DNA of 64,000 bases from Sporosarcina sp. PTS2304 (GTDB taxonomy: Bacteria; Bacillota; Bacilli; Bacillales_A; Planococcaceae): the NCBI RefSeq assembly GCF_003351785.1, contig NZ_CP031230.1, positions 1,488,001 through 1,552,000 on the forward strand, written 5' to 3'. A model generated the notes under the pieces. It was not told the DNA's origin, ran no database searches, and saw only the letters and a program-made list of their open reading frames with translations. The translations under genes were made by a program, and so were the position numbers. How positions within the stretch are numbered: position 1 is the first letter of the stretch; the number at the start of each line of letters is the position of its first letter. Of this stretch, positions 1 through 64,000 are shown in pieces.

Positions 1-2473
1 CATCTGCCGCTAGTTTCCATGCTTCCATTTGATTGTATACTGTTAATGCTTTCTCATACTGTTCTTTTGCTTGCTGAACCTGTTGTTCAATTATATCCAG
101 TTCTACAAGTTGTTTTCCTTCCGTTGCGATCATTAACTCTTCGATTGTTGTTTTTACTGTATGTAGCTGTTGTTCATAGGATTGTAGAATATGCTGTATT
201 TCCTTTCTGCGATCAATAGCTAATTTCACCTTTTGATACATTGTTTCCGAATCAAATCCTTGTTCTTTAAGGCGCTTTTCAAAAGTATGTTTACTGTTTA
301 TCGCCTTTCCTTCCATTTCAGCAACAGCCTGCTTTTCCATTTGCTGACGTGACTCAAGCTTTGTTTGCGCATTGATAGCTTCGTTAAGTTGTTGCTGAAC
401 TCGTGTCCAAGCGTCTTCCAGTCGTTCACTAAGTTGCTCTTTTTCTTTAATTTTTCGTTGTAAGTCCGAAAGTTCCCTAATTTCCTCAGGGATAGTTGAA
501 ATCGAATGAGTATAGAGCGCTTGTTTAGTTTGCCACTCACTATTTCTATCGTTGCGCAGTTGTTGTAATTCTTTCAATTTTTCTTTCTGTGTTTCTTGGG
601 CGGTTTCCAATCGCTCATTTGTTACTTTTTTACCTTTTAAAGTTTCCCGATTTTTCCGTAAAACAGCTACTTTCTGCGATAATTCCAGTTGATCTTTCTC
701 ATAATCATGCTCTAAATCGACATGTTGCTCTGCAAACTCTACCTCTATTATTTCTAATCGCTGGAGTAGTTGTTGTCTTTCCACTTGCTTTACATGAAAA
801 TATTGAACTTTTACTTGCAATTCTTTCTTCGCTTCGTCTACTTCTCGTTTAGTTACTTGTTGCTCATTGGTTTGTACTGCCTTTGCAGGGTGCTCCTGAC
901 TACCACATACTGGACACGCTTCTCCTGCATGTAATGAAGATGCTAATAGCTCTGCTTGATTACTTAACCAAAGGCTCTCAAGCTTCTCGTAAGTAACTGT
1001 ACTCCTTTCATATTCAGACGTAGCCGTTTTATACTGCTCGTCTACTTCGTTAAACACCGACTGTTGGTAGTGATAGTGTTTTACACGTTTGGCAATATCA
1101 GTTACAGCGGATAATTGATCAACGAAATACTCATATTCTTCCAATGTACTTTCAAGTTCGTTTATTTCATTCTTTTGTGAAGTAATGATGTTTTGTTGTT
1201 TTTCTATTTCTTGAAGAACCCGTTGTAATTGGCTATCAATCTGCTTCACATTTTTATGTAGACCTTCTATTTCTTGAAGCTGCAAAGTTAGACCAGAGAC
1301 AGTTGGTAAAAAGCTTTTTAATTGTGTAAGCTCTTCTTTAATTACTGTACGCTCTCGTTCCTTTGCTTGTTGTTCTGAATGATTTACTGTTATTTCCGCT
1401 AATTTTTGATTTGCCGTCGTCAGCATTTCAACTGCTTCTTTATAGCTGTTTTCTTTATGTTTCAGCTCCACTGTATTTGTTTGAACTTGTTGTTCCAAGT
1501 CTTCTAGCATGGCCGCACGCTCTGCCGCTTGAAGCTGTTGCTTGAAAAGCCTCATTTCTTCTGCTTGTTCTTCAAGTTGCGTAAGCTCCTGCTGACGTGT
1601 AGCAAGCGCTTTACATTGTTCGTTACTATAGCGTGCACTGTATAATTCTTTTTGTTTTACGTCGTGCAATTTATAAAGAGTTGCATATTCTTTATGACAT
1701 TCAGCAGATTGTTGTGTGTAGTGTAAGTGCTCTTCGTGAAGACCTAGCATAATTTGATTATAGTTCGGATATTCTGATGTTAATTCGTTAAATAATATAG
1801 ACTCTCTTTTAGGCAACTTTGCTGGAATTTGATGAAGAATCGTATCACTCATTTGTTTTTCCTGTATATACGCACTATAAGCTTCTTCTTTTTTCCCTTT
1901 TAGTCGTTCTACTAGTTTTTGATAAGGTTCTGTCTTAAAGATTTTCCGCATAATCGCTTCTTTATTTGTCGTATCAGACGTTAAAAACTTACGAAACTCT
2001 CCTTGGGGCAGCATCATAATTTGACTGAATTGTGCATGTGTAAATCCGAGTAACTGCTCTATTTTTTCATTTACTTCAGTAACAATTTGCCGATCCACTA
2101 CAGGAATGGATTGTCCTTCTTTCATTTCATATAACTCACAACGACCAAGTGTATCCGATTTATTGCCTTGTTTTCTATAAGGTATTTGACGTAAGACATG
2201 AAATCTCCGCTGATGAATATCAAAAATCAACTCGACTGTTGACTGAACAGCATCATCCGCAAACTGACTCCGCAGCGCTTTCGTATCCGTACGATCTTCT
2301 CCACTCGCCTGACCATACAACGCAAAACAAATTCCATCAAAAATCGTAGTCTTTCCCGCTCCTGTTTTACCTGAAATAACGAATAACCGGTGTTCTTTCA
2401 AGTCACGAAAATCCACGACCTCTGTATCTTTATATGGCCCAAACGCTGTCATCGTTAGTTGTATCGGCTTCAT
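1..2473 (-). CDS. sbcC: Exonuclease SbcCD, subunit C (ATPase), 3' end cut by window
   Basis: SbcC is the SMC/Rad50-like ATPase of the SbcCD nuclease, which opens hairpins and trims DNA ends in the cytoplasm. About 824 N-terminal residues are in the window; the C-terminal ATPase half lies past base 1. Near residues 33-41 a Walker A motif (GKTGAGKTT) is visible, followed by a long Gln/Glu/Lys-rich coiled coil. The zinc-hook CPVC has its two cysteines at residues 520 and 523, as expected for the apex of the coiled coil. The start ATG at 2471-2473 overlaps the sbcD stop as ATGA, so the two are translationally coupled. Identification is firm. Confidence 0.95.
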   Translation of the reverse strand, partial: MKPIQLTMTAFGPYKDTEVVDFRDLKEHRLFVISGKTGAGKTTIFDGICFALYGQASGEDRTDTKALRSQFADDAVQSTVELIFDIHQRRFHVLRQIPYRKQGNKSDTLGRCELYEMKEGQSIPVVDRQIVTEVNEKIEQLLGFTHAQFSQIMMLPQGEFRKFLTSDTTNKEAIMRKIFKTEPYQKLVERLKGKKEEAYSAYIQEKQMSDTILHQIPAKLPKRESILFNELTSEYPNYNQIMLGLHEEHLHYTQQSAECHKEYATLYKLHDVKQKELYSARYSNEQCKALATRQQELTQLEEQAEEMRLFKQQLQAAERAAMLEDLEQQVQTNTVELKHKENSYKEAVEMLTTANQKLAEITVNHSEQQAKERERTVIKEELTQLKSFLPTVSGLTLQLQEIEGLHKNVKQIDSQLQRVLQEIEKQQNIITSQKNEINELESTLEEYEYFVDQLSAVTDIAKRVKHYHYQQSVFNEVDEQYKTATSEYERSTVTYEKLESLWLSNQAELLASSLHAGEACPVCGSQEHPAKAVQTNEQQVTKREVDEAKKELQVKVQYFHVKQVERQQLLQRLEIIEVEFAEQHVDLEHDYEKDQLELSQKVAVLRKNRETLKGKKVTNERLETAQETQKEKLKELQQLRNDRNSEWQTKQALYTHSISTIPEEIRELSDLQRKIKEKEQLSERLEDAWTRVQQQLNEAINAQTKLESRQQMEKQAVAEMEGKAINSKHTFEKRLKEQGFDSETMYQKVKLAIDRRKEIQHILQSYEQQLHTVKTTIEELMIATEGKQLVELDIIEQQVQQAKEQYEKALTVYNQMEAWKLAAD

Positions 2474-3621
2474 GCGTTATCCTCCCCATTCACTTCCCAT
2501 AATATCTCTTCGAATAATTTAGTCGTCTCTTCATCCGCCTCTTCTCCCAGCAATTCTTTATAAAAAGAAGAAAACATTTCTCGATCATCTTGACGCTTTT
2601 CGACATCTACTGTACTACCTAAGCTGTCTGTCGATGAAACGAATTGTTTTCGCTCAACATGCATAGCATTTGGAAAAACAGAACGAATCTTTTCCATCGG
2701 TTGAATAACAGGCACCGTATCCAGCAGTTTCACAAATACATAGTCTTCATTTGGTGTCATCGCGAGGAGTTCCTCCATTGTGGCTTCTATTGTACGGACA
2801 TCATGTAATGGAGTGAGGTACTTTTTTTCAATTTCAACTTGACCATCTCCCAGTAAATTAACAAGCAAATATCCTTTTTGATGGTTTTCTTCAGAAATAG
2901 AATATTTTAAAGGGGACCCTGAATAGCGTATCGTTTCATTGCCAACGAAATGCGACCGATGTAAATGACCGAGCGCTGTGTAATGAAATTGCTCAAATAG
3001 GTCTGATGAAACATATTCTGCTCCACCGATAGATAGCGGTCTTTCAGCATCACTGGTATTTTCTTCTTTTTCACCATGTGGTGTAATGAACGCATGACCA
3101 ATAAAAACGTGTCTTGCACTTTCATCTTTCTTTTTATTTATCATGTCAATAATTTTCCTCATCGCTCGTTGATGACTAGTGACTGATTCATCTTCAAATA
3201 CATGACTAACGATTGATGGATCTGCATAAGGCACGAGATGAAAATGCACCTCTCCGTGAGAATCTGATAGAGTGATTGGTGCTAACTCTGCATGTAGTTC
3301 GCCTGTTATAAATAGACCTTGATTTTTCATAAACGTACTGCCAAAGTGCAAACGACTTGGACTATCATGGTTTCCAGCAATGGCAAGCACAGGGATTTTC
3401 AGGTTCATAACAATTTCTTGCAATACTTCATTTAACAATCCCACAGCGTCAGTTGGCGGAATTGCACGGTCATATATATCTCCTGCAATAATGATTACAT
3501 CTGGTTTTTCTTTCTTAATATCCTTGATGAACGCTTGCAGTATGTAACGCTGATCTTCTGTCATATAGACACCTTGGACTAATTTCCCAAGGTGCCAGTC
3601 AGCTGTATGGAATATTTTCAA
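2470..3621 (-). CDS. sbcD: Exonuclease SbcCD, subunit D (nuclease)
   Basis: This is the Mre11-type metallophosphoesterase that supplies the nuclease activity of SbcCD. From the chosen start it has 383 residues, normal for the family. Metal-binding motifs are in order: DxH in TADWHLG (residues 6-12), GDIYDR (47-52), GNHD (83-86), GHAF and GHLH further on. I chose the TTG at 3619-3621 because it is preceded by AAAGGAGTG at good spacing and gives the conserved N-terminus MKIFHTADWH; an in-frame ATG 45 bases upstream has no such site. It lies just downstream of the sirtuin gene and overlaps sbcC by four bases. Confidence 0.95.
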   Translation of the reverse strand: MKIFHTADWHLGKLVQGVYMTEDQRYILQAFIKDIKKEKPDVIIIAGDIYDRAIPPTDAVGLLNEVLQEIVMNLKIPVLAIAGNHDSPSRLHFGSTFMKNQGLFITGELHAELAPITLSDSHGEVHFHLVPYADPSIVSHVFEDESVTSHQRAMRKIIDMINKKKDESARHVFIGHAFITPHGEKEENTSDAERPLSIGGAEYVSSDLFEQFHYTALGHLHRSHFVGNETIRYSGSPLKYSISEENHQKGYLLVNLLGDGQVEIEKKYLTPLHDVRTIEATMEELLAMTPNEDYVFVKLLDTVPVIQPMEKIRSVFPNAMHVERKQFVSSTDSLGSTVDVEKRQDDREMFSSFYKELLGEEADEETTKLFEEILWEVNGEDNA

Positions 3622-3646
3622 ACGTGACACTCCTTTGTCTCTAAAA

Positions 3647-4363
3647 TTAATGTAATAATAGATCATTTGCTTCTAATAGCACTTCACCAATCTTCCGTTC
3701 ATGAACGACCAAGTCTGCCAAATAATCTAATTCAGTTGGTTCTAAGTTAATAATGACAAGTTTGGCTCCTGATTGTTTAGCTATCAGCGGGAATTGGTTT
3801 GCTGGCGTGACTGTTAATGAGGATCCGAGTACGATAAATAAATCTGCTTTTTCGCTTTCAACTATCGCTTGAAGAAATGGTTCTTCAGGTAGCATTTCAC
3901 CAAATAACACGACAGATGGACGTAATTTCCCGCCACATTCACAATAGAATTCATCATTTTCATAACGTTCATTATCATACACTTGTCCACAAGTTTCGCA
4001 ATGTACTTTACGTAACGTGCCATGTAATTCCATGACATTTTTAGAACCGGCCATCGTATGAAAGCCATCCACATTCTGGGTGATAATACCTTTTATTACA
4101 CCTTCACGTTCCCATTTCGCTAAAATTTTATGACCTTGATGAGGACCCGTGCCTTTCGCGGCAAGTACACGGTGTTTATAAAACTGAAAAAACTGTTCCA
4201 CGTGTTGATTGAGCGCAGTGACACTTGCTACTTTTGATGGGTCTTCCATTTCCCACATACCTGTTTTAGAAGAACGAAAATCTGGCAATCCACTTTCTGT
4301 CGACATTCCTGCACCCGTATAAACAATCGTACGCTTTGACTCCCTCAATAGATCTGCTAGCAT
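3647..4363 (-). CDS. cobB: NAD-dependent protein deacylase, sirtuin family
   Basis: Sir2-type deacylases remove acetyl or other acyl groups from lysines, using NAD. The 238 residues include the NAD-binding GAGMSTESGLPDFR segment, the TQNVDGFH catalytic histidine segment, a four-cysteine zinc site (CETC and CECGGK) and the LGSSLTV segment. The start at 4361-4363 is favoured because AAGGAAGG lies at proper spacing; an ATG nine bases upstream (4372) would sit directly on that site. The gene precedes sbcD by 25 bases and may share its transcript. B. subtilis calls its homologue srtN. Confidence 0.93.
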   Translation of the reverse strand: MLADLLRESKRTIVYTGAGMSTESGLPDFRSSKTGMWEMEDPSKVASVTALNQHVEQFFQFYKHRVLAAKGTGPHQGHKILAKWEREGVIKGIITQNVDGFHTMAGSKNVMELHGTLRKVHCETCGQVYDNERYENDEFYCECGGKLRPSVVLFGEMLPEEPFLQAIVESEKADLFIVLGSSLTVTPANQFPLIAKQSGAKLVIINLEPTELDYLADLVVHERKIGEVLLEANDLLLH

Positions 4364-4565
4364 CTCTCTCATCCTTCCTTACATACGAAATTACGTTCTC
4401 TATATATAGTAGCATAATTTTTCAAACTTGTTGCTCAACCATATTATGTACTCTGCAAGCTCCCGGCTTAATTTAGTATACGTAAGATAGTTTAATAGCT
4501 CTTTGAATTTAGTGAAACTAAGTGTAGATTTCTGATATGTCGTGTTCGTTCATGAAAGTAGAAGT

Positions 4566-4645
4566 TTAGATGGAATGTGGTGAGGTTGACTTAGAGAGTC
4601 ATGCGGCTTACGCTTCCAGACGATACGCTTTCCGGAGGGGGCGCG
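4566..4645 (+). repeat. Dispersed repeat, copy A
   Basis: About 75 bases here match the left half of the repeat at 49862-49940 with few differences; both contain GCTTCCAGACGATAC followed by CTTTCC and GAGGGGGCGC. In this copy the right part differs, but an imperfect inverted repeat still forms (TCCGGAGGG near 4631 with CCCTCCCGGA near 4656, flanked outside by AGACGAT and ATCGTCT). The pattern suggests a non-coding element able to form a stem-loop. Confidence 0.65.
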
Positions 4646-4852
4646 GTGGACCTGACCCTCCCGGAGTCGATCGTCTTCCAGCTTCAGCCGTACTTTGTGT
4701 AGGCAAGACAGTTTGATCACTCTTTGTATGTGGTGAAAGACCAACATCAGCTACTATGACTATTTCGATGGACTGAGTGGAAAAAGCAATGACTCTATAT
4801 GTATTCAATCAGGCAATCCAAAGCTTCACCCACACTGTTCAGGAAGTAGAGC

Positions 4853-5173
4853 TTACCATACTCTATTTCTGGACGAACACAAACTGACTTCCCGACACAA
4901 ACTCAAGGATTCTCCCGGAAGAACCGGCGACTCCTGGAGGATCAGGAAGAGCCGTTGCGAAGGACGGCTTTTGCGAGTGAAGCGCAGCGAGAAGGAGCAC
5001 ATCTTTGCACTTGACAGGCGTAATCGCCAACGCACTTCTGGCGAGTCCGGCGCGTCCCCTCAGGAAAGCGTCCGGTTCTGTAGGGAGAATTCTAACACGT
5101 ACACTATTTTTCTGCACTGCACAGGAGAAGTCACTTACCCAACTCCAACTTTTGGACGAACCCCAACTGACTC
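4853..5173. repeat. Element B: segment bracketed by imperfect direct repeats
   Basis: Two similar 40-base stretches (4853-4891 and 5134-5173) lie in the same orientation, with best-matching cores TGGACGAACACAAACTGACT (4870-4889) and TGGACGAACCCCAACTGACT (5153-5172). Between them, bases 5051-5106 resemble the right half of the repeat at 49936-49990 (about four bases in five, sharing GGAAAGCGTCCGG). A hairpin AGCCGT/ACGGCT lies near 4950. No open frame inside looks coding. Confidence 0.55.
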
Positions 5174-5176
5174 CAT

Positions 5177-5228
5177 AAAAAAAGAATCTTCCTAGAAAAT
5201 CAGATAGTACTGATTCTCGAGAAGATCC
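5177..5228 (-). terminator. Terminator of the sulfonate-type ABC operon
   Basis: On the minus strand a stem of roughly 18 pairs (GATCTTC...CTGATT) is followed by a run of seven T. It lies ten bases past the end of the binding-protein gene. Confidence 0.85.
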
Positions 5229-5237
5229 CGCAAACTA

Positions 5238-6239
5238 TTAGTTAGATGTGATTTCTGAAATTACTTTTAAGTCAATCAACCCATCAATATCATTCGTTTT
5301 AATATAGTCAGCTTCCTGGCTAATATCAGCCATTTCTTGCAAAACTTCTTTATTTACTTCTGTAGTAACTTCGATACGACTGAATGCTGCTTCTAATTCA
5401 TCTGCACCTAGTTCCTTGCCAGTTAAATCTTTAATATGTTTAACGACAAGTGCCTGTGCTTCTTCTGGCTCGTCACGCACAAACTGTACTGCTTTGGCAT
5501 GTGCTGATAAATAAGCTTTCACTAAATTATCATGTTCCAAAAACTTATCACTCGTTGCGACAACTGTATTTGTAGAATCTTTCCCCCAAGCAAAATCTTC
5601 CCAATCTAAAAGCAACTTTCCTCCCGCTTGGTTTTGTAAAATATAGCCCCATGGTTCTTGAGTAGCTGCACCGTCTACTGAATTCTGAATGAATAATGTT
5701 GCTGTATCCGCAGGAGCTGCTGCGAAGAACTCTACAGAACCGCCGTTTGCTTTTGCTTTCAAATCAACGTCTTTTAATGCTTTACGCAACATTACGTCCT
5801 GTGTACTACCGATTACTGGAATGGCAATACGTTTACCATCTAAGTCAGCTAATTCTTTAATATCACTATCGCCGTCTGTCACTAATACGGCACCGCCATT
5901 TACTGCTCCTGAAACAATATGGTATTTTGGATCTTTCACAAAATAGTTAATCACGGGACCAGGTCCTACAGTTCCGATATCAATTGAGTTTGAAGCCATC
6001 GCTTCCATGAACAATCCGCCATTACTTACTGTCTTCGTCGAAATTTTAATATCTTCTCCGAATTCCTCTGCAAAATAATTTTTTTCCAAACCGATAATCG
6101 TTGCGATATGCGTTAAGTTCGGAAAGTAACCAATTTTCACTTCATTTTTATCTACTTCTGCTGCTTCTTTATTGCCACATCCAGCTAATAATGCCACAAC
6201 TGCTACCGCTGAAAGTAAACCACCTAATAATTTCTTCAT
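5238..6239 (-). CDS. Sulfonate/taurine/nitrate-type ABC importer, substrate-binding lipoprotein
   Basis: This 333-residue lipoprotein is of the SsuA/TauA/NMT1 binding-protein type. A signal peptide ends in the lipobox LLAGC (Cys21). The N-terminal domain has the KIGYFPNLTH start typical of the family, and the middle has IGSTQDVMLRKAL and AAPADTATL-like segments. It is the last gene of an ATPase-permease-binding protein operon. The neighbouring cysteine synthase points to organic sulfur as the substrate, but nitrate- or thiamine-precursor-type uptake cannot be excluded by sequence alone. Confidence 0.85.
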   Translation of the reverse strand: MKKLLGGLLSAVAVVALLAGCGNKEAAEVDKNEVKIGYFPNLTHIATIIGLEKNYFAEEFGEDIKISTKTVSNGGLFMEAMASNSIDIGTVGPGPVINYFVKDPKYHIVSGAVNGGAVLVTDGDSDIKELADLDGKRIAIPVIGSTQDVMLRKALKDVDLKAKANGGSVEFFAAAPADTATLFIQNSVDGAATQEPWGYILQNQAGGKLLLDWEDFAWGKDSTNTVVATSDKFLEHDNLVKAYLSAHAKAVQFVRDEPEEAQALVVKHIKDLTGKELGADELEAAFSRIEVTTEVNKEVLQEMADISQEADYIKTNDIDGLIDLKVISEITSN

Positions 6240-6267
6240 ATTCTTTCCCCTTTTCTTATCAAGCGAA

Positions 6268-7023
6268 TTACGCTCGAATTCCCCATTTTCTTTCTACACT
6301 TCTTTCCAATCGCAAGAATAATACATTGTCCATAATTGTACCGATGACGCCGATAATAATCATCACTGAAATCACTAAATCCATTTGACCTAAAGCGCGT
6401 CCTGCTTCAAGCAACTGTCCTAATCCGACGCTTGCTCCGAGCAATTCCCCTGCCATAAGCGCGCGCCAGGAGAAAGCCCAAGCAATTCGTAAACCTGAAA
6501 TTAATTGTGGGACGGATGCAGGTAGTATGACTGTCCGCAAAAAGTGAAAACCACCTGATCCAAGAGATTTAGCTACACGCTGATAAAGTACTGGTACGTT
6601 CTTGAATCCGCTAGTAGCATTGACAATCATGGTCCATGTAGCACCTAATGTTACAATGAATAAAATAGCAAAATCATTTAAACCAAACCAGATAATCGCC
6701 AGTGGGAACCATACAATACTTGGAATTGACTGCAAAGCTGTAACTAAAAAACCTAATGTATCTTCAATCAACTTATAACGCCATATTAAGTAACCTAATA
6801 TAAGTCCAAGAACAGAAGCGATCGTAAATCCAATGAGCAAGCGGCTTAAACTCGCCCCTATCGCAATTAAAATTTGACCCGAGATCAGTCCTGAAAATAA
6901 GGTAGACATGACTTGAGTGAAACTCGGAAACATAAAGTCGGGTAATTCTGATACTCTAGATGTGACTTCCCATATCGCCACTAGTATCCCGAGAAACACT
7001 ATTCGTCTTAAAGCTGTAGTCAT
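6268..7023 (-). CDS. Sulfonate/taurine-type ABC importer, permease
   Basis: A 251-residue inner-membrane permease of the BPD_transp_1 family with about six hydrophobic segments. The segment GLRIAWAFSWRALMAGELLG is the EAA-type loop that contacts the ATPase and is characteristic of SsuC/TauC. The start at 7023 has a strong AAGGAGG site nine bases upstream, so the 68-base overlap with the end of the ATPase gene is real and implies translational coupling. Confidence 0.9.
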   Translation of the reverse strand: MTTALRRIVFLGILVAIWEVTSRVSELPDFMFPSFTQVMSTLFSGLISGQILIAIGASLSRLLIGFTIASVLGLILGYLIWRYKLIEDTLGFLVTALQSIPSIVWFPLAIIWFGLNDFAILFIVTLGATWTMIVNATSGFKNVPVLYQRVAKSLGSGGFHFLRTVILPASVPQLISGLRIAWAFSWRALMAGELLGASVGLGQLLEAGRALGQMDLVISVMIIIGVIGTIMDNVLFLRLERSVERKWGIRA

Positions 7024-7798
7024 CGCCCATCTCCTCCTTCAGCACTTTCTCAATTTCATCTTGTAATTCTGCTAAAATCTGTTTTTCCAGTTTCAACATT
7101 ACGTCATTAGGTTCAATACCATCTTTTGAATCTTTCGAATTAAACACCGCTTTAATCTTTCCTGGCCGAGTCGCGAATACAACAATTTTTTGTGACAGTA
7201 AAACCGCTTCACGAATATTATGAGTGATGAAAAAAACAGTAACTTTTGTTTTTCTCCAAATATCTAATAATTCTTTATGCAGAACCATACGCGTCTGTTC
7301 ATCCAATGCTGCAAACGGTTCATCCATTAACAAAATATCCGGCTCCATAACGAGTGCTCTTGCAATGGAAACACGTTGCTTCATCCCACCTGAAAGTTGA
7401 TGCGGATAGGAATGTACGTAATTTCCCAAATGAACCATTTTCAGCATTTCAATCGCTTTTTCTTCTGCTTCTTTTTTCGGCATCTTTTTAAGAAGTAATC
7501 CGTATGTCACATTATCAAGTACCGTCAGCCATGGAAATAATCCTGCTTCTTGAAAGACTACAACACGGTCAGAACCCGAACCAGTCACAACATTTCCATT
7601 GATACTAATCGTCCCCGCATCTGCTTTTTCAAGACCTGCAATCAAATATAGCATTGTAGATTTACCACAACCTGAAGGACCTACGATAGAAACAAATTGC
7701 CCCTTCTCTACTTCTAAATCAATGTGATCTAAAACTTTTACTGTTCCCTTTTCTTTGTGGGGAAAGCTTTTTTCGATTCCATTAATTGATAAGTACAT
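6956..7798 (-). CDS. Sulfonate/taurine-type ABC importer, ATPase
   Basis: A 280-residue ABC ATPase with Walker A GPSGCGKST (residues 40-48), signature LSGGMKQRVSIARAL, Walker B ILLMDEPFAALD and an ITHNIREAV switch histidine segment. It powers the importer encoded just downstream. The last 68 bases overlap the permease gene in another frame, giving a C-terminal tail of about 25 residues beyond the usual end of the family. It is the first gene of the operon. Confidence 0.9.
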   Translation of the reverse strand: MYLSINGIEKSFPHKEKGTVKVLDHIDLEVEKGQFVSIVGPSGCGKSTMLYLIAGLEKADAGTISINGNVVTGSGSDRVVVFQEAGLFPWLTVLDNVTYGLLLKKMPKKEAEEKAIEMLKMVHLGNYVHSYPHQLSGGMKQRVSIARALVMEPDILLMDEPFAALDEQTRMVLHKELLDIWRKTKVTVFFITHNIREAVLLSQKIVVFATRPGKIKAVFNSKDSKDGIEPNDVMLKLEKQILAELQDEIEKVLKEEMGDDYSFKTNSVSRDTSGDMGSHI

Positions 7799-7876
7799 TG
7801 TAATTCCCCCTATGTATCTTTTTCTTTTTACGGGTTATTTTTAATCCCTACTATCTTCATATGCTTATCTATGTAT

Positions 7877-7906
7877 ATACTCTACCATTCCTGTTGGTTT
7901 TGTCAA
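7877..7906 (-). promoter_or_regulatory. Promoter of ABC importer, with a possible CymR-like site
   Basis: TTGACA (7901-7906, minus strand) is followed after 16-17 bases by a weak -10 (TAGAGT or AGAGTA). The spacer contains CCAACAGGAAT, which resembles the CC-NA-N-GGAAT core bound by the cysteine-metabolism repressor CymR in other Bacillales. The promoter is plausible; the operator is only a suggestion. Confidence 0.4.
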
Positions 7907-8000
7907 CACTATTTCAAACTTTCTTTTTTTGATTGAATGATTTTATTTTTACTGCCACAAAAAGTTTGATAGTTAGGCTTTATAAACGTTTTATCACAAT

Positions 8001-8056
8001 AAAAAAACTGGCCGGAGAATCAGACATTACTGACTTTCCGGACAGCCCTTTTTTCT
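8001..8056 (-). terminator. Terminator of cysK
   Basis: A stem with GGCTGTCCGGAAAGTCAG pairing with CTGATTCTCCGGCC is followed by seven T on the minus strand. The T-rich end on the plus strand also makes it nearly symmetrical. Confidence 0.9.
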
Positions 8057-8063
8057 TTAGAAA

Positions 8064-8990
8064 TCATTGAAACAAATCACTGGATAGATATCTCTCTCCA
8101 GAATCAGGCGCGATACAGACGACTGTGTCTTCAGACGTCAATCGTTTCGCTACTTGTAAGGCCGCATATAGTGAAGCTCCACCAGAAGGTCCTAATAGCA
8201 CACCTTCTTGTTTCGCAAACTCGCGCACGGTTCTATACGCATCCTCGTCTTCAATACGGAAAATTTCATCATAAATAGTTGTATTTAAAACGGATGGAAT
8301 GAAACCCGGACTTGTCCCGACAAGCTTATGCTTACCGGGTTTACCTCCTGACAACACAGGAGATCCTGCAGGCTCTACTACGTGTACTGTAATGCTTGGG
8401 TCGTGGTGTTTAAGAGATTCTCCTGTACCTGTCACCGTCCCTCCCGTACCTGAAGTACAAACAAATGCGGTAAGTTTACGATCAATCGAAGCAATCGCTT
8501 CTATAATTTCCACCGCAGTCGTGTGGCGATGACTATTTGGATTCGCTTCATTTTCAAACTGCATAGGAATAAAGCTGTTTTCAATGGATTGTGCAATTTC
8601 ATTCGCTTTTGCAATGGCTCCCGGCATGCGTTCAGCACTTGGAGTCAAAACTACTTGTGCACCGTATGCCTTCATTAAGTTAATCCGTTCTATTGTTGAA
8701 TTATCAGGCATGACGAATATAGCAGGATATCCCTTAGCAGCTGCGTTCATCGCGAGACCAATACCCGTATTACCCGATGTTGGTTCGATAATAGTAGCGC
8801 CTGGTGTGAGCAGTCCACTTTTTTCTGCTTCGACAAGCATTTGATAAGCTGCGCGGTCTTTCACACTTCGACTTGGATTAAAATATTCCAATTTAACATA
8901 AACTTCAGCATCGCTTGATTCACCGAGTGTGCGAACCTTTACTAGCGGCGTATTCCCGATCAATTCAGCCATATTATTTACTACCTTCAT
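8064..8990 (-). CDS. cysK: Cysteine synthase A-like enzyme
   Basis: The 308-residue PLP enzyme makes cysteine from O-acetylserine and sulfide in the cytoplasm. The PLP lysine is K44 in SRSVKDR; the substrate loop EPTSGNTG and the phosphate-binding GTGGTVTG motif are present, and the C-terminal PDSGERYLS is as in CysK. The start has AGGTG nearby. Its position next to a sulfonate-type importer, both on the minus strand, suggests a joint role in sulfur assimilation. Separation by its own terminator and promoter means they are separate units. Confidence 0.92.
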   Translation of the reverse strand: MKVVNNMAELIGNTPLVKVRTLGESSDAEVYVKLEYFNPSRSVKDRAAYQMLVEAEKSGLLTPGATIIEPTSGNTGIGLAMNAAAKGYPAIFVMPDNSTIERINLMKAYGAQVVLTPSAERMPGAIAKANEIAQSIENSFIPMQFENEANPNSHRHTTAVEIIEAIASIDRKLTAFVCTSGTGGTVTGTGESLKHHDPSITVHVVEPAGSPVLSGGKPGKHKLVGTSPGFIPSVLNTTIYDEIFRIEDEDAYRTVREFAKQEGVLLGPSGGASLYAALQVAKRLTSEDTVVCIAPDSGERYLSSDLFQ

Positions 8991-9006
8991 TAGTTACACC
9001 TACTTT

Positions 9007-9035
9007 TCATTAGTTGTCTACGCATTGAGGGTCAA
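9007..9035 (-). promoter_or_regulatory. Likely promoter of cysK
   Basis: TTGACC (9030-9035) and TAATGA (9007-9012) on the minus strand are spaced by 17 bases, about 17 bases upstream of the cysK start. The short leader leaves no room for a riboswitch. Confidence 0.45.
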
Positions 9036-9068
9036 TCATAATACTATTTAATCATATACTTGCATTAG

Positions 9069-10271
9069 TTACGTCGCTTTTATTTTTTGATCACGCGGTA
9101 AACCTAGCCCCACCAACCCTATAAATGGTAAGAATGATGTAATTATCATCGTTTGATATATTCCCGCGTAGTCAATTAATTGTCCGATCAACACTGCACC
9201 GATCGCACCCATACCAAATGCAAGCCCTACCGTTAAGCCCGCCATCGTTCCAATTTTAGAAGGAACTAGTTCTTGCGCATATATGACAGTGACCGAAAAA
9301 CTAAGCATCAAGAAAAATCCTATAACAAGCAGTAAAATGGCCACACCCCATAAGGGCGCGTACGGAAGGAGTAAACAAAGTGGAAGCGGTACAATTAATG
9401 ACAGTAAAATTACATTTTTGCGTCCAATTCGATCAGCCATGGGACCACCAAAAAATGTGCCCACTGCCCCTACTGCCAAGAATAAGAAAATATACAATTG
9501 ACCTTTGGCAATCGTAAGACCATAATTTTCTATCAAATGAAAGACGTAAAAGCTTGTAATGTTCGTAACATAAAACGAACGGGCAAAAATAATAACCATC
9601 AGCAGAATGAGAGCAATAACTACTTGGTTTTTAGTTAAACTTTCCATTGTCGTCAATAATACTTTCTTACGCTTTCCTAAACGCTCCTCTTCCAATTGTT
9701 TTTTATACCAAAAAGAAATTCTAGATAACAATGCAATACCCGCCGCTGCCACTAAAACGAATATGGCTGCACCTATTTGCCCAAGTGGTACAAGAACAAA
9801 TGCACTGATCAAAGGAGCTAGCGCTTGTCCTGAATTCCCCCCTACTTGATAAATCGACTGTGACAATCCTCTTTTATTCCCAGCCGATAAAAAGGCTACT
9901 CTCGACCCTTCCGGATGGAATATGGCAGAACCCAAACCTAGGAATAAAACAGAAATAATAATTAAAGAATAATTTGGAGCGAGTGCCAAACCTGCCATTC
10001 CGACAAGGGAAAATGTCATTCCAATCGGTAATGCAAAAGGCTTAGGTTTTCTGTCACTGAAATATCCAACGATCGGTTGCAGTAAAGAGGCAACGATGTT
10101 CAATGAAAACGCAATAAAACCTAATTGAGTATAGCTAAATTGATACTCTTCTTTAAGAATCGGCAACATCGCAGGAATGACAGATTGCAGTGTATCATTA
10201 AATAAATGGCACACTGCGATCGCGATCATAATCGGATATACAGGGTTATTCGCATGTAAAGATTTGTTCAT
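9069..10271 (-). CDS. MFS exporter, fosmidomycin-resistance (Fsr) type
   Basis: A 400-residue, 12-segment major facilitator protein. The segments YTQLGFIAFSLNIVASLLQP and GYFSDRKPKPFALPIGM match the pattern of Fsr-type exporters rather than sugar or drug:H+ families such as Bmr. It would pump out a small hydrophilic compound; the natural substrate is unknown. It follows the hotdog thioesterase gene by 20 bases on the same strand and may be co-transcribed. Confidence 0.75.
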   Translation of the reverse strand: MNKSLHANNPVYPIMIAIAVCHLFNDTLQSVIPAMLPILKEEYQFSYTQLGFIAFSLNIVASLLQPIVGYFSDRKPKPFALPIGMTFSLVGMAGLALAPNYSLIIISVLFLGLGSAIFHPEGSRVAFLSAGNKRGLSQSIYQVGGNSGQALAPLISAFVLVPLGQIGAAIFVLVAAAGIALLSRISFWYKKQLEEERLGKRKKVLLTTMESLTKNQVVIALILLMVIIFARSFYVTNITSFYVFHLIENYGLTIAKGQLYIFLFLAVGAVGTFFGGPMADRIGRKNVILLSLIVPLPLCLLLPYAPLWGVAILLLVIGFFLMLSFSVTVIYAQELVPSKIGTMAGLTVGLAFGMGAIGAVLIGQLIDYAGIYQTMIITSFLPFIGLVGLGLPRDQKIKAT

Positions 10272-10291
10272 ACAATCTGTTCACACCTTAT

Positions 10292-10783
10292 CTAGTTGTC
10301 TAATTTATTTGTGAAGGATGCAGGCATTACCACACCGATCACTTCTCCTGTTGCACATAATTCTTCACCTGCAAAAATTTCTACATCTACTTTCCATTTC
10401 TTCGGATGGATCTCAGTTACTTTTCCGACCGCCTTTAGAACCTGTTCCTGAGGGGTCGGTTTACTGTATGTAATGTTTAATGATGCCGTTACAAAGCGTG
10501 GAGGAACTGCATCATCTTCAGGTTCATATCCGTTCTTTCTATGAAGTGCCAATGCGCAAGACCCTGTGCCGTGACAATCCATAAAAGATGCTAAAAATCC
10601 ACCGTAAACAAAGCCAGGAATAGCTGTATATTTTTCAGATGGCAATGTGTACGTAACTGTATGATCCCCTTCCCACGCTGTTCTGAAATGATTTCCTTCT
10701 TCATTCAAACGTCCGCAGCCATAACACCAAGAAAAATCATCCGGGTACTTATCTTGAATCGCATCTGCTACATATTCTTTCAT
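10292..10783 (-). CDS. PaaI-like hotdog-fold thioesterase
   Basis: A 163-residue single hotdog domain. The central helix FVYGGFLASFMDCHGTGSCAL resembles the thioesterase helix of PaaI/YiiD-type proteins with the G-G-hydrophobic pattern. A CYGCGRLNEEGN segment near the start is common in this subgroup. The ATG at 10781-10783 is preceded by AAAGGAGG at ideal spacing; a longer frame upstream has none. The acyl-CoA substrate cannot be told. Confidence 0.75.
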   Translation of the reverse strand: MKEYVADAIQDKYPDDFSWCYGCGRLNEEGNHFRTAWEGDHTVTYTLPSEKYTAIPGFVYGGFLASFMDCHGTGSCALALHRKNGYEPEDDAVPPRFVTASLNITYSKPTPQEQVLKAVGKVTEIHPKKWKVDVEIFAGEELCATGEVIGVVMPASFTNKLDN

Positions 10784-10939
10784 ATAATAACCTCCTTTAG
10801 ATGAATTGTTTCTATTATACATTCCGAAAATTGAAATATCGACTTAAATGTATACATAGTATGTGTAGACCTCACCTTTGTGAGTATCCTGGCGATTACT
10901 TTCATATACTAGATAGATACGGTAAAGGAGGGAAATCCG

Positions 10940-11377
10940 ATGAAAATACGTGGTGTGTTACTGGCCCTTTTAATGACATTTGGATTTTATGTCATGATTC
11001 AGACCATCCAAGAATCTACGTCGCATCCGTTAAAACGGATCCAAACAGAAGCATCCTTTTCAACGATTATATTTAAACAGCCTAGTCTTCATGAACAACC
11101 TGCTGTCACTTGGAAAATAGATCAAGCAGAAGAAGTAAAACGTTTGCTACAATTTTTACAAGCATATGACTATGTACGTGTAGATCCAGATACTTTGAAT
11201 TTGTTGGACGATCATCCACTATTCTCTATCGATCTACAAGATGACTCTGGCAATCGCATGACTATTCTAATAGAAGAAGGGATCCTTATTCAAAATGATC
11301 ATTTATATTACGAAGTAGTAAATGGTCCGCTTCAAATAGATTGGCTGACAGAATTTATCATTTCCAACAAACCGTAA
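10940..11377 (+). CDS. Membrane-anchored protein of unknown function
   Basis: I do not recognise this 145-residue protein. One hydrophobic segment (about residues 5-22) anchors it, with the rest outside the cell. The remainder is a small alpha/beta domain with no cysteines and no obvious motif. AAAGGAGGG lies eight bases before the ATG, so it is surely translated. It precedes pepF by about 80 bases but that gene seems to have its own promoter. Confidence 0.7.
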   Translation: MKIRGVLLALLMTFGFYVMIQTIQESTSHPLKRIQTEASFSTIIFKQPSLHEQPAVTWKIDQAEEVKRLLQFLQAYDYVRVDPDTLNLLDDHPLFSIDLQDDSGNRMTILIEEGILIQNDHLYYEVVNGPLQIDWLTEFIISNKP

Positions 11378-11457
11378 TTTTGTACTCACTCTATATTTTA
11401 TACTATACTGTTTATTAATTCGGAAACCGAATAATTGATTCGAAGGAGAGATTGATA

Positions 11458-13269
11458 GTGGTGAAAAGTTTACCGAAACGCGCGCAAGTGAATGAAAAAG
11501 AAACGTGGAATCTGCAAAATTTATTTGCAGATGAAGAAGCTTATAATAAAGCAATTCAAGCAGTCCAAGATGAAGCTGCCTCGCTTGAAACAACATATAA
11601 AGGAACGATTACAGATGCGGCTTCTGCAATTAGTGCACTAGATGTCTATCGGAAATTACAAGAAAATATTATTCCAATAGCAAGTTATGCAGAATTGGCT
11701 GTGAGCGTGGATTTAACAAATGATGAAGCGCAAATGAGAGAAAGTCGTTTCAGTTCACTCGCTGCAAAAATCAATAGTCAGACCGCATTCGTAATGAGCG
11801 AGCTATCTGAGCTTTCCGAAGAGATTTTACAACAAGCTAGCGAATTATCTGAAGAGTATTCAGTATTGCTAAAAAAAATAATTCGCCTGAAACCCCATCA
11901 ACTGCATCCCGAAGTGGAGAAGTCACTCGCTGCACTATCTTCTACTTTCCAAGCACCTTACTCACTGTACAATACGACAAAGCTTGCAGACATTGCATTT
12001 CCCAATTTCACAGTAGATGGGAAAAGTTACCCATTAAGTTATGTATCTTTTGAAGGCGCGTGGGAGTCAGAACCCGATACCGCAAAAAGACGAGCAGCGT
12101 TCCAAACATTTTCAAACAAATTAAAAGAGTATCAGCATACAACAGCAAAGACATATGATATGCATGTACAGACAGAGAAAACGCTAGCTGATCTCCGCGG
12201 CTATGATTCCGTTCTCGATTATTTATTGATGGAACAAGATGCTGAAAGAACTATGTATGACCGGCAGATCGATGTTATAATGGAAGATTTAGCTCCACAC
12301 ATGCGTAGATATGCAAAACTATTACAAAAAATTTATAAATTAGATGAAATGACATTTGCCGATCTAAAAGTTCCAGTTGATCCATTATTCGAACCATCCA
12401 TTACTATTGAAGAATCTAAAAAATATATGGATGATGCACTTGGTATTATGGGAGAAGACTATTTGGATATGGTGAATCGTGCATACTCAGAGCGCTGGAT
12501 TGATTTTGCACAAAATGAAGGAAAATCAACGGGTGCTTTCTGTGCCAGTCCATATGGCAGTGGTTCTTTTATTTTGATTTCTTGGACGGGTAGCATGGAA
12601 GATGTCTTTGTTTTGGCACATGAACTAGGGCACGCGGGACATTTCTATCATGCCAATCATGCACAAAATATATTTAATTCAGAGTCGTCGCTATACTTTA
12701 TTGAAGCCCCTTCTACGATGAATGAAATGTTGATGGCTAATCATTTATTGAAAAGCTCAGATGATCCTAAATTTAAACGGTGGGTACTTTCATCCATTGT
12801 TTCACGCACGTACTACCACAACTTCGTCACCCATTTGTTAGAAGCGGCATTCCAGCGTACTGTCTATGAACATGTAGACGCAGGTGGCAATGTGAATGCG
12901 ACACTATTAAACGATATGAAACGTAAGGTACTCGAACAATTCTGGGGTGACTCTATTACACTTAATGGAGGTGCGGAGTTAACATGGATGCGACAACCGC
13001 ATTATTATATGGGGTTGTATCCATATACGTATAGTGCAGGTTTAACGATCTCAACAGAAGTAGCTAAACGAATACTAAATGAAGGCAAGCCAGCAGTTGA
13101 AGAGTGGTTGCAAGTTCTCCGTGCTGGAGGTTCTAAAACACCTAAAGAACTGGCAAAAATGGCTGGCATCGATATTACAACAGAAAAGCCATTACGTGAT
13201 ACGATTGCGTATATAGGATCATTAATTGATCAAATCGAGCAATTAACAGCAGAAATTGAATCTCAGTAA
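11458..13269 (+). CDS. pepF: Oligoendopeptidase F
   Basis: A cytoplasmic zinc peptidase of family M3 that cleaves short peptides. The zinc motif HELGH is at residues 388-392, followed by EAPSTMNEML, which carries the third ligand. The 603 residues match the usual length. GTG at 11458 is preferred because AGGAG lies nine bases before it; TTG at 11452 would be too close. A promoter (TTGTAC, 18 bases, TATACT) is possible at about 11382-11411. Confidence 0.93.
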   Translation: MVKSLPKRAQVNEKETWNLQNLFADEEAYNKAIQAVQDEAASLETTYKGTITDAASAISALDVYRKLQENIIPIASYAELAVSVDLTNDEAQMRESRFSSLAAKINSQTAFVMSELSELSEEILQQASELSEEYSVLLKKIIRLKPHQLHPEVEKSLAALSSTFQAPYSLYNTTKLADIAFPNFTVDGKSYPLSYVSFEGAWESEPDTAKRRAAFQTFSNKLKEYQHTTAKTYDMHVQTEKTLADLRGYDSVLDYLLMEQDAERTMYDRQIDVIMEDLAPHMRRYAKLLQKIYKLDEMTFADLKVPVDPLFEPSITIEESKKYMDDALGIMGEDYLDMVNRAYSERWIDFAQNEGKSTGAFCASPYGSGSFILISWTGSMEDVFVLAHELGHAGHFYHANHAQNIFNSESSLYFIEAPSTMNEMLMANHLLKSSDDPKFKRWVLSSIVSRTYYHNFVTHLLEAAFQRTVYEHVDAGGNVNATLLNDMKRKVLEQFWGDSITLNGGAELTWMRQPHYYMGLYPYTYSAGLTISTEVAKRILNEGKPAVEEWLQVLRAGGSKTPKELAKMAGIDITTEKPLRDTIAYIGSLIDQIEQLTAEIESQ

Positions 13270-13272
13270 ATA

Positions 13273-13311
13273 AAAAATCCGCTAGCGTTAAATATTACGC
13301 TAACGGATTTT
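13273..13311. terminator. Bidirectional terminator between pepF and the LLM oxidoreductase
   Basis: AAAATCCGCTAGCGT and ACGCTAACGGATTTT pair with one mismatch around an eight-base loop, with T-rich ends on both strands. Confidence 0.88.
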
Positions 13312-13319
13312 CTATACAC

Positions 13320-14336
13320 TTACTCCATTAATTCACTCACTATTTCGTATGAACGTAAACGAGCTTCATGGTTAAATATACCCGAACTAATAATTAGCTC
13401 ATTTGCTTTTGTCACCTCGATAAAGTGTGCTAATTTTCGTTGAATCGTATCTGGACCTCCAATAATTACAGATGGTGCTTCACTTTGCTGAGCAACTGCC
13501 TGCTGTTCAAATGGCGACCACACAGCATCAATATCTTCAATCGGTGGCTTAAATTGTGTCATTTTACCTTGGCGGATATTTAAGAACTGTTGCTGCATAG
13601 ATGTAGCTAAATACTGGGCTTCTTCATCGGTATCGGCTGCTATTAAGTTGATCCCCATCATCGCATGCGGCTGTTTCAGATCTTTTGAAGGACGGAAGTT
13701 TTGATGATACAGTTGCAAAGCTTGCATCATGTAGGCAGGTGCAAAATGGCTGGCGAATGAAAATGGTAAACCGAGCTGCGCAGCCAATTGTGCACTAAAC
13801 CCACTGGAACCTAATAACCAGATCGGCAGTTGTTGCCCAGCCCCTGGAAATGCACGGACGCGGTCGGTAGGATTTCCTGTGAAATACATACGTAGCTCTT
13901 CCAGTTGCTGTGGGAAATCTTCTCCTCCACTATGCAATGTTCTTCGTAATGCATAGGCAGTCGCTTGATCACTTCCCGGAGCACGGCCTAAACCTAGATC
14001 GATGCGTCCTGGATACATCGCGTCTAATGTACCGAACTGCTCTGCGATGACGAGTGGTGCATGGTTAGGTAACATAATCCCTCCCGAACCTACACGTATA
14101 CTGTTTGTCTTGCCCGCCACATGTCCAATGATGACAGATGTCGCTGAACTTGCGACACCCGGCATATTATGATGTTCTGCAAGCCAGTAGCGATTAAATC
14201 CCCAGTCCTCTGCATGTTGCGCTAGACTTACACTGTTCTCAAATGATTGCCCTGCATGACTACCTTCATTAATCATAGCCAAATCTAATATGGACAAAGG
14301 AATTCCCTTATATGTTTTCGCTTGTTCTCTTATCAA
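13320..14336 (-). CDS. LLM-class (luciferase-like) flavin oxidoreductase
   Basis: A 338-residue TIM-barrel flavoprotein of the bacterial luciferase-like monooxygenase family. Visible family segments are [37 protein letters not shown] and [11 protein letters not shown]. The TTG at 14334-14336 is chosen because AAGGAG precedes it by eight bases; the longer frame starting at 14357 has no site. Substrate and whether it acts as a true monooxygenase are unknown. It stands alone. Confidence 0.85.
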
Positions 14337-14462
14337 TTCAGTCACTCCTTCAAACACACATTTTCTAACTTACTATTCGTAACCTTAACAAGATATTTGT
14401 AAGATGTACAATGATTTGAATTGAAAAATGGACTGTTCAATTTAAAGAATGAAGTAAAATTA

Positions 14463-14497
14463 AACCGAGCAGAAAAAAGGTTTTTCTCTGCTCGGTT
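14463..14497 (-). terminator. Terminator of the DUF2339 gene
   Basis: AACCGAGCAGA pairs with TCTGCTCGGTT; on the minus strand it is followed by TTTAATTTT. Confidence 0.8.
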
Positions 14498-14532
14498 CAT
14501 GTACATGATTTATTGGACAGTTCCTTCATTAC

Positions 14533-16590
14533 TCATTCTTTCCATAACGTTCGTGAATATAATAGACCTGCTACACCTACTACAATAAACAAGATAGAAC
14601 GAATTATAATAGAAACGCTATAAAGATCTACAAGGAATAATTTAATAATACATGCGCCTATTAGTACAACCCCAAGAACTTTCACTGCTTTCCATTGCAT
14701 TTTACTGCCTAAGCTTATAGACAAGAACGCAAAACCGAATAGCCAAAACGTATGAACGAGTAAAATCCACTCTGTTGACCAATTATTTATCCAGACGATA
14801 GAAAAGTACCATTTATTCAAGAATATGAATGAAATAATTTGCATGCATACAGCCAATGCACTCGTTTTTACTTTCAATAACAAATAAAATTTATCCTTCA
14901 CTATTGATACAAATAGGTAGATCAGAAGTAACACATAAATGATTTGCACAAACAAATTAAAATAAAATATGTTTCCTAACCTATCTCCGCCTAGCCCCGT
15001 GCCAAGAACAATAAAACTAGCCAGTAAAAATTCTATAATCGTTGCATGTGTAATATATCGTCCATGCTGCCACTTTCGAATTGTGTAGAATGCACCCAAT
15101 GCGAGCGCAAGTATTGCAAGCTGAATATGGATCATTGTTTGTCCTGAAATATTTAGTCCCAGTAAAAATACATTCATTACTTTATAAAGATAGACAAGAA
15201 ACACAAGTTGACCTACAACTAATGATTGATCTAAGTGAATTACAGTACGGACAAAGACAGGACGCCATCTATAAAATGAATAATAGATTGCAAACATTGT
15301 TAAAAGGAATACTATCCATACTATATGTTGGATTGTTAAAAGACTGGTGAAATCTACTGCAATAAATGTCGCATAAGCAGTAAATACATAAACTAATCCG
15401 CCGGTAATTACAGGGCGAACTACTTTATAATATAAACCAACCCATATTCCAATTGCCCCATTAAACAATAATAACATGACTTTCACGTACATTTCATCTG
15501 TTTGGAAAGCCAAAATTAACACACTGATGGCAAAGATAGCTACTGCACAGAGCACACCACGTACTTTTGATTTTTTTCTGACAATTGCAAAAAGCGCAAG
15601 TGTACTGTAAATTGTTGCGAATATACCGAACATAATGATTTCTTGCGTGTACTCTAAAAGTTTGATCCATCCTAAAGCGAATACAAAGTTCGTATACACC
15701 AAAGTCTCCGTAAATACTTGTCTTGCAATATATCCTTTTAAATAGATTGCAAGAAGTACTATATGTTGTATTAGAGCAGTTGCCACTATTATATTTTCTG
15801 GCACCTCAAACCCACCTAAAACAACGTAAGCTGCTAAGGATAGGTGAAACAATAGAAACGTCGCATAAAACGAATATTTATGTTGATTACGCAATGAAAC
15901 GTAAAACAGAGATGCAAATAATAACAATAAATATAAACAAAATTGCACGGCCGTACCCGCTTGACCCTGTATTAAGAACGGCAGTAAAAATCCTGCAATT
16001 GCTGAGAAAATTGTTAATGTTTCAGATTTTGTTTGAAGAGACAAATAGAGACCCACAACGATATAGGCAATTCCTACGAAAAACGCGATAATAAAATTGA
16101 AATAGCCATATAAATAATACGCTGCAAAAGTCGTAAGAATACCGAGCGCAATGCATCCGCCCAGTAAAGTTAAACCGAAACCGTTTTTCTTTCGCTTGAT
16201 ATAGCGCATACCTAGAAAGTATAGTCCCGCTGACGCAATATATCCTAATGCAATGCGAACGACTCCTGTAATTATTCCGTATTCCATACCTACTTTTAAT
16301 CCCCACAAAACACCTAGCAATAATATAAACATGAACACGCGAGGTAACCATATACGTAGTTGTTTTTCAAAATCCATCTCTTTTTTCTTTCTTATTGCTG
16401 GTACTTTTTGTTCTGTTAATAGCGCTGGTTCATCTACGTCAAAAGAGTATTCCTTTTTGGCTGTTAATCGTTCTGCATTTTTCTGACCAATGATCTTATC
16501 GCCTTTTAATAATTCTAGCTCCTGTTTAAGTATTCGTACTTCGGCTTCTAAATCAGAAACACGTTGAACAATTTTTTTATGTTCTTCCAT
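14533..16590 (-). CDS. DUF2339-type polytopic membrane protein
   Basis: The 685-residue protein starts with a coiled coil (about residues 1-30, leucine/glutamate-rich), then a charged linker, then some 20 consecutive hydrophobic segments. This layout and the tryptophan- and tyrosine-rich membrane part match the DUF2339 family, which has no known activity. It ends a single-gene unit with its own terminator. Confidence 0.8.
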   Translation of the reverse strand: MEEHKKIVQRVSDLEAEVRILKQELELLKGDKIIGQKNAERLTAKKEYSFDVDEPALLTEQKVPAIRKKKEMDFEKQLRIWLPRVFMFILLLGVLWGLKVGMEYGIITGVVRIALGYIASAGLYFLGMRYIKRKKNGFGLTLLGGCIALGILTTFAAYYLYGYFNFIIAFFVGIAYIVVGLYLSLQTKSETLTIFSAIAGFLLPFLIQGQAGTAVQFCLYLLLLFASLFYVSLRNQHKYSFYATFLLFHLSLAAYVVLGGFEVPENIIVATALIQHIVLLAIYLKGYIARQVFTETLVYTNFVFALGWIKLLEYTQEIIMFGIFATIYSTLALFAIVRKKSKVRGVLCAVAIFAISVLILAFQTDEMYVKVMLLLFNGAIGIWVGLYYKVVRPVITGGLVYVFTAYATFIAVDFTSLLTIQHIVWIVFLLTMFAIYYSFYRWRPVFVRTVIHLDQSLVVGQLVFLVYLYKVMNVFLLGLNISGQTMIHIQLAILALALGAFYTIRKWQHGRYITHATIIEFLLASFIVLGTGLGGDRLGNIFYFNLFVQIIYVLLLIYLFVSIVKDKFYLLLKVKTSALAVCMQIISFIFLNKWYFSIVWINNWSTEWILLVHTFWLFGFAFLSISLGSKMQWKAVKVLGVVLIGACIIKLFLVDLYSVSIIIRSILFIVVGVAGLLYSRTLWKE

Positions 16591-16671
16591 TCACATCCCT
16601 CGCTCTCATATTTACATAGTTATCTTATAGCATCTACGTTTTAACGTTCTGAATAGTTTCAGTATTCTATT

Positions 16672-16707
16672 AAAAAACCATCCAACACTATGTGCTAGAT
16701 GATTTTT
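16672..16707 (-). terminator. Terminator of the PdxK/ThiD kinase gene
   Basis: CATCTAGCAC and GTGTTGGATG pair with G-U wobbles on the minus strand and are followed by GTTTTTT. Confidence 0.75.
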
Positions 16708-17544
16708 CTACATTTGTTCGATCGTTACTTTACAATCCGTCTCATCATACTTTCCATAAGCTGCATGATAAGTAGGACCGACACCCGCTTTAAATGTTAA
16801 GGAATAGCGAATCCCTGCTGTAATGAATTTCTTCGCTTCCATGACAGCTTCTGGTACATTTTGACCTTTTGCTAGACCCGCCGTAATAGCAGCGGAGTAA
16901 CTACAACCCGCACCATTTGTATGAATGGTATCAATTCTGGGAGCTTCCAACAAATAAAATTGCTGTCCATCACACAAGACGTCTATTGCAGGACCTGTTA
17001 AGCGACCGCCTTTAACTAGTACATATTGAGATCCTAATTTCATTAAATGACGAGCGGCTTCCTTTAAATCTTCCACTGTATTTAATTCTGTTCCACCTAA
17101 TAAATAAGATGCTTCAGGCATATTAGGTGTAATGAGTGTCGCTAAAGGTATTAGTTGATTCTTCATAGATTCCATCGCATCTTCTTTTACTAACGCAGAT
17201 CCCATTTTACCTATCATTACTGGATCTACGACAATATTTTGAATTGCAGTTTGCTTAATCCAATAGGCAACATTTTCAATTATCTCCTTTGTAAATAGCA
17301 TACCTGTTTTTAATGCATCGACTCCAATATCTTTTTCAATCGTCACTAATTGGGCTTCAATCGCATCCCAAGATTGAGGAAATATTCCTTGACCTGTCCT
17401 CGGATTTCTCGCTACTATAGCAGTGACTGCTGTTGTACCGAACACATCAAACTCTTGGAATGTTTTTAAATCAGCCTGAATACCTGCTCCGCCACGTGCT
17501 GCAGAACCGGCGATTGTCAAAGCGCGTTGTATAGTCATTGTCAC
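16708..17544 (-). CDS. pdxK: Pyridoxal / hydroxymethylpyrimidine kinase of the PdxK-ThiD type
   Basis: A 278-residue ribokinase-fold kinase. IQADLKTFQE near the start, VDPVMIGKMG in the middle and the GAGCSYSAA anion-hole/catalytic motif at the C-terminal third are like B. subtilis PdxK, which phosphorylates B6 vitamers and also HMP. The usual GSDSSGGAG loop reads GSAARGGAG here, so the loop Asp and Ser are gone. Without thi genes nearby, B6 salvage is the better guess. No TPP riboswitch was seen in the leader. Confidence 0.8.
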   Translation of the reverse strand: MTMTIQRALTIAGSAARGGAGIQADLKTFQEFDVFGTTAVTAIVARNPRTGQGIFPQSWDAIEAQLVTIEKDIGVDALKTGMLFTKEIIENVAYWIKQTAIQNIVVDPVMIGKMGSALVKEDAMESMKNQLIPLATLITPNMPEASYLLGGTELNTVEDLKEAARHLMKLGSQYVLVKGGRLTGPAIDVLCDGQQFYLLEAPRIDTIHTNGAGCSYSAAITAGLAKGQNVPEAVMEAKKFITAGIRYSLTFKAGVGPTYHAAYGKYDETDCKVTIEQM

Positions 17545-17664
17545 GTCTCCTTTTTCTATGTACGTAATTCATTCAATAGTGGGAACTGCGTCATTGTAAA
17601 GGATAACGTGAGTATAGGAAAAGAGTCAAAATCATTACTTTACGTAAGGTCAGATACATTCAAT

Positions 17665-19011
17665 TTATACCATATATGAAATGTCTGAAGCAGCAGTGGG
17701 ATAAGCAAATGGCATTTTTTTCAAATCATTTACTGGTATTTGAAAGCGGATTGCTAGCGCAAAATGATTAATTAACTCATCAGCACCTCTTCCCAGCAAA
17801 TGAGCCCCCAGTACAATTCTCTCTTCTTGATCAATAATTACTTTAAAGCCTGCTACTCCTTCATTCGTGATTTTATGACTGAACCAGTCTGTTGTATCTT
17901 GAGCTTTTACATAAATCTTTTTGCCGGACTCTTTCGCCTGCTCCTCACTCATTCCGACTGATGCAAGCATAGGAACCGTGTAAACAATTGATGGAACGAC
18001 TGGATAATCCGCCGTTTTCTTATTTCCTTTCAATAGATTCGACGCAACCACATGAGATTCAGTCGTTGCAATAGGTGTTAGCGGGGGTGCGTTTGTAGAA
18101 GCAGCATCCCCAGCAGCATAGACATGCGGATTACTCGTACTTTGCATATATTCATTAACACATACACCTTGCTTGTCTGTCGCTACATTTCCTTTCTCCA
18201 AATCCATGTCTAGTGAAGGTGAACGTCCGGCTCCATGAATCACAATATCTGCTTTCCAATTGACACTACGATCTTCTTGCTCTCCATGAACAATATAAGA
18301 ATCACCACACATCTCAATCTTATGAACAGCAGTTTCTAAATGGATATGAATCCCCAGTTCTCTAGAATACTTAATAAGAGATTGTACTAAATCAGAGTCA
18401 AAATATTTTAGAGCACGTTCACTTCTGTGTAAAATATGCACTTCTGAACCTGCGCGTGCAGCAATATGAGCGAATTCAAAGGAGATAAAACCGCCGCCAA
18501 CGAAAACGATCTTTTTAGGTAATGTATTCAAATCTAGGAAGTCATCGCTTGTCCGCAAATATTCTTCGCCTTCAATTCCCATTTTTAATGGCTCCGCACC
18601 TGATGCGATCAAAATGTATTTACCTTTTACTATGTCATTACAAACTTTCAATTCATTTTCACTTTGAAAAAAAGCTGCTCCATGGTACATATCAATTCCC
18701 GCTTCCCCAAATTTCTCTTCAGTATCTTCAGGAATTGTTTCCGTAAATGTGCTTTTAAAAGCCATTAATTCCGGCCAATCAATTGTACTGTCTTCAATAA
18801 TACCTTTCCCATGCATGCGCTTATTCCAGTCAATTAATTCGGCTACTTCCACTAATACCTTTTTCGGATCACAACCACGTTGCGAACACGTGCCACCAAA
18901 TGGACGATGATCAATAATTGCTACACTCCAACCAGCCTCCTTACATTTCATAGCTGTAATGGAGCCTGCACTCCCCGTACCGATGACTACCAAATCGTAC
19001 TCTTTCACCAT
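17665..19011 (-). CDS. NAD(P)/FAD-dependent disulfide-reductase-like oxidoreductase
   Basis: A 448-residue class I flavoprotein with FAD-binding GTGSAGSITAMKC, redox-type motif GGTCSQRGCDPKK, NAD(P)-binding GGGFISFEFA and a second FAD contact YAAGDAAST. The CxxxxC pair is kept, but the C-terminal His-Pro...Glu of true glutathione, lipoamide or mercuric reductases is replaced by FAYPTAASDI, so its electron acceptor is unknown. The start at 19011 has AAGGAGG nine bases upstream; an ATG six bases earlier is too close. Confidence 0.8.
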   Translation of the reverse strand: MVKEYDLVVIGTGSAGSITAMKCKEAGWSVAIIDHRPFGGTCSQRGCDPKKVLVEVAELIDWNKRMHGKGIIEDSTIDWPELMAFKSTFTETIPEDTEEKFGEAGIDMYHGAAFFQSENELKVCNDIVKGKYILIASGAEPLKMGIEGEEYLRTSDDFLDLNTLPKKIVFVGGGFISFEFAHIAARAGSEVHILHRSERALKYFDSDLVQSLIKYSRELGIHIHLETAVHKIEMCGDSYIVHGEQEDRSVNWKADIVIHGAGRSPSLDMDLEKGNVATDKQGVCVNEYMQSTSNPHVYAAGDAASTNAPPLTPIATTESHVVASNLLKGNKKTADYPVVPSIVYTVPMLASVGMSEEQAKESGKKIYVKAQDTTDWFSHKITNEGVAGFKVIIDQEERIVLGAHLLGRGADELINHFALAIRFQIPVNDLKKMPFAYPTAASDISYMV

Positions 19012-19149
19012 AGTCATTCTCCTCCTTCATTATGTATCTTCCAAAAATCTCTACTCTGTAATGAACTACCCTTTATGCTTGTAGTTTACACGTGTAGAGA
19101 ATCATCTACAGTGAATGGACATTTCAGGTTAGATTTGATAAATTGATAA

Positions 19150-19184
19150 TAAAAATGCATGCAGATGACAGTCTACATGCATGA
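19150..19184 (-). terminator. Terminator downstream of the lipoprotein pair
   Basis: ATGCATG...CATGCAT form an imperfect stem; on the minus strand TTTTTATT follows. It closes the transcript that runs through the rhodanese remnant. Confidence 0.65.
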
Positions 19185-19210
19185 CTACTATTTTACTCAA
19201 CATCCCCTCG

Positions 19211-19323
19211 TCAACTGGACATCCCTTCCGACACGTTTACTACATCGTACCCTTCAGCCAATAGCAATTCACTCGCTACTTGCGAACGATTGCCACTGCA
19301 ACATACAATTTGGTGGTTATTTT
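19211..19323 (-). pseudogene. C-terminal remnant of a rhodanese-like gene
   Basis: Reading the minus strand from just past the DUF3887-type lipoprotein gene gives IVCCSGNRSQVASELLLAEG, then YDVVNVSEGMSS and a stop. This is the rhodanese active-site loop (Cys-x-SGxRS) and the following helix and strand. No start codon or upstream domain is present, so only the last 35 or so codons survive, fused in position to the end of another gene. Confidence 0.75.
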
Positions 19324-19704
19324 TCACTTCACATGGAATGCGGCCATACGTTGCTGATCGTCGAATGTTAGTGTATACACACGCCGATACTTACTATATG
19401 CAGTGACGAGATTGATTATATAGTAACCCTCACGTAAACTACTGGATGAATTTTCGAATCTTACAAATTCACCTGATTCTTTTACGATATCCGCAATCAC
19501 TTGTAACTGCTCAACCGGCATTGCTTCTTTCATCGCCTCATCAAACATCGTACGCATTTCATCAAAATTTTCTTCATGTAATAATGAAACAATTCGTTCA
19601 GCTTTATCACTGTATAGCTTCGCAGTAGTATCATCAATTTTATTACTGCCGCAAGCTGATAGTAGGAATGCAGACACAACCGCAAATAAAACGATCTTTT
19701 TCAA
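19324..19704 (-). CDS. Lipoprotein, DUF3887-like
   Basis: A 126-residue lipoprotein (lipobox LLSAC) with a short alpha/beta domain resembling DUF3887. The TTG at 19702-19704 gives a normal signal peptide (MKKIVLFAVVSAFLLSAC) and has AAGGG ten bases before it; alternatively translation may restart at an ATG at 19728 overlapping the upstream stop as TAATG. Function unknown. It forms an operon with the lipoprotein upstream. Confidence 0.65.
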   Translation of the reverse strand: MKKIVLFAVVSAFLLSACGSNKIDDTTAKLYSDKAERIVSLLHEENFDEMRTMFDEAMKEAMPVEQLQVIADIVKESGEFVRFENSSSSLREGYYIINLVTAYSKYRRVYTLTFDDQQRMAAFHVK

Positions 19705-19727
19705 ATTTTCACAACCCTTTCTACACA

Positions 19728-20546
19728 TTACTCAGCAGACTGGAAACTTACGGCAATTTCCAGCAAGTCGTCCGGTGATATTATGTCTGAGAGTTCATAC
19801 ACAAGTTTGCCGTCTGCCCACAATGCATACTGATTGTCTCCTGTAGCGTTTAAATGAATGAGTCCATGTTCTTTTGGTATTGGCAAAGCATAGGACTCCA
19901 AATATTCGACACTTCTCTTAGCCAGCTCTATACCTAGTTCTGGTTGATCTGTATACGTATGGGTCGCTAACGCCCATCGCCCTTCATTCCAACTTGTCCA
20001 CAGCTGACCAACTCCCGCATCTTGAAAACCAGTAATGGAATGACCCAGATCTACAGGCTCTCCACCAATTGAAGCGTAATCTTCAAATCCAATTTGTTCA
20101 TCAGCCACTTGCTCTGTACTGTAATTTTTCACTCGAAGAACTGCTATTTTTTCTACAGTCGAAGAGTTATCGTTTATTATTTTGTCGTTAAGTGGCAATG
20201 GTTGAGCTGTAGAATAAAACGTAATCTCACGAATATTTGATTCTTGACTTATTGTAGCAGTTAGATATTTTCCTTTTTGCAATGGCAGTTGGTTTGGCAA
20301 CTTAATATTAACAGTTGATCCGAGCTGTTCTGAGACCTTTGAGAGTACTTGTTGTTGGGTTGGCTCTTTTTGTTTGTCAGAATCACTTTTTGGTTGTTCT
20401 ACAGGGGACGTGGATAGTTCCATTTCTCCGTTATTTTTTGTTGCTTCAATTTCAGTAGGCTGTGATGGATTTTCCTTGTCTGTATAACATGCACTCAATA
20501 AAGTACATAACCATAAAATCGAACTTGCAACTAATGTTTTTTTCAT
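19728..20546 (-). CDS. Lipoprotein of unknown function
   Basis: A 272-residue secreted lipoprotein with lipobox LLSAC near residue 20, a Ser/Pro/Lys-rich linker to about residue 65, and one globular domain with several tryptophans in VGQLWTSWNEGRWALATH. I do not recognise the family with certainty. It is first in a two-gene operon with the smaller lipoprotein, and both may work at the cell surface together. Confidence 0.7.
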   Translation of the reverse strand: MKKTLVASSILWLCTLLSACYTDKENPSQPTEIEATKNNGEMELSTSPVEQPKSDSDKQKEPTQQQVLSKVSEQLGSTVNIKLPNQLPLQKGKYLTATISQESNIREITFYSTAQPLPLNDKIINDNSSTVEKIAVLRVKNYSTEQVADEQIGFEDYASIGGEPVDLGHSITGFQDAGVGQLWTSWNEGRWALATHTYTDQPELGIELAKRSVEYLESYALPIPKEHGLIHLNATGDNQYALWADGKLVYELSDIISPDDLLEIAVSFQSAE

Positions 20547-20611
20547 TGTTACCCTTCCTCTCTATACAATTTTATTCCCATTCAGAGAGAGATTAATCAG
20601 AACTTTACTAT

Positions 20612-20656
20612 AAAAAAGCTGTTTATGGAATCATTGTAAATTCCATAAACAGCTTA
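20612..20656 (-). terminator. Terminator of the Mop-type gene
   Basis: AAGCTGTTTATGGAAT pairs with ATTCCATAAACAGCTT almost perfectly; six T follow on the minus strand. Confidence 0.9.
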
Positions 20657-20665
20657 GTATGATAT

Positions 20666-20872
20666 TTACTCTTTACCGACCATTACAGCGCTTGCTTTAA
20701 TAATTGCTACTGCTGAATCGCCAACTTTCAAATGTAAAGCTTCTGCAGAACCGGAAGTAATGCTAGAAACGATTTCCGTTCCTCCGACATCAATTGTGAC
20801 CTCTGTTGAAATGGGTCCCGGCTTGATTTCTGTTACAGTCCCTTTCAGTTGATTGCGTGCAGATAGTTGCAT
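20666..20872 (-). CDS. Molybdopterin/molybdate-binding (Mop, TOBE) protein
   Basis: A 68-residue single TOBE/Mop domain: SARNQLKGTVTEIKPGPIST at the start and LKVGDSAVAIIKASAVMV at the end are characteristic. Such molbindins store or buffer molybdate or tungstate in the cytoplasm. AAAGGAGG is eight bases before the ATG. No molybdate transport gene is adjacent, so the role is uncertain. Confidence 0.88.
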   Translation of the reverse strand: MQLSARNQLKGTVTEIKPGPISTEVTIDVGGTEIVSSITSGSAEALHLKVGDSAVAIIKASAVMVGKE

Positions 20873-20944
20873 AGATTGTAACCTCCTTTACTTGTATTCA
20901 TTTAGTATAACTAAAACTGCCTATCAAATCATCTATACTATTAA

Positions 20945-22009
20945 TTATACGACTAATTGATCTTTCCCTAATTCTTTAGCAAGATATAATTTGTGATCTG
21001 CTTCTTCAATCGCGTTTTGAAGCGGTGTATTTTCTATCCAATGAGCTAATCCTATCGATACAGTGACCGGAATAGATTGGGTTGCTGTGATATTAAAATT
21101 TGTTAAGCGAATTCGTTCTTGAATTTTTTCTATTAAGGCGATAGCTTCTGCGTGATCTTTTGTACATAAATGTATCATGAACTCTTCCCCGCCATAACGC
21201 GCTATGATCAATTGGTCAGTTTTGAATGATGCAAAAATACGAGATATTTGTATTAAAGCTTCATCTCCCGCGACATGTCCATACTGATCATTGAGCTTTT
21301 TAAAATTGTCGATATCGAACATGGCGATATAATGCTGTTTACACTCATCATTCGCTTTTATTTTTACTTCCGCAAGACGTATACATTCCTGTCTGTTTAA
21401 CAAACCAGTCAGCTGATCATGAGTGGCAAGAAACTGTAGCTGGGCTTTCATTTCGATTCTATTATTCTCAATTTGAATGACTGTATAATAGATCAGTGTG
21501 GCTATAATAAATGAACTATACCGCCACAGCCCGATGTCCAATAGGATTTCAAAACCGTCATTCAAAATAAACATGAGAGGAATATCTGAAAGTGCCCAAC
21601 AGATCGATACGATGATAAAGCGATCCCAAAAACGTCCTTTTCTTCCAATAAATTTAGCATAAATTAACGCAAAAACAGTGGGGAGAACCATTCCAAACAC
21701 TATACCGGGAATCGCTCCATCCCCTCCCATAAAAAAACGCCATAGGCATGCTAGGAATAGTGTAGAAAGGGTAATTCGCCAACTGCTAAAAATAGCTAAA
21801 ACAGTTAAAGGGATTAAACGTAAATCAAATCTATACTCTCCTAAGAAGATAGGAAGATAAAACATGGAAATAATAGTAATTGACATTAACAGCACAATAC
21901 TTATTTGCAACATTAGCTTTGAAAATCTTTCTCTATACCCTATTAGTGTGGTAACTGCTAAGTGACTTAGTAAGATAACTGCCAAATTAGATAAAATAGA
22001 TTGAATCAC
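20945..22009 (-). CDS. Membrane diguanylate cyclase (LytS-like 5TM + GGDEF)
   Basis: 354 residues: five to six membrane segments of the 5TMR-LYT type (residues 1-180), then a GGDEF domain. The active-site motif is GGEEF at residues 273-277, preceded by DIDNFKKLND for metal and GTP binding, so c-di-GMP synthesis is expected. The upstream position of the inhibitory I-site has FKTD in place of RxxD, so product inhibition at that site is probably lost. It is a single-gene unit. Confidence 0.88.
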   Translation of the reverse strand: MIQSILSNLAVILLSHLAVTTLIGYRERFSKLMLQISIVLLMSITIISMFYLPIFLGEYRFDLRLIPLTVLAIFSSWRITLSTLFLACLWRFFMGGDGAIPGIVFGMVLPTVFALIYAKFIGRKGRFWDRFIIVSICWALSDIPLMFILNDGFEILLDIGLWRYSSFIIATLIYYTVIQIENNRIEMKAQLQFLATHDQLTGLLNRQECIRLAEVKIKANDECKQHYIAMFDIDNFKKLNDQYGHVAGDEALIQISRIFASFKTDQLIIARYGGEEFMIHLCTKDHAEAIALIEKIQERIRLTNFNITATQSIPVTVSIGLAHWIENTPLQNAIEEADHKLYLAKELGKDQLVV

Positions 22010-22103
22010 TATGTGGTACTCCTTTTAGGTTCTAGCTTAGAAATTAATACATATGTGTATATTGAATTTCATTTAACCCTTCCTAAATTAGGACGGGCTC
22101 TTT

Positions 22104-22703
22104 TTAACCCTTTTTCATATTTCGACATTTGATCGATAAAAACAATTTTGCATAAAGTGAGTGAATAGTTATTATTTCAATACCCGAATATGTAATTAGA
22201 GACACTGTATCACGGTTTAGCTGGCAGCCATCGCAAATTCTCGCCCAAAAAGGACTTAAAAAATCTTGAGCTTTCGCCAATATCTTTTGTTCCATTTGCA
22301 CATGTTCAAAAAATAAAATTCTTGCATTTGGTTTACTGACACGTTGAATTTCCTGTAACGCTCGAAGCGGATTAGGAATCGTGCAAAAAACTAAAGTCGC
22401 GATGACAGTATCAAACGTATTATCATCAAACGGCAGCGATTCAGCTGAAGCTTCATGTAAAATAATGCGTACGTGTGAATTTCTTCCGCGCTTCACTGCC
22501 AGTTTATTCATTTTCGGATTTGGCTCAATTGCTACTACACATTGTGCTTGTTCATAGAAAGGGAAATTAATACCCGTTCCCGAACCAACTTCCAGCACCT
22601 TTCCCGTAGCCGAGCGCACTAATTCATTCCGTACTTTCTTAAAACTGGTTGCTTCGAAAGGGCGCATAGCTAGATCATAAATTTGAGGAAATATACTGGT
22701 CAT
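22104..22703 (-). CDS. Class I SAM-dependent methyltransferase
   Basis: A 199-residue Rossmann methyltransferase with motif I LEVGSGTGINF, an acidic IEPN loop and FDTVIATLVFCTIPNP. The ending with CDGCQLNRDT resembles the METTL7/UbiE-type group. The substrate is unknown. It is not obviously linked to its neighbours. Confidence 0.8.
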   Translation of the reverse strand: MTSIFPQIYDLAMRPFEATSFKKVRNELVRSATGKVLEVGSGTGINFPFYEQAQCVVAIEPNPKMNKLAVKRGRNSHVRIILHEASAESLPFDDNTFDTVIATLVFCTIPNPLRALQEIQRVSKPNARILFFEHVQMEQKILAKAQDFLSPFWARICDGCQLNRDTVSLITYSGIEIITIHSLYAKLFLSIKCRNMKKG

Positions 22704-22920
22704 TCTTAACTCTATCCTTTCTAAACGTTTCTTATATATAGAATGCGCATTATCATAGTAATTTAGAATAGTGGCACACTACTTATTTTACAAATAACAG
22801 GAAAAAGATGCTTACTATAAGCAATGATTTTATACATTAATACTTATCACAGAGAATTCTAAAGTAATGATACTACATTATCGCCTACATCATACAACTG
22901 TTATACTATCTTCTATGACT

Positions 22921-22957
22921 AAAAAAAACCTGCTTAATAAAGTAGGTTTTCATTTTA
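22921..22957 (-). terminator. Terminator of ytxJ
   Basis: AAAACCTACTT...AAGCAGGTTTT stem on the minus strand with eight T after it. Confidence 0.82.
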
Positions 22958-22960
22958 TAG

Positions 22961-23296
22961 CTATTTTTGCGTCACATACGTTTCAACTGCCTCTTTCACT
23001 TTCTTTTCTTTAATATGATAATGCGTTGCCTGCCAAATTCCTCTTTTATCTTTTACTATTAATAGTTGAGGTGTTTCATGTTTAACACCAAGATCTGATT
23101 CAATAGCTTCTGATAACTTCTTATTTAGTTGAACGATCACTACATAGATCGGTAGCTTTGTTCGCAATTTCTGTAATTCCTTCTTTGCTGTTATACTTGC
23201 AAAACATGTCATACTTAATTTAAATAACAGAAACGGCTGATCATCTGACTTTTCGAGTAGTCTTCTCCATTCTTCTATTTTCTTAATACGATTCAC
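22961..23296 (-). CDS. ytxJ: Monothiol bacilliredoxin, YtxJ/BrxC family
   Basis: A 111-residue thioredoxin-fold protein. LFKLSMTCFASITAKKEL is the family segment with its single active cysteine (usually TCPIS; here TCFAS). Such proteins remove bacillithiol from proteins, which places the organism among bacillithiol-making Firmicutes. The identity is good; the activity of the altered loop is untested. Confidence 0.82.
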   Translation of the reverse strand: MNRIKKIEEWRRLLEKSDDQPFLLFKLSMTCFASITAKKELQKLRTKLPIYVVIVQLNKKLSEAIESDLGVKHETPQLLIVKDKRGIWQATHYHIKEKKVKEAVETYVTQK

Positions 23297-23562
23297 TTTA
23301 TTCTCTCCTTACGTACGTATGCTTTTAAAGTAGCTATGACCCATTCTATACATTCAAACGAACACTCGCTTACTTTTTGCTTATCAATAGAATGATTACT
23401 GATTCAGTTATGAATAGTTATTCAGAAGTGCCAGCTTGATAATTTTTCTTTTATAGATAAACTCAGTATTCTTATGATCAATAGCATTCATAAAAAATAT
23501 CATATTGCACAATCTTCACTTCATAAATCATTAAATTAATTTTTCTAAAAAACATAAATATA
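23297..23562. other. AT-rich gap before the catabolic island
   Basis: No gene, tRNA or terminator stands out. Very AT-rich, consistent with an upstream regulatory region of the oxygenase promoter. ATATTGCACAA near 23502 resembles half of the TTGCA-N4-TGCAA motif described at 36185. Confidence 0.5.
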
Positions 23563-23591
23563 TTGACAAAATGCATAACTTCTTATATATT
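23563..23591 (+). promoter_or_regulatory. Promoter of the carotenoid-oxygenase-like gene
   Basis: TTGACA (23563-23568), 17 bases, TATATT (23586-23591): a near-consensus sigmaA promoter. A short inverted repeat TTCCC-TCAA-GGGAA (23620-23633) lies in the leader between the likely +1 and the ribosome site and may be an operator. Confidence 0.8.
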
Positions 23592-23660
23592 AAATATACA
23601 TTCCTCATAGAGAAAGACTTTCCCTCAAGGGAATACAATAATAAAAAGGAGTTGGCTAAT

Positions 23661-25145
23661 TTGATTAAAGTTCATAATGAGGTTAAAATAACTGTACCTG
23701 AAGAAACAGATAATCCCTTCTTAAAAGATTTATTTAAGCCAAATTCGAAAGAATATACAGCTGATACTGATTCATTAACAGTGTTAGGAGAAATACCAAG
23801 CGATTTGCATGGGATCTACGTAAGGAATACACATAACCAAGTACATGCGCCGATCGGAACATACCATCCTTTTGATGGGGATGGTATGTTACACGCTATT
23901 CATTTTGAAAATGGAAAAGCGACCTACAGAAATCGTTTTGTACGTACTCCTGGATTTCTAGCAGAACAAGCAGCAGGAAAATCTTTATGGCCTGGAATTT
24001 TAGAACCACATCTAGCTACTTATCGCGGATGGGGAGCTATCGGCGCTATGAAAGATAATGCTGGAACGGATGTACTCGGGCATGCCGGAAAACTAATTGC
24101 TAGTATGTCACAAGGCAGTGAACCTCATCGTTTAGATCCAATAACATTAGAACCTCTTGGGACGGATAGTTGGGGACGCGAACTGCAACCACATGGTATT
24201 GCATCTCATTATAAAGTAGATTTAAAAACAGGTGAAATGATGTTTTTTAATTACGGTCATTCCTATCCGTATATGAACTATGGTATTATTGATAAAAATA
24301 ATCAACTTGCTCATTATGTTCCAATTGAATTGCCTGGTACGCGTTGGCCGCATGACATGGGCATTACAGAACATTATTCAATTTTACATGACTTACCTTT
24401 CTTCTTTGATGATGAATTATTGAAGAAAGGAATTAGAAAAAATGAATTTCACCCCGAAGTACCTGCTAGATTTGGTGTAATTCCAAGACATGGCGATAAT
24501 TCCAAGATCAGATGGTTTGAAGCAACCTCATGCCATATTCTCCATGTAGCAAATTGCTTTGAAGACGGTGACGAAGTTGTCATGGATGCATGTGTATCAT
24601 TTAATCCTAAAAAGCCTGCTGTCGGTGTTCAAGGCGGAGATCGTTTTCAAAAAATTATTGATCATTTGGATAAACACAATACACAGACACATATGTATAG
24701 ATGGCGTTTCAACTTGAAAACTGGTAAAACAAAAGAAGAAGAAATTGATGATGAAGTCACAGAATTCCCAGTAGTAAGTAATGATTATCAAGGATATAAA
24801 TATCGTTATAGCTATAACACCTTATTCAAAAAAGGTGAATGGTCGTTTATAGGGATTAAAAAATATGATCTATTGATGGGTACTGCGACAAAATATGAAT
24901 ATGGCGAGCATCGCTATGGAGATGAGCCACAAATAGCTCTAAATCGAGATGCCTCTGCAGAAGATGATGGATATATTATTACTTTAGTCACTGATACACA
25001 AGAGGATCGTTCAGAATGCCTTATTCTTCGCGCTGATGATATAGAAGCTGGACCTGTTGCGCGCATTATTCTTCCGGAAAGAATCCAGACCGGAACACAT
25101 GCTTGCTGGGTAGAGGGAGATCGTATACACAACGAACGTGTATAA
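23661..25145 (+). CDS. Carotenoid/stilbene cleavage oxygenase family protein
   Basis: A 494-residue non-haem iron oxygenase of the carotenoid cleavage/lignostilbene dioxygenase family. It would split a C=C bond to give two carbonyl products. YVRNTHNQVHAPIGTYHPFD GDGM, PHGIASH, WPHDMGITEHY, ATSCHILHVANCFEDGDEVV and the C-terminal GTHACWVEG supply the expected four iron histidines. I chose TTG 23661 because AAGGAG (23647-23652) lies nine bases upstream and because an in-frame ATG at 23571 falls between the promoter's -35 and -10. Substrate might be an apocarotenoid, a stilbene or a phenylpropene; sequence cannot decide. It is followed by the IclR regulator. Confidence 0.85.
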   Translation: MIKVHNEVKITVPEETDNPFLKDLFKPNSKEYTADTDSLTVLGEIPSDLHGIYVRNTHNQVHAPIGTYHPFDGDGMLHAIHFENGKATYRNRFVRTPGFLAEQAAGKSLWPGILEPHLATYRGWGAIGAMKDNAGTDVLGHAGKLIASMSQGSEPHRLDPITLEPLGTDSWGRELQPHGIASHYKVDLKTGEMMFFNYGHSYPYMNYGIIDKNNQLAHYVPIELPGTRWPHDMGITEHYSILHDLPFFFDDELLKKGIRKNEFHPEVPARFGVIPRHGDNSKIRWFEATSCHILHVANCFEDGDEVVMDACVSFNPKKPAVGVQGGDRFQKIIDHLDKHNTQTHMYRWRFNLKTGKTKEEEIDDEVTEFPVVSNDYQGYKYRYSYNTLFKKGEWSFIGIKKYDLLMGTATKYEYGEHRYGDEPQIALNRDASAEDDGYIITLVTDTQEDRSECLILRADDIEAGPVARIILPERIQTGTHACWVEGDRIHNERV

Positions 25146-25298
25146 TAACTGTTGAAAATGGATGTAAATCTCTTTACATACTCTGTCTAGAGTTTATAAG
25201 GAGATTTTTCCTCTTTATTTTATACATCTGAACCGTTTATACATTATTTTAATTCGAATCAAAAATTACGCTTACTAAGTTTTAGAAGAGGATGATTT

Positions 25299-26084
25299 AT
25301 GCATATGGCCAATCATGTACCTGCAGTTGTAACTGCATTTAATATAGTAGAATTTTTATCGAAAAGCGAATGGAAATCTTCTTCTATGACACAAATATCA
25401 GAAATGTTGAATCTCAATAAAAGTACTTGTTTCCGGGTATTGAAAACGTTAGAATCTCTTGGATATATAAAATTTGATGATTTAACAAAGCAATATTCAC
25501 TTGGCTATCGTTTTGTTGTCATTGGAGAACGTGCAAAACAAATGAATACATATATTTCAGCAGTTAGTACTATTTTAGAAAAAATTGCGCATCCAGAAAT
25601 AACATTTGTCATTGTTAAGCGAACTTCTGATAACTTTTTAGCATATGTCGCTAAACAAGAACCAACTCTTCCAATCAGATTACAATTTAGCGGTGATATG
25701 TTCCCTATTCCATATGGTGCATTAGGTAAATGCTTTCTTTCCTATCTTCCAAAAGATGAACAAGTATCTATTTTAGAAAAACAACAAATTAATGGAGTGC
25801 TACCTCAATATACTACTCGAACAAACACATCACTAGCGCAACTTCAAAATGAACTTGAAACCATTCGAAGCACAGGTTTTGCGGAAAGTGATATGGAATA
25901 CATAGATACGATTTCTTCAATTGCCTGTCCAATTCTCGATGAAAATGGAGAGATAATTCTTGGTTTGGGTGCTTACATATTAAGTCATTATAAACCGTTG
26001 ATTGATACTGATAGCGTGAAAAAACTATTGAAATCGACTGCAGAGGAAATTTCTGAAGCAATTATCGGCTTAGAAATCTATTAA
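25299..26084 (+). CDS. IclR-family transcriptional regulator
   Basis: A 261-residue IclR protein: an N-terminal winged helix (MTQISEMLNLNKSTCFRVLK, about residues 30-50) and a GAF-like effector domain ending in ACPILDENGEIILGLGAY. IclR regulators usually sense an aromatic or keto-acid intermediate and control adjacent catabolic genes, so this is the likely specific regulator of the oxygenase and perhaps of the divergent operon. GAGG lies eight bases before the ATG. Confidence 0.9.
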   Translation: MHMANHVPAVVTAFNIVEFLSKSEWKSSSMTQISEMLNLNKSTCFRVLKTLESLGYIKFDDLTKQYSLGYRFVVIGERAKQMNTYISAVSTILEKIAHPEITFVIVKRTSDNFLAYVAKQEPTLPIRLQFSGDMFPIPYGALGKCFLSYLPKDEQVSILEKQQINGVLPQYTTRTNTSLAQLQNELETIRSTGFAESDMEYIDTISSIACPILDENGEIILGLGAYILSHYKPLIDTDSVKKLLKSTAEEISEAIIGLEIY

Positions 26085-26128
26085 AAAGGTCAAGTAGCGG
26101 ATTTTAAAAATACGCTACTTGATCTTTT

Positions 26129-26130
<2 letters not shown>
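26085..26130. terminator. Bidirectional terminator between the IclR gene and groEL
   Basis: AAAGGTCAAGTAGCG and CGCTACTTGATCTTT pair almost fully, with A/T runs outside on both strands. Confidence 0.9.
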
Positions 26131-27830
<1,700 letters not shown>

Positions 27831-28025
27831 AATTTCAATACTTTTCTTCGGAAAATCAACAAGCTTGCTAACAATACTTATTATTCTTCAATCACTGGCA
27901 AAATCACACTCATTATTCATACAGAATCATTTATACTATAGAGTCGCAAGTTCTCACAATGTCCTCAGCTATGAGTTATATTGTTTCCCATACACTTACA
28001 AGATTGAAATAAATTTTTGTATGAA

Positions 28026-29000
28026 TTAATGTACTTTGACTTGCTCTAGTTCTTCAATCAGAATAGGAAGAACATCAAATAAGTCTCCTATTATGCCATA
28101 ATCGGCAACTTTAAAGATATTTGCCTCTGGATCTTTATTGATTGCTACAATAATTTTAGAATTGGACATACCTGCCATATGTTGAATAGCACCAGATATA
28201 CCTACTGCTATATAAAGATCCGGAGTAACAACTTTCCCTGTCTGGCCTATTTGTAATGAGTAGTCACAATAGTCCGCGTCACACGCGCCACGCGACGCCC
28301 CAACCGCACCACCTAAAATATCTGCCAGTTTCTGTAGCATCTCAAAGCCTTCCTCTCCTTTGAGTCCCCGTCCACCAGCTACTACGACTTTTGCTTCTGA
28401 AAGATCGATACCTTTTGTTGATTTTCTTACAACTTCTTTAATAATAGAACGAATATTTTGAATATCTACCAAAATAGAGGATATATCGCCTGATCGACTT
28501 GGGTCACGATCAAGTGGTTTTATGTTATTAGGACGAATAGTAATGAATTGCATATGTTCTTTACTTCTAACTTTTTCAAATGCTTTACCTGAGTAGATGG
28601 GGCGAATGAATAGTAATTCCTCACCTTCTCCTTCAATGGCAGTGACATCGGAGATTAAACCAGTTGACAATTTACTTGCGATTTTCGGTGACAAATCTTT
28701 ACCAAGTGCTGTATGACCAAAAACGATTGCATCAGGCTTTTCTTGTTCATAGACTGCAAGGAATGCTTGCCCATAACCATCTGGCGTATATTGTTTCAAT
28801 TGCGGATGCTCGGAGATAATTACACGGTCAGCACCATAATGATACATTTCTACCGCTATCTCTTTAACAGCATCTCCAAATACGACACCAACTACTTCTG
28901 CATCAGCGAATATCTTCTTTGCTGCCGCAATTGCTTCGAATGATACATTTCGCAAAGTACCTTCTCGTACTTCACCGAGTACTACTATTTTTTTAGACAT
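28026..29000 (-). CDS. etfA: Electron transfer flavoprotein, alpha subunit
   Basis: A 324-residue EtfA. The C-terminal FAD domain has VVVAGGRGLKGEEGFEMLQK, GAVGASRGACDADYCDY and GQTGKVVTPDLYIAVGISG, all standard. With EtfB it accepts electrons from acyl-CoA dehydrogenases and passes them to the quinone pool. Its gene is the last of the operon that begins upstream with the CoA-transferase, just after etfB. Confidence 0.95.
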   Translation of the reverse strand: MSKKIVVLGEVREGTLRNVSFEAIAAAKKIFADAEVVGVVFGDAVKEIAVEMYHYGADRVIISEHPQLKQYTPDGYGQAFLAVYEQEKPDAIVFGHTALGKDLSPKIASKLSTGLISDVTAIEGEGEELLFIRPIYSGKAFEKVRSKEHMQFITIRPNNIKPLDRDPSRSGDISSILVDIQNIRSIIKEVVRKSTKGIDLSEAKVVVAGGRGLKGEEGFEMLQKLADILGGAVGASRGACDADYCDYSLQIGQTGKVVTPDLYIAVGISGAIQHMAGMSNSKIIVAINKDPEANIFKVADYGIIGDLFDVLPILIEELEQVKVH

Positions 29001-29045
29001 CTATGTTCCTCCTACAATTTATAGTTAACGTTCGTATTATTTAAT

Positions 29046-29822
29046 TTATATAATTTTTGCCTCTGTACGCAATAATCCAACTAATTCTTTCACTTGATCG
29101 TTCGTTTCACCATCTAGCACACGCCCCGCTGCTTTTTCGGGTGGTAAAAAAATCTCTACCGTTTCCGTTTTTGGAGCGACATCATCCTCATCTATTTCCA
29201 AGTCGTCCAGCTCTAATTCTTCAAGCGGTTTTTTCTTTGCTTTCATTATGCCTGGAAGAGATGGATAGCGTGGTTCGTTTAGTCCTTGTTGCGCAGTAAT
29301 CAGTAAGGGTAGTGACGTCTCGATCGTTTCTGAGTCACCTTCTACGTCTCTAACTAGTTTTACATCTTTGCCATCTACTTTCAAACTAGTGATTGTCGTG
29401 ACATAATTGATATCAAGTAGTTCTGCGACACGCGGACCCACTTGCCCTGATCCACCATCAATTGCCACATTTCCTGCTAGAATTAAATCCACTTGTTTAT
29501 CTTTTAAATATTCTGCCAATATATTTGCTACTGTAAATTCATCCATTTCATCTAAGTCGTCTTCTGTATTAATTAGTACTGCTTTATCAGCGCCCATTGC
29601 AAGAGCAGTACGGAGCTGTTTCTCAGCTTCTTCATTACCGATTGTTACAACAACAACTTCTCCACCATTCTCATCACGCACTTGGATTGCTTCTTCAATG
29701 GCGTATTCATCGTAAGGGTTAATAATGAACTCTGCTCCGTCTTCCGCAATCTCACTATTTGTAACTGTAATCTTTTCTTCTGTATCAAATGTTCTTTTTA
29801 TAAGCACATAAATATTCATCAA
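29046..29822 (-). CDS. etfB: Electron transfer flavoprotein, beta subunit
   Basis: A 258-residue EtfB with the AMP-binding and dehydrogenase-docking segment typical of the family: NPYDEYAIEEAIQVRDENG near the start, ALAMGADKAVLI and the recognition-loop ending EPRYPSLPGIMKAKKKPLEE. It precedes etfA by about 45 bases and serves the acyl-CoA dehydrogenase encoded two genes upstream. Confidence 0.95.
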   Translation of the reverse strand: MMNIYVLIKRTFDTEEKITVTNSEIAEDGAEFIINPYDEYAIEEAIQVRDENGGEVVVVTIGNEEAEKQLRTALAMGADKAVLINTEDDLDEMDEFTVANILAEYLKDKQVDLILAGNVAIDGGSGQVGPRVAELLDINYVTTITSLKVDGKDVKLVRDVEGDSETIETSLPLLITAQQGLNEPRYPSLPGIMKAKKKPLEELELDDLEIDEDDVAPKTETVEIFLPPEKAAGRVLDGETNDQVKELVGLLRTEAKII

Positions 29823-29843
29823 ATTTCCTCCCTATTTCTTATC

Positions 29844-31031
29844 TCAATGCATATTTTCTACGATAGTTGTAATACCTTGTCCACCGCCGATACAAAGGGT
29901 AACAAGTCCATACTTCACATTTCGTCTTTTCATTTCTGCTAAAAGCTTTGTCATCAAAATAGCTCCTGTCGCACCAATTGGATGTCCTAGCGCAATAGCA
30001 CCTCCGTTGACATTTACAATATCCATATCAATATTCAATTCTTTGATAACCGATAGAGCTTGAGCTGAGAAAGCTTCGTTTAATTCAATAAGACCAATAT
30101 CTTTCATCGTAAGTCCGCATTGCTCTAGCGCTTTCTTTGTAGAAGTGACGGGGCCAATTCCCATAATTTCAGGTGAAACACCACTAACTGCTTGTGAAAG
30201 AATTTTCGCTTCAGCTTTTAACCCATACTCTTTCAATTTCTCTTCAGACATGAGTAAAAGTGCAGAAGCGCCGTCATTCCGACCACTAGCATTGCCCGCG
30301 GTGACTGAACCCCCCTCTTTAAATACAGCTTTTAATTTACTTAACTTTTCAATCGTTGTAGAGCGAGGATGTTCATCTTCTCGAAATATAGTGACTCCTT
30401 TTCTCCCTTTTACTTCAAAAGGAACAATTTCTTCAGAGAAACGCCCTTCTCTAATTGCCCTAGCTGCAAGATTTTGACTTCTAAGTGCAAATTCATCTTG
30501 TTCTTCACGTGAGATATTAAATTGTTCAGCTAGATTTTCTGCTGTATACCCCATCGTTAAATCACCGTATATCTCTACTGGCTGAGAACAAGGTTGACTC
30601 TCCGTATTTGGATCTAGTAACATACCATTTCCTGCACTATAACCAAAGCGAGCATTTCGTAAATAATAAGGTGCAGTACTCATACTTTCTGCTCCACCTG
30701 CAATGATTACATCGGACAGACCTAATCTGATTTGCTGATCAGCATTATTAATTGCTTGTAGACCCGAACCACATTGACGATGAACAGTATATCCAGGAAT
30801 TTCTACGGATAAACCCGCTCGTAGCGTAGCAAGTCTTGCTAGGTTTGACGTATCTGCACTTTGCTTCGCCTGACCAATAATCACTTCATCTACCGATACA
30901 TCCGCATTTGTACGCTTCATCACTTCGCGAATTACCGCTTCTGCTAAGTGGTCAACTGGCACGTCTTGAAGGGCTCCTCCTAATTTTCCAATAGCCGTTC
31001 TAACGGAGTGGACGATGTAAGTATCTCGCAT
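29844..31031 (-). CDS. Acetyl-CoA acyltransferase (thiolase)
   Basis: A 395-residue thiolase. The nucleophilic cysteine is in HRQCGSGLQAI, with NVNGGAIALGHPIGATGA and CIGGGQGI carrying the catalytic His and second Cys. In this operon it would cleave 3-ketoacyl-CoA, or acetoacetyl-CoA formed by the CoA-transferase, to acetyl-CoA. FadA/AtoB-type assignments cannot be separated here. Confidence 0.93.
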   Translation of the reverse strand: MRDTYIVHSVRTAIGKLGGALQDVPVDHLAEAVIREVMKRTNADVSVDEVIIGQAKQSADTSNLARLATLRAGLSVEIPGYTVHRQCGSGLQAINNADQQIRLGLSDVIIAGGAESMSTAPYYLRNARFGYSAGNGMLLDPNTESQPCSQPVEIYGDLTMGYTAENLAEQFNISREEQDEFALRSQNLAARAIREGRFSEEIVPFEVKGRKGVTIFREDEHPRSTTIEKLSKLKAVFKEGGSVTAGNASGRNDGASALLLMSEEKLKEYGLKAEAKILSQAVSGVSPEIMGIGPVTSTKKALEQCGLTMKDIGLIELNEAFSAQALSVIKELNIDMDIVNVNGGAIALGHPIGATGAILMTKLLAEMKRRNVKYGLVTLCIGGGQGITTIVENMH

Positions 31032-31034
31032 TGC

Positions 31035-32192
31035 TTATCTCCCCTTTGCATACTCGCGAATAAGTTCACTAGCTATAATATTACGTTGAATTTCCGATGT
31101 ACCTTCGTAAATTTTTGTAATTCGAGCATCACGGAAGTAACGTTCAATTGGATATTCTGCAACATACCCAACTCCACCATGAATTTGCACTGCTGCATCT
31201 GCAATACGGTTATATACTTCGGAACCAAACAATTTAGCTATTGCCGCCTCACGTACTACACGCATTTTTTGATCTGTCATCCACGCTGCACGATACGTCA
31301 TAGAACGCAATACTTCTATTTGCATACTAATATCAGCAAGCATATGTTGAATCACTTGCACTTCGATGATTGGTTTACCAAATTGTTCACGTTCATGAGT
31401 GTAATCCATACAGTGTTCTAATAGTTTTACACAAGAACCTAAATTACGTGCTGCCAATCCAGCACGGCCATTTGCCAAAATTTTCAACGCATTAATGTAA
31501 CCTTGTCCTTCTTCACCTAATACATTTTCTTCAGGAACTTCCATATTCTCGAAAAATAGTTCTGCAGAATGAGAACCTTTTAGTCCCATCTTCTTTTCAA
31601 TTGATCCTAGTGAAAAACCAGGCATATCTTTTTCTACAATAAACGAAGTAATTCCTTTCGCTCCTTTTGAGCTGTCTGTTACAGCCATGACAGTAAATAC
31701 ATGTGCATCGACAGCATTCGTTATGTAATGCTTAGATCCATTAATGATATATTTATCACCTTTTTTTACAGCTGTCGTTTTCAAGTTAGCCGCATTTGAT
31801 CCTGCACTCGGTTCCGTCAGTGCGAATGCACCAATCCATTCACCTGTCGCCATTTTCGGTAAGTATTTTTTCTTTTGCTGTTCATTACCTAGTTCTACAA
31901 TCCCTACACTTCCGATGCCCGTATGCGCGCCGATTAATGTGGTATAACCATTATGTGTTTTACCTAGTTCCTCGTAAATTGCACATTTGTCTACCATACT
32001 TAATCCTAAGCCGCCGTACTCTTCTGGAATGCTGAGTCCGAAAAGACCCATCTCTTTTGACATTTCTACTATTCTTTCTGGAATATGATCATTTTCTTCA
32101 ATTTCCATTGCTACTGCTTCTACTTCTTCTTTAACAAATTTACGTACTATTTCCTGTAAAAACTGAATATCCTCTGATAAGTTAAAATCCAT
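31035..32192 (-). CDS. Acyl-CoA dehydrogenase
   Basis: A 385-residue flavoprotein of the short/medium-chain acyl-CoA dehydrogenase group. EFALTEPSAGSN-like motif reads GAFALTEPSAGSNAANLKTT, and the catalytic glutamate sits in KIYEGTSEIQRNI at the end. It makes the 2-enoyl-CoA and gives electrons to EtfAB encoded next to it. Chain length or branching preference is not predictable. Confidence 0.93.
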   Translation of the reverse strand: MDFNLSEDIQFLQEIVRKFVKEEVEAVAMEIEENDHIPERIVEMSKEMGLFGLSIPEEYGGLGLSMVDKCAIYEELGKTHNGYTTLIGAHTGIGSVGIVELGNEQQKKKYLPKMATGEWIGAFALTEPSAGSNAANLKTTAVKKGDKYIINGSKHYITNAVDAHVFTVMAVTDSSKGAKGITSFIVEKDMPGFSLGSIEKKMGLKGSHSAELFFENMEVPEENVLGEEGQGYINALKILANGRAGLAARNLGSCVKLLEHCMDYTHEREQFGKPIIEVQVIQHMLADISMQIEVLRSMTYRAAWMTDQKMRVVREAAIAKLFGSEVYNRIADAAVQIHGGVGYVAEYPIERYFRDARITKIYEGTSEIQRNIIASELIREYAKGR

Positions 32193-32221
32193 TATTATTA
32201 TCCCCTTTTGATTTCAAATTT

Positions 32222-33073
32222 TCATTTAGTTTCATAGTCATAAAATCCTTTGCCACTCTTCTTTCCTAATCTCCCGGCCTTTACATACTTCGTCAATAAT
32301 GGACAAGGACGGTATTTTTCTCCTAAAGTCGCATATAAGTACTCCATATTGCGTAAACGTGTATCTAAACCTACTAAATCTGCTAATTCTAATGGTCCCA
32401 TTGGATGATTTAGCCCTAGCTTCATTGCTTGATCAATATCTTTCGCTGTTGCAACGCCTTCCATTAACATATTCATTGCTTCATTTCCGATTAAACAATT
32501 CATGCGGGAAGTAACAAAACCGGGGAATTCATTAACTTCCACAGCTGTTTTCCCTAATGATTCTGTGTATTCTTTAATTAAATTAACTGTATCATCGGAA
32601 GTTTCCAAACCACGGATCACTTCTACTAACTTCATTTTGTGAACCGGATTAAAGAAATGCATAGCAACTACTTTATGTGAACGACTTGTTTGTGCACCAA
32701 TTTCAGTTGGACTCATTGTCGATGTATTCGTAGCTAATATCGCTTCTGGTTTACAAATCTCATCAAGCTGTTTAAAAATCTTGATTTTCAGATCCATTCT
32801 TTCTAAAACTGCTTCAATCACTAGATCTGATTCCTTTGCAGCTGTTGACAAATCTGATTCAAAATAGAGATTCCTTTCAGCCGCTTTGCATTGTTGTTCT
32901 TCTAGAAAGCCTCTTTTCACACTATTGTTAAGTAGCGCGTGGATTTCTTTTTTAGCCTTTCCAAGCACTTCTTCGTTTAAATCATTTAAATACACACGAT
33001 ATCCTGCCGTTGCAAATGCGTAAGCAATCCCTTTTCCCATGACACCCGCGCCTACTACTGTGACTTGTTTCAC
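32222..33073 (-). CDS. 3-hydroxyacyl-CoA dehydrogenase
   Basis: A 283-residue NAD-dependent dehydrogenase (Hbd/PaaH type): GAGVMGKGIAYAFATAG Rossmann loop, ATNTSTMSPTEIG, catalytic HFFNPVHKMKLVEV and the C-terminal LNHPMGPLELADLVGLD. It would oxidise 3-hydroxyacyl-CoA to 3-ketoacyl-CoA, the step before the thiolase. Only 29-30 bases separate it from genes on both sides. Confidence 0.93.
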   Translation of the reverse strand: MKQVTVVGAGVMGKGIAYAFATAGYRVYLNDLNEEVLGKAKKEIHALLNNSVKRGFLEEQQCKAAERNLYFESDLSTAAKESDLVIEAVLERMDLKIKIFKQLDEICKPEAILATNTSTMSPTEIGAQTSRSHKVVAMHFFNPVHKMKLVEVIRGLETSDDTVNLIKEYTESLGKTAVEVNEFPGFVTSRMNCLIGNEAMNMLMEGVATAKDIDQAMKLGLNHPMGPLELADLVGLDTRLRNMEYLYATLGEKYRPCPLLTKYVKAGRLGKKSGKGFYDYETK

Positions 33074-33098
33074 AATTTAACCACCTTTTTCTAATATT

Positions 33099-33752
33099 TC
33101 AATTTACTACTGGTGCAGTAACAACTTCAAATTCAGCAGCTGTAATTTCTTTTAATTTATCAACTGTTATATCTGATAAAATTTCTACTAATTTCATCTG
33201 TCCTTGAGTAAATGTAAATACCGCATGCTCAGTTACAACCATGTCTACTGTACGGCTACCACTAGAAGGATATGTTAACTCTTTGACTAATTTAGGACTT
33301 CCATCTTTAGCAGTATGTAGCGTTGCAACAATAATCTTTTTAGCGCCAGATACTAAATCCATCGCTCCTCCAACACCTAGAATTGTTTCTCCAGGCACTG
33401 CCCAATTAGCAATTTCTCCATTTTGATCGACTTGCAATGCACCGAGGACTGCTATATCAATATGACCGCCACGAATCATAGCAAATGAGTCGGAACTATC
33501 AAACAAAGACGCTCCAAGGTCTGCCGTGATAGGTTTTTTGCTAGCACTTATCAGATCCATATCAATTTCAGTATCAGCAGGTGTAGGACCCATCCCTAGC
33601 AATCCATTTTCCGACTGTAAATAAAGTTTTTTATCTCCTAAATAATCCGGAATTAATGTCGGTATTCCTACTCCTAAATTAACGGCCTGTCCTTCCTTCA
33701 GCTCTTTCACAATCCGTTTAGCAATCGTTATACGCTCTGCTTGACTCGACAT
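33099..33752 (-). CDS. 3-oxoacid CoA-transferase, subunit B
   Basis: A 217-residue beta subunit of a SCOT/Ato-type transferase. The catalytic glutamate is in QSENGLLGMG, and LGVGIPTLIPDYL and GGAMDLVSGAKKIIV are typical. Together with subunit A it moves CoA from succinyl-CoA or acetyl-CoA to a 3-oxo acid such as acetoacetate or 3-oxoadipate. Substrate is not settled; BKACE in the same cluster argues for acetoacetate. The gene overlaps subunit A by 35 bases. Confidence 0.92.
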   Translation of the reverse strand: MSSQAERITIAKRIVKELKEGQAVNLGVGIPTLIPDYLGDKKLYLQSENGLLGMGPTPADTEIDMDLISASKKPITADLGASLFDSSDSFAMIRGGHIDIAVLGALQVDQNGEIANWAVPGETILGVGGAMDLVSGAKKIIVATLHTAKDGSPKLVKELTYPSSGSRTVDMVVTEHAVFTFTQGQMKLVEILSDITVDKLKEITAAEFEVVTAPVVN

Positions 33753-34422
33753 ATCTTCCCTCCTTCTTCACATACTTACTCAGTACAATATAATCGACGT
33801 ATACATGCGGAGTAACGATATCGCCTGGTGAGAGATCACCTACTTCAACAATTTCATCTACTTCGGCGATAACAATGCTACTCGCCGTTGCCATCACAGC
33901 ATTAAAATTACGACTAGTCGCTTCATATACTAAATTTCCTAATTGATCTGCTTTTTTTGCTTTAATAAGTGATACATCGCCTTTAATCGCTTTCTCCAAA
34001 ATATATACTTCACCATCAATTTCTTTTTCTTCTTTTCCTTCAGATAACTTCGTGCCTACAGCCGTCTTCGTATAAAAACCACCGATACCCGCCCCACCGC
34101 AACGGATTGCTTCAGCCAACGTCCCTTGAGGAACAAGTTCAATTTCTAGAAGACCCGCTGACCAATCTCTCACTGCATCCCGGTTAGTTGTAAAATAAGA
34201 ACCGACAGCTTTTTTTAATTGGCGCTTAAACAATAACTTACCAAGGCCTTTTCCTTCTTCACCTAAATTATTACTAACAACAGTCAAGTCTTTTAACGGG
34301 GAATCTGCAATTGCATCTAATAAACTCAAAGGCGTTCCGGAAAGACCAAAACCGCCAACAAGCAATGTATCACCGTTTTTAATATAATTTATAGCATCTG
34401 TATGGGAAATAATCTTTACCAC
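33718..34422 (-). CDS. 3-oxoacid CoA-transferase, subunit A
   Basis: A 234-residue alpha subunit: GDTLLVGGFGLSGTPLSLLDA is the CoA-binding start, and EIELVPQGTLAEAIRCGGAGIGGFYT is characteristic. It forms the enzyme with the overlapping subunit B. It is the first enzyme gene after the PAS regulator. Confidence 0.93.
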   Translation of the reverse strand: MVKIISHTDAINYIKNGDTLLVGGFGLSGTPLSLLDAIADSPLKDLTVVSNNLGEEGKGLGKLLFKRQLKKAVGSYFTTNRDAVRDWSAGLLEIELVPQGTLAEAIRCGGAGIGGFYTKTAVGTKLSEGKEEKEIDGEVYILEKAIKGDVSLIKAKKADQLGNLVYEATSRNFNAVMATASSIVIAEVDEIVEVGDLSPGDIVTPHVYVDYIVLSKYVKKEGRYVESSRAYNDC

Positions 34423-34458
34423 TAAAGCTTGTCCCCTTTCTTTTGAATAACAAATATA

Positions 34459-36198
34459 TTATTCCAGTTCTAGTTTTTTTATCTTTCTGAAAACTGTAGA
34501 TGGATTTACTTGTAAAACATTAGCGATTTCTTTGGAAGTTTTGAATTTTGTACTTGCTAGCTGTATTAATTCCTTCTCTAATTCTTCTACCGCTTCACGT
34601 AACGGCATGATTTTATTGATATAAACTGGTTTCTCATCTCCAAGTAAAGCGGCAACTGCTTCTACATGTATTTTTCTTGAAGTAGAAATAAACAAATGTT
34701 CTAGCACATGAAATAATTCTCGTTCATTTCCCGGCCAATGATATGTAACAAGGCGGGATAATGCTTCTTTTTCAATCAACAAATCCTTATTATATCTTTT
34801 CGTGAGTTCTGCCCATTTTTGTTGTAGTAGCTCAGATAAATCTTCCTTACGTTCCCTAAGGGGGGGCATAGTAAATGTTACGATATGTAGCATGTAGTAT
34901 AAATCCTCATTAAATTTTCCTTGTGCTACATATTTTTTTAAATCCTTATGAGTAGAAACAATTAGTCGCACATCGACAATTTTTCTCTCTAAAGTATTTT
35001 CCATTTCAACTGATTGACTTTTCAGAAGTCGAAGCAATTTAACTTGAACGAACATGGGCATTTGATCAATATTACGTAAAAAAATAGTACCCCCATCTGC
35101 CTGTTCGAAGCATCCAACTACATTTTGTCGTTCATTTGCCCTCTCATAATATCCGAATAATTCTTGGTCTAATTCTTTTTCAGAAAGTATTGAGCAATCT
35201 ATAGTAAGGTACGGAGCATTTTTTCTATCACCCATTTCAATAATGGTAGAAGCTATTTTCTCTTGTTCTGTACCTTGTTCTCCTTGTATTAAGATTGTCA
35301 CTTCTGTCTGAGAGGCTTGGTGCATTTGCGAATGTAAAATTTTCATTGAATCGGAATATAAAATGAGTGGATCTCGTTGTTCTTTATCTGCTAAACGTCT
35401 TTGCATCGTTACTAGCTTTGACTTTAACTCATCAACTGACGAAATTTCTTCGACAAACAAAACCACTCTTTCTACCACGCCTTTTTCATTTAAAATCGGA
35501 TAACCTGACAACGTATATTTCTTTTTTGATTCTGGATGTTTTTGAGTGATTTTGTATTCTTGTTTCGAGCATATAATGTCATAAACAATTTTACGGAATT
35601 CTGATTGCTTCCGATTAAAACCAGTTGTAAAATATATTCGATCAAATTCTAAATTTTTACGAATAATCATACCAGCTGAGTCTACAATGCATATTCCAGA
35701 TTGAGAATGATTCATAATCGTTTCAATTTCATCGACCAATTGCCTCACAGTCGACAATTCATTCGATATCATTTCCACTTCCGCGATTTCCTGGAAAACC
35801 CCAACTGCACCCACTAATTTTTTCCCTTCAAATATTGGCGATCGATGTGCTAGATATTTACGATTACCCACTGTATACTTTTCAGAATGTCGTTCACCAG
35901 TTCGGATGACATTTAAAAGACCTGATGGAGCAACAACCTCATTCAGAAACTTTCCAATGGCTTCGTCTTTTTTAGTTTTTGCCATTCTTTCAGCAGCAGG
36001 ATTCATCGCAGTTATTTTACCTTCTACATCGATAGAAAGAATTCCATTGTGCACAGAATTAAATATGGCGTCTAAATTCATATAATTTTGTTTATGATCT
36101 GTTTCCTCATTCTGACGACGTTCGACACTTTCAGCGATATTTTGATTACTTACGACAGTCACCCCCTTCAGATGCACGTTTCTATTGCACAAATGCAA
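34459..36198 (-). CDS. PAS-PAS regulator with degenerate sigma54-activator ATPase domain
   Basis: 579 residues from the longest start: two PAS domains (about 40-140 and 155-255), an AAA+ domain of the sigma54-activator type (about 275-510) and a Fis/TyrR-like helix-turn-helix at the end (KTSKEIANVLQVNPSTVFRK). Key ATPase motifs are ruined: Walker A reads GEQGTEQEK where GESGTGKE is usual, the GAFTGA loop is missing, and Walker B reads GGTIFLRNID where GGTLFLDEIG is usual. It therefore cannot be expected to drive sigma54 and probably acts as a repressor or activator on ordinary promoters, like TyrR. The start is uncertain: GAAGGGGGTG near 36163 has no standard start at ideal spacing. Confidence 0.8.
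   Translation of the reverse strand: MHLCNRNVHLKGVTVVSNQNIAESVERRQNEETDHKQNYMNLDAIFNSVHNGILSIDVEGKITAMNPAAERMAKTKKDEAIGKFLNEVVAPSGLLNVIRTGERHSEKYTVGNRKYLAHRSPIFEGKKLVGAVGVFQEIAEVEMISNELSTVRQLVDEIETIMNHSQSGICIVDSAGMIIRKNLEFDRIYFTTGFNRKQSEFRKIVYDIICSKQEYKITQKHPESKKKYTLSGYPILNEKGVVERVVLFVEEISSVDELKSKLVTMQRRLADKEQRDPLILYSDSMKILHSQMHQASQTEVTILIQGEQGTEQEKIASTIIEMGDRKNAPYLTIDCSILSEKELDQELFGYYERANERQNVVGCFEQADGGTIFLRNIDQMPMFVQVKLLRLLKSQSVEMENTLERKIVDVRLIVSTHKDLKKYVAQGKFNEDLYYMLHIVTFTMPPLRERKEDLSELLQQKWAELTKRYNKDLLIEKEALSRLVTYHWPGNERELFHVLEHLFISTSRKIHVEAVAALLGDEKPVYINKIMPLREAVEELEKELIQLASTKFKTSKEIANVLQVNPSTVFRKIKKLELE
36185..36198. promoter_or_regulatory. Candidate operator 1: TTGCA-N4-TGCAA
   Basis: A perfect inverted repeat, TTGCACAAATGCAA, extended by one A/T pair on each side, overlaps the longest start of the PAS regulator gene. 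A second, nearly identical site lies 71 bases away. Confidence 0.5.
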
Positions 36199-36255
36199 TG
36201 ATTACACTGTTTTTTTTGATTTTCTAAAAGGATTTTCATGGTCGAAATATTTTTA

Positions 36256-36269
36256 TCGCATAATTGCAA
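36256..36269. promoter_or_regulatory. Candidate operator 2: TCGCA-N4-TGCAA
   Basis: TCGCATAATTGCAA matches operator 1 except for one base, in the gap between the aldehyde dehydrogenase stop and the regulator gene. Centre-to-centre distance is 71 bases, near seven helical turns. Confidence 0.45.
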
Positions 36270-36302
36270 CAGTTAAAGCAAAAAAAATTCTTTTGAAATG
36301 AA

Positions 36303-37739
36303 TTATTCATACCACCAAGCAGATTTTTCTGTTGAATGATTGCTGAAAAGTACCTTCCTGCGGACAAATCGTTTAATAGATGATATGCCTATTCTTGAAC
36401 CACCTAATCCAGAAGATTTAAACGATGTCTTTTCCATATCTAACTCATCACCGATAAAGAATGGTGAAAGTCCAGTGTCATTAATACTAATACCACCAAC
36501 ATCTACTTTTTGTGCAATTTGCTCGCCCTCTTCAATAGTTCCTGCAAACACAGCACCGCTTAAACCATATTTCGAGTCATTCGCAAGTTCAATAGCTTCT
36601 TCAATTGTTTGAAATGTAATAACAGGCATAATTGGTCCAAATGTTTCTTCTTGTATTAGCTTCATATTAGAAGTTACATTCGTTACAACTGTTGGTCTGC
36701 ACCAAAGTCCTCCATCTATAATTTGGATTTCACCACCACAATGTATTACTGCTCCTTTTTCCACAGCATCATCTAAATGAGCTTTAATAATTTCCGCTTG
36801 AGGTGCAAATATGATGGGACCAATTTCACCACTTTCTGGAGTTGGATAAGCAAGCTTCAATTTATTGGCTTTCTCCGTCAACTTTTCGACAAATTCTGTT
36901 TCAATAGATTCTGCTACATAAATTCTTTCTAGGGAATAACATTGATGTCCTACTCCAAGTACAGATCCTACAAGAATTGCCGATGTAGCTCGATCAATAT
37001 CCGCTGTCTCCGTTACAATAACTGGGTCTTTTCCACCTAATTCTAAAAATGCTGGAATAAAACGCTCTGCAGCTCTAACCGCTACTTTACGACCTGTTGA
37101 GACACTTCCCGTAAAGCATATCATGTCAATATGTTCAATTAGCTCGGCACCCGTTTCACCTGCACCTGTAACATATTGCATTACTTTTGCTAACTCTGGA
37201 ACACGCTCGATCGATTCCATCATTGGTTTAATAAAACGCGGTGTGATTTCACTAGGTTTTATCACAACAGCACAGCCAGATAATAATGCGGGTATAGCAT
37301 CCATGAGTGAAAGTGATAGCGGAAAATTCCAAGGACTAATTACACCAACTAATTGATAAGCAGAATAATCACTTGTCGCTTTCACAGTAGATATAGAAGT
37401 ATCCTGTGTTGATGTTTTAAATTGTTCAATTGCAATTTTGCTCCATCGATCCACCCATTTAGATATATTATCTACTTCACGAAGACTTTCCCTTATTCTT
37501 CCTGTATCTGCTACATTGGCAGATAATAAGTCTTCTCTTGAAAGTTGCAAGGAATCTTTCCATTGTTTTAGTACTTCTACTCTACCGCTGACACCCATTG
37601 CCTCCCAAGCGAACTGATTTGTCCGTAGATTTTCACAAAGCTCTTGTAGTTCTTCTTTAGAAGGTATAGCTATTTGATAATCACTTTGACCTGTTCGCGG
37701 ATTACGTACCTCTATAAATTCACTACCGTTCCCCGACAT
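36303..37739 (-). CDS. Aldehyde dehydrogenase family protein
   Basis: A 478-residue NAD(P)-dependent dehydrogenase. ISPWNFPLSLSLMDAIPALL, the cofactor loop FTGSVSTGRKVA, the catalytic glutamate in FLELGGKDPVIV and cysteine in GVGHQCYSLERIYV are present. It would oxidise an aldehyde, perhaps the cleavage product of the oxygenase, to the acid that is then activated by CoA. It follows tctA by 30 bases. Confidence 0.9.
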   Translation of the reverse strand: MSGNGSEFIEVRNPRTGQSDYQIAIPSKEELQELCENLRTNQFAWEAMGVSGRVEVLKQWKDSLQLSREDLLSANVADTGRIRESLREVDNISKWVDRWSKIAIEQFKTSTQDTSISTVKATSDYSAYQLVGVISPWNFPLSLSLMDAIPALLSGCAVVIKPSEITPRFIKPMMESIERVPELAKVMQYVTGAGETGAELIEHIDMICFTGSVSTGRKVAVRAAERFIPAFLELGGKDPVIVTETADIDRATSAILVGSVLGVGHQCYSLERIYVAESIETEFVEKLTEKANKLKLAYPTPESGEIGPIIFAPQAEIIKAHLDDAVEKGAVIHCGGEIQIIDGGLWCRPTVVTNVTSNMKLIQEETFGPIMPVITFQTIEEAIELANDSKYGLSGAVFAGTIEEGEQIAQKVDVGGISINDTGLSPFFIGDELDMEKTSFKSSGLGGSRIGISSIKRFVRRKVLFSNHSTEKSAWWYE

Positions 37740-37769
37740 ATTTCCATCTCCTTTACAATCTTTATTTAG

Positions 37770-39263
37770 TCAAATATTTAATGAAGTTTTTTTCTTATTA
37801 CGGTACTTGTTAATATTTGGGACAATAATGATCAGTGCAATTAATACAAGCAGTATGATGGAGTAAATTCTCGTATAAAAAATTGAAAAATCACCATTAG
37901 AAATAATTAATGCACGTCTAAAACTTTCCTCTATAATAGGAGCTAAAACAAATGCAATGATTAGTGTTGGCATTGAAAACTTTGCTTCTATTAGGAGATA
38001 ACATATAACACCGATGAGCAAAGCTACCCATAAGTCGAAAAACAATCCATTTGCAGCAAATACACCAATAATCGTGATCAAGTAAATAAACGGTACTAAG
38101 ATAGGATTTGGCAAAATTAGCGCTCTAGCAAATAATGATGTTACATAACGTCCCATTACATACATTGCGACCGTAGATAACAATATACCAAATAGAATGC
38201 CGTATACTAAATCTGAGTTGTTTTGGAAAATACGAGGTCCAGGCTGAACACCATGAATGATAAACGCCCCCATAATAATTGCCGGCGCAACAGATCCTGG
38301 AATTCCTAGTGCTAACAAAGGAATCATTGAAGATGCAACAGTCGCATTATTAGCTGATTCTGGCGCTGCAATTCCTTCTGGATGTCCTGTTCCAAACTTC
38401 TCGGGTGTTTTTGATGTTTTCTGAGCAACTACATAAGAAAACCAAGATGCAGATACAGCACCAAGACCAGGTAAAATCCCTAGAACAACACCTAATATCG
38501 ATCCAATAATTGTGGATTGGGAGACGTCTCGTAATTCTCGGAGTGTAATTTTTGTGTTTAAATTTTGTTTTCCAACATCATGAACTTTACGTAGCTCTAA
38601 ATTGATAAGTTTAAATATTTCTGGAAAAGCAAAAACTCCTACTAGAATAGGTAAAATACCTACTCCTTCTAATAACTCTGCTTGTCCCATTGTAAAACGC
38701 TGTTCACCTGTAAACATATCCATACCTATTGTGCCGATCATCAATCCAAGCATCATAGAGATAAGTCCCTTAATTGCATTCTTAGAACTAATCATAGATA
38801 CGGCAATCAAACCTAAAATTCCAATTAAGAAGTATTCAGGTTCAGATAATTTTAAAGCAAATTTCGCAAAAGGTTGTGCTAAAAATATCAATGCAAGACC
38901 ACCTGCGAATGCACCTATTGTAGATGCTGTTAAAGAATAGCCAAGAGCCTTACCAGGATATCCCTTTTTAGCCATTGCACTACCATCCAATATTGTAGCT
39001 GCAGCTGCCGGAGTACCTGGAATACCTAGTGCAATGGAAGAAATAGAACCGCCATACTCAGCAGCTTGAAATGCGGAAAGTAATAATAACACTGCGGCTA
39101 CAGGCTCCATACTGTATGTTAAAGGAAGCAAAACAATCATCGCCATAATGGCACCTAGTCCTGGAAGTGCACCGAAAATGAGGCCGACAGTTGTCCCTAA
39201 TAAAATGGCAAGTAAATTGCCAATAGAAAATAAAGTTAAAATATCAAATCCAAAAATGGTCAT
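37770..39263 (-). CDS. Tripartite tricarboxylate transporter, large permease (TctA)
   Basis: A 497-residue membrane protein with about 12 segments. GALPGLGAIMAMIVLLPLTY, GIPGTPAAAATILDG and a second half-repeat GILPGLGAVSASWFSYVVAQ with GHPEGIAAPESANNA are signatures of TctA. The system imports carboxylates with a periplasmic-type binding lipoprotein. The substrate in this cluster is unknown. Confidence 0.92.
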   Translation of the reverse strand: MTIFGFDILTLFSIGNLLAILLGTTVGLIFGALPGLGAIMAMIVLLPLTYSMEPVAAVLLLLSAFQAAEYGGSISSIALGIPGTPAAAATILDGSAMAKKGYPGKALGYSLTASTIGAFAGGLALIFLAQPFAKFALKLSEPEYFLIGILGLIAVSMISSKNAIKGLISMMLGLMIGTIGMDMFTGEQRFTMGQAELLEGVGILPILVGVFAFPEIFKLINLELRKVHDVGKQNLNTKITLRELRDVSQSTIIGSILGVVLGILPGLGAVSASWFSYVVAQKTSKTPEKFGTGHPEGIAAPESANNATVASSMIPLLALGIPGSVAPAIIMGAFIIHGVQPGPRIFQNNSDLVYGILFGILLSTVAMYVMGRYVTSLFARALILPNPILVPFIYLITIIGVFAANGLFFDLWVALLIGVICYLLIEAKFSMPTLIIAFVLAPIIEESFRRALIISNGDFSIFYTRIYSIILLVLIALIIIVPNINKYRNKKKTSLNI

Positions 39264-39281
39264 AGCATGCGCCTCTCTTCT

Positions 39282-39728
39282 CTAAAACTGAACGCTCATT
39301 ACTTTTTCGAAAACAAAGTAAATAAAAATTGTCATCGACAATGACAATATACTTAATGTGAAAATACCTTTACTAAAAATAGGACGTGGCTTAAATAGCA
39401 TAAACAGACTCAACATGAAAACAAATGTTAGTGGATAGAAAAATCCAAAGTTACTCCAAAGCAAGAAGTAGACAACGGTTAATCCGATAGAAATAAGCAC
39501 TAAATGAATATTTCCTAAATCTACTTTATAATCTTTTGCTTTAATCGTTTGAAAGAGACTAATGATACAAAGGATAATAAAGGTTACTGAAATAATTCTC
39601 GGAAAATAGCCCGCATCTATACTTCCTTCTCCGTTAAGTTTCAAAAAAGAATTACTTAGTTTGAAATAGTAGCTAGCAATTGCAATAAAAACTACTAATA
39701 TAACCATAGTTAATTTCTTACCGCTCAT
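39282..39728 (-). CDS. Tripartite tricarboxylate transporter, small permease (TctB)
   Basis: A 148-residue protein with four hydrophobic segments, as in TctB; LNGEGSIDAGYFPRIISV is the usual loop after the first segment. The ATG at 39726-39728 follows AAGGAGG by six bases. Genes run TctC, TctB, TctA in the direction of transcription. Confidence 0.85.
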   Translation of the reverse strand: MSGKKLTMVILVVFIAIASYYFKLSNSFLKLNGEGSIDAGYFPRIISVTFIILCIISLFQTIKAKDYKVDLGNIHLVLISIGLTVVYFLLWSNFGFFYPLTFVFMLSLFMLFKPRPIFSKGIFTLSILSLSMTIFIYFVFEKVMSVQF

Positions 39729-39866
39729 ATATACCCTCCTTAACAATAGCTAATATTACTAAAAGACAAAAGGCACGAGAGTGAGATTTAAGAAATTTTT
39801 CCAATTTCCCACGCACATGCCAATTTAAAATTTATCTTAGTTTTATCAAATCTACTTTACTTACAA

Positions 39867-40880
39867 TCATTTCGCGCCTAAGTTATTCGTTTCGATAACT
39901 TTTTTAGCAATCTCATAGTTATTTTGAATTAATGATTCAAAATCTTTCAATCCGGTACCTTCTGGCTCTAATTTTAGTCCTTCATAGAATTCAACGACTT
40001 TTGGATCTTTGAATGCTTCAGTAAAAGCTTCATATAAGATCTTTGCAACGTCTTCATCCATACCTTTTGGTCCAAAAACACCCGAAGATGGATCGGAAAA
40101 TACTTCATCATAACCAAAGTCTGTTAAGAGAGGTACGTCCGGAAATGCTGAATATCTTGTATCACCTAGAAAAACAATAGGCTTTAGATCACCATTTTCT
40201 ACATATTCCTGTACTTCATGTGCTTGAATAACTATTCCATCTATATGTCCACCTAGCAATGAAGTTAATGCTGAAGATGTTCCATCAAATGGAACCATTT
40301 TCGTATCGATATTCGCATTAATATTTAATGCTTCCATTGTTAAATGCTGTGAACTTCCATTTCCAGGTGTTCCATAGGTAAACTTCCCTGGATTTTTTTG
40401 AACATATTCTAACCATTGCTCAAATGTATCCCATTCAGCATCTTCACTTACCATCAGCATTGATTGACTAGCTTGTACATTAACAATCGGTGTAAAATCT
40501 TCATGGGTATAAGATGCTGTTCCAAATAGATTTTGGTAAGCAATTGTTGGCACTGTTGAATAAAGAATTTGGTAACCATCTGGTTTTGCGTTTGATACTG
40601 TAGTTGATCCAACTACACCAGTACCACCAGGTTTATTGACGACAACTACATTCACTTTATTTGGCAAATACTTCGGTAAGACACTTGCGATAATACGCAT
40701 TGACGTGTCTGTAGTACCGCCTGGAGGAAATGGAACGACAATTTCAATATCTTTTTCAGGATAAGTTGATTTCCCATCTGATGGAGTTTTACCATCATCT
40801 CCAGCATTTTCTTTGTTCGTTCCACAAGCAGCTAACAAGACCATTAAAGCTGTTAGCATAAGTATAAATAGTTTTTTCAT
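39867..40880 (-). CDS. Tripartite tricarboxylate transporter, binding lipoprotein (TctC)
   Basis: A 337-residue lipoprotein (lipobox LLAAC) of the Bug/TctC type: DIEIVVPFPPGGTTDTSMRI, VVNKPGGTGVVG, SSQHLTMEALN and the typical end PEVVEFY-like region (DPKVVEFYEGLKLEPEGTGL). It binds the carboxylate outside the membrane and hands it to TctAB. The gap of 138 bases to tctB has no strong terminator. Confidence 0.92.
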   Translation of the reverse strand: MKKLFILMLTALMVLLAACGTNKENAGDDGKTPSDGKSTYPEKDIEIVVPFPPGGTTDTSMRIIASVLPKYLPNKVNVVVVNKPGGTGVVGSTTVSNAKPDGYQILYSTVPTIAYQNLFGTASYTHEDFTPIVNVQASQSMLMVSEDAEWDTFEQWLEYVQKNPGKFTYGTPGNGSSQHLTMEALNINANIDTKMVPFDGTSSALTSLLGGHIDGIVIQAHEVQEYVENGDLKPIVFLGDTRYSAFPDVPLLTDFGYDEVFSDPSSGVFGPKGMDEDVAKILYEAFTEAFKDPKVVEFYEGLKLEPEGTGLKDFESLIQNNYEIAKKVIETNNLGAK

Positions 40881-40910
40881 AGTTTCTCTCCTTTTTATGT
40901 TTCATTATTT

Positions 40911-41678
40911 TTAAGAAATTCTGCGCCCACCACTTACTTCAATAGTTTCTCCAACTACATAACTTGAATAAGGAGAAGCTAAGTATAAAACAGCTCCCGC
41001 AATTTCATCAGCTGTTCCTGAACGCTTTAATGGAATGTTACTGAAAATATGTTCATAAGAATCTAATGGTGCAGAACTGTTATGGAATGGTGTATCAATC
41101 AATCCTGGCGAAACAGCATTTACTAAAATATTATGAGCAACCATTTGTTTTGCGAGCGAGCGAGTAAGAGAAGATACACCACCTTTTGCAGCTGCGTACG
41201 CTGCCCCTTCCGGCGTGCCTCCTGTCCTTTCAACATTTGAAGTAATATTGATAATTCTACCTTCTCCTTGTTTTTTAATCAGAGGAAGCGCCGCTTGGGT
41301 GACTAGAAACACAGACTTCAGATTGACCGCAATAATACGCTCCCAGTCGTCCTCTTCAATGTCCTCGAATTTTGCTTTTTTCACAAAAGCGCCTACATTG
41401 TTAACCAAAATATCGATATGGCCAAAATGTTCTTCAATTTTTCCCATCATTTTTTCTACGTCTTTTTTTATTGTGACATCGCCATCTACCAGCAATACGT
41501 CATGACCCTCTTCGAGTAAATCTGTAATCATTGCTTCATCCTCAACTGTCTTTTTGTAGCCATGAATTACTACTTTTCCACCATGTGATAAAAACTGACG
41601 TGCAATCGCATTTCCAATTCCTGTTGTACTTCCTGTAATCATTGCTACTTTACCATCAAATGAAAACATTTTATCCAC
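40911..41678 (-). CDS. Short-chain dehydrogenase/reductase
   Basis: A 255-residue classical SDR: TGSTTGIGNAIA cofactor loop, NNVGAF, catalytic Ser in NITSN, YAAAK catalytic Tyr-Lys, SPGLIDTP and the C-terminal GETIEVSGGRRIS. It may oxidise a hydroxyl to a keto group, for instance to make the 3-keto acid substrate of BKACE; direction and substrate are not visible. Confidence 0.9.
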   Translation of the reverse strand: MDKMFSFDGKVAMITGSTTGIGNAIARQFLSHGGKVVIHGYKKTVEDEAMITDLLEEGHDVLLVDGDVTIKKDVEKMMGKIEEHFGHIDILVNNVGAFVKKAKFEDIEEDDWERIIAVNLKSVFLVTQAALPLIKKQGEGRIINITSNVERTGGTPEGAAYAAAKGGVSSLTRSLAKQMVAHNILVNAVSPGLIDTPFHNSSAPLDSYEHIFSNIPLKRSGTADEIAGAVLYLASPYSSYVVGETIEVSGGRRIS

Positions 41679-41681
41679 TCC

Positions 41682-42593
41682 TTATAAATTATCCGAAAAC
41701 CACTCTATAGCTGGTTGTACAGCTTTCTCGAACTCTTTTGTATATACATCAAAATGTCCGCCATCCAATAGTATAAGTTTTTTTGGTTCAAGAATTTTTT
41801 CAAACGCTTTTAATGTGATATCTGTTGGAGTAATAAAATCTTCTTTTGCAACTAGCAACAATACAGGTGTTGGACTTATTAACTCTAAATAGCTGGATAT
41901 CTCATAACCGCGTACATTTTCAAGCGATCGTAGCGTAACTGCATTGACAAAATCAGGCGCTATATCAAAAGCTTCAGAATACCACTCAATTGCGTCTTGT
42001 GAAGGAAATACAGCACTCTCTCCTTCTTTCGTAGGAATAATCTGTAAAGTGACAGGTTCCTCACCTAACAATCGATTTTTTCTATCATCAGCAAACTGTT
42101 TAAAAAGTTTCTTTTGCTTTTCTCCATTACTTCTTCTAATTGCATTTTCAAATCCGCTAATAGTCGGAACTTGTGACACGACACATTTTACACGGTGATC
42201 GATTGCCCCGAGCACTAGACTATGCCCTCCACTAAAACTTGTTCCCCATACTCCAATTCGATCTGCGTCTACTTCTTTTAATGTGGAAACAAAAGTTATA
42301 GCATGACGATAATCTTCAATTTGTTGCCAAGGATTAATTTCTTGGCGTGGGGTTCCTTCGCTTTCACCAAAGCTTCGATTATCAAATAGTAAAACAGCAA
42401 AACCGTTCTGGGAGAATGCTTTGGCGAAGCGGTCAATATGCATTTCTTTTACTGCACCGAAACCATGGCTCATCACAATTGTGGGATATTTCTGCAGTTC
42501 ATGTTCAGGTGTATAAAAATTTCCTTTAATCGATACACGATCGATTTCAAACTCCACTTTTCTTACATTTGATTTTTTGTGACACACGAACAT
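41682..42593 (-). CDS. Alpha/beta hydrolase, dienelactone-hydrolase/esterase-like
   Basis: A 303-residue alpha/beta hydrolase. VMSHGFGAVKEMHIDRFAKA holds the oxyanion region, GTSFSGGHSL the nucleophilic serine, LLLVAKEDFITP the acidic residue and DGGHFDVY the histidine, so the triad is complete. It abuts the upstream hydrolase gene (TGAATG). It could open a lactone or ester in the pathway. Confidence 0.85.
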   Translation of the reverse strand: MFVCHKKSNVRKVEFEIDRVSIKGNFYTPEHELQKYPTIVMSHGFGAVKEMHIDRFAKAFSQNGFAVLLFDNRSFGESEGTPRQEINPWQQIEDYRHAITFVSTLKEVDADRIGVWGTSFSGGHSLVLGAIDHRVKCVVSQVPTISGFENAIRRSNGEKQKKLFKQFADDRKNRLLGEEPVTLQIIPTKEGESAVFPSQDAIEWYSEAFDIAPDFVNAVTLRSLENVRGYEISSYLELISPTPVLLLVAKEDFITPTDITLKAFEKILEPKKLILLDGGHFDVYTKEFEKAVQPAIEWFSDNL

Positions 42594-43313
42594 TCACCCC
42601 TTCTTTATGATCATGTCGAATATCCAATTACGTAATTCATTTGCTATCTCTTCAGGCTGTTCCATAGGTAACATATGACCGCTTTTTGGTATTTCTATAA
42701 AATAAGAATGCTTTATTTCGCTAGATAATTCCTGCATTTTATCCGACGGAAATACTTGATCATCGCTACCTGCCATAATGAGTATCGGACCCTTATACTG
42801 TCGAAGAGCATACATACGATCTGGTCTTTCTATACTCGCTTGCTGATGCGCAATAAAATGATGTGCTCCGTAATCTTCTTGCATCTTCTTTCGTAAAGCT
42901 ATAAATTCAGGTTTCTCACCATTGTCCTTATAAAAGAGCTTGCCTTTCTGACTGCTAATCATCTTTTCATACTCTCCCGCTTTTGCACGCTCAACAGCTT
43001 GAACTCTTGCTTTTTTTCTAGTCGTAGTATCCGACGAAGGAGAAGTTGCCATTAATATAAAACCTTCAATTCTTTCAGGCTCTTGGAGAAGCATGGATAG
43101 CGCTACAAATCCTCCAAAAGAAAAACCACAAAGGTAAAATGACTCTGGTAGTTCATTCAGCAATTCTTTACCGAGCTTATCAATGTTATTGATAGGTGGG
43201 CAGGTAATAGGATAACAATTAAATTCATCATCCAATTTCTTTACAACGCCATCCCATATGGCTGCTGTATTATTAAGGCCGGGAAGCAGAACAAGATTTT
43301 TTTTACATTCCAT
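42594..43313 (-). CDS. Alpha/beta hydrolase, MhpC/BioH-like
   Basis: A 239-residue hydrolase with nucleophile GFSFGGFVAL, acid in IMAGSDDQVFP and histidine in KSGHMLPMEQPEEIA. The family covers C-C hydrolases and thioesterases. The ATG at 43311-43313 follows AGGTG by nine bases, whereas a GTG four codons earlier has no site. It is second in the operon after BKACE. Confidence 0.85.
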   Translation of the reverse strand: MECKKNLVLLPGLNNTAAIWDGVVKKLDDEFNCYPITCPPINNIDKLGKELLNELPESFYLCGFSFGGFVALSMLLQEPERIEGFILMATSPSSDTTTRKKARVQAVERAKAGEYEKMISSQKGKLFYKDNGEKPEFIALRKKMQEDYGAHHFIAHQQASIERPDRMYALRQYKGPILIMAGSDDQVFPSDKMQELSSEIKHSYFIEIPKSGHMLPMEQPEEIANELRNWIFDMIIKKG

Positions 43314-43373
43314 TTTATAAATCACCTGAAATTCTTATTTCATTATATTTATTTGTAAGCGCATTCAATTTTT

Positions 43374-44225
43374 TCACAATTTCATAGCTGATGCTGGTTT
43401 TAATTTCAAAATTTTTCTTGCATCTGCGGGTGTTGCTACTTCTCTACCGAACTCGTAAGATAAATTTCGCATTCTTTCAACAAATTCCGCATTAGATTTT
43501 GCCAAAACCCCAGGACGGATGTAAATATGGTCTTCCATACCAACACGAACATCGCCACCTAAGCCAATAGTCATCGAATTTAGTGTCATTTGATTTTGGA
43601 AAGCCACACATCCCCAGCTAGACCCTTCGGGAATAGTTTCTAATAAGTGAAGAAGATTTTTAGGTGTCGCCTGCATTCCACCATCAGATCCTAAGACAAG
43701 TTGAAAATGATAGGGTTTATCAATCAATCCTTCATCTGCAAGCTTTAATGCGTTATGAATCATCCCAGTATGAAAAACTTCAATTTCGGGACGGATATGA
43801 TGTTTTTGCATACTACCAGCTAATTTCCGTAAAGTTTGGGGGCTATTCATAAAAACTATTTCCCCTAAATTTAACGAACCGGTATCCAAAGAAGCAAAAT
43901 CCGGCTCTAATTCACAAAAAGCCATTCTTTCTTCATCCGTAATACCATGTTTACCTGAAGAGGTTAGGCTAATAATGATGTCATCACATTTTTCTTTAAC
44001 GCGTTCCACGGTTTCACGATATAAATTGACATCCATTGAAGGTGATCCATCCGCTTCTCTCACATGTATATGAGCGATTGCCGCTCCTTCCTGATACGAG
44101 CGATATACTTCTTCTGCGATTTCTTTAGGAGTGATTGGCACGTAAGGAGTTTTTTGCCTTGTTGTGCTAATTCCAGTTGGAGCAACTGTGATGATTAGTT
44201 TCTCCATACTTTCGATAATATTCAT
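43374..44225 (-). CDS. Beta-keto acid cleavage enzyme (BKACE, DUF849)
   Basis: A 283-residue zinc TIM barrel of the 3-keto-5-aminohexanoate-cleavage-enzyme family. IAHIHVREADG supplies two zinc histidines, SLTSSGKHG and GGDVRVGMEDHIY further active-site residues. BKACEs take a beta-keto acid plus acetyl-CoA to acetoacetate plus a new acyl-CoA. This fits with the CoA-transferase and thiolase of the island, which would convert acetoacetate to acetyl-CoA. The start has AAGGAGG eight bases upstream; this is the first gene of the leftward operon. Confidence 0.9.
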   Translation of the reverse strand: MNIIESMEKLIITVAPTGISTTRQKTPYVPITPKEIAEEVYRSYQEGAAIAHIHVREADGSPSMDVNLYRETVERVKEKCDDIIISLTSSGKHGITDEERMAFCELEPDFASLDTGSLNLGEIVFMNSPQTLRKLAGSMQKHHIRPEIEVFHTGMIHNALKLADEGLIDKPYHFQLVLGSDGGMQATPKNLLHLLETIPEGSSWGCVAFQNQMTLNSMTIGLGGDVRVGMEDHIYIRPGVLAKSNAEFVERMRNLSYEFGREVATPADARKILKLKPASAMKL

Positions 44226-44313
44226 ATGATTTTCCTCCTTAAGTTGCTAAAAATTTATATACTATTCCCAAATAATCATTCCCTATACGGAAATGTAATC
44301 CGCTTATAGAAAT

Positions 44314-44342
44314 AATATACCGGTGCTAAGTAAGAATGTCAA
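44314..44342 (-). promoter_or_regulatory. Promoter of the BKACE operon
   Basis: TTGACA (44337-44342) and TATATT (44314-44319) on the minus strand with exactly 17 bases between: a strong sigmaA promoter. The leader to the BKACE start is about 80 bases. Confidence 0.8.
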
Positions 44343-44397
44343 TATAGAATTATCAGAATCCTATTAATTATTATTATTATTAATAAAGATAACTAAA

Positions 44398-44443
44398 ATT
44401 AAAGTGATATTTAAAAGACGATATTTAATAATATCACTTTAAT
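44398..44443. promoter_or_regulatory. 14-bp inverted repeat between divergent catabolic promoters
   Basis: ATTAAAGTGATATT (44398-44411) and AATATCACTTTAAT (44430-44443) are perfect inverted copies, 18 bases apart. The right arm touches the -35 box of the enoyl-CoA hydratase promoter and the left arm is about 55 bases upstream of the opposite promoter. This is the position of a regulator binding site. Confidence 0.65.
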
Positions 44444-44444
44444 G

Positions 44445-44473
44445 TTCACAATTTTTTCGACACGTGCTATATT
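44445..44473 (+). promoter_or_regulatory. Promoter of the enoyl-CoA hydratase gene
   Basis: TTCACA (44445-44450), 17 bases, TATATT (44468-44473). Confidence 0.75.
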
Positions 44474-44511
44474 ATGCATTAAATATGATCAAGTGAAAGG
44501 TTGTTTGAATT

Positions 44512-45288
44512 ATGCAAAATATTAATTATGTATTAGAAAATTCGGTAGCTTATGTAACGTTGAATCGTCCATCCGCGATGAACGCATTGAACTTTCAACT
44601 ACTTTGTGAGTTAGAACAAGTACTTGAAGACATTCGAATAGACTCGAGCATTCGTGCAGTTGTGTTCAGAGGGAACGGAGAAAAGGCTTTTAGTGCTGGT
44701 GCTGATTTAAAAGAACGTAAAACATTAACAGAAGCACAAGTACGTCGTAATGTTAATAAGATCGGTGAAGTATTTATATTAATAGATCATTTACCTCAAC
44801 CGACTATTGCCGCTATTAATGGTATTGCATTAGGAGGTGGGATGGAGCTTGCATTAGCTTGTGATTTTCGGGTTGCGTCAGAATCTGCCATTTTAGGATT
44901 GACAGAAACTGGGCTTGGAATTATTCCGGGAGCTGGGGGTACACAAAGACTTCCTCGTTTAATTGGCGAGTCAAAAGCTTTAGAGCTTATTTTAACCGCA
45001 AAAAGAATGACAGCACAAGAAGCTCTAGATTACGGGGTAGTAACACAAATAACATCTGCTGATCAACTAGATAATAAAGTAGATACTCTTTTACAATCTT
45101 TACTCGCGAATGCACCTATCGCGATTCAACAAGCAAAATTTTCTATTAAACAAGGGATGAATACCGACTTACATACTGGACTTGCGATTGAAAGAAAAGC
45201 ATACGAAATAACTTTGCCGACAGAAGACCGAATAGAAGCGCTAAAAGCATTTGCCGAAAAACGCAAACCTATATTTAAAGGGAAATAA
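44512..45288 (+). CDS. Enoyl-CoA hydratase/isomerase (crotonase) family protein
   Basis: A 258-residue crotonase. AFSAGADLKER forms one half of the oxyanion hole, INGIALGGGMELALACD the other, and GLGIIPGAGGTQRLPRL is the active-site segment. The ADLKER form is typical of the methylglutaconyl-CoA hydratase (AUH/YngF) subgroup, though simple enoyl-CoA hydration is equally possible. It supplies the missing hydration step for the beta-oxidation genes across the divergent promoter. Confidence 0.9.
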   Translation: MQNINYVLENSVAYVTLNRPSAMNALNFQLLCELEQVLEDIRIDSSIRAVVFRGNGEKAFSAGADLKERKTLTEAQVRRNVNKIGEVFILIDHLPQPTIAAINGIALGGGMELALACDFRVASESAILGLTETGLGIIPGAGGTQRLPRLIGESKALELILTAKRMTAQEALDYGVVTQITSADQLDNKVDTLLQSLLANAPIAIQQAKFSIKQGMNTDLHTGLAIERKAYEITLPTEDRIEALKAFAEKRKPIFKGK

Positions 45289-45431
45289 TAGATTGCAATA
45301 ATACACCTTATATTAGTTTAAAAATGTTTTACGTAAGCATAAGCGCAACTTTAGCAGCATATCTTTGCTTGTCGCTTTTTTCCGTTCTGCTACATTCATA
45401 CGTTCCAAAAGCAGTTACTAACAGCAACACG

Positions 45432-45468
45432 AAAAAGCGTAAAGGATGAAGGAGCCTTTACGCTTTTG
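45432..45468. terminator. Bidirectional terminator after the enoyl-CoA hydratase
   Basis: AAAAGCGTAAAGG and CCTTTACGCTTTT pair perfectly around a nine-base loop. It closes the rightward gene and also the leftward 1050-residue gene. Confidence 0.9.
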
Positions 45469-45496
45469 TATGTTATATTCACACCTTATTTAATAA

Positions 45497-48400
45497 TTAC
45501 TTTCTCTCGAATGCTTTTTGCAAATAATCATAAGATTGTTTCAAACGTTCTTCATGAGTAGGCTCCTGCCAATTATTCCACGTATAACTTTTTAATGGAT
45601 TCACTTTTTTTCGATCAATTTCGGGAAATGAATCGAGTACATTGCCATCTTTTGTAGTGAGCAACGCACCGATTTGAATACCATCAATGAATACGCTTGA
45701 CTTTACTCCATCAATAGCAAGATCTCCTGTAAATTCTTTCTTACTTGGATCTTTTGCCTGCAGTAACATCCATGGTATACGTAACTCTAATAATCCATCT
45801 TTCATGCGGTAGTCTGTCAACGAATCGTATACAGGAGATTCCGGATTTCCATTACCTTCTTTTAATTTGCCTGTTTCGTAGGAACTAAATGGAATTAAAA
45901 TATCTTCGTTCTTAATTAAATATTTTTTATTTAACGCGTAATGCATAGGTACAAACTGTCCAGTCAAATCTTTTTTCGCAGGATCTGGAACGAAACCTAC
46001 ATCTTTTCCATAATCATAATGAAATAAATCATAATGGGGATTAATTAGCATGCGCGAATTATTTCCTGTTATTTTCGCTATAAATTCTAATCCATTACTA
46101 AAACGTATACCATTCACACGTTCAATTTCCTTATTACCAATCTCAGGGATTGTATCAAAAACAATTATCGGAAACTCGTTAGTATTTACTTTTTCTTCGT
46201 CATAATCCAAACGGATATATAAATACGTTTCGTCGTGATCAACATATAGTCCTTTTAACGGCCCTTGCTTTTTCTCATAAATAGGCGATTTCGGCCAATC
46301 TTCTTTAGTGCCATCAATTTTAATTTTTAATGATTCAAAACTCATCAATCCAAACTTTTGTTCATTTGTCTGAATGTTTGACCAGAACGGACGTCTGTCG
46401 GGATTGTCATAGTCGGACGTATTCCATGTGCGTTTAAACCATTCATCTTGCCAAGAAAACACCAATCCCCCCATCATTTGCTCATGAAGTATATCCTCAT
46501 ATAAATGGGTTAAAGTTTCTCCTTGCTGAATTTCAGACATAAAACCTTGATTCCAACCAGAAGGGTTTTCATGTGCTTTACCGCGAGAAGCTGGAATTCC
46601 GAATTCTGCTATTAGCACCGGCATGCGATGAGCTGCATGTAAGTCTTTTAAATAGGCTGCATAGTTATTTTTCTTACCTCTAAAATCAATATACTCTCGG
46701 TACGTTTTCTCGTAGTTAATAAAATCGGGATAATAAGGATAGACGTGATAAGAAGCGAACTGACCTGCATTTTCCATTTCACCACGTGTGTAAATTAAAT
46801 TAGGATTAACAGAAACGATATCTTCTTGACCCGACGCATCAGACGGATGATGCAATGGATCTGTCGTTACCCAGTTCACAAAACTCATCGGCCGGATTTG
46901 ATTGTAGTTGTCCATTTCATATGTGACTAAAATATCCATCTGCTCTGCCAACCAGTATTCAAACGCCTGCGCACTCTTTGTTTCAAAGTACTTCCCTTCA
47001 TATTCACCGAGAGACGAATGAATTTTATTTGTATTCTCTACCATAAATGGATACCATTCTATCCCTATCATCCAGGCTGTTACCCACTTGGAAATATCTG
47101 AATTATATATACCCGATGCATGACCAGGACGTGGCGGTACATTTGCATCGCCATGAATGACATCTACCAATTGTTTCATCTCTTTACGGAAGTCTTCCAA
47201 GTTTTCCTTTTCAAACGCATCTAATGACTCTTCTAAATTTTCTTCATTAATCCACACACCATGCATGACATATAGCGGTTGATCATGACCTTCATTATAT
47301 GTTTTTAACGCATGATAAAAACCAGGCGGATGTAATGTGTACACTCGAATCGTATTGGAATTCATCTCGCCAATTTGTTGAAACCAGCGATAATATTCTT
47401 CTTCTGTAATCGCTGCCTCTCCAGGAAACGCCCCTGGCTTGCCCATACCAATGTTTACCCCTTTTATCGTCATTGGTGTCCATTCACCATTTTGCAACAC
47501 TTCAAGATATCCTTCATTAATTCTGGAATCCATTTTCACCCCTGTTTGAATCGGCTCTTTTGTTAGTACTTCTTCCGTTTTACCAAATTGATTAAGTATA
47601 GCTTTCATCATAGGTATGAACGTTGACCAATAAAAAGAGTCATCGGATGTTCTATTTAATAGCTTGTAGATGTGTTCAATTCCCCTTGCTTTGTACAAAT
47701 GAGGTGTCTGTTCCAAGCGATTAAAATTCCCTGCGAAATATAAATTTTCAGAAAGACCCTTCCTTTTTTGGATAACAGCATCAAATTGAGCAGGAATTCC
47801 TTTTTTCTCTAGCATTTGTTTTCCTTCCTCTGTTAAAGACCAATCATAGCGAGCAATTGATTGCCCGTCTTTAGCTGGAGTAACAATATCGAACCATGAG
47901 TTATATGGATGTGAGCCCGTTATGTTGTATACTTCTTTCGCTTTATCAGTAAACATTACGTCAATTTCTCCGCTAGAAACGTGCTTGTCCATCTCCAATA
48001 AGACAACTGAACCTTTCTCTTCATTAATCAATAGAAATCCTGCTCCCTCATATATCCATTGATCATTATATTTTTTTCGTATCCATTCGGGAATCTCCTT
48101 ATTTTTTTGGGGATTTGCTACTTCGAAATAACGTCCTTTCCAGCCAGTCCAATCGACTCCCATTTGCTTCGTTACGAGAGTACGAACTTTTTCGGAAGTT
48201 GGAGATGAGATCGTATTGGATTCTGCTATAAAGAGTGAAGGTTCCTTTGTTTCCAGACGTCTTAAGATTCTTTGCCATTCTAATTCGTCTAACCCTCCAC
48301 TTTCTTTGCTGTCAGTCGTTATAGAAGAGTTCTTTACCGTATTTGCCAAATAAATAACATCCATTTTTGTGTAGTCATTTAGTAACGGATAAAAATCTTT

Positions 48401-48649
48401 GTCGTTCTCTTCATCTATAAATGCACCGTAGAAGTCACGCGAAGGATCAAAAATTTTATTAGCAGGTGTTTTCACTTTAAAATGATTCAGTGCCCATGTA
48501 ATTCCTCTATGATCTTCATATGACTCATCTACAGCAACTTTATTTATAATCGCTATATGTAAAGATTGACTCTTTCCAATGAACCATAATCCAAAAGGCA
48601 ATAGCAAAATTAGCAGTAAAATGGGTAAGATTATATACGTTTTTCTCAT
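45497..48649 (-). CDS. Large membrane-anchored glycoside-hydrolase-like protein
   Basis: 1050 residues with one N-terminal hydrophobic anchor (about 5-24) and everything else outside the cell. Residues of roughly 30-380 form an unrecognised domain; about 385-790 look like a GH2/GH5-type TIM barrel (TIKGVNIGMG, NSNTIRVYTLHPPGFY, PVLIAEFGIP with a likely catalytic Glu, LVFSWQDEWFK); about 800-1030 resemble a beta-sandwich sugar-binding or DOMON/CBM9-like domain beginning KIKIDGTKEDWP. I do not know the substrate; a cell-surface or exopolysaccharide glycan is the natural guess. It is a single-gene unit. Confidence 0.65.
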   Translation of the reverse strand: MRKTYIILPILLLILLLPFGLWFIGKSQSLHIAIINKVAVDESYEDHRGITWALNHFKVKTPANKIFDPSRDFYGAFIDEENDKDFYPLLNDYTKMDVIYLANTVKNSSITTDSKESGGLDELEWQRILRRLETKEPSLFIAESNTISSPTSEKVRTLVTKQMGVDWTGWKGRYFEVANPQKNKEIPEWIRKKYNDQWIYEGAGFLLINEEKGSVVLLEMDKHVSSGEIDVMFTDKAKEVYNITGSHPYNSWFDIVTPAKDGQSIARYDWSLTEEGKQMLEKKGIPAQFDAVIQKRKGLSENLYFAGNFNRLEQTPHLYKARGIEHIYKLLNRTSDDSFYWSTFIPMMKAILNQFGKTEEVLTKEPIQTGVKMDSRINEGYLEVLQNGEWTPMTIKGVNIGMGKPGAFPGEAAITEEEYYRWFQQIGEMNSNTIRVYTLHPPGFYHALKTYNEGHDQPLYVMHGVWINEENLEESLDAFEKENLEDFRKEMKQLVDVIHGDANVPPRPGHASGIYNSDISKWVTAWMIGIEWYPFMVENTNKIHSSLGEYEGKYFETKSAQAFEYWLAEQMDILVTYEMDNYNQIRPMSFVNWVTTDPLHHPSDASGQEDIVSVNPNLIYTRGEMENAGQFASYHVYPYYPDFINYEKTYREYIDFRGKKNNYAAYLKDLHAAHRMPVLIAEFGIPASRGKAHENPSGWNQGFMSEIQQGETLTHLYEDILHEQMMGGLVFSWQDEWFKRTWNTSDYDNPDRRPFWSNIQTNEQKFGLMSFESLKIKIDGTKEDWPKSPIYEKKQGPLKGLYVDHDETYLYIRLDYDEEKVNTNEFPIIVFDTIPEIGNKEIERVNGIRFSNGLEFIAKITGNNSRMLINPHYDLFHYDYGKDVGFVPDPAKKDLTGQFVPMHYALNKKYLIKNEDILIPFSSYETGKLKEGNGNPESPVYDSLTDYRMKDGLLELRIPWMLLQAKDPSKKEFTGDLAIDGVKSSVFIDGIQIGALLTTKDGNVLDSFPEIDRKKVNPLKSYTWNNWQEPTHEERLKQSYDYLQKAFERK

Positions 48650-48901
48650 ATCACAACTCCTCTATATTACATTCAATCATTTCTCTCTTTACGTTATCTT
48701 ATCAATGATTCATAGACGAAATATTATATTTATTATATCATATAACACGCCTTTTTAACTACTAATTTTAAATTTATACTTAAATCATAATAAGATGTGT
48801 GAGAATAGACCTATTTTACATATTAGCGATTTATTAACGCCTGATAAACAATTTATGCTAATATGTCAGAAGAGACAGACTATAATTAAGGAGTGGTAAC
48901 T

Positions 48902-49786
48902 ATGGATGAAAAACAACTCGATAAAGTTAAGAATGGCAAAGGATTTATTGCTGCACTTGATCAAAGTGGTGGAAGTACGCCTAAAGCTCTTTTAGCATAT
49001 GGTGTGTTGGAAGATAGTTACGCTACTGAAGATGAAATGTTCACGCTCGTACACGATATGCGCACACGGATTATCACCTCCCCTGCATTTAATGCAAACC
49101 ATATTCTTGGAGCCATTTTATTCGAACAAACAATGGATCGGGAAATCGAAGGAATGTATACAGCAGATTACTTAGCAGATAAAAAAGGAATTGTTCCTTT
49201 CCTGAAAATTGATAAAGGATTAGCAGAAGAAGAAAACGGTGTTCAATTAATGAAGCCAATCCATGATTTAGATGAGTTACTACAACGCGCAAAGGAACGC
49301 CATATTTTCGGAACAAAAATGCGCTCTGTAATTAAAGAACCAAATGAAGAAGGCATCCGAGCAATTGTTGATCAACAATTTGAAATCGGCAAGCAAATCA
49401 TTGCGGCAGGACTTGTGCCGATCATCGAGCCTGAAGTAGATATTACTAGTGCAGATAAAGAAGCTTGTGAACACTTACTCAAAACAGAAATTCAAAAGCA
49501 TATTGATCAGTTACATGACCATGAAAATGTTATGCTAAAACTGACGATTCCTACACAAGCGAACTTGTATAAAGAACTCATTGAGCATCCACGTGTTATT
49601 CGTGTAGTAGCACTTTCAGGTGGATACTCTACGGAAGTGGCCAATGATAAGTTAAAAGCAAATGATGGACTAATTGCAAGTTTTTCACGCGCACTAAGTC
49701 AAGATTTGAACGCAAACCAAACGGATGATGAATTCAACCAAGCACTAGAAACAGCAGTACAATCCATTTATGAAGCATCCATTTAA
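48902..49786 (+). CDS. fda: Fructose-bisphosphate aldolase, class I
   Basis: A 294-residue class I (Schiff-base) aldolase as found in Staphylococcus and relatives: [17 protein letters not shown] at the start, [18 protein letters not shown] and the lysine in [10 protein letters not shown] that binds substrate, followed by ALSGGYS. The ATG at 48902 follows AAGGAGTGG by about nine bases; a GTG nine bases upstream overlaps that site. It splits fructose 1,6-bisphosphate or runs in gluconeogenesis. Confidence 0.92.
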
Positions 49787-49861
49787 TTTTTCATACCTAT
49801 TGATTAACTATATTATGTATAATTCTCTCATTCATTTAGTTTATAACGATTTTAACTATGG

Positions 49862-49996
49862 CAGTTGGATGGAGTAAGGTTGACTTGAAGAGTCTTGCGG
49901 CTTGCGCTTCCAGACGATACTCTTTCCAGAGGGGGCGCCCCCTCTGGAAAGCGTCCGGATTCTCTCGAGAGAATCCTAAACGATATACTACCTCCA
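49862..49996. repeat. Dispersed repeat, copy C, with two perfect palindromes
   Basis: The left 75 bases match copy A near 4566, and the right 55 bases resemble part of element B near 5051. In the middle is a perfect 30-bp palindrome at 49922-49951 (left arm CTTTCCAGAGGGGGC), and directly after it a perfect 20-bp palindrome at 49957-49976 (left arm GGATTCTCTC). It lies between two convergent genes, so it could also act as a transcription stop, although no T-run follows it. The rest of the gap to 50076 is AT-rich with a small AATTGCAT/ATGCAATT hairpin. Confidence 0.75.
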
Positions 49997-50076
49997 CAAC
50001 TACCGGTCAATTGCATCTCATTTCCAAATGCAATTCCTTTCTTTGAATAATCAACAAGCTTGCTTTTTTTATGACT

Positions 50077-51123
50077 TTATTTCAATAATGAATGAGGTAA
50101 ATAAATTAAATTAGCCGTTGTACTTAATTCATCATCATTTACTGTTAATAATACTACATATCCTGTTTTATCCCACCCTGAACTAAAAGAGTATTCATTA
50201 TCCGATTCATAATAAAAATCCTTGCCAAATTCCCGCCGCGCATTTTCACTAAGTTCACTATAAATCACAAACAACTCGTCTGACTCATGATACAGCTCTT
50301 CTCCATTCATAAAGTCATAACCAATAAATTGTAGTTTATTATTTTCAAAATAATAAATTAAATCCGTGCTGTAATTATATTTCGTTGTACTATAAATCAA
50401 AATTGTTGCATTGCCCTCTTTTTCTTCTACTACAAATACTGCCGGTGATTTTGATTCGATGCTTTTCACCTGTGTAGGATTCATACCAAAATGAATCCCC
50501 CTAGTTACTGTCACTGACTGAGAAGGTCTAAACGCAGGATCCATTGCTCTGGCGATAAAAGCTGCTATATGAGAACGAGTAAGTGTTTCGTTCGGTCTAA
50601 ATGTACCATCGGGATATCCTGATGTAATACTTTCATAAACAAGTTTTCGAACTGCATTGTAAGCTGTAGAACCTTTTTTCACATCTTTAAATTGAATGTC
50701 TTTCTCTTTTGTTAATTTAAATCCATTAGCAATAAATGCAGCCATATGACCTCTCGTTACTTTTTGTGTTGGCTTAAATGTGCCATCTGGATATCCGTTA
50801 ATAATTTTCGCTTGTACCGCAGAGTAAATATAGCCCGATGAATACCTAGTTGCAGGCACATCTTTAAATTTTGTTTTCTTCTTCGTTCCGTCGAGTCCCG
50901 TTGCTTTAGCTACCATAATCGCTACTTCTTCTCGCGTCACCTTGTCATTTAAACCAAAGCGCTTATTTGGCTCAATGATCTTATTCTCCAATAAATACAT
51001 AATTGCTGTGTAATTTGGGTGATTTGTTGGAACATCTGCAAATACTTTGGACGCTGCTTCTGTTTTAGGTACTGGCGCTAACAGCAAAACAAGTGTAACG
51101 ATTATTGCGAAATATCTTTTCAT
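50077..51123 (-). CDS. S-layer-homology (SLH) domain protein
   Basis: A 348-residue exported protein. After a signal peptide ending near KTEAAS come three SLH repeats (about residues 28-210), each with the FxDV...Y..I..L pattern and GYPDGTFKP or GYPDGTFRP. SLH domains bind pyruvylated wall polymers. The C-terminal 130 residues are an unrecognised domain rich in Tyr and acidic residues. ATG 51123 follows GGAG by nine bases. Confidence 0.85.
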   Translation of the reverse strand: MKRYFAIIVTLVLLLAPVPKTEAASKVFADVPTNHPNYTAIMYLLENKIIEPNKRFGLNDKVTREEVAIMVAKATGLDGTKKKTKFKDVPATRYSSGYIYSAVQAKIINGYPDGTFKPTQKVTRGHMAAFIANGFKLTKEKDIQFKDVKKGSTAYNAVRKLVYESITSGYPDGTFRPNETLTRSHIAAFIARAMDPAFRPSQSVTVTRGIHFGMNPTQVKSIESKSPAVFVVEEKEGNATILIYSTTKYNYSTDLIYYFENNKLQFIGYDFMNGEELYHESDELFVIYSELSENARREFGKDFYYESDNEYSFSSGWDKTGYVVLLTVNDDELSTTANLIYLPHSLLK

Positions 51124-51335
51124 AGTGATCAACTCCTACTCCTTTATAATGTAGTTACTATAGCATGTACAACTGGATAATAGTTGAATATTTTTCTAGA
51201 TACTGTATTAGTTATATAATTTTAAAACAGCTGAATTTATTTCTTTTTTTGCAAGTCTTTACACCTAGAAACTATAGTAAAGTTGATCTTACAAACGTAT
51301 ACAGTTTTCAATTTTCGACACAAGGTGTACAAGTC

Positions 51336-51364
51336 TTGCCAACGTATCAAATTCATGATAAATT
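51336..51364 (+). promoter_or_regulatory. Likely promoter of the pbuE riboswitch leader
   Basis: TTGCCA (51336-51341), 17 bases, TAAATT (51359-51364), placing +1 about 20 bases before the aptamer. Confidence 0.55.
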
Positions 51365-51395
51365 GTACAATAGAAAATTTCATTACGGAAGCATG

Positions 51396-51458
51396 CTGTA
51401 TAACCTCGATAATATGGTTCGAGGGTCTCTACCAGGAACCGTCAAATCCTGATTACAA
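51396..51458 (+). ncRNA. Adenine (purine-class) riboswitch aptamer
   Basis: The three-way junction is clear: P2 CCTCGA/TCGAGG closing loop TAATATGGT, junction GTCTCTACC, P3 CAGGA/TCCTG closing loop ACCGTCAAA, and the 3' junction GATTACA. The base that reads the ligand is the third of GATTA, a U, which means adenine; guanine aptamers have C. P1 is short (UGUA/UACA), as in other adenine ON switches. Confidence 0.92.
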
Positions 51459-51481
51459 AGTTTTTTGTAATCGGGATTTTT
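51444..51481 (+). terminator. Riboswitch expression-platform terminator
   Basis: AATCCTGATTACAAA and TTTGTAATCGGGATT pair over 15 bases, followed by TTTTT. The left arm uses the 3' strands of P3 and P1, so ligand binding would block the terminator and turn pbuE on. Confidence 0.88.
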
Positions 51482-51526
51482 CTATGTTTTTCATTAAAAC
51501 TGGTATTGTAGACTGGAGGAATTATT

Positions 51527-52699
51527 TTGGATGTACGTGTACTTTTATTAGCTATTTCAGCGATTACGGTCGGGCTTGTAGAACTTGTAGTAGGTGGGAT
51601 CTTACCCGTAATCGCAGGTGATTTGAACGTTTCAATCGCTTCCGCAGGACAGTTAATTACAGTTTTCGCTCTTGTTTATGCCGTGGCGGGTCCCGTGTTA
51701 CTATCATTAACAGCAAAGATTGAACGAAAAAAATTGTATTTGATCACACTTGGAATATTTTTAATCGGAAATATTTTGACGTATTTCAGCCCTACATTCA
51801 GCCTGATGATGCTAGCTCGTGTAGTCACAGCAGCCAGCGCAGCCTTAGTAATCGTGCTCGCCCTGACAATAACAGCGAGAATCGTTGCTCCAAAAGTTCG
51901 CGCCAAGGCACTCGGATATATTTATATGGGCATTAGCTCTTCACTAGTGCTTGGAGTACCGATCGGAATTGTCGTAACGAATGCTTTTGGCTGGCGATCG
52001 GTGTTTTTGGGAATTTCCGTGTTAACTGTCGGTTCTATCGTGCTGATTGCTAAGTTTTTAGAAAAGATCCCCGCAGGTCAAGTGCAGCCTTTGTCAGCAC
52101 AGATTAAGGCGCTGGCGAATAAAAAGATTTTCTTCGCACATTTGGCGACAATGTTTATGTTAGCAGGTCATTACACAGTATATGCATATTTCACACCTTT
52201 CCTTGAAACAACGATGCAGTTAAGTCCGTATTGGATCAGTGTTTTTTATTTTCTATTCGGTATTGCCGCTGTCGGTGGAGGTGCGTTTGGTGGCGGATTA
52301 GCTTCGCGACTAGGTTCTAAGAAAAGTATCTTAATTATTTTAGGTGCATTCGCGATCAGCTTGTTTGCTCTGCCTTATTCAACATTTTCTACCCCGTTAT
52401 TTATTGTATTTATGATGATCTGGGGTGGCTTGAGTTGGGCATTAGCTCCAGCACAACAAGATTATATTATTCAAAGTGATCCAGTGTCTTCGGATATTCA
52501 CCAAAGTTTTAATAATTCCGCGCTCCAAGTCGGTATTGCGCTCGGATCGGGTGTTGGTGGTTTAGCTTTTAGTCAAACCGGAAGCGTGACGATGATGCCC
52601 GCTATTGGTGGAAGCATTGTCATTATCGCATTCATTTGTGCGTTCATTTCACTACGAATAGGTGTTCAAAAGAGAAGTCAGCAAGTAGTTTCACAATAA
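51527..52699 (+). CDS. pbuE: Purine (adenine/hypoxanthine) efflux pump PbuE
   Basis: A 390-residue 12-segment MFS exporter. GLVELVVGGILPVIAGDL, PVLLSLTAKIERKKLYLI, HYTVYAYFTPFLE and SWALAPAQQDYII are close to B. subtilis PbuE as I remember it, and the adenine riboswitch in the leader confirms the role. It removes excess purine bases. TTG 51527 follows GGAGG by seven bases. Confidence 0.93.
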   Translation: MDVRVLLLAISAITVGLVELVVGGILPVIAGDLNVSIASAGQLITVFALVYAVAGPVLLSLTAKIERKKLYLITLGIFLIGNILTYFSPTFSLMMLARVVTAASAALVIVLALTITARIVAPKVRAKALGYIYMGISSSLVLGVPIGIVVTNAFGWRSVFLGISVLTVGSIVLIAKFLEKIPAGQVQPLSAQIKALANKKIFFAHLATMFMLAGHYTVYAYFTPFLETTMQLSPYWISVFYFLFGIAAVGGGAFGGGLASRLGSKKSILIILGAFAISLFALPYSTFSTPLFIVFMMIWGGLSWALAPAQQDYIIQSDPVSSDIHQSFNNSALQVGIALGSGVGGLAFSQTGSVTMMPAIGGSIVIIAFICAFISLRIGVQKRSQQVVSQ

Positions 52700-52704
52700 T
52701 GTAG

Positions 52705-52738
52705 AATGGAGTCAACATGAAGTTGACTCTATTTTTTT
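52705..52738 (+). terminator. Terminator of pbuE
   Basis: GAGTCAAC...GTTGACTC stem with a run of seven T. Confidence 0.88.
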
Positions 52739-52755
52739 GAAAGCAGGGATTTCAA

Positions 52756-53094
52756 ATGATGGGTTTAGTAATCAATATAGGGGTCATGATCGCTTTCATC
52801 ATATATGGTGTGATATTGTCGAAAGGAAAAGGAGCTTCGTTGCTGTCGGGGTATAATACGATGCCGTTAGAGAAGAAAGCGAAAGTTAATGAGATAGCTT
52901 TATGCAAGTTTATGGCGAAAATCATGTTTGCTCTTGCGTTTTGTGTAGCGTTATTTGCATTAAGTGAGTGGTTGGAACGAGATCTATTATTTCTTATAGG
53001 ATTAGCATTATTTTTCATCATCATTGGATTCGCCATCACGTACGCAAACACGAGCGATCGATTTAAAAAGAAAAGAAACTATAAAAAACTCTGA
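52756..53094 (+). CDS. Small membrane protein, DUF3784-like
   Basis: A 112-residue protein with three hydrophobic segments (about 5-22, 55-70, 75-95), a SGYNTMPLEKKAKVNE loop between the first two that is typical of DUF3784, and a lysine/arginine-rich end. The ribosome site is weak (AGGGA), and the second ATG (52759) may be the start. Function unknown. Confidence 0.7.
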   Translation: MMGLVINIGVMIAFIIYGVILSKGKGASLLSGYNTMPLEKKAKVNEIALCKFMAKIMFALAFCVALFALSEWLERDLLFLIGLALFFIIIGFAITYANTSDRFKKKRNYKKL

Positions 53095-53126
53095 AAGTAG
53101 AACGCTTTTTATATAGCAGCTAGTTG

Positions 53127-53401
53127 TTATAACGCGTTCAACACAGATTGAAGGAACTCTAGATCTAGATTTTTATTTTCTAAAGTTTCATCTGCCAGTT
53201 CTTTTAGTGAAGATTGAAGTACAACCTTTACTAATAACTACGGTTAGTGAATCAATGAAAACGTCAAAGTTAATTTTATAGTAAGTATGCTAGATCGAAT
53301 TATTCTGTTCGATTCAGTATATTTATTTTATGTTCCAATGTATCTAAGTCATATACGTTGAGGTATTGCAATATATAGTCTTTGGGCGTTGATTTGATCA
53401 T
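53127..53401 (-). pseudogene. Decayed protein gene of unknown family
   Basis: The minus strand keeps coding-like pieces in neighbouring frames: MIKSTPKDYILQYLNVYDLD with stop near 53300, then VFIDSLTVVISKG, and last LKELADETLENKNLDLEFLQ with stop at 53127. A further piece, AHSLVYQTAVKFALDLNKE, ends at 53398 overlapping the first ATG as ATGA. Stops and a frame change between pieces suggest a broken gene. The family is not recognised. Confidence 0.45.
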
Positions 53402-53482
53402 TCTTTATTCAAATCCAATGCGAATTTCACTGCTGTTTGGTACACTAGACTATGTGCTAATTTGATAAAGGGAAGTGTAATA

Positions 53483-54448
53483 ATGGTAGGTAGAAATGAA
53501 CCATGCCCGTGCGGTAGTGGCAAGAAGTATAAAAAGTGCTGTGAATCGAAGCAAGCTATAACAGTTGAAGACGTACAAACAGAAGAAATGGAACGTCTAT
53601 TGCAGACATTTTACGATACTCATCCTGAACGTGTAGATGTGAAAGAGTTTATAGAGTACTCGGAGACCTGGAAATCTTCATTAAACCAATACTTACCAGA
53701 AGAAATCATCCAAACTATAGCGCTGGATGAGTTTTTCTTTCATGAGCGGAAAGATATTTGGACAAATTATCTTTCAAAACAAAAGAAAAAACAAGTGCGT
53801 CCTTCTATTTTAGAATTGCTTGATTTATGGGATGATCCACGTGTATTCATTGGTGAAGTAACGGCAGTCGGCAATACATATTTAACTGCTACAAGTATTC
53901 TTGGTGACGAAACTATTCAGTTATGGAAAGAAAGTGATAAGCCCGTCCCTGCTGGTGTTCATTTTTATTGTTTCCTATTACCAGATGGTACTTCAATAGG
54001 TAATAATTTAGCAGTGTCTAGTTTAATCTTTTTCCCCACAGATCATACAGAAGCTATTAAAAATTTTGCGAAGTCAATTTCAAGTAAACAAATGAAAGAT
54101 CACACATTGCAATTTTGGGAAGTGCTTGGGGCAGACGGTTACAGCGGAGGAGAATTTACAGAATTTGAAGCTGGCGTCCTATTATCAGCTCAAGAGTTTC
54201 TAGATACGAATGATCGTTCTTCTGCTACGTTACTTGAAATAGTAGAAGACTTCTTAGTGGACGAACAGCCAAAAGCACGTAAAATGATGGCCATTGCGGC
54301 AGGCGCTATTCGTTACGGTCAAGAAAATGATTACTTTACACCTCTTGATATGACATTAAAAGAAATTGCGGAAGCATTCGATGTATCTCCTTCCTCAATG
54401 AATAAGTATGCTAAAGAGATTGCACAGTATGTGAGCGATAAGAAGTAA
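53483..54448 (+). CDS. SEC-C motif protein with C-terminal HTH-like region
   Basis: A 321-residue protein. The SEC-C zinc motif CPCGSGKKYKKCC is at the N-terminus (Cys8, 10, 19, 20). The middle is unrecognised, and the last 40 residues (MTLKEIAEAFDVSPSSMNKYAKEI) look like a DNA-binding helix-turn-helix. ATG 53483 follows GGGA at fair spacing. Probably cytoplasmic; function unknown. It is followed by yfkAB by 20 bases. Confidence 0.75.
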   Translation: MVGRNEPCPCGSGKKYKKCCESKQAITVEDVQTEEMERLLQTFYDTHPERVDVKEFIEYSETWKSSLNQYLPEEIIQTIALDEFFFHERKDIWTNYLSKQKKKQVRPSILELLDLWDDPRVFIGEVTAVGNTYLTATSILGDETIQLWKESDKPVPAGVHFYCFLLPDGTSIGNNLAVSSLIFFPTDHTEAIKNFAKSISSKQMKDHTLQFWEVLGADGYSGGEFTEFEAGVLLSAQEFLDTNDRSSATLLEIVEDFLVDEQPKARKMMAIAAGAIRYGQENDYFTPLDMTLKEIAEAFDVSPSSMNKYAKEIAQYVSDKK

Positions 54449-54469
54449 AAAGAGTTAGGAGTTTGAAAG

Positions 54470-55567
54470 ATGGTATTATCACAACCTAAAATAGTAGATC
54501 CTTGGGAAGCCTATAATGATGTCGACCTTTACGGAAAACAAGTATTATCAAGCATTGAATTCACAACTACCTATTTATGCAATATGCGTTGTGAACACTG
54601 TGCTGTCGGATACATGTTACAACCAAAAGATCCACAGGCATTACCGATTGAGCTATTGTTAGAAAGACTTGATGAAATCCCTCGATTGCGGACGATTAGT
54701 CTAACAGGCGGAGAGCCCATGTTTTCAAAAAAATCAGTTGAGAATTATGTAGCGCCCTTATTAAAATATGCACATGCGAATGGAATTAAAACGCAAATAA
54801 ATTCAAATTTAACGATGCCTTTCGAACGGTATGAACGGATTGCACCCTATTTGGATGTTCTGCATATCTCTCATAATTGGGGCACTATTGATGATTTCAT
54901 CGACGGAGGATTTGCGATGATGGAACGCAAGCCTCCACGTGCCCGTCGAGCTGAACAGTTTGAACGAATGATTGAAAATAGTAGAACGCTATCCGAAATG
55001 GGTGTGATGGTCTCTGCTGAAACGATGCTAAACGGTCGCACGTTACCACATTTGCAGACGATTCATCAGCAAATCGTACATGAAATGAAGTGCGGTCGCC
55101 ATGAAATACACCCGATGTATCCAAGTGATTTTGCCTCTGCACTGGAAGTTCTTTCATTAGACGAAACACGTCAAGCTATGTTTGATATATTGTCATTCCG
55201 TGATCCAAATACATGGATGCTGTTTGGAACATTACCTTTTTACCATTGCAGTCAAGATCCCGAAGATAAGAAATTATTTACGAAACTTGCCGAAAGTAAA
55301 AATGTTACAGTACGGAATGATCCGGACGGTCGATCACGCTTAAATGTTAATATATTTACAGGAGATGTAATTGTTACAGACTTTGGTGACGTGCCTCCCC
55401 TCGGTACTATTCAACAAGATCACTTACCTGCTTTATATGATAAGTGGCAACAACATGAACTTGCAAAAAGTGTCAGTTGTCATTGTCCAGCTGTACGTTG
55501 TTTAGGGCCAAATTTATTAGTTAAAAATGCATATTATTCCGATGTCGATTTTTTAAAAAGACAATAG
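54470..55567 (+). CDS. yfkAB: Radical SAM protein YfkAB
   Basis: A 365-residue radical SAM protein of the CxCxxxxC group. The cluster cysteines are C37, C41 and C44 (CNMRCEHC); SLTGGEPM is the SAM-binding segment; CHCPAVRCLGPN near the end is the second motif. B. subtilis YfkAB is the same type. The product is unknown. Confidence 0.9.
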   Translation: MVLSQPKIVDPWEAYNDVDLYGKQVLSSIEFTTTYLCNMRCEHCAVGYMLQPKDPQALPIELLLERLDEIPRLRTISLTGGEPMFSKKSVENYVAPLLKYAHANGIKTQINSNLTMPFERYERIAPYLDVLHISHNWGTIDDFIDGGFAMMERKPPRARRAEQFERMIENSRTLSEMGVMVSAETMLNGRTLPHLQTIHQQIVHEMKCGRHEIHPMYPSDFASALEVLSLDETRQAMFDILSFRDPNTWMLFGTLPFYHCSQDPEDKKLFTKLAESKNVTVRNDPDGRSRLNVNIFTGDVIVTDFGDVPPLGTIQQDHLPALYDKWQQHELAKSVSCHCPAVRCLGPNLLVKNAYYSDVDFLKRQ

Positions 55568-55569
55568 TA

Positions 55570-55608
55570 AAAACACCGTATGACCCAAATTGGCCATACG
55601 GTGTTTTA
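55570..55608. terminator. Bidirectional terminator between yfkAB and metQ-like gene
   Basis: AAAACACCGTATG and CATACGGTGTTTT pair perfectly around a 12-base loop. Confidence 0.9.
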
Positions 55609-56400
55609 TTTTCCAAAACCTTGAAAATGTTTATCGATCGATTGCTTGAATGTCTCCGATTGCACTGCTTCGTTTAACGCTTTTGCAAAATCTTGATCTT
55701 TGTCTTCTTCATTCACAGCTATAATATAGTTCAACTCTTCATTCAGTTGTTCTCTTGCTAACGCATCATCCAATTCCATTTCGTTTACAATAATATAATT
55801 ATCGGGGATAATAGCTAAATTTCCGCTTGCTAATGAAGCGATGAGCTGTGCTGTTAACACTGGTTGAATTTGAAGATTCTTCGGATTACTATCGATATTC
55901 GATTCGTTCACAGTATAAGTAGATGCCCCCTCATTCAAGGATAGTAGCCCTTGATGCTCGAGGAGATGTAGAGCTCTCGCTGTACCTAGTTCATCATTCG
56001 GAATAGTAATCCATGCCCCATTGGGAATATCATCAATTGATGTTAGCTCATTTGAGTAGATTCCTAATCCAACACTCGGAATGTCTGTTAATGCTACAAT
56101 CGGTAAGTTTTCATGTTGTTTCGCTTGGTCTAAATAGAGACGTTGTTGAAACATATTGGCATCAATTTCACCTTTCACCAATTCTTCATTTGGTGTAACA
56201 AAATCTACATATTTTTTAACTTCTATTTTATAGCCTAGTTCTTTCAAGGCAGGTGCAAGTGCTTGATCAATTACTTTTGCATATAGCCCTTCAGTCGTTC
56301 CCATGACAATTGTTTTTTCATCATTTTTAGGATTACATGCCGTCAGTAATAAACTGAGCACTATAAACAAACCAAATACTCTCATTTTCATCGTGTTCAC
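55606..56400 (-). CDS. MetQ/NlpA-type substrate-binding lipoprotein
   Basis: A 264-residue lipoprotein (lipobox LLTAC) of the methionine-binding type: KTIVMGTTEGLYAKVIDQAL, DANMFQQRLYLDQ and GAWITIPND are the family segments. No metN or metI partner is adjacent, so it is an orphan binding protein. No S-box or T-box was found in the short leader. GTG is the start; an ATG three codons later is possible. Confidence 0.85.
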   Translation of the reverse strand: MNTMKMRVFGLFIVLSLLLTACNPKNDEKTIVMGTTEGLYAKVIDQALAPALKELGYKIEVKKYVDFVTPNEELVKGEIDANMFQQRLYLDQAKQHENLPIVALTDIPSVGLGIYSNELTSIDDIPNGAWITIPNDELGTARALHLLEHQGLLSLNEGASTYTVNESNIDSNPKNLQIQPVLTAQLIASLASGNLAIIPDNYIIVNEMELDDALAREQLNEELNYIIAVNEEDKDQDFAKALNEAVQSETFKQSIDKHFQGFGK

Positions 56401-56428
56401 TCGTTCCTTTCAAATACTACTATATCTC

Positions 56429-56457
56429 ATAATATTCGTTGCTGTTTTTACTGTCAA
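56429..56457 (-). promoter_or_regulatory. Promoter of the metQ-like gene
   Basis: TTGACA (56452-56457), 17 bases, TATTAT (56429-56434) on the minus strand. Confidence 0.75.
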
Positions 56458-56470
56458 ACGGAATCTTCCA

Positions 56471-56508
56471 TAAAAAAAGATGTGTAGCTGTGTACACATC
56501 TTTTTTTG
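56471..56508. terminator. Terminator after the membrane protein/ASCH pair
   Basis: AAAAAAAGATGTGTA and TACACATCTTTTTTT form a symmetrical stem; it serves the leftward pair and separates it from the metQ-like promoter. Confidence 0.88.
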
Positions 56509-56519
56509 TTTTGCACTAT

Positions 56520-56960
56520 TTACCAAACTACGGGTTTTTGTACCATTAACCATAACATGACTAGCATTAGACTAATGTAGATCCATGCGGTTTTGTGTAA
56601 TTTCGTAATAATTACCTCTTTCTCATGACCTGATTCATGAAATTTCTTTAATACTACTGAAAAGCCAGTAGCTAAGAAAAATCCTGAAACTAGCATGACC
56701 GCCAACGTGAGAATGACCCACGATGTATACCATGGCCATGGACCAGATAAGAGTAATAAGATTCCTGAAACGACAAGTACATGACCCGCGTGCATGACGA
56801 GACGGATAATCACTCGGATGAATGCCAAATAAATGTCTTCCGCTTCAGCAGTTGCCGTACGTAGTCGACGAATCAATGGAAGTAAGAGAAATAAAGGTCC
56901 AACTGAAATGACTGCCGATACTACGTGTGCAAAAACAACCGCCCCGTAATAGAACTTCAT
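56520..56960 (-). CDS. Four-segment membrane protein, DUF2269-like
   Basis: A 146-residue protein with four hydrophobic segments and several membrane histidines (AHVVSA, VMHAGHVLV). The layout resembles DUF2269 proteins; the family call is tentative and no activity is known. It follows the ASCH-type gene by eight bases. Confidence 0.6.
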   Translation of the reverse strand: MKFYYGAVVFAHVVSAVISVGPLFLLLPLIRRLRTATAEAEDIYLAFIRVIIRLVMHAGHVLVVSGILLLLSGPWPWYTSWVILTLAVMLVSGFFLATGFSVVLKKFHESGHEKEVIITKLHKTAWIYISLMLVMLWLMVQKPVVW

Positions 56961-56968
56961 CTATTACA

Positions 56969-57301
56969 TCATTTCTGTACTGGGCTGTATTCGTGCACCC
57001 ATACTTTCATCTGTGGAAGCCATGGCATTTTGTCGTGGATAGAAAGCATCGCTTGTTTATACTCTTCGACTGTTTCATGTCCTTCTGCTTTCGCATCTTC
57101 ATCTGTAAGTTCACCAAGTGTTTGAACATACAGTTTATCGACTTCAAAGTCTTGACCTTGTAATGTCATCGTTTCACCTGGATATGCGTATACGCCGTTT
57201 CTTCTAGTTTGCCACTTTTCACCATCAAGTACTTTTTGCACGTCTTCTGGAATCGTTACAAGTAATTCGATGGAACAAGTTTTTTTAGGATATTCTGTCA
57301 T
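56969..57301 (-). CDS. ASCH-domain-like protein
   Basis: A 110-residue protein. IPEDVQKVLDGEKWQTRRNG and LGELTDEDAKAEGHETVEEY are like ASCH domains (a PUA-like fold thought to bind RNA). The ATG at 57299-57301 follows GAGGAG by eight bases. Confidence 0.65.
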   Translation of the reverse strand: MTEYPKKTCSIELLVTIPEDVQKVLDGEKWQTRRNGVYAYPGETMTLQGQDFEVDKLYVQTLGELTDEDAKAEGHETVEEYKQAMLSIHDKMPWLPQMKVWVHEYSPVQK

Positions 57302-57513
57302 CGTTACACTCCTCAAATGTTAGTAATCTTACACTTCTATTAGTGTAACGCTTTTCGACATGTATTTCGAGTTTTAGATTTGGGTTGCTATGTTTTCTAT
57401 GAGGAAGTTGTGAAAAATATGGACACGAGATGTTTTGGTGAATTTGGATGCAGGGCTATGAGCGGACGCGCTACTTCTATAAGCGCAATGCGTCCACTGA
57501 GTAAAACTATACA

Positions 57514-57552
57514 AGAATGCCTATTTACTACATTAGTAAATAGGCATTTTTG
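57514..57552. terminator. Terminator of the YtkA-like lipoprotein gene
   Basis: AATGCCTATTTACTA and TAGTAAATAGGCATT pair around a three-base loop, T-rich on the plus strand and weaker on the minus strand. Confidence 0.75.
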
Positions 57553-57555
57553 TAA

Positions 57556-58311
57556 TTATTTCACTTCTATTGTATGATCTTCATGTTCATGAATGGTATC
57601 GTTTTCGATATGAATAGTTACTGTATACGTTCCAGCAGATTCGAATGAATGATTAGCTGTATACTCGCCTGGCTTAGTCTCCTCCGTTTCGACCCATTGA
57701 ACATCATGAGCAGAATTTGCGATCTCATAGCGAATCTTTGTCTGTTCAAGTGCTTTTCCTTCCAATTGAACATGTGTCATTAACTCAGTTTTCTCACTTA
57801 CTTGCACTTCTTTAGGTTGCATGAAATGTACAGATAAGCCTTCCGTTGACTCGTGATGATGATCATCTGTTGCGTCACGACTTTCATGTACTTCTGCTTG
57901 ATCTGAAGCGACCGCATCGCCTATTTGAATTTTTTTCTCTGGCATGACATGCATTTCACGTGCAGTTACATGAACTTGTACATGATAGATTCCGTCTGAT
58001 TCAAATGTTGTTTCAGCCGAATAAATTCCTTCCTTATCATTCGTCGTTTCTACGTGAATACTGTCGTCTTTTTTACCTTCTAGCCAAATTTCGTACTCGA
58101 CTTCTGTAGCATCTTCTACTTTTTCTTCACCTTGAGTTACGAGCGTCGTTAATGTAACAGGTGCCATAACGTCTGCTGATTCGGGTACTGTTAGTTCTAC
58201 CTCAATTGGTTCTGGCAATGCTGCTTCTGTCGGTACTTCATCTTCCTGTCCGCAAGCTGTAAGAAAAGCAGTTAGCGTAACTCCTGCCACTAAAATTCCA
58301 AAACGTTTCAT
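57556..58311 (-). CDS. Lipoprotein with two YtkA-like domains
   Basis: A 251-residue lipoprotein (lipobox FLTAC). It has two similar beta-sandwich domains (about residues 35-130 and 165-250), each ending in a YHVQVHVTAREMHV or YTVTIHIENDTIHEHEDH stretch, joined by a His/Asp-rich linker with DDHHHESTE. The histidines suggest metal binding. It is divergent from a two-component system and SCO gene, so copper handling for cytochrome oxidase is likely. Confidence 0.75.
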   Translation of the reverse strand: MKRFGILVAGVTLTAFLTACGQEDEVPTEAALPEPIEVELTVPESADVMAPVTLTTLVTQGEEKVEDATEVEYEIWLEGKKDDSIHVETTNDKEGIYSAETTFESDGIYHVQVHVTAREMHVMPEKKIQIGDAVASDQAEVHESRDATDDHHHESTEGLSVHFMQPKEVQVSEKTELMTHVQLEGKALEQTKIRYEIANSAHDVQWVETEETKPGEYTANHSFESAGTYTVTIHIENDTIHEHEDHTIEVK

Positions 58312-58373
58312 ATTTTCATTCTCCTATCTATTAGTTTAACTGTTATGATTATAAAATATGAATGAGAAATTTT

Positions 58374-58406
58374 AATGAAGTTTCAACAACTTTTTGAAAC
58401 TTCATT
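58374..58406. promoter_or_regulatory. 12-bp inverted repeat in the YtkA-like / response regulator gap
   Basis: AATGAAGTTTCA (58374-58385) and TGAAACTTCATT (58395-58406) are perfect inverted copies nine bases apart. On the minus strand TTAAAA-N16-TATAAT follows directly, a likely promoter for the lipoprotein. A binding site for the adjacent OmpR-type regulator is a reasonable guess. Confidence 0.6.
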
Positions 58407-58465
58407 CGGAGTTCACAAGTTTTCAGCAAAATAGAAATATAGATTGATCGAAAAGAGGAATCTCC

Positions 58466-59143
58466 ATGAATTATACAATATTGGTTATAGATGATGAATC
58501 ACAAATGCGAGAGTTGATACGCATGATATTAGAAGATGCAGATTACAGCGTGCTAGAAGCAAGCGATGGAATTCAGGCATTGACTGTTTTGAAAGAGCAT
58601 ACAGTTGATTTGTGTATTGTCGATGTCATGATGCCCTATATGGATGGGTTTACATTTGCCGAACAGGTAAAGCGAACATCTTCTGTTCCATTAATCTTCT
58701 TGTCCGCACGCGGCGAAGAATGGGATAAAGTGCAAGGATTGAAAATAGGCGGTGATGATTATATCGTAAAACCGTTCCTACCTAGCGAACTTATAGCACG
58801 TATTGAAGCCGTATTACGTAGAACTTACCGGCATACCCCCGATCCTACTATTTTGCAGGCTGGTCCACTAACGATCAATGAAGATTCTTATACTGCACAA
58901 CTCGCTGGGAAGCCGCTGAATCTGACATTGAAAGAATTCGGTTTATTATTATTACTCGTCAAAAATAAAGGCCGGGCGTATTCACGAGAACAATTACTTG
59001 AACTAGTATGGGGTGATGATCATCAAAGTAGCGAACGGACGATAGATACACATGTGAAAACCTTGCGACTAAAGCTTGGCGATGCAGGAAAGATGATTGA
59101 AACCGTTTGGGGTATAGGGTATAAACTTGAGGAAGCTGAATGA
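58466..59143 (+). CDS. OmpR-family response regulator
   Basis: A 225-residue regulator: receiver domain with phosphorylated Asp53 (VDVMMPYMDG) and the conserved Lys in IVKPF, then a winged-helix DNA-binding domain (SSERTIDTHVKTLRLKLG). It overlaps the kinase gene by ATGA. Likely targets are its own operon and the divergent lipoprotein. Confidence 0.93.
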   Translation: MNYTILVIDDESQMRELIRMILEDADYSVLEASDGIQALTVLKEHTVDLCIVDVMMPYMDGFTFAEQVKRTSSVPLIFLSARGEEWDKVQGLKIGGDDYIVKPFLPSELIARIEAVLRRTYRHTPDPTILQAGPLTINEDSYTAQLAGKPLNLTLKEFGLLLLLVKNKGRAYSREQLLELVWGDDHQSSERTIDTHVKTLRLKLGDAGKMIETVWGIGYKLEEAE

Positions 59144-60537
59144 AAAACTTGACTCTGAGCAAAAAGATGCTGCTCGTCTTCGTTGGCAGCATTGCCTGTA
59201 CTATACTCTTTTCTTTCTTTTTCATACATTACTTATACACAGACTTATATAAAGAACGAATTAAGCAATCGATAATTTATCAAGGGAATCGAACAGCTGC
59301 TCATTACCATTATGGCGAACTAAGTGATTCCATAATAGAAAAAATTCAATGGTATAATATCGTTTCAGAATATGAAATTATCGTCGTTGATCGACTGGAT
59401 GATTTAACATCATACTTCCCCTACCAGCTCGATTTTCAGGCACTTGTTGATGAAAATGATGAAAAGATATTAGAAACTGGCCAGCCTGTCATGAAAGAAG
59501 GCTACGTGAAAGAATTAAACCGAGAAATATTTGGTGGAATTTTTCCGATTAAAGGGGAAAACGGGTTAATCGGATTCATCTATATTTATGTCCCGCTAGC
59601 TGCCATTAAAGATGTGTTTGGAGATAGTTTACCAATCATGATTCTTGTTGGTATTACGTTCTTCGTTATTTTATTTTTAATTTTGCAGAAAGTATGGCGT
59701 TCTTTATTCGAGCCGCTAAAAACTTTGCAAACATATTCTGAACGTGTTTCTAAAGGGGACTATTCTAACCGTTTAGAAACACGTTCTGATGAAATAGGAA
59801 AGCTTATAGCGGCTTTTAACATGATGAGCTATTCATTGGCCGAGCAAGAACAACGTAAAAAAGAATTCACATCGAATATCGTGCATGAACTACGAACACC
59901 ACTTACGTATATTAGTGGATACGCACAACTTTCACGTGAGAAAATGGATGTCAGTCCTGATGATGTGAAACAATATTTATCGACAATCGAGAAGGAAACG
60001 GAACGCTTAAAGAAGCTGATCCATGATTTAGTTGAACTGAATTATTTGGAGCAAGATTTTTATTCACTTGAAAATGAACCGATTGCATTAGCTCAATTGT
60101 TACTCGATACGGTAGATCTTTTTGCAATTCGATTAAAAGAAAAAGACATTCAATGGCAACTGACGATTGATGAGGAAATCATTATGCAGGGTGATCCAAA
60201 ACGCCTGCAACAAGTATTTTATAATACAATTGATAATGCTGTAAAATATGCTGAACAATCTATTGACGTTATGTTATCTGCGACCGGTCAATTTATCACG
60301 TATCAAATTACGAATGACGGTGTGACGATTGGAGACGAAGATGTTGCGCGTATAGGAGAACGTTTTTTCCGCACAGATAAAGCACGTAATCGAACGACTG
60401 GTGGGACAGGTTTGGGATTGGCCATCGTTAAAGAGATTGTGCGTTTGCATAATGGATCCTTGGAAGTATCTACTACGTGTACTGAAACGATAGTACGTAT
60501 AGAGTTCCCTATTTCAATTGAAAGGAGTGAAGGTTGA
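59140..60537 (+). CDS. Sensor histidine kinase
   Basis: A 465-residue membrane kinase: two segments (about 10-30 and 165-190) around an extracellular domain, HAMP, HisKA with His249 in VHELRTPLTYISGYAQL, and HATPase_c with GGTGLGLAIVKEI. It pairs with the overlapping response regulator. The stimulus is unknown; association with SCO suggests copper or oxidase status. Confidence 0.92.
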   Translation: MKNLTLSKKMLLVFVGSIACTILFSFFFIHYLYTDLYKERIKQSIIYQGNRTAAHYHYGELSDSIIEKIQWYNIVSEYEIIVVDRLDDLTSYFPYQLDFQALVDENDEKILETGQPVMKEGYVKELNREIFGGIFPIKGENGLIGFIYIYVPLAAIKDVFGDSLPIMILVGITFFVILFLILQKVWRSLFEPLKTLQTYSERVSKGDYSNRLETRSDEIGKLIAAFNMMSYSLAEQEQRKKEFTSNIVHELRTPLTYISGYAQLSREKMDVSPDDVKQYLSTIEKETERLKKLIHDLVELNYLEQDFYSLENEPIALAQLLLDTVDLFAIRLKEKDIQWQLTIDEEIIMQGDPKRLQQVFYNTIDNAVKYAEQSIDVMLSATGQFITYQITNDGVTIGDEDVARIGERFFRTDKARNRTTGGTGLGLAIVKEIVRLHNGSLEVSTTCTETIVRIEFPISIERSEG

Positions 60538-60538
60538 G

Positions 60539-61099
60539 ATGGAACGGCTTATTCCTCTTCTGTTTGCGTTGCTTATCATAACTGCTGGTTGCAGTGAACC
60601 ACTTGAACGCGGAAAGCAAGTCCGGGATTTTACCTTCATTGATCAAAACAGCCACTCATTTGGCAAAGAGCAAGTAGTGGGCACACCTTGGATTGCGAAT
60701 TTTGTGTTTACAAATTGTACAACGATCTGTCCGACCCTGACGAGTGAAATGGCCGGACTGCAAGAGTTATTGAAACAGCAAGGCTTGAATGTGCAATTCG
60801 TCTCTTTCTCTGTTGATCCTGAAGTAGATTCTCCTGAAGTACTTAAAGAATATATCGCGAAATTTACTGACGATGAAAACAATTGGCACTTGCTGACAGG
60901 TTATACGCAACAGGAAATCGAAGCGTTTGCGAGAGAAGAATTTCAAACATTTGTACTTAAACATGACTCTTCCACACAAGTAGTGCATGGAACAAATTTT
61001 TATTTATTGGATAGAGAAGGGTTTATTCGTAAAGAATATAACTTTTCAAATGAATCCTATCAGAAAGAATTACTCGCGGATTTAAAGCAGCTCAACTAA
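60539..61099 (+). CDS. SCO1/SenC-type copper lipoprotein
   Basis: A 186-residue lipoprotein (Cys18 lipobox) with a thioredoxin-like fold. The copper ligands are Cys60 and Cys64 (CTTIC) and His150 (VVHGTNF). SCO proteins assemble the CuA centre of cytochrome c oxidase. ATG 60539 overlaps the end of the kinase by one base; a TTG at 60518 is possible but has no proper site. Confidence 0.9.
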   Translation: MERLIPLLFALLIITAGCSEPLERGKQVRDFTFIDQNSHSFGKEQVVGTPWIANFVFTNCTTICPTLTSEMAGLQELLKQQGLNVQFVSFSVDPEVDSPEVLKEYIAKFTDDENNWHLLTGYTQQEIEAFAREEFQTFVLKHDSSTQVVHGTNFYLLDREGFIRKEYNFSNESYQKELLADLKQLN

Positions 61100-61162
61100 T
61101 AGGTAACGCGTGGACGACTCATTCAAATTCCGCTATACTAAGAGAGAAAGCAGGTGTACGTG

Positions 61163-61528
61163 TTGGATTCTCGTTATTGGAAAGTCGGTTTTTTCACCGC
61201 GTTGACTTCATTCGTTTTGCTCATTATCGGAGTACGAACAGTGCTAGGTCATGAGCTCATTATCAACAACTATTTGTCATTTGCGGTATTTGGACTGATT
61301 GTCGGTATTGTCAGTTCCCTCTTATTATTTTATCAACTACATATTGCATTTAAAATGTTCATGGTTGTTCTTGTAGTAGCGTTTGCGGAGATGTTCAGAA
61401 GCTTCATATTTATGGATAATGAGTTTTCAGAAGCGATTGGTATTTTGTCATTATTCATCATTTCATCATTCGGACTGGCAATTTCTGTTATTGTTCAGTT
61501 CCTAATTAAGTTACTTCGCAAAAACTAA
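61163..61528 (+). CDS. Small four-segment membrane protein, unknown
   Basis: About 121 residues with four hydrophobic segments and few charged residues. The family is not recognised. TTG 61163 has AGGTG six bases upstream; GTG 61154 is the alternative. It follows the SCO gene by 60 bases and may be in the same unit. Confidence 0.6.
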   Translation: MDSRYWKVGFFTALTSFVLLIIGVRTVLGHELIINNYLSFAVFGLIVGIVSSLLLFYQLHIAFKMFMVVLVVAFAEMFRSFIFMDNEFSEAIGILSLFIISSFGLAISVIVQFLIKLLRKN

Positions 61529-61567
61529 CAGCCAGCAGGAGATCATTCTCCTGCTGGCTGTTTTTTT
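61528..61567. terminator. Terminator overlapping the rlmN 3' end
   Basis: ACAGCCAGCAGGAG and CTCCTGCTGGCTGT pair perfectly around a six-base loop and are followed by TTTTTTT on the plus strand. The right arm is coding for the last residues of rlmN. Confidence 0.92.
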
Positions 61568-62616
61568 GTTTTGATTTGCTTACTGCGTAATTGACCACAA
61601 GCTGCATCAATATCTGTACCATTCTCCAGGCGGACTCCGCAATGGATCCCCTTACGTCTTAACACTTCATAGAATGATTTAATCGCTTCTGGTTCACTCC
61701 GCTGGTATTGACCATGCTCATCTACTGGATTGTAGGGAATTAAGTTAACATATGATAAGTGACGTTTGTCTGCAAGAAGTCTGCCCAATTCCTCCGCTTC
61801 TTTGACATGATCATTTACATCGCGCAATAAAATATATTCAAATGTAATCCGGCGATTCGTCGTTTCCAAGTAGTAGTTAATAGAATCCATAAGCTTTTCG
61901 ATTGGAAATGCTTTGTTGATCTTCATAATTTGTGAGCGTAACTCATTATTTGGTGCGTGTAATGATACGGCTAAATTCACTTGAAGATTTTCATTCGCAA
62001 AGTCTTTAATCTTTTCAGTCAGTCCACTTGTAGACACGGTTATATGACGTGCCCCGATGCACAGACCTTTTTGGTCGTTGACGACATGAAGGAAATTCAT
62101 CAAATGCGTATAGTTGTCAAATGGTTCACCGATTCCCATTACAACAATGTGGCTGACGCGTTCATCTTCACCTTTAGCATCTAGATGTTCTTGAACTTTC
62201 ATAATTTGACCCACGATTTCTCCAGCCGTCAAATCACGGCTTTTACGCAATAAACCACTGGCACAAAAACTGCACCCGATATTACATCCTACTTGTGTCG
62301 TAACACAAACTGAATTACCGTATGGAAATTTCATTAACACCGTTTCAATTAAATTGCCATCAGTCATTTTGAACAAAAACTTCACGGTGCCGTCTTGTGA
62401 AACTTGCTTTACTTCTTGTTCTAGCGTTTGGATCGTAAAGTGTTCACTTAATAAGTCGCGTGTTTCTTTATTAATATTATTCATTTCATCGAATGATAAG
62501 ACACGCTTTTTATAAAGCCAATCCCACACTTGTGTCGCGCGAAACTTCTTTTGTCCTTGTTCTATAAAAAAGTTGGATAATTGATCCATTGTTAACCCGT
62601 ATATAGATGGTTTCAT
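61543..62616 (-). CDS. rlmN: 23S rRNA A2503 / tRNA A37 methyltransferase RlmN
   Basis: A 357-residue radical SAM methyltransferase. The cluster cysteines are C111, C115 and C118 (CNIGCSFC); GIGEPFDNY and the C-terminal DAACGQLR with the methyl-carrying cysteine are present. It methylates C2 of A2503 in 23S rRNA. A -10 box TATAAT lies at 62655-62660 on the minus strand, with a weak -35. Confidence 0.96.
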
Positions 62617-62641
62617 TTATATTCTAGCCTCATTTCGAAAA

Positions 62642-62674
62642 TTGCAATCCTGATATTATACTACAGGATTGCTT
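62642..62674 (-). terminator. Possible terminator of the 59-residue membrane protein gene
   Basis: GCAATCCTG and CAGGATTGC pair around an 11-base loop; the minus strand continues with AATTTTC, a weak T-tract. The loop also holds the likely rlmN -10 box. Confidence 0.5.
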
Positions 62675-62696
62675 AAAAAGGAACAACTGATTCGGT

Positions 62697-62876
62697 TTAC
62701 TGATTTTGTTTTATATCTTTATCTGTTTTCAGCTTCAAATAGAAGGCAAAAAGATTTAGCAGTGCAAGTACAATGAAAAAGATTCCCATTCCTGTATGGC
62801 CAGTAGAAATTCTGTCATATGCAAAGAATGCCATCACAAGTCCTATGATTAGATCAATAATTTTTGAATTAAACAC
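62697..62876 (-). CDS. Small two-segment membrane protein
   Basis: 59 residues starting from GTG 62874-62876 with AGGAGGGG seven bases upstream. It has two hydrophobic segments (IIDLIIGLVMAFFAY and GIFFIVLALLNLFAFYLKL) and a charged end KTDKDIKQNQ. The excellent ribosome site makes it a real gene. Function unknown. Confidence 0.75.
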   Translation of the reverse strand: MFNSKIIDLIIGLVMAFFAYDRISTGHTGMGIFFIVLALLNLFAFYLKLKTDKDIKQNQ

Positions 62877-62913
62877 GATGTCCCCTCCTAAGTCTCTACT
62901 CGTAGTATAGCAG

Positions 62914-62956
62914 AAAAACGCACCCGTTACCGAATTTTCATTCGAAACGAGTGCGC
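62914..62956 (-). terminator. Terminator of the COG2403-type GTPase gene
   Basis: CGCACTCGTTTCGAA pairs imperfectly with TTCGGTAACGGGTGCG and is followed by TTTTTC on the minus strand. Confidence 0.75.
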
Positions 62957-62972
62957 TGACAGTTAACTTTAC

Positions 62973-64000
62973 TTATACATTTGTAGTTGATAAATTATGC
63001 TTTTGGATGAAATCTGCTAACACTGTTTCTAGATTAGGACTTCCGACTTCATCTAAGTCATAATAGACACGCGTACATGGTTTGTTAATGTTAATGACAC
63101 GGGACAGATCCATTGGTGTGCCAATAATTACAGCATCTACATCCGCTGCGTTGATTGTTTCTTCAAGATCTTTCAATTGTTGCTCACCGTAACCCATAGC
63201 AGGTAAGATATTTTCAATATGTTGATATTTATCAAAAGTTGTGATTAAGCTACCTACTGCATATGGACGTGGATCTACAATTTCCGCTGCGCCTAGACGT
63301 TGTGCTGCGATTACTCCTGCACCTAATTTCATTTCACCGTGTGTTAATGTAGGGCCATCTTCTACGATCAATACACGCTTACCTTTAATGATTTCAGGAC
63401 TATCCACTGTGATTTTAGATTCTGCTTTAATAATCGTACTATTAGGTGCTGCAAACTTAATATTATTTTCGACTGTTTGAATCGCTTCTTCAGATGCACT
63501 ATCAATTTTATTAATAATAGAAACATCTGTTGTACGCAAGCACACTTCACCTGGATAGTATTTTAATTCGTGGCCTGGACGATGTGGATCAAGAACTGTA
63601 ATTGCTAAATCTGGCTCGTAGAATGAAAAGTCATTGTTTCCACCATCCCAAAGGATTACGTCACAGCCATCCGGATCATTTTCAGCAGCATCTAAAATAT
63701 CTTGATAGTCAACGCCTGCATAAATAATGTTACCGCGATCAACATGTGGCTCATACTCTTCCATCTCTTCAATTGTACACTTATGCTTTTTGAAATCTTC
63801 TACTGTCGCATAACGTTGAACACGTTGTGCTGCTAAGTCGCCATACGGCATAGGGTGACGAATTGCGACTACTTTTAAATCATGCTCCAGCAATGTTTCG
63901 ATAATTTTACGGGAAGTTTGACTTTTTCCTGTTCCTGTTCTAACGGCACAAACGGAAATGACCGGCTTATTACTCTTGATCATAGTTGATTTTGAACCAA
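62973..64000 (-). CDS. Predicted GTPase, COG2403 / cyclic 2,3-diphosphoglycerate synthetase-like, 5' end cut by window
   Basis: The C-terminal 340 residues of a P-loop protein. TMIKSNKPVISVCAVRTGTG begins the nucleotide-binding loop (TGTGKSQTSR), which in this family follows an N-terminal domain of about 100 residues; the frame stays open to base 64000, so the gene starts outside. IILWDGGNNDF and INKIDSAS support a GTPase-like core. Homology is to archaeal cyclic 2,3-diphosphoglycerate synthetase; activity in bacteria is unproven. The ATG at 63983 is probably internal. Confidence 0.75.
   Translation of the reverse strand, partial: GSKSTMIKSNKPVISVCAVRTGTGKSQTSRKIIETLLEHDLKVVAIRHPMPYGDLAAQRVQRYATVEDFKKHKCTIEEMEEYEPHVDRGNIIYAGVDYQDILDAAENDPDGCDVILWDGGNNDFSFYEPDLAITVLDPHRPGHELKYYPGEVCLRTTDVSIINKIDSASEEAIQTVENNIKFAAPNSTIIKAESKITVDSPEIIKGKRVLIVEDGPTLTHGEMKLGAGVIAAQRLGAAEIVDPRPYAVGSLITTFDKYQHIENILPAMGYGEQQLKDLEETINAADVDAVIIGTPMDLSRVININKPCTRVYYDLDEVGSPNLETVLADFIQKHNLSTTNV

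Follow-up and report, generated by a model that had tools for sequence, protein, structure and literature searches.

The window, a 64,000-nucleotide stretch of the Sporosarcina sp. PTS2304 genome, carries on its minus strand a long collinear catabolic cluster (28026-44225) that runs from uptake (Tct) and hydrolase genes through a regulator gene to CoA transferase, beta-oxidation and Etf genes (Table 1). The regulator is bEBP-like and is encoded by a single frame that stays open throughout its 579 codons. The presumed TTG start codon falls within an operator-like palindrome, and the Shine-Dalgarno-like sequence shares bases with a GTG in the same frame at 36162.

Table 1. Features of the regulator gene and the surrounding catabolic cluster in the window.
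Feature	Position	Strand	Basis or remark
Sigma A-like promoter TTGACA-17-TATATT	44314-44342	-	11/12; upstream of whole collinear cluster
DUF849/BKACE-like protein, two alpha/beta hydrolases, SDR, TctC/B/A, aldehyde dehydrogenase (upstream, collinear)	36303-44225	-	Named from sequence
Second operator-like palindrome GTTGCAATTATGCGAT (as read on minus strand)	36255-36270		8/10; 71 bp upstream of first
First operator-like palindrome ATTGCATTTGTGCAAT (as read on minus strand)	36184-36199		8/10; just upstream of Shine-Dalgarno-like sequence
bEBP-like regulator ORF, PAS - PAS-like - AAA+ - HTH	34459-36198	-	579 codons from TTG; real start somewhere from 36198 to 36081
PAS1, CitA/DcuS-like, residues 40-140	35779-36081	-	Pfam; 74% identical to canonical Cytobacillus orthologue
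Second PAS-like domain, about residues 160-250	35449-35721	-	Predicted structure only, no Pfam call
Degenerate Walker A, GEQGTEQE (GK to EQ)	35260-35283	-	Alignment
L1 segment YYERANERQNVV at GAFTGA position	35116-35151	-	Alignment; pLDDT dip in model
Degenerate Walker B, GGTIFLRNI region (DE to RN; LRNI instead of LDEI)	35068-35091	-	Alignment
Arginine-finger region FNEDLYYML (vs FREDLYYRL)	34888-34914	-	Alignment; both putative Arg gone
Sensor II region GNEREL	34714-34731	-	Alignment; Arg kept
C-terminal HTH (HTH_50)	34468-34608	-	23.3 bits, below 27-bit cut-off
CoA transferase subunit A	33718-34422	-	Orthologous operon
CoA transferase subunit B	33099-33752	-	Orthologous operon
3-Hydroxyacyl-CoA dehydrogenase	32222-33073	-	62-79% identical in orthologous operons
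Acyl-CoA dehydrogenase	31035-32192	-	72-88% identical in orthologous operons
Thiolase	29844-31031	-	Orthologous operon
Electron-transfer flavoprotein subunits, end of collinear cluster	28026-29822	-	Named from sequence

Pfam searches identified one PAS domain, the sigma54 activator core shared with sigma54-dependent bEBPs (PF00158, E = 6e-39), an AAA lid and a sub-threshold HTH_50 match in the regulator. The original prediction had two PAS domains and the HTH retained; one PAS domain is confirmed by Pfam, while the second appears in the predicted structure only and the HTH stays below threshold. The AlphaFold model (mean pLDDT 83.5; AAA core mostly about 90-96) retains the AAA+ fold, the check that had been proposed for the core, and shows two PAS-like domains linked via long helices, plus the HTH. 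The modelled core superposes on those of NtrC1, FleQ and ZraR, with target TM values of 0.84-0.90 for the NtrC1 and FleQ cores. Since the motif residues described below are gone and the model is still AAA+, the predicted structure indicates that the regulator retains the fold but not the active site.

Walker A positions 311-312 are G-K in at least 90% of 33 aligned sequences, and the regulator replaces the nearly invariant G311 and K312 with E and Q. The Walker B Asp-Glu pair is likewise absent. Between LFG and GxFE, YYERANERQNVV is found in the regulator versus YEGGAFTGALKKGKA, which amounts to a net loss of 3 residues along with replacement, so the GAFTGA loop is indeed missing, as predicted, but not by clean deletion. 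The sensor I Asn is replaced by His; this change and the arginine-finger losses were not named in the earlier prediction. The prediction that all ATPase hallmarks are lost holds for both Walker motifs, the arginine fingers and the sensor I Asn; it is slightly too strong, because sensor II Arg493 and P-loop glycines 306 and 309 are still present. The earlier readings of Walker A (GEQGTEQEK) and Walker B (FLRNID) were both correct, and the Walker A coordinates (near 35261-35287) were off by about 4 bases. Of the 155 full-core bEBP-like proteins sampled in Sporosarcina, none but the regulator lacks the Walker A Lys, which suggests that its state is more than chance.

Orthologues were recognised by their neighbours, a regulator gene followed by those for CoA transferase A and B, 3-hydroxyacyl-CoA dehydrogenase and acyl-CoA dehydrogenase, in Cytobacillus, Rossellomorea, Calidifontibacillus and others. 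The operon enzymes are mostly 70-88% identical to those of the window (range 62-88%), but the regulators are only 38-42% identical, and no orthologue in the genomes searched exceeds 44% identity to the regulator. The Bacillaceae orthologues have the canonical CBS-PAS-PAS-AAA+-HTH architecture with Walker A, GAFTGA and Walker B intact. GAFTGA is absent from all seven Planococcaceae orthologues, which come from a Sporosarcina MAG, Psychrobacillus lasiicapitis, P. soli, Lysinibacillus yapensis, Kurthia, the genome of L117 and the window (proteins of the first five: L128, L143, L151, L157 and L186). Their ATPase residues differ: the Sporosarcina MAG protein retains both Walker motifs, that of P. 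lasiicapitis retains Walker A and has LDGI at Walker B, those of P. soli, L. yapensis and L117 have GTGRS and KN, and the window protein has EQ and RN. In a midpoint-rooted tree the seven group as a single clade (99/99 support); its long branches (window, Kurthia) call for caution, and the Walker residues may have gone in one event or in two. RpoN is encoded in the five other Planococcaceae orthologue genomes tested, so RpoN loss was not the cause of loop loss there. Most simply, the sequences suggest a single loss of the loop, in ancestors that still had RpoN. In distant relatives of the same CBS-PAS-AAA+ family (L147, L150, L154, L155, L158, L160-L163, L165, L166 and, from Desulfosporosinus, L183), GAFTGA is lost, Walker A is kept and Walker B reads YLEDI or similar, and this loss is apparently independent.

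Between the canonical Cytobacillus and Calidifontibacillus regulators, the AAA core is the best-conserved part (82% identity, vs 73% for PAS1). The order is reversed between the window and Cytobacillus, with PAS1 at 74%, the HTH at 55%, AAA at 37% and the lid at 31%, which indicates that it was chiefly the motor that was released from constraint. PAS1 is 67-74% identical to that of the Cytobacillus, Rossellomorea and Geobacillus orthologues. A sequencing error or frameshift was rejected, as there is one open frame, PAS1 is conserved and relatives share much of the state. Orthologues with restored motifs would, by the earlier criterion, have pointed to error or recent decay; the Bacillaceae proteins are intact, but the seven Planococcaceae genes have lost the loop together with the -24/-12 promoter as a clade, which points to an evolved state.

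All 19 Bacillaceae-type orthologues carry that promoter, in near-perfect form, next to the regulator gene (mostly TGGCACACTTCTTGCA, 10-11 of 11 matches); none of the seven Planococcaceae orthologues has one in the same stretch. A scan of the window's flanking gap bears out the prediction that no -24/-12 promoter is present there. In the alignment of the region upstream of the Sporosarcina MAG gene, a palindrome, a TTGCAA-N17-TAT element and GAGTGTATCAC persist and the -24 GG and -12 element are destroyed; judged by this alignment, the region looks like a fossil sigma54 promoter. The P. lasiicapitis upstream region is also alignable, with the palindrome kept and the same two elements destroyed.

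Upstream of the 19 canonical genes there are 55 matches to the palindrome, GTTGC-N6-GCAAC scored at 8 or more of 10 positions (shuffle mean 1.75), and the regions preceding the seven Planococcaceae genes contain 15 (shuffle mean 0.45). Distant clostridial relatives gave 11 matches vs 4.2 when shuffled, all scattered 8/10 or 9/10 matches. Both palindromes in the window are imperfect, at a score (8/10) that is reached 16 times in 64 kb, and in ATTGCATTTGTGCAAT matched changes in both arms (ATTGC...GCAAT) keep the symmetry. The RTTGC-N6-GCAAY form has only 10 sites in the whole genome, making chance occurrence in this gap unlikely; as a control pattern has 7, we do not claim a large palindrome regulon. 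For the window, Kurthia, P. soli, L. yapensis and L117 genes, an operator is close to the Shine-Dalgarno sequence, near the position of -24/-12 in the canonical genes. Five canonical genes, like those of P. lasiicapitis and the Sporosarcina MAG, have a TATAGT/TATAAT-like box 17 bp from TTGCAA, a possible -35 that the proximal palindrome overlaps. If the ancestor had a tandem sigmaA promoter that was already under operator control, this would explain how the switch could be survived. The window's 400-bp gap region gave no consensus sigmaA promoter, and a terminator scan of the gap was also blank. A 15-kb promoter and terminator scan was at chance level overall, despite the match at 44342-44314. 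Genes collinear up to 44225 and this promoter-like match make read-through possible.

The host genome is complete (3.5 Mb, single contig) and has no match to the RpoN domains PF04963 or PF04552, with controls performing as expected. A missed RpoN was rejected on these grounds, as were weak PF04963 matches elsewhere (proteins of about 205 aa, E above 1e-5). The predicted independence of the regulator from sigma54 is thus strongly supported at the genome level. Across 68 Sporosarcina genomes, 43 have RpoN and 25 do not; a literature search of incomplete coverage found no earlier description of RpoN loss in this genus. bEBP-like ORFs were taken from the 25 RpoN-minus and 14 RpoN-plus genomes, and full-core proteins (70 and 85, respectively) were counted. 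A GAFTGA-type loop (GAF/GSF/GTF[TS]GA) is kept in 0/70 vs 53/85, and by a strict count (GA/GE-F-T/S-GA) in 0/70 vs 40/85 (Fisher p 1.6e-13, a guide only because the species are related). Some proteins of RpoN-plus genomes also lack the loop, suggesting that some conversions predate RpoN loss. The host genome encodes three bEBP-like paralogues, all without GAFTGA and all with the Walker A Lys. A hidden GAFTGA bEBP in this genome was rejected: the sole DNA match to the loop pattern (3301875-3301891 of the contig; L126, 702-1100) lies in a GerQ-like spore-coat protein (TPQGAFTGATPTT), a chance occurrence and a trap for motif-only searches.

Several other bEBP-like proteins of the genus were recorded. 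The loops nearest to GAFTGA in RpoN-minus Sporosarcina are GAFPGA (two proteins) and GAFHGA (one); T/S to P is a preferred change among deviating loops (PMC3162934). A second subfamily of about 450-490 aa, with five members noted in RpoN-minus and seven in RpoN-plus genomes, has an intact Walker A and K-x-[IV]-D at Walker B, and, as read from these motifs, it seems to have lost hydrolysis in parallel while still binding ATP. A further type of about 440-510 aa, present in the host genome at 1679066 and with orthologues such as L093-L115 and L268-L271, has no L1 loop and FCERI at Walker B, and is widespread in RpoN-plus and RpoN-minus species alike. Two RpoN-plus Sporosarcina genomes (G018 and G019) have no DNA match to the GAFTGA/GAFSGA pattern; these may use GSFTGA variants or be en route to RpoN loss.

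We conclude that the regulator is probably an ATPase-dead, PAS-sensing, sigma54-independent autoregulator of the catabolic operon, descended from a sigma54 activator. The ancestor would have been a CBS-PAS-PAS-AAA+-HTH sigma54 activator heading an operon for acyl-CoA (short-chain acid) degradation, and a -24/-12 promoter would have lain next to its gene. The Planococcaceae lineage would then have lost the sigma54-contacting loop and the operon's -24/-12 promoter while RpoN was still present, and the lineage of this Sporosarcina would have gone on to lose the ATP-binding and hydrolysis residues, the CBS domains and rpoN. What remains would be an ATPase-dead AAA+ scaffold joining PAS sensors and HTH. 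Most likely, the regulator's binding sites are the two GTTGC-N6-GCAAC-type palindromes that precede its own gene at a spacing of 71 bp, and signal binding by PAS would control sigmaA transcription of the operon, either at a promoter within the gap or close by, or by read-through from the upstream Tct and aldehyde dehydrogenase genes. Of the two modes, repression that a substrate-derived signal lifts is somewhat favoured over activation, given that one operator is next to the Shine-Dalgarno-like sequence.

The opposite mode, in which the regulator activates sigmaA RNA polymerase by direct contact from the upstream palindrome, as do TyrR or R. capsulatus NtrC, is possible but doubtful. The right half of the proximal palindrome, TTGCAA, stands 17 bp from TATAGT, TATACT or TATAAT in the seven relatives with this arrangement, which would suit contact at -35, and activators are among the known sigma70-type bEBPs (PMC10274813). 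However, the -10 box is absent in the window, the position of the downstream operator suits repression better, and binding over -35 could also repress.

That the gene is a decaying pseudogene, functionless and drifting since rpoN loss, with the operon constitutive by read-through, is improbable. Such decay would fit the low AAA and lid identities, a long terminal branch (1.3 changes per site), the missing CBS domains, the ambiguous start codon and the blank promoter scan of the gap. It fits poorly with an intact frame, a PAS1 domain as conserved as between canonical species, the HTH identity and the matched arm changes of the palindrome, and comparably degenerate forms persist in other genera, while structure prediction folds the protein with confidence. 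Most likely, this is not a dying gene. It is very unlikely that the regulator is a regulatory subunit relying on the ATPase of the three paralogues, since, although these have an intact Walker A and AAA+ proteins can form mixed rings, they lack GAFTGA, have HTH_8-type HTHs and are encoded elsewhere in the genome, sigma54 is absent and so cannot be remodelled, and the regulator lacks arginine fingers and both Walker sites.

At the level of the genus, rpoN-less Sporosarcina may well have kept 1-7 activators per genome rebuilt as sigmaA regulators, with AAA+ as a scaffold without sigma54-remodelling activity and -24/-12 dismantled beside unchanged enhancer palindromes; the window gene would be the end point, nucleotide-independent as well, with intermediates in living relatives. 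Sigma54 and its activators have been reported to co-occur near-perfectly, with few exceptions (PMC3162934). In contrast, 25 of 68 Sporosarcina species genomes encode activator-like proteins but no sigma54, and none of those proteins has the contacting loop. The annotation "sigma54-interacting regulator" is misleading for such genes. The series from intact proteins, through loop loss with ATPase residues kept and then ATPase residue loss, to absence of RpoN, together with -24/-12 decay beside preserved enhancer sites, makes the rewiring of an ATP- and enhancer-dependent regulon to the housekeeping sigma factor testable stepwise.

The canonical activators of Cytobacillus, Rossellomorea, Geobacillus and Brevibacillus share mostly the same operon, the HTH and the palindrome type, but keep CBS, Walker A/B, GAFTGA and -24/-12. 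VpsR of Vibrio cholerae is of the response-regulator type and binds c-di-GMP, and its host has RpoN; the regulator differs in having PAS sensors. The VpsR entry PDB 7v2b matches the regulator with an E value of 7e-39. VpsR lacks GAFTGA, acts at sigma70 promoters and does not require ATP (PMC10274813). NtrC of Caulobacter and Rhodobacter capsulatus carries an L1/GAFTGA deletion and acts at sigma70 promoters, but still needs ATP binding, or binding and hydrolysis (PMC10274813), for which the residues are gone in the regulator. TyrR and DhaR of E. coli and HupR of R. capsulatus are bEBP paralogues that no longer contact sigma54 and rely on sigma70 (PMC3162934); the regulator resembles them in its HTH_50-like C-terminus, but its genome lacks RpoN altogether. 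With no Pfam match to the ACT domain of the TyrR N-terminus and 158 of 576 bits against the TyrR model, the regulator is not a member of TyrR, and its DhaR family score is also far below cut-off. The best curated match, PrdR (NCBIfam NF041552), gave 261 bits over residues 155-575 against a cut-off of 795 bits; no proline reductase genes were seen nearby, and PrdR identity was rejected. The regulator does have an AAA+ core without GAFTGA together with a DNA-binding domain, as in the sigma54-independent class of TyrR, DhaR, HupR and VpsR. By analogy, the best reading is that it would work like these proteins and sigma70-type NtrC but is more degenerate; what is new is that nucleotide-binding residues are lost and that the genus is often without rpoN yet retains activator-like proteins.
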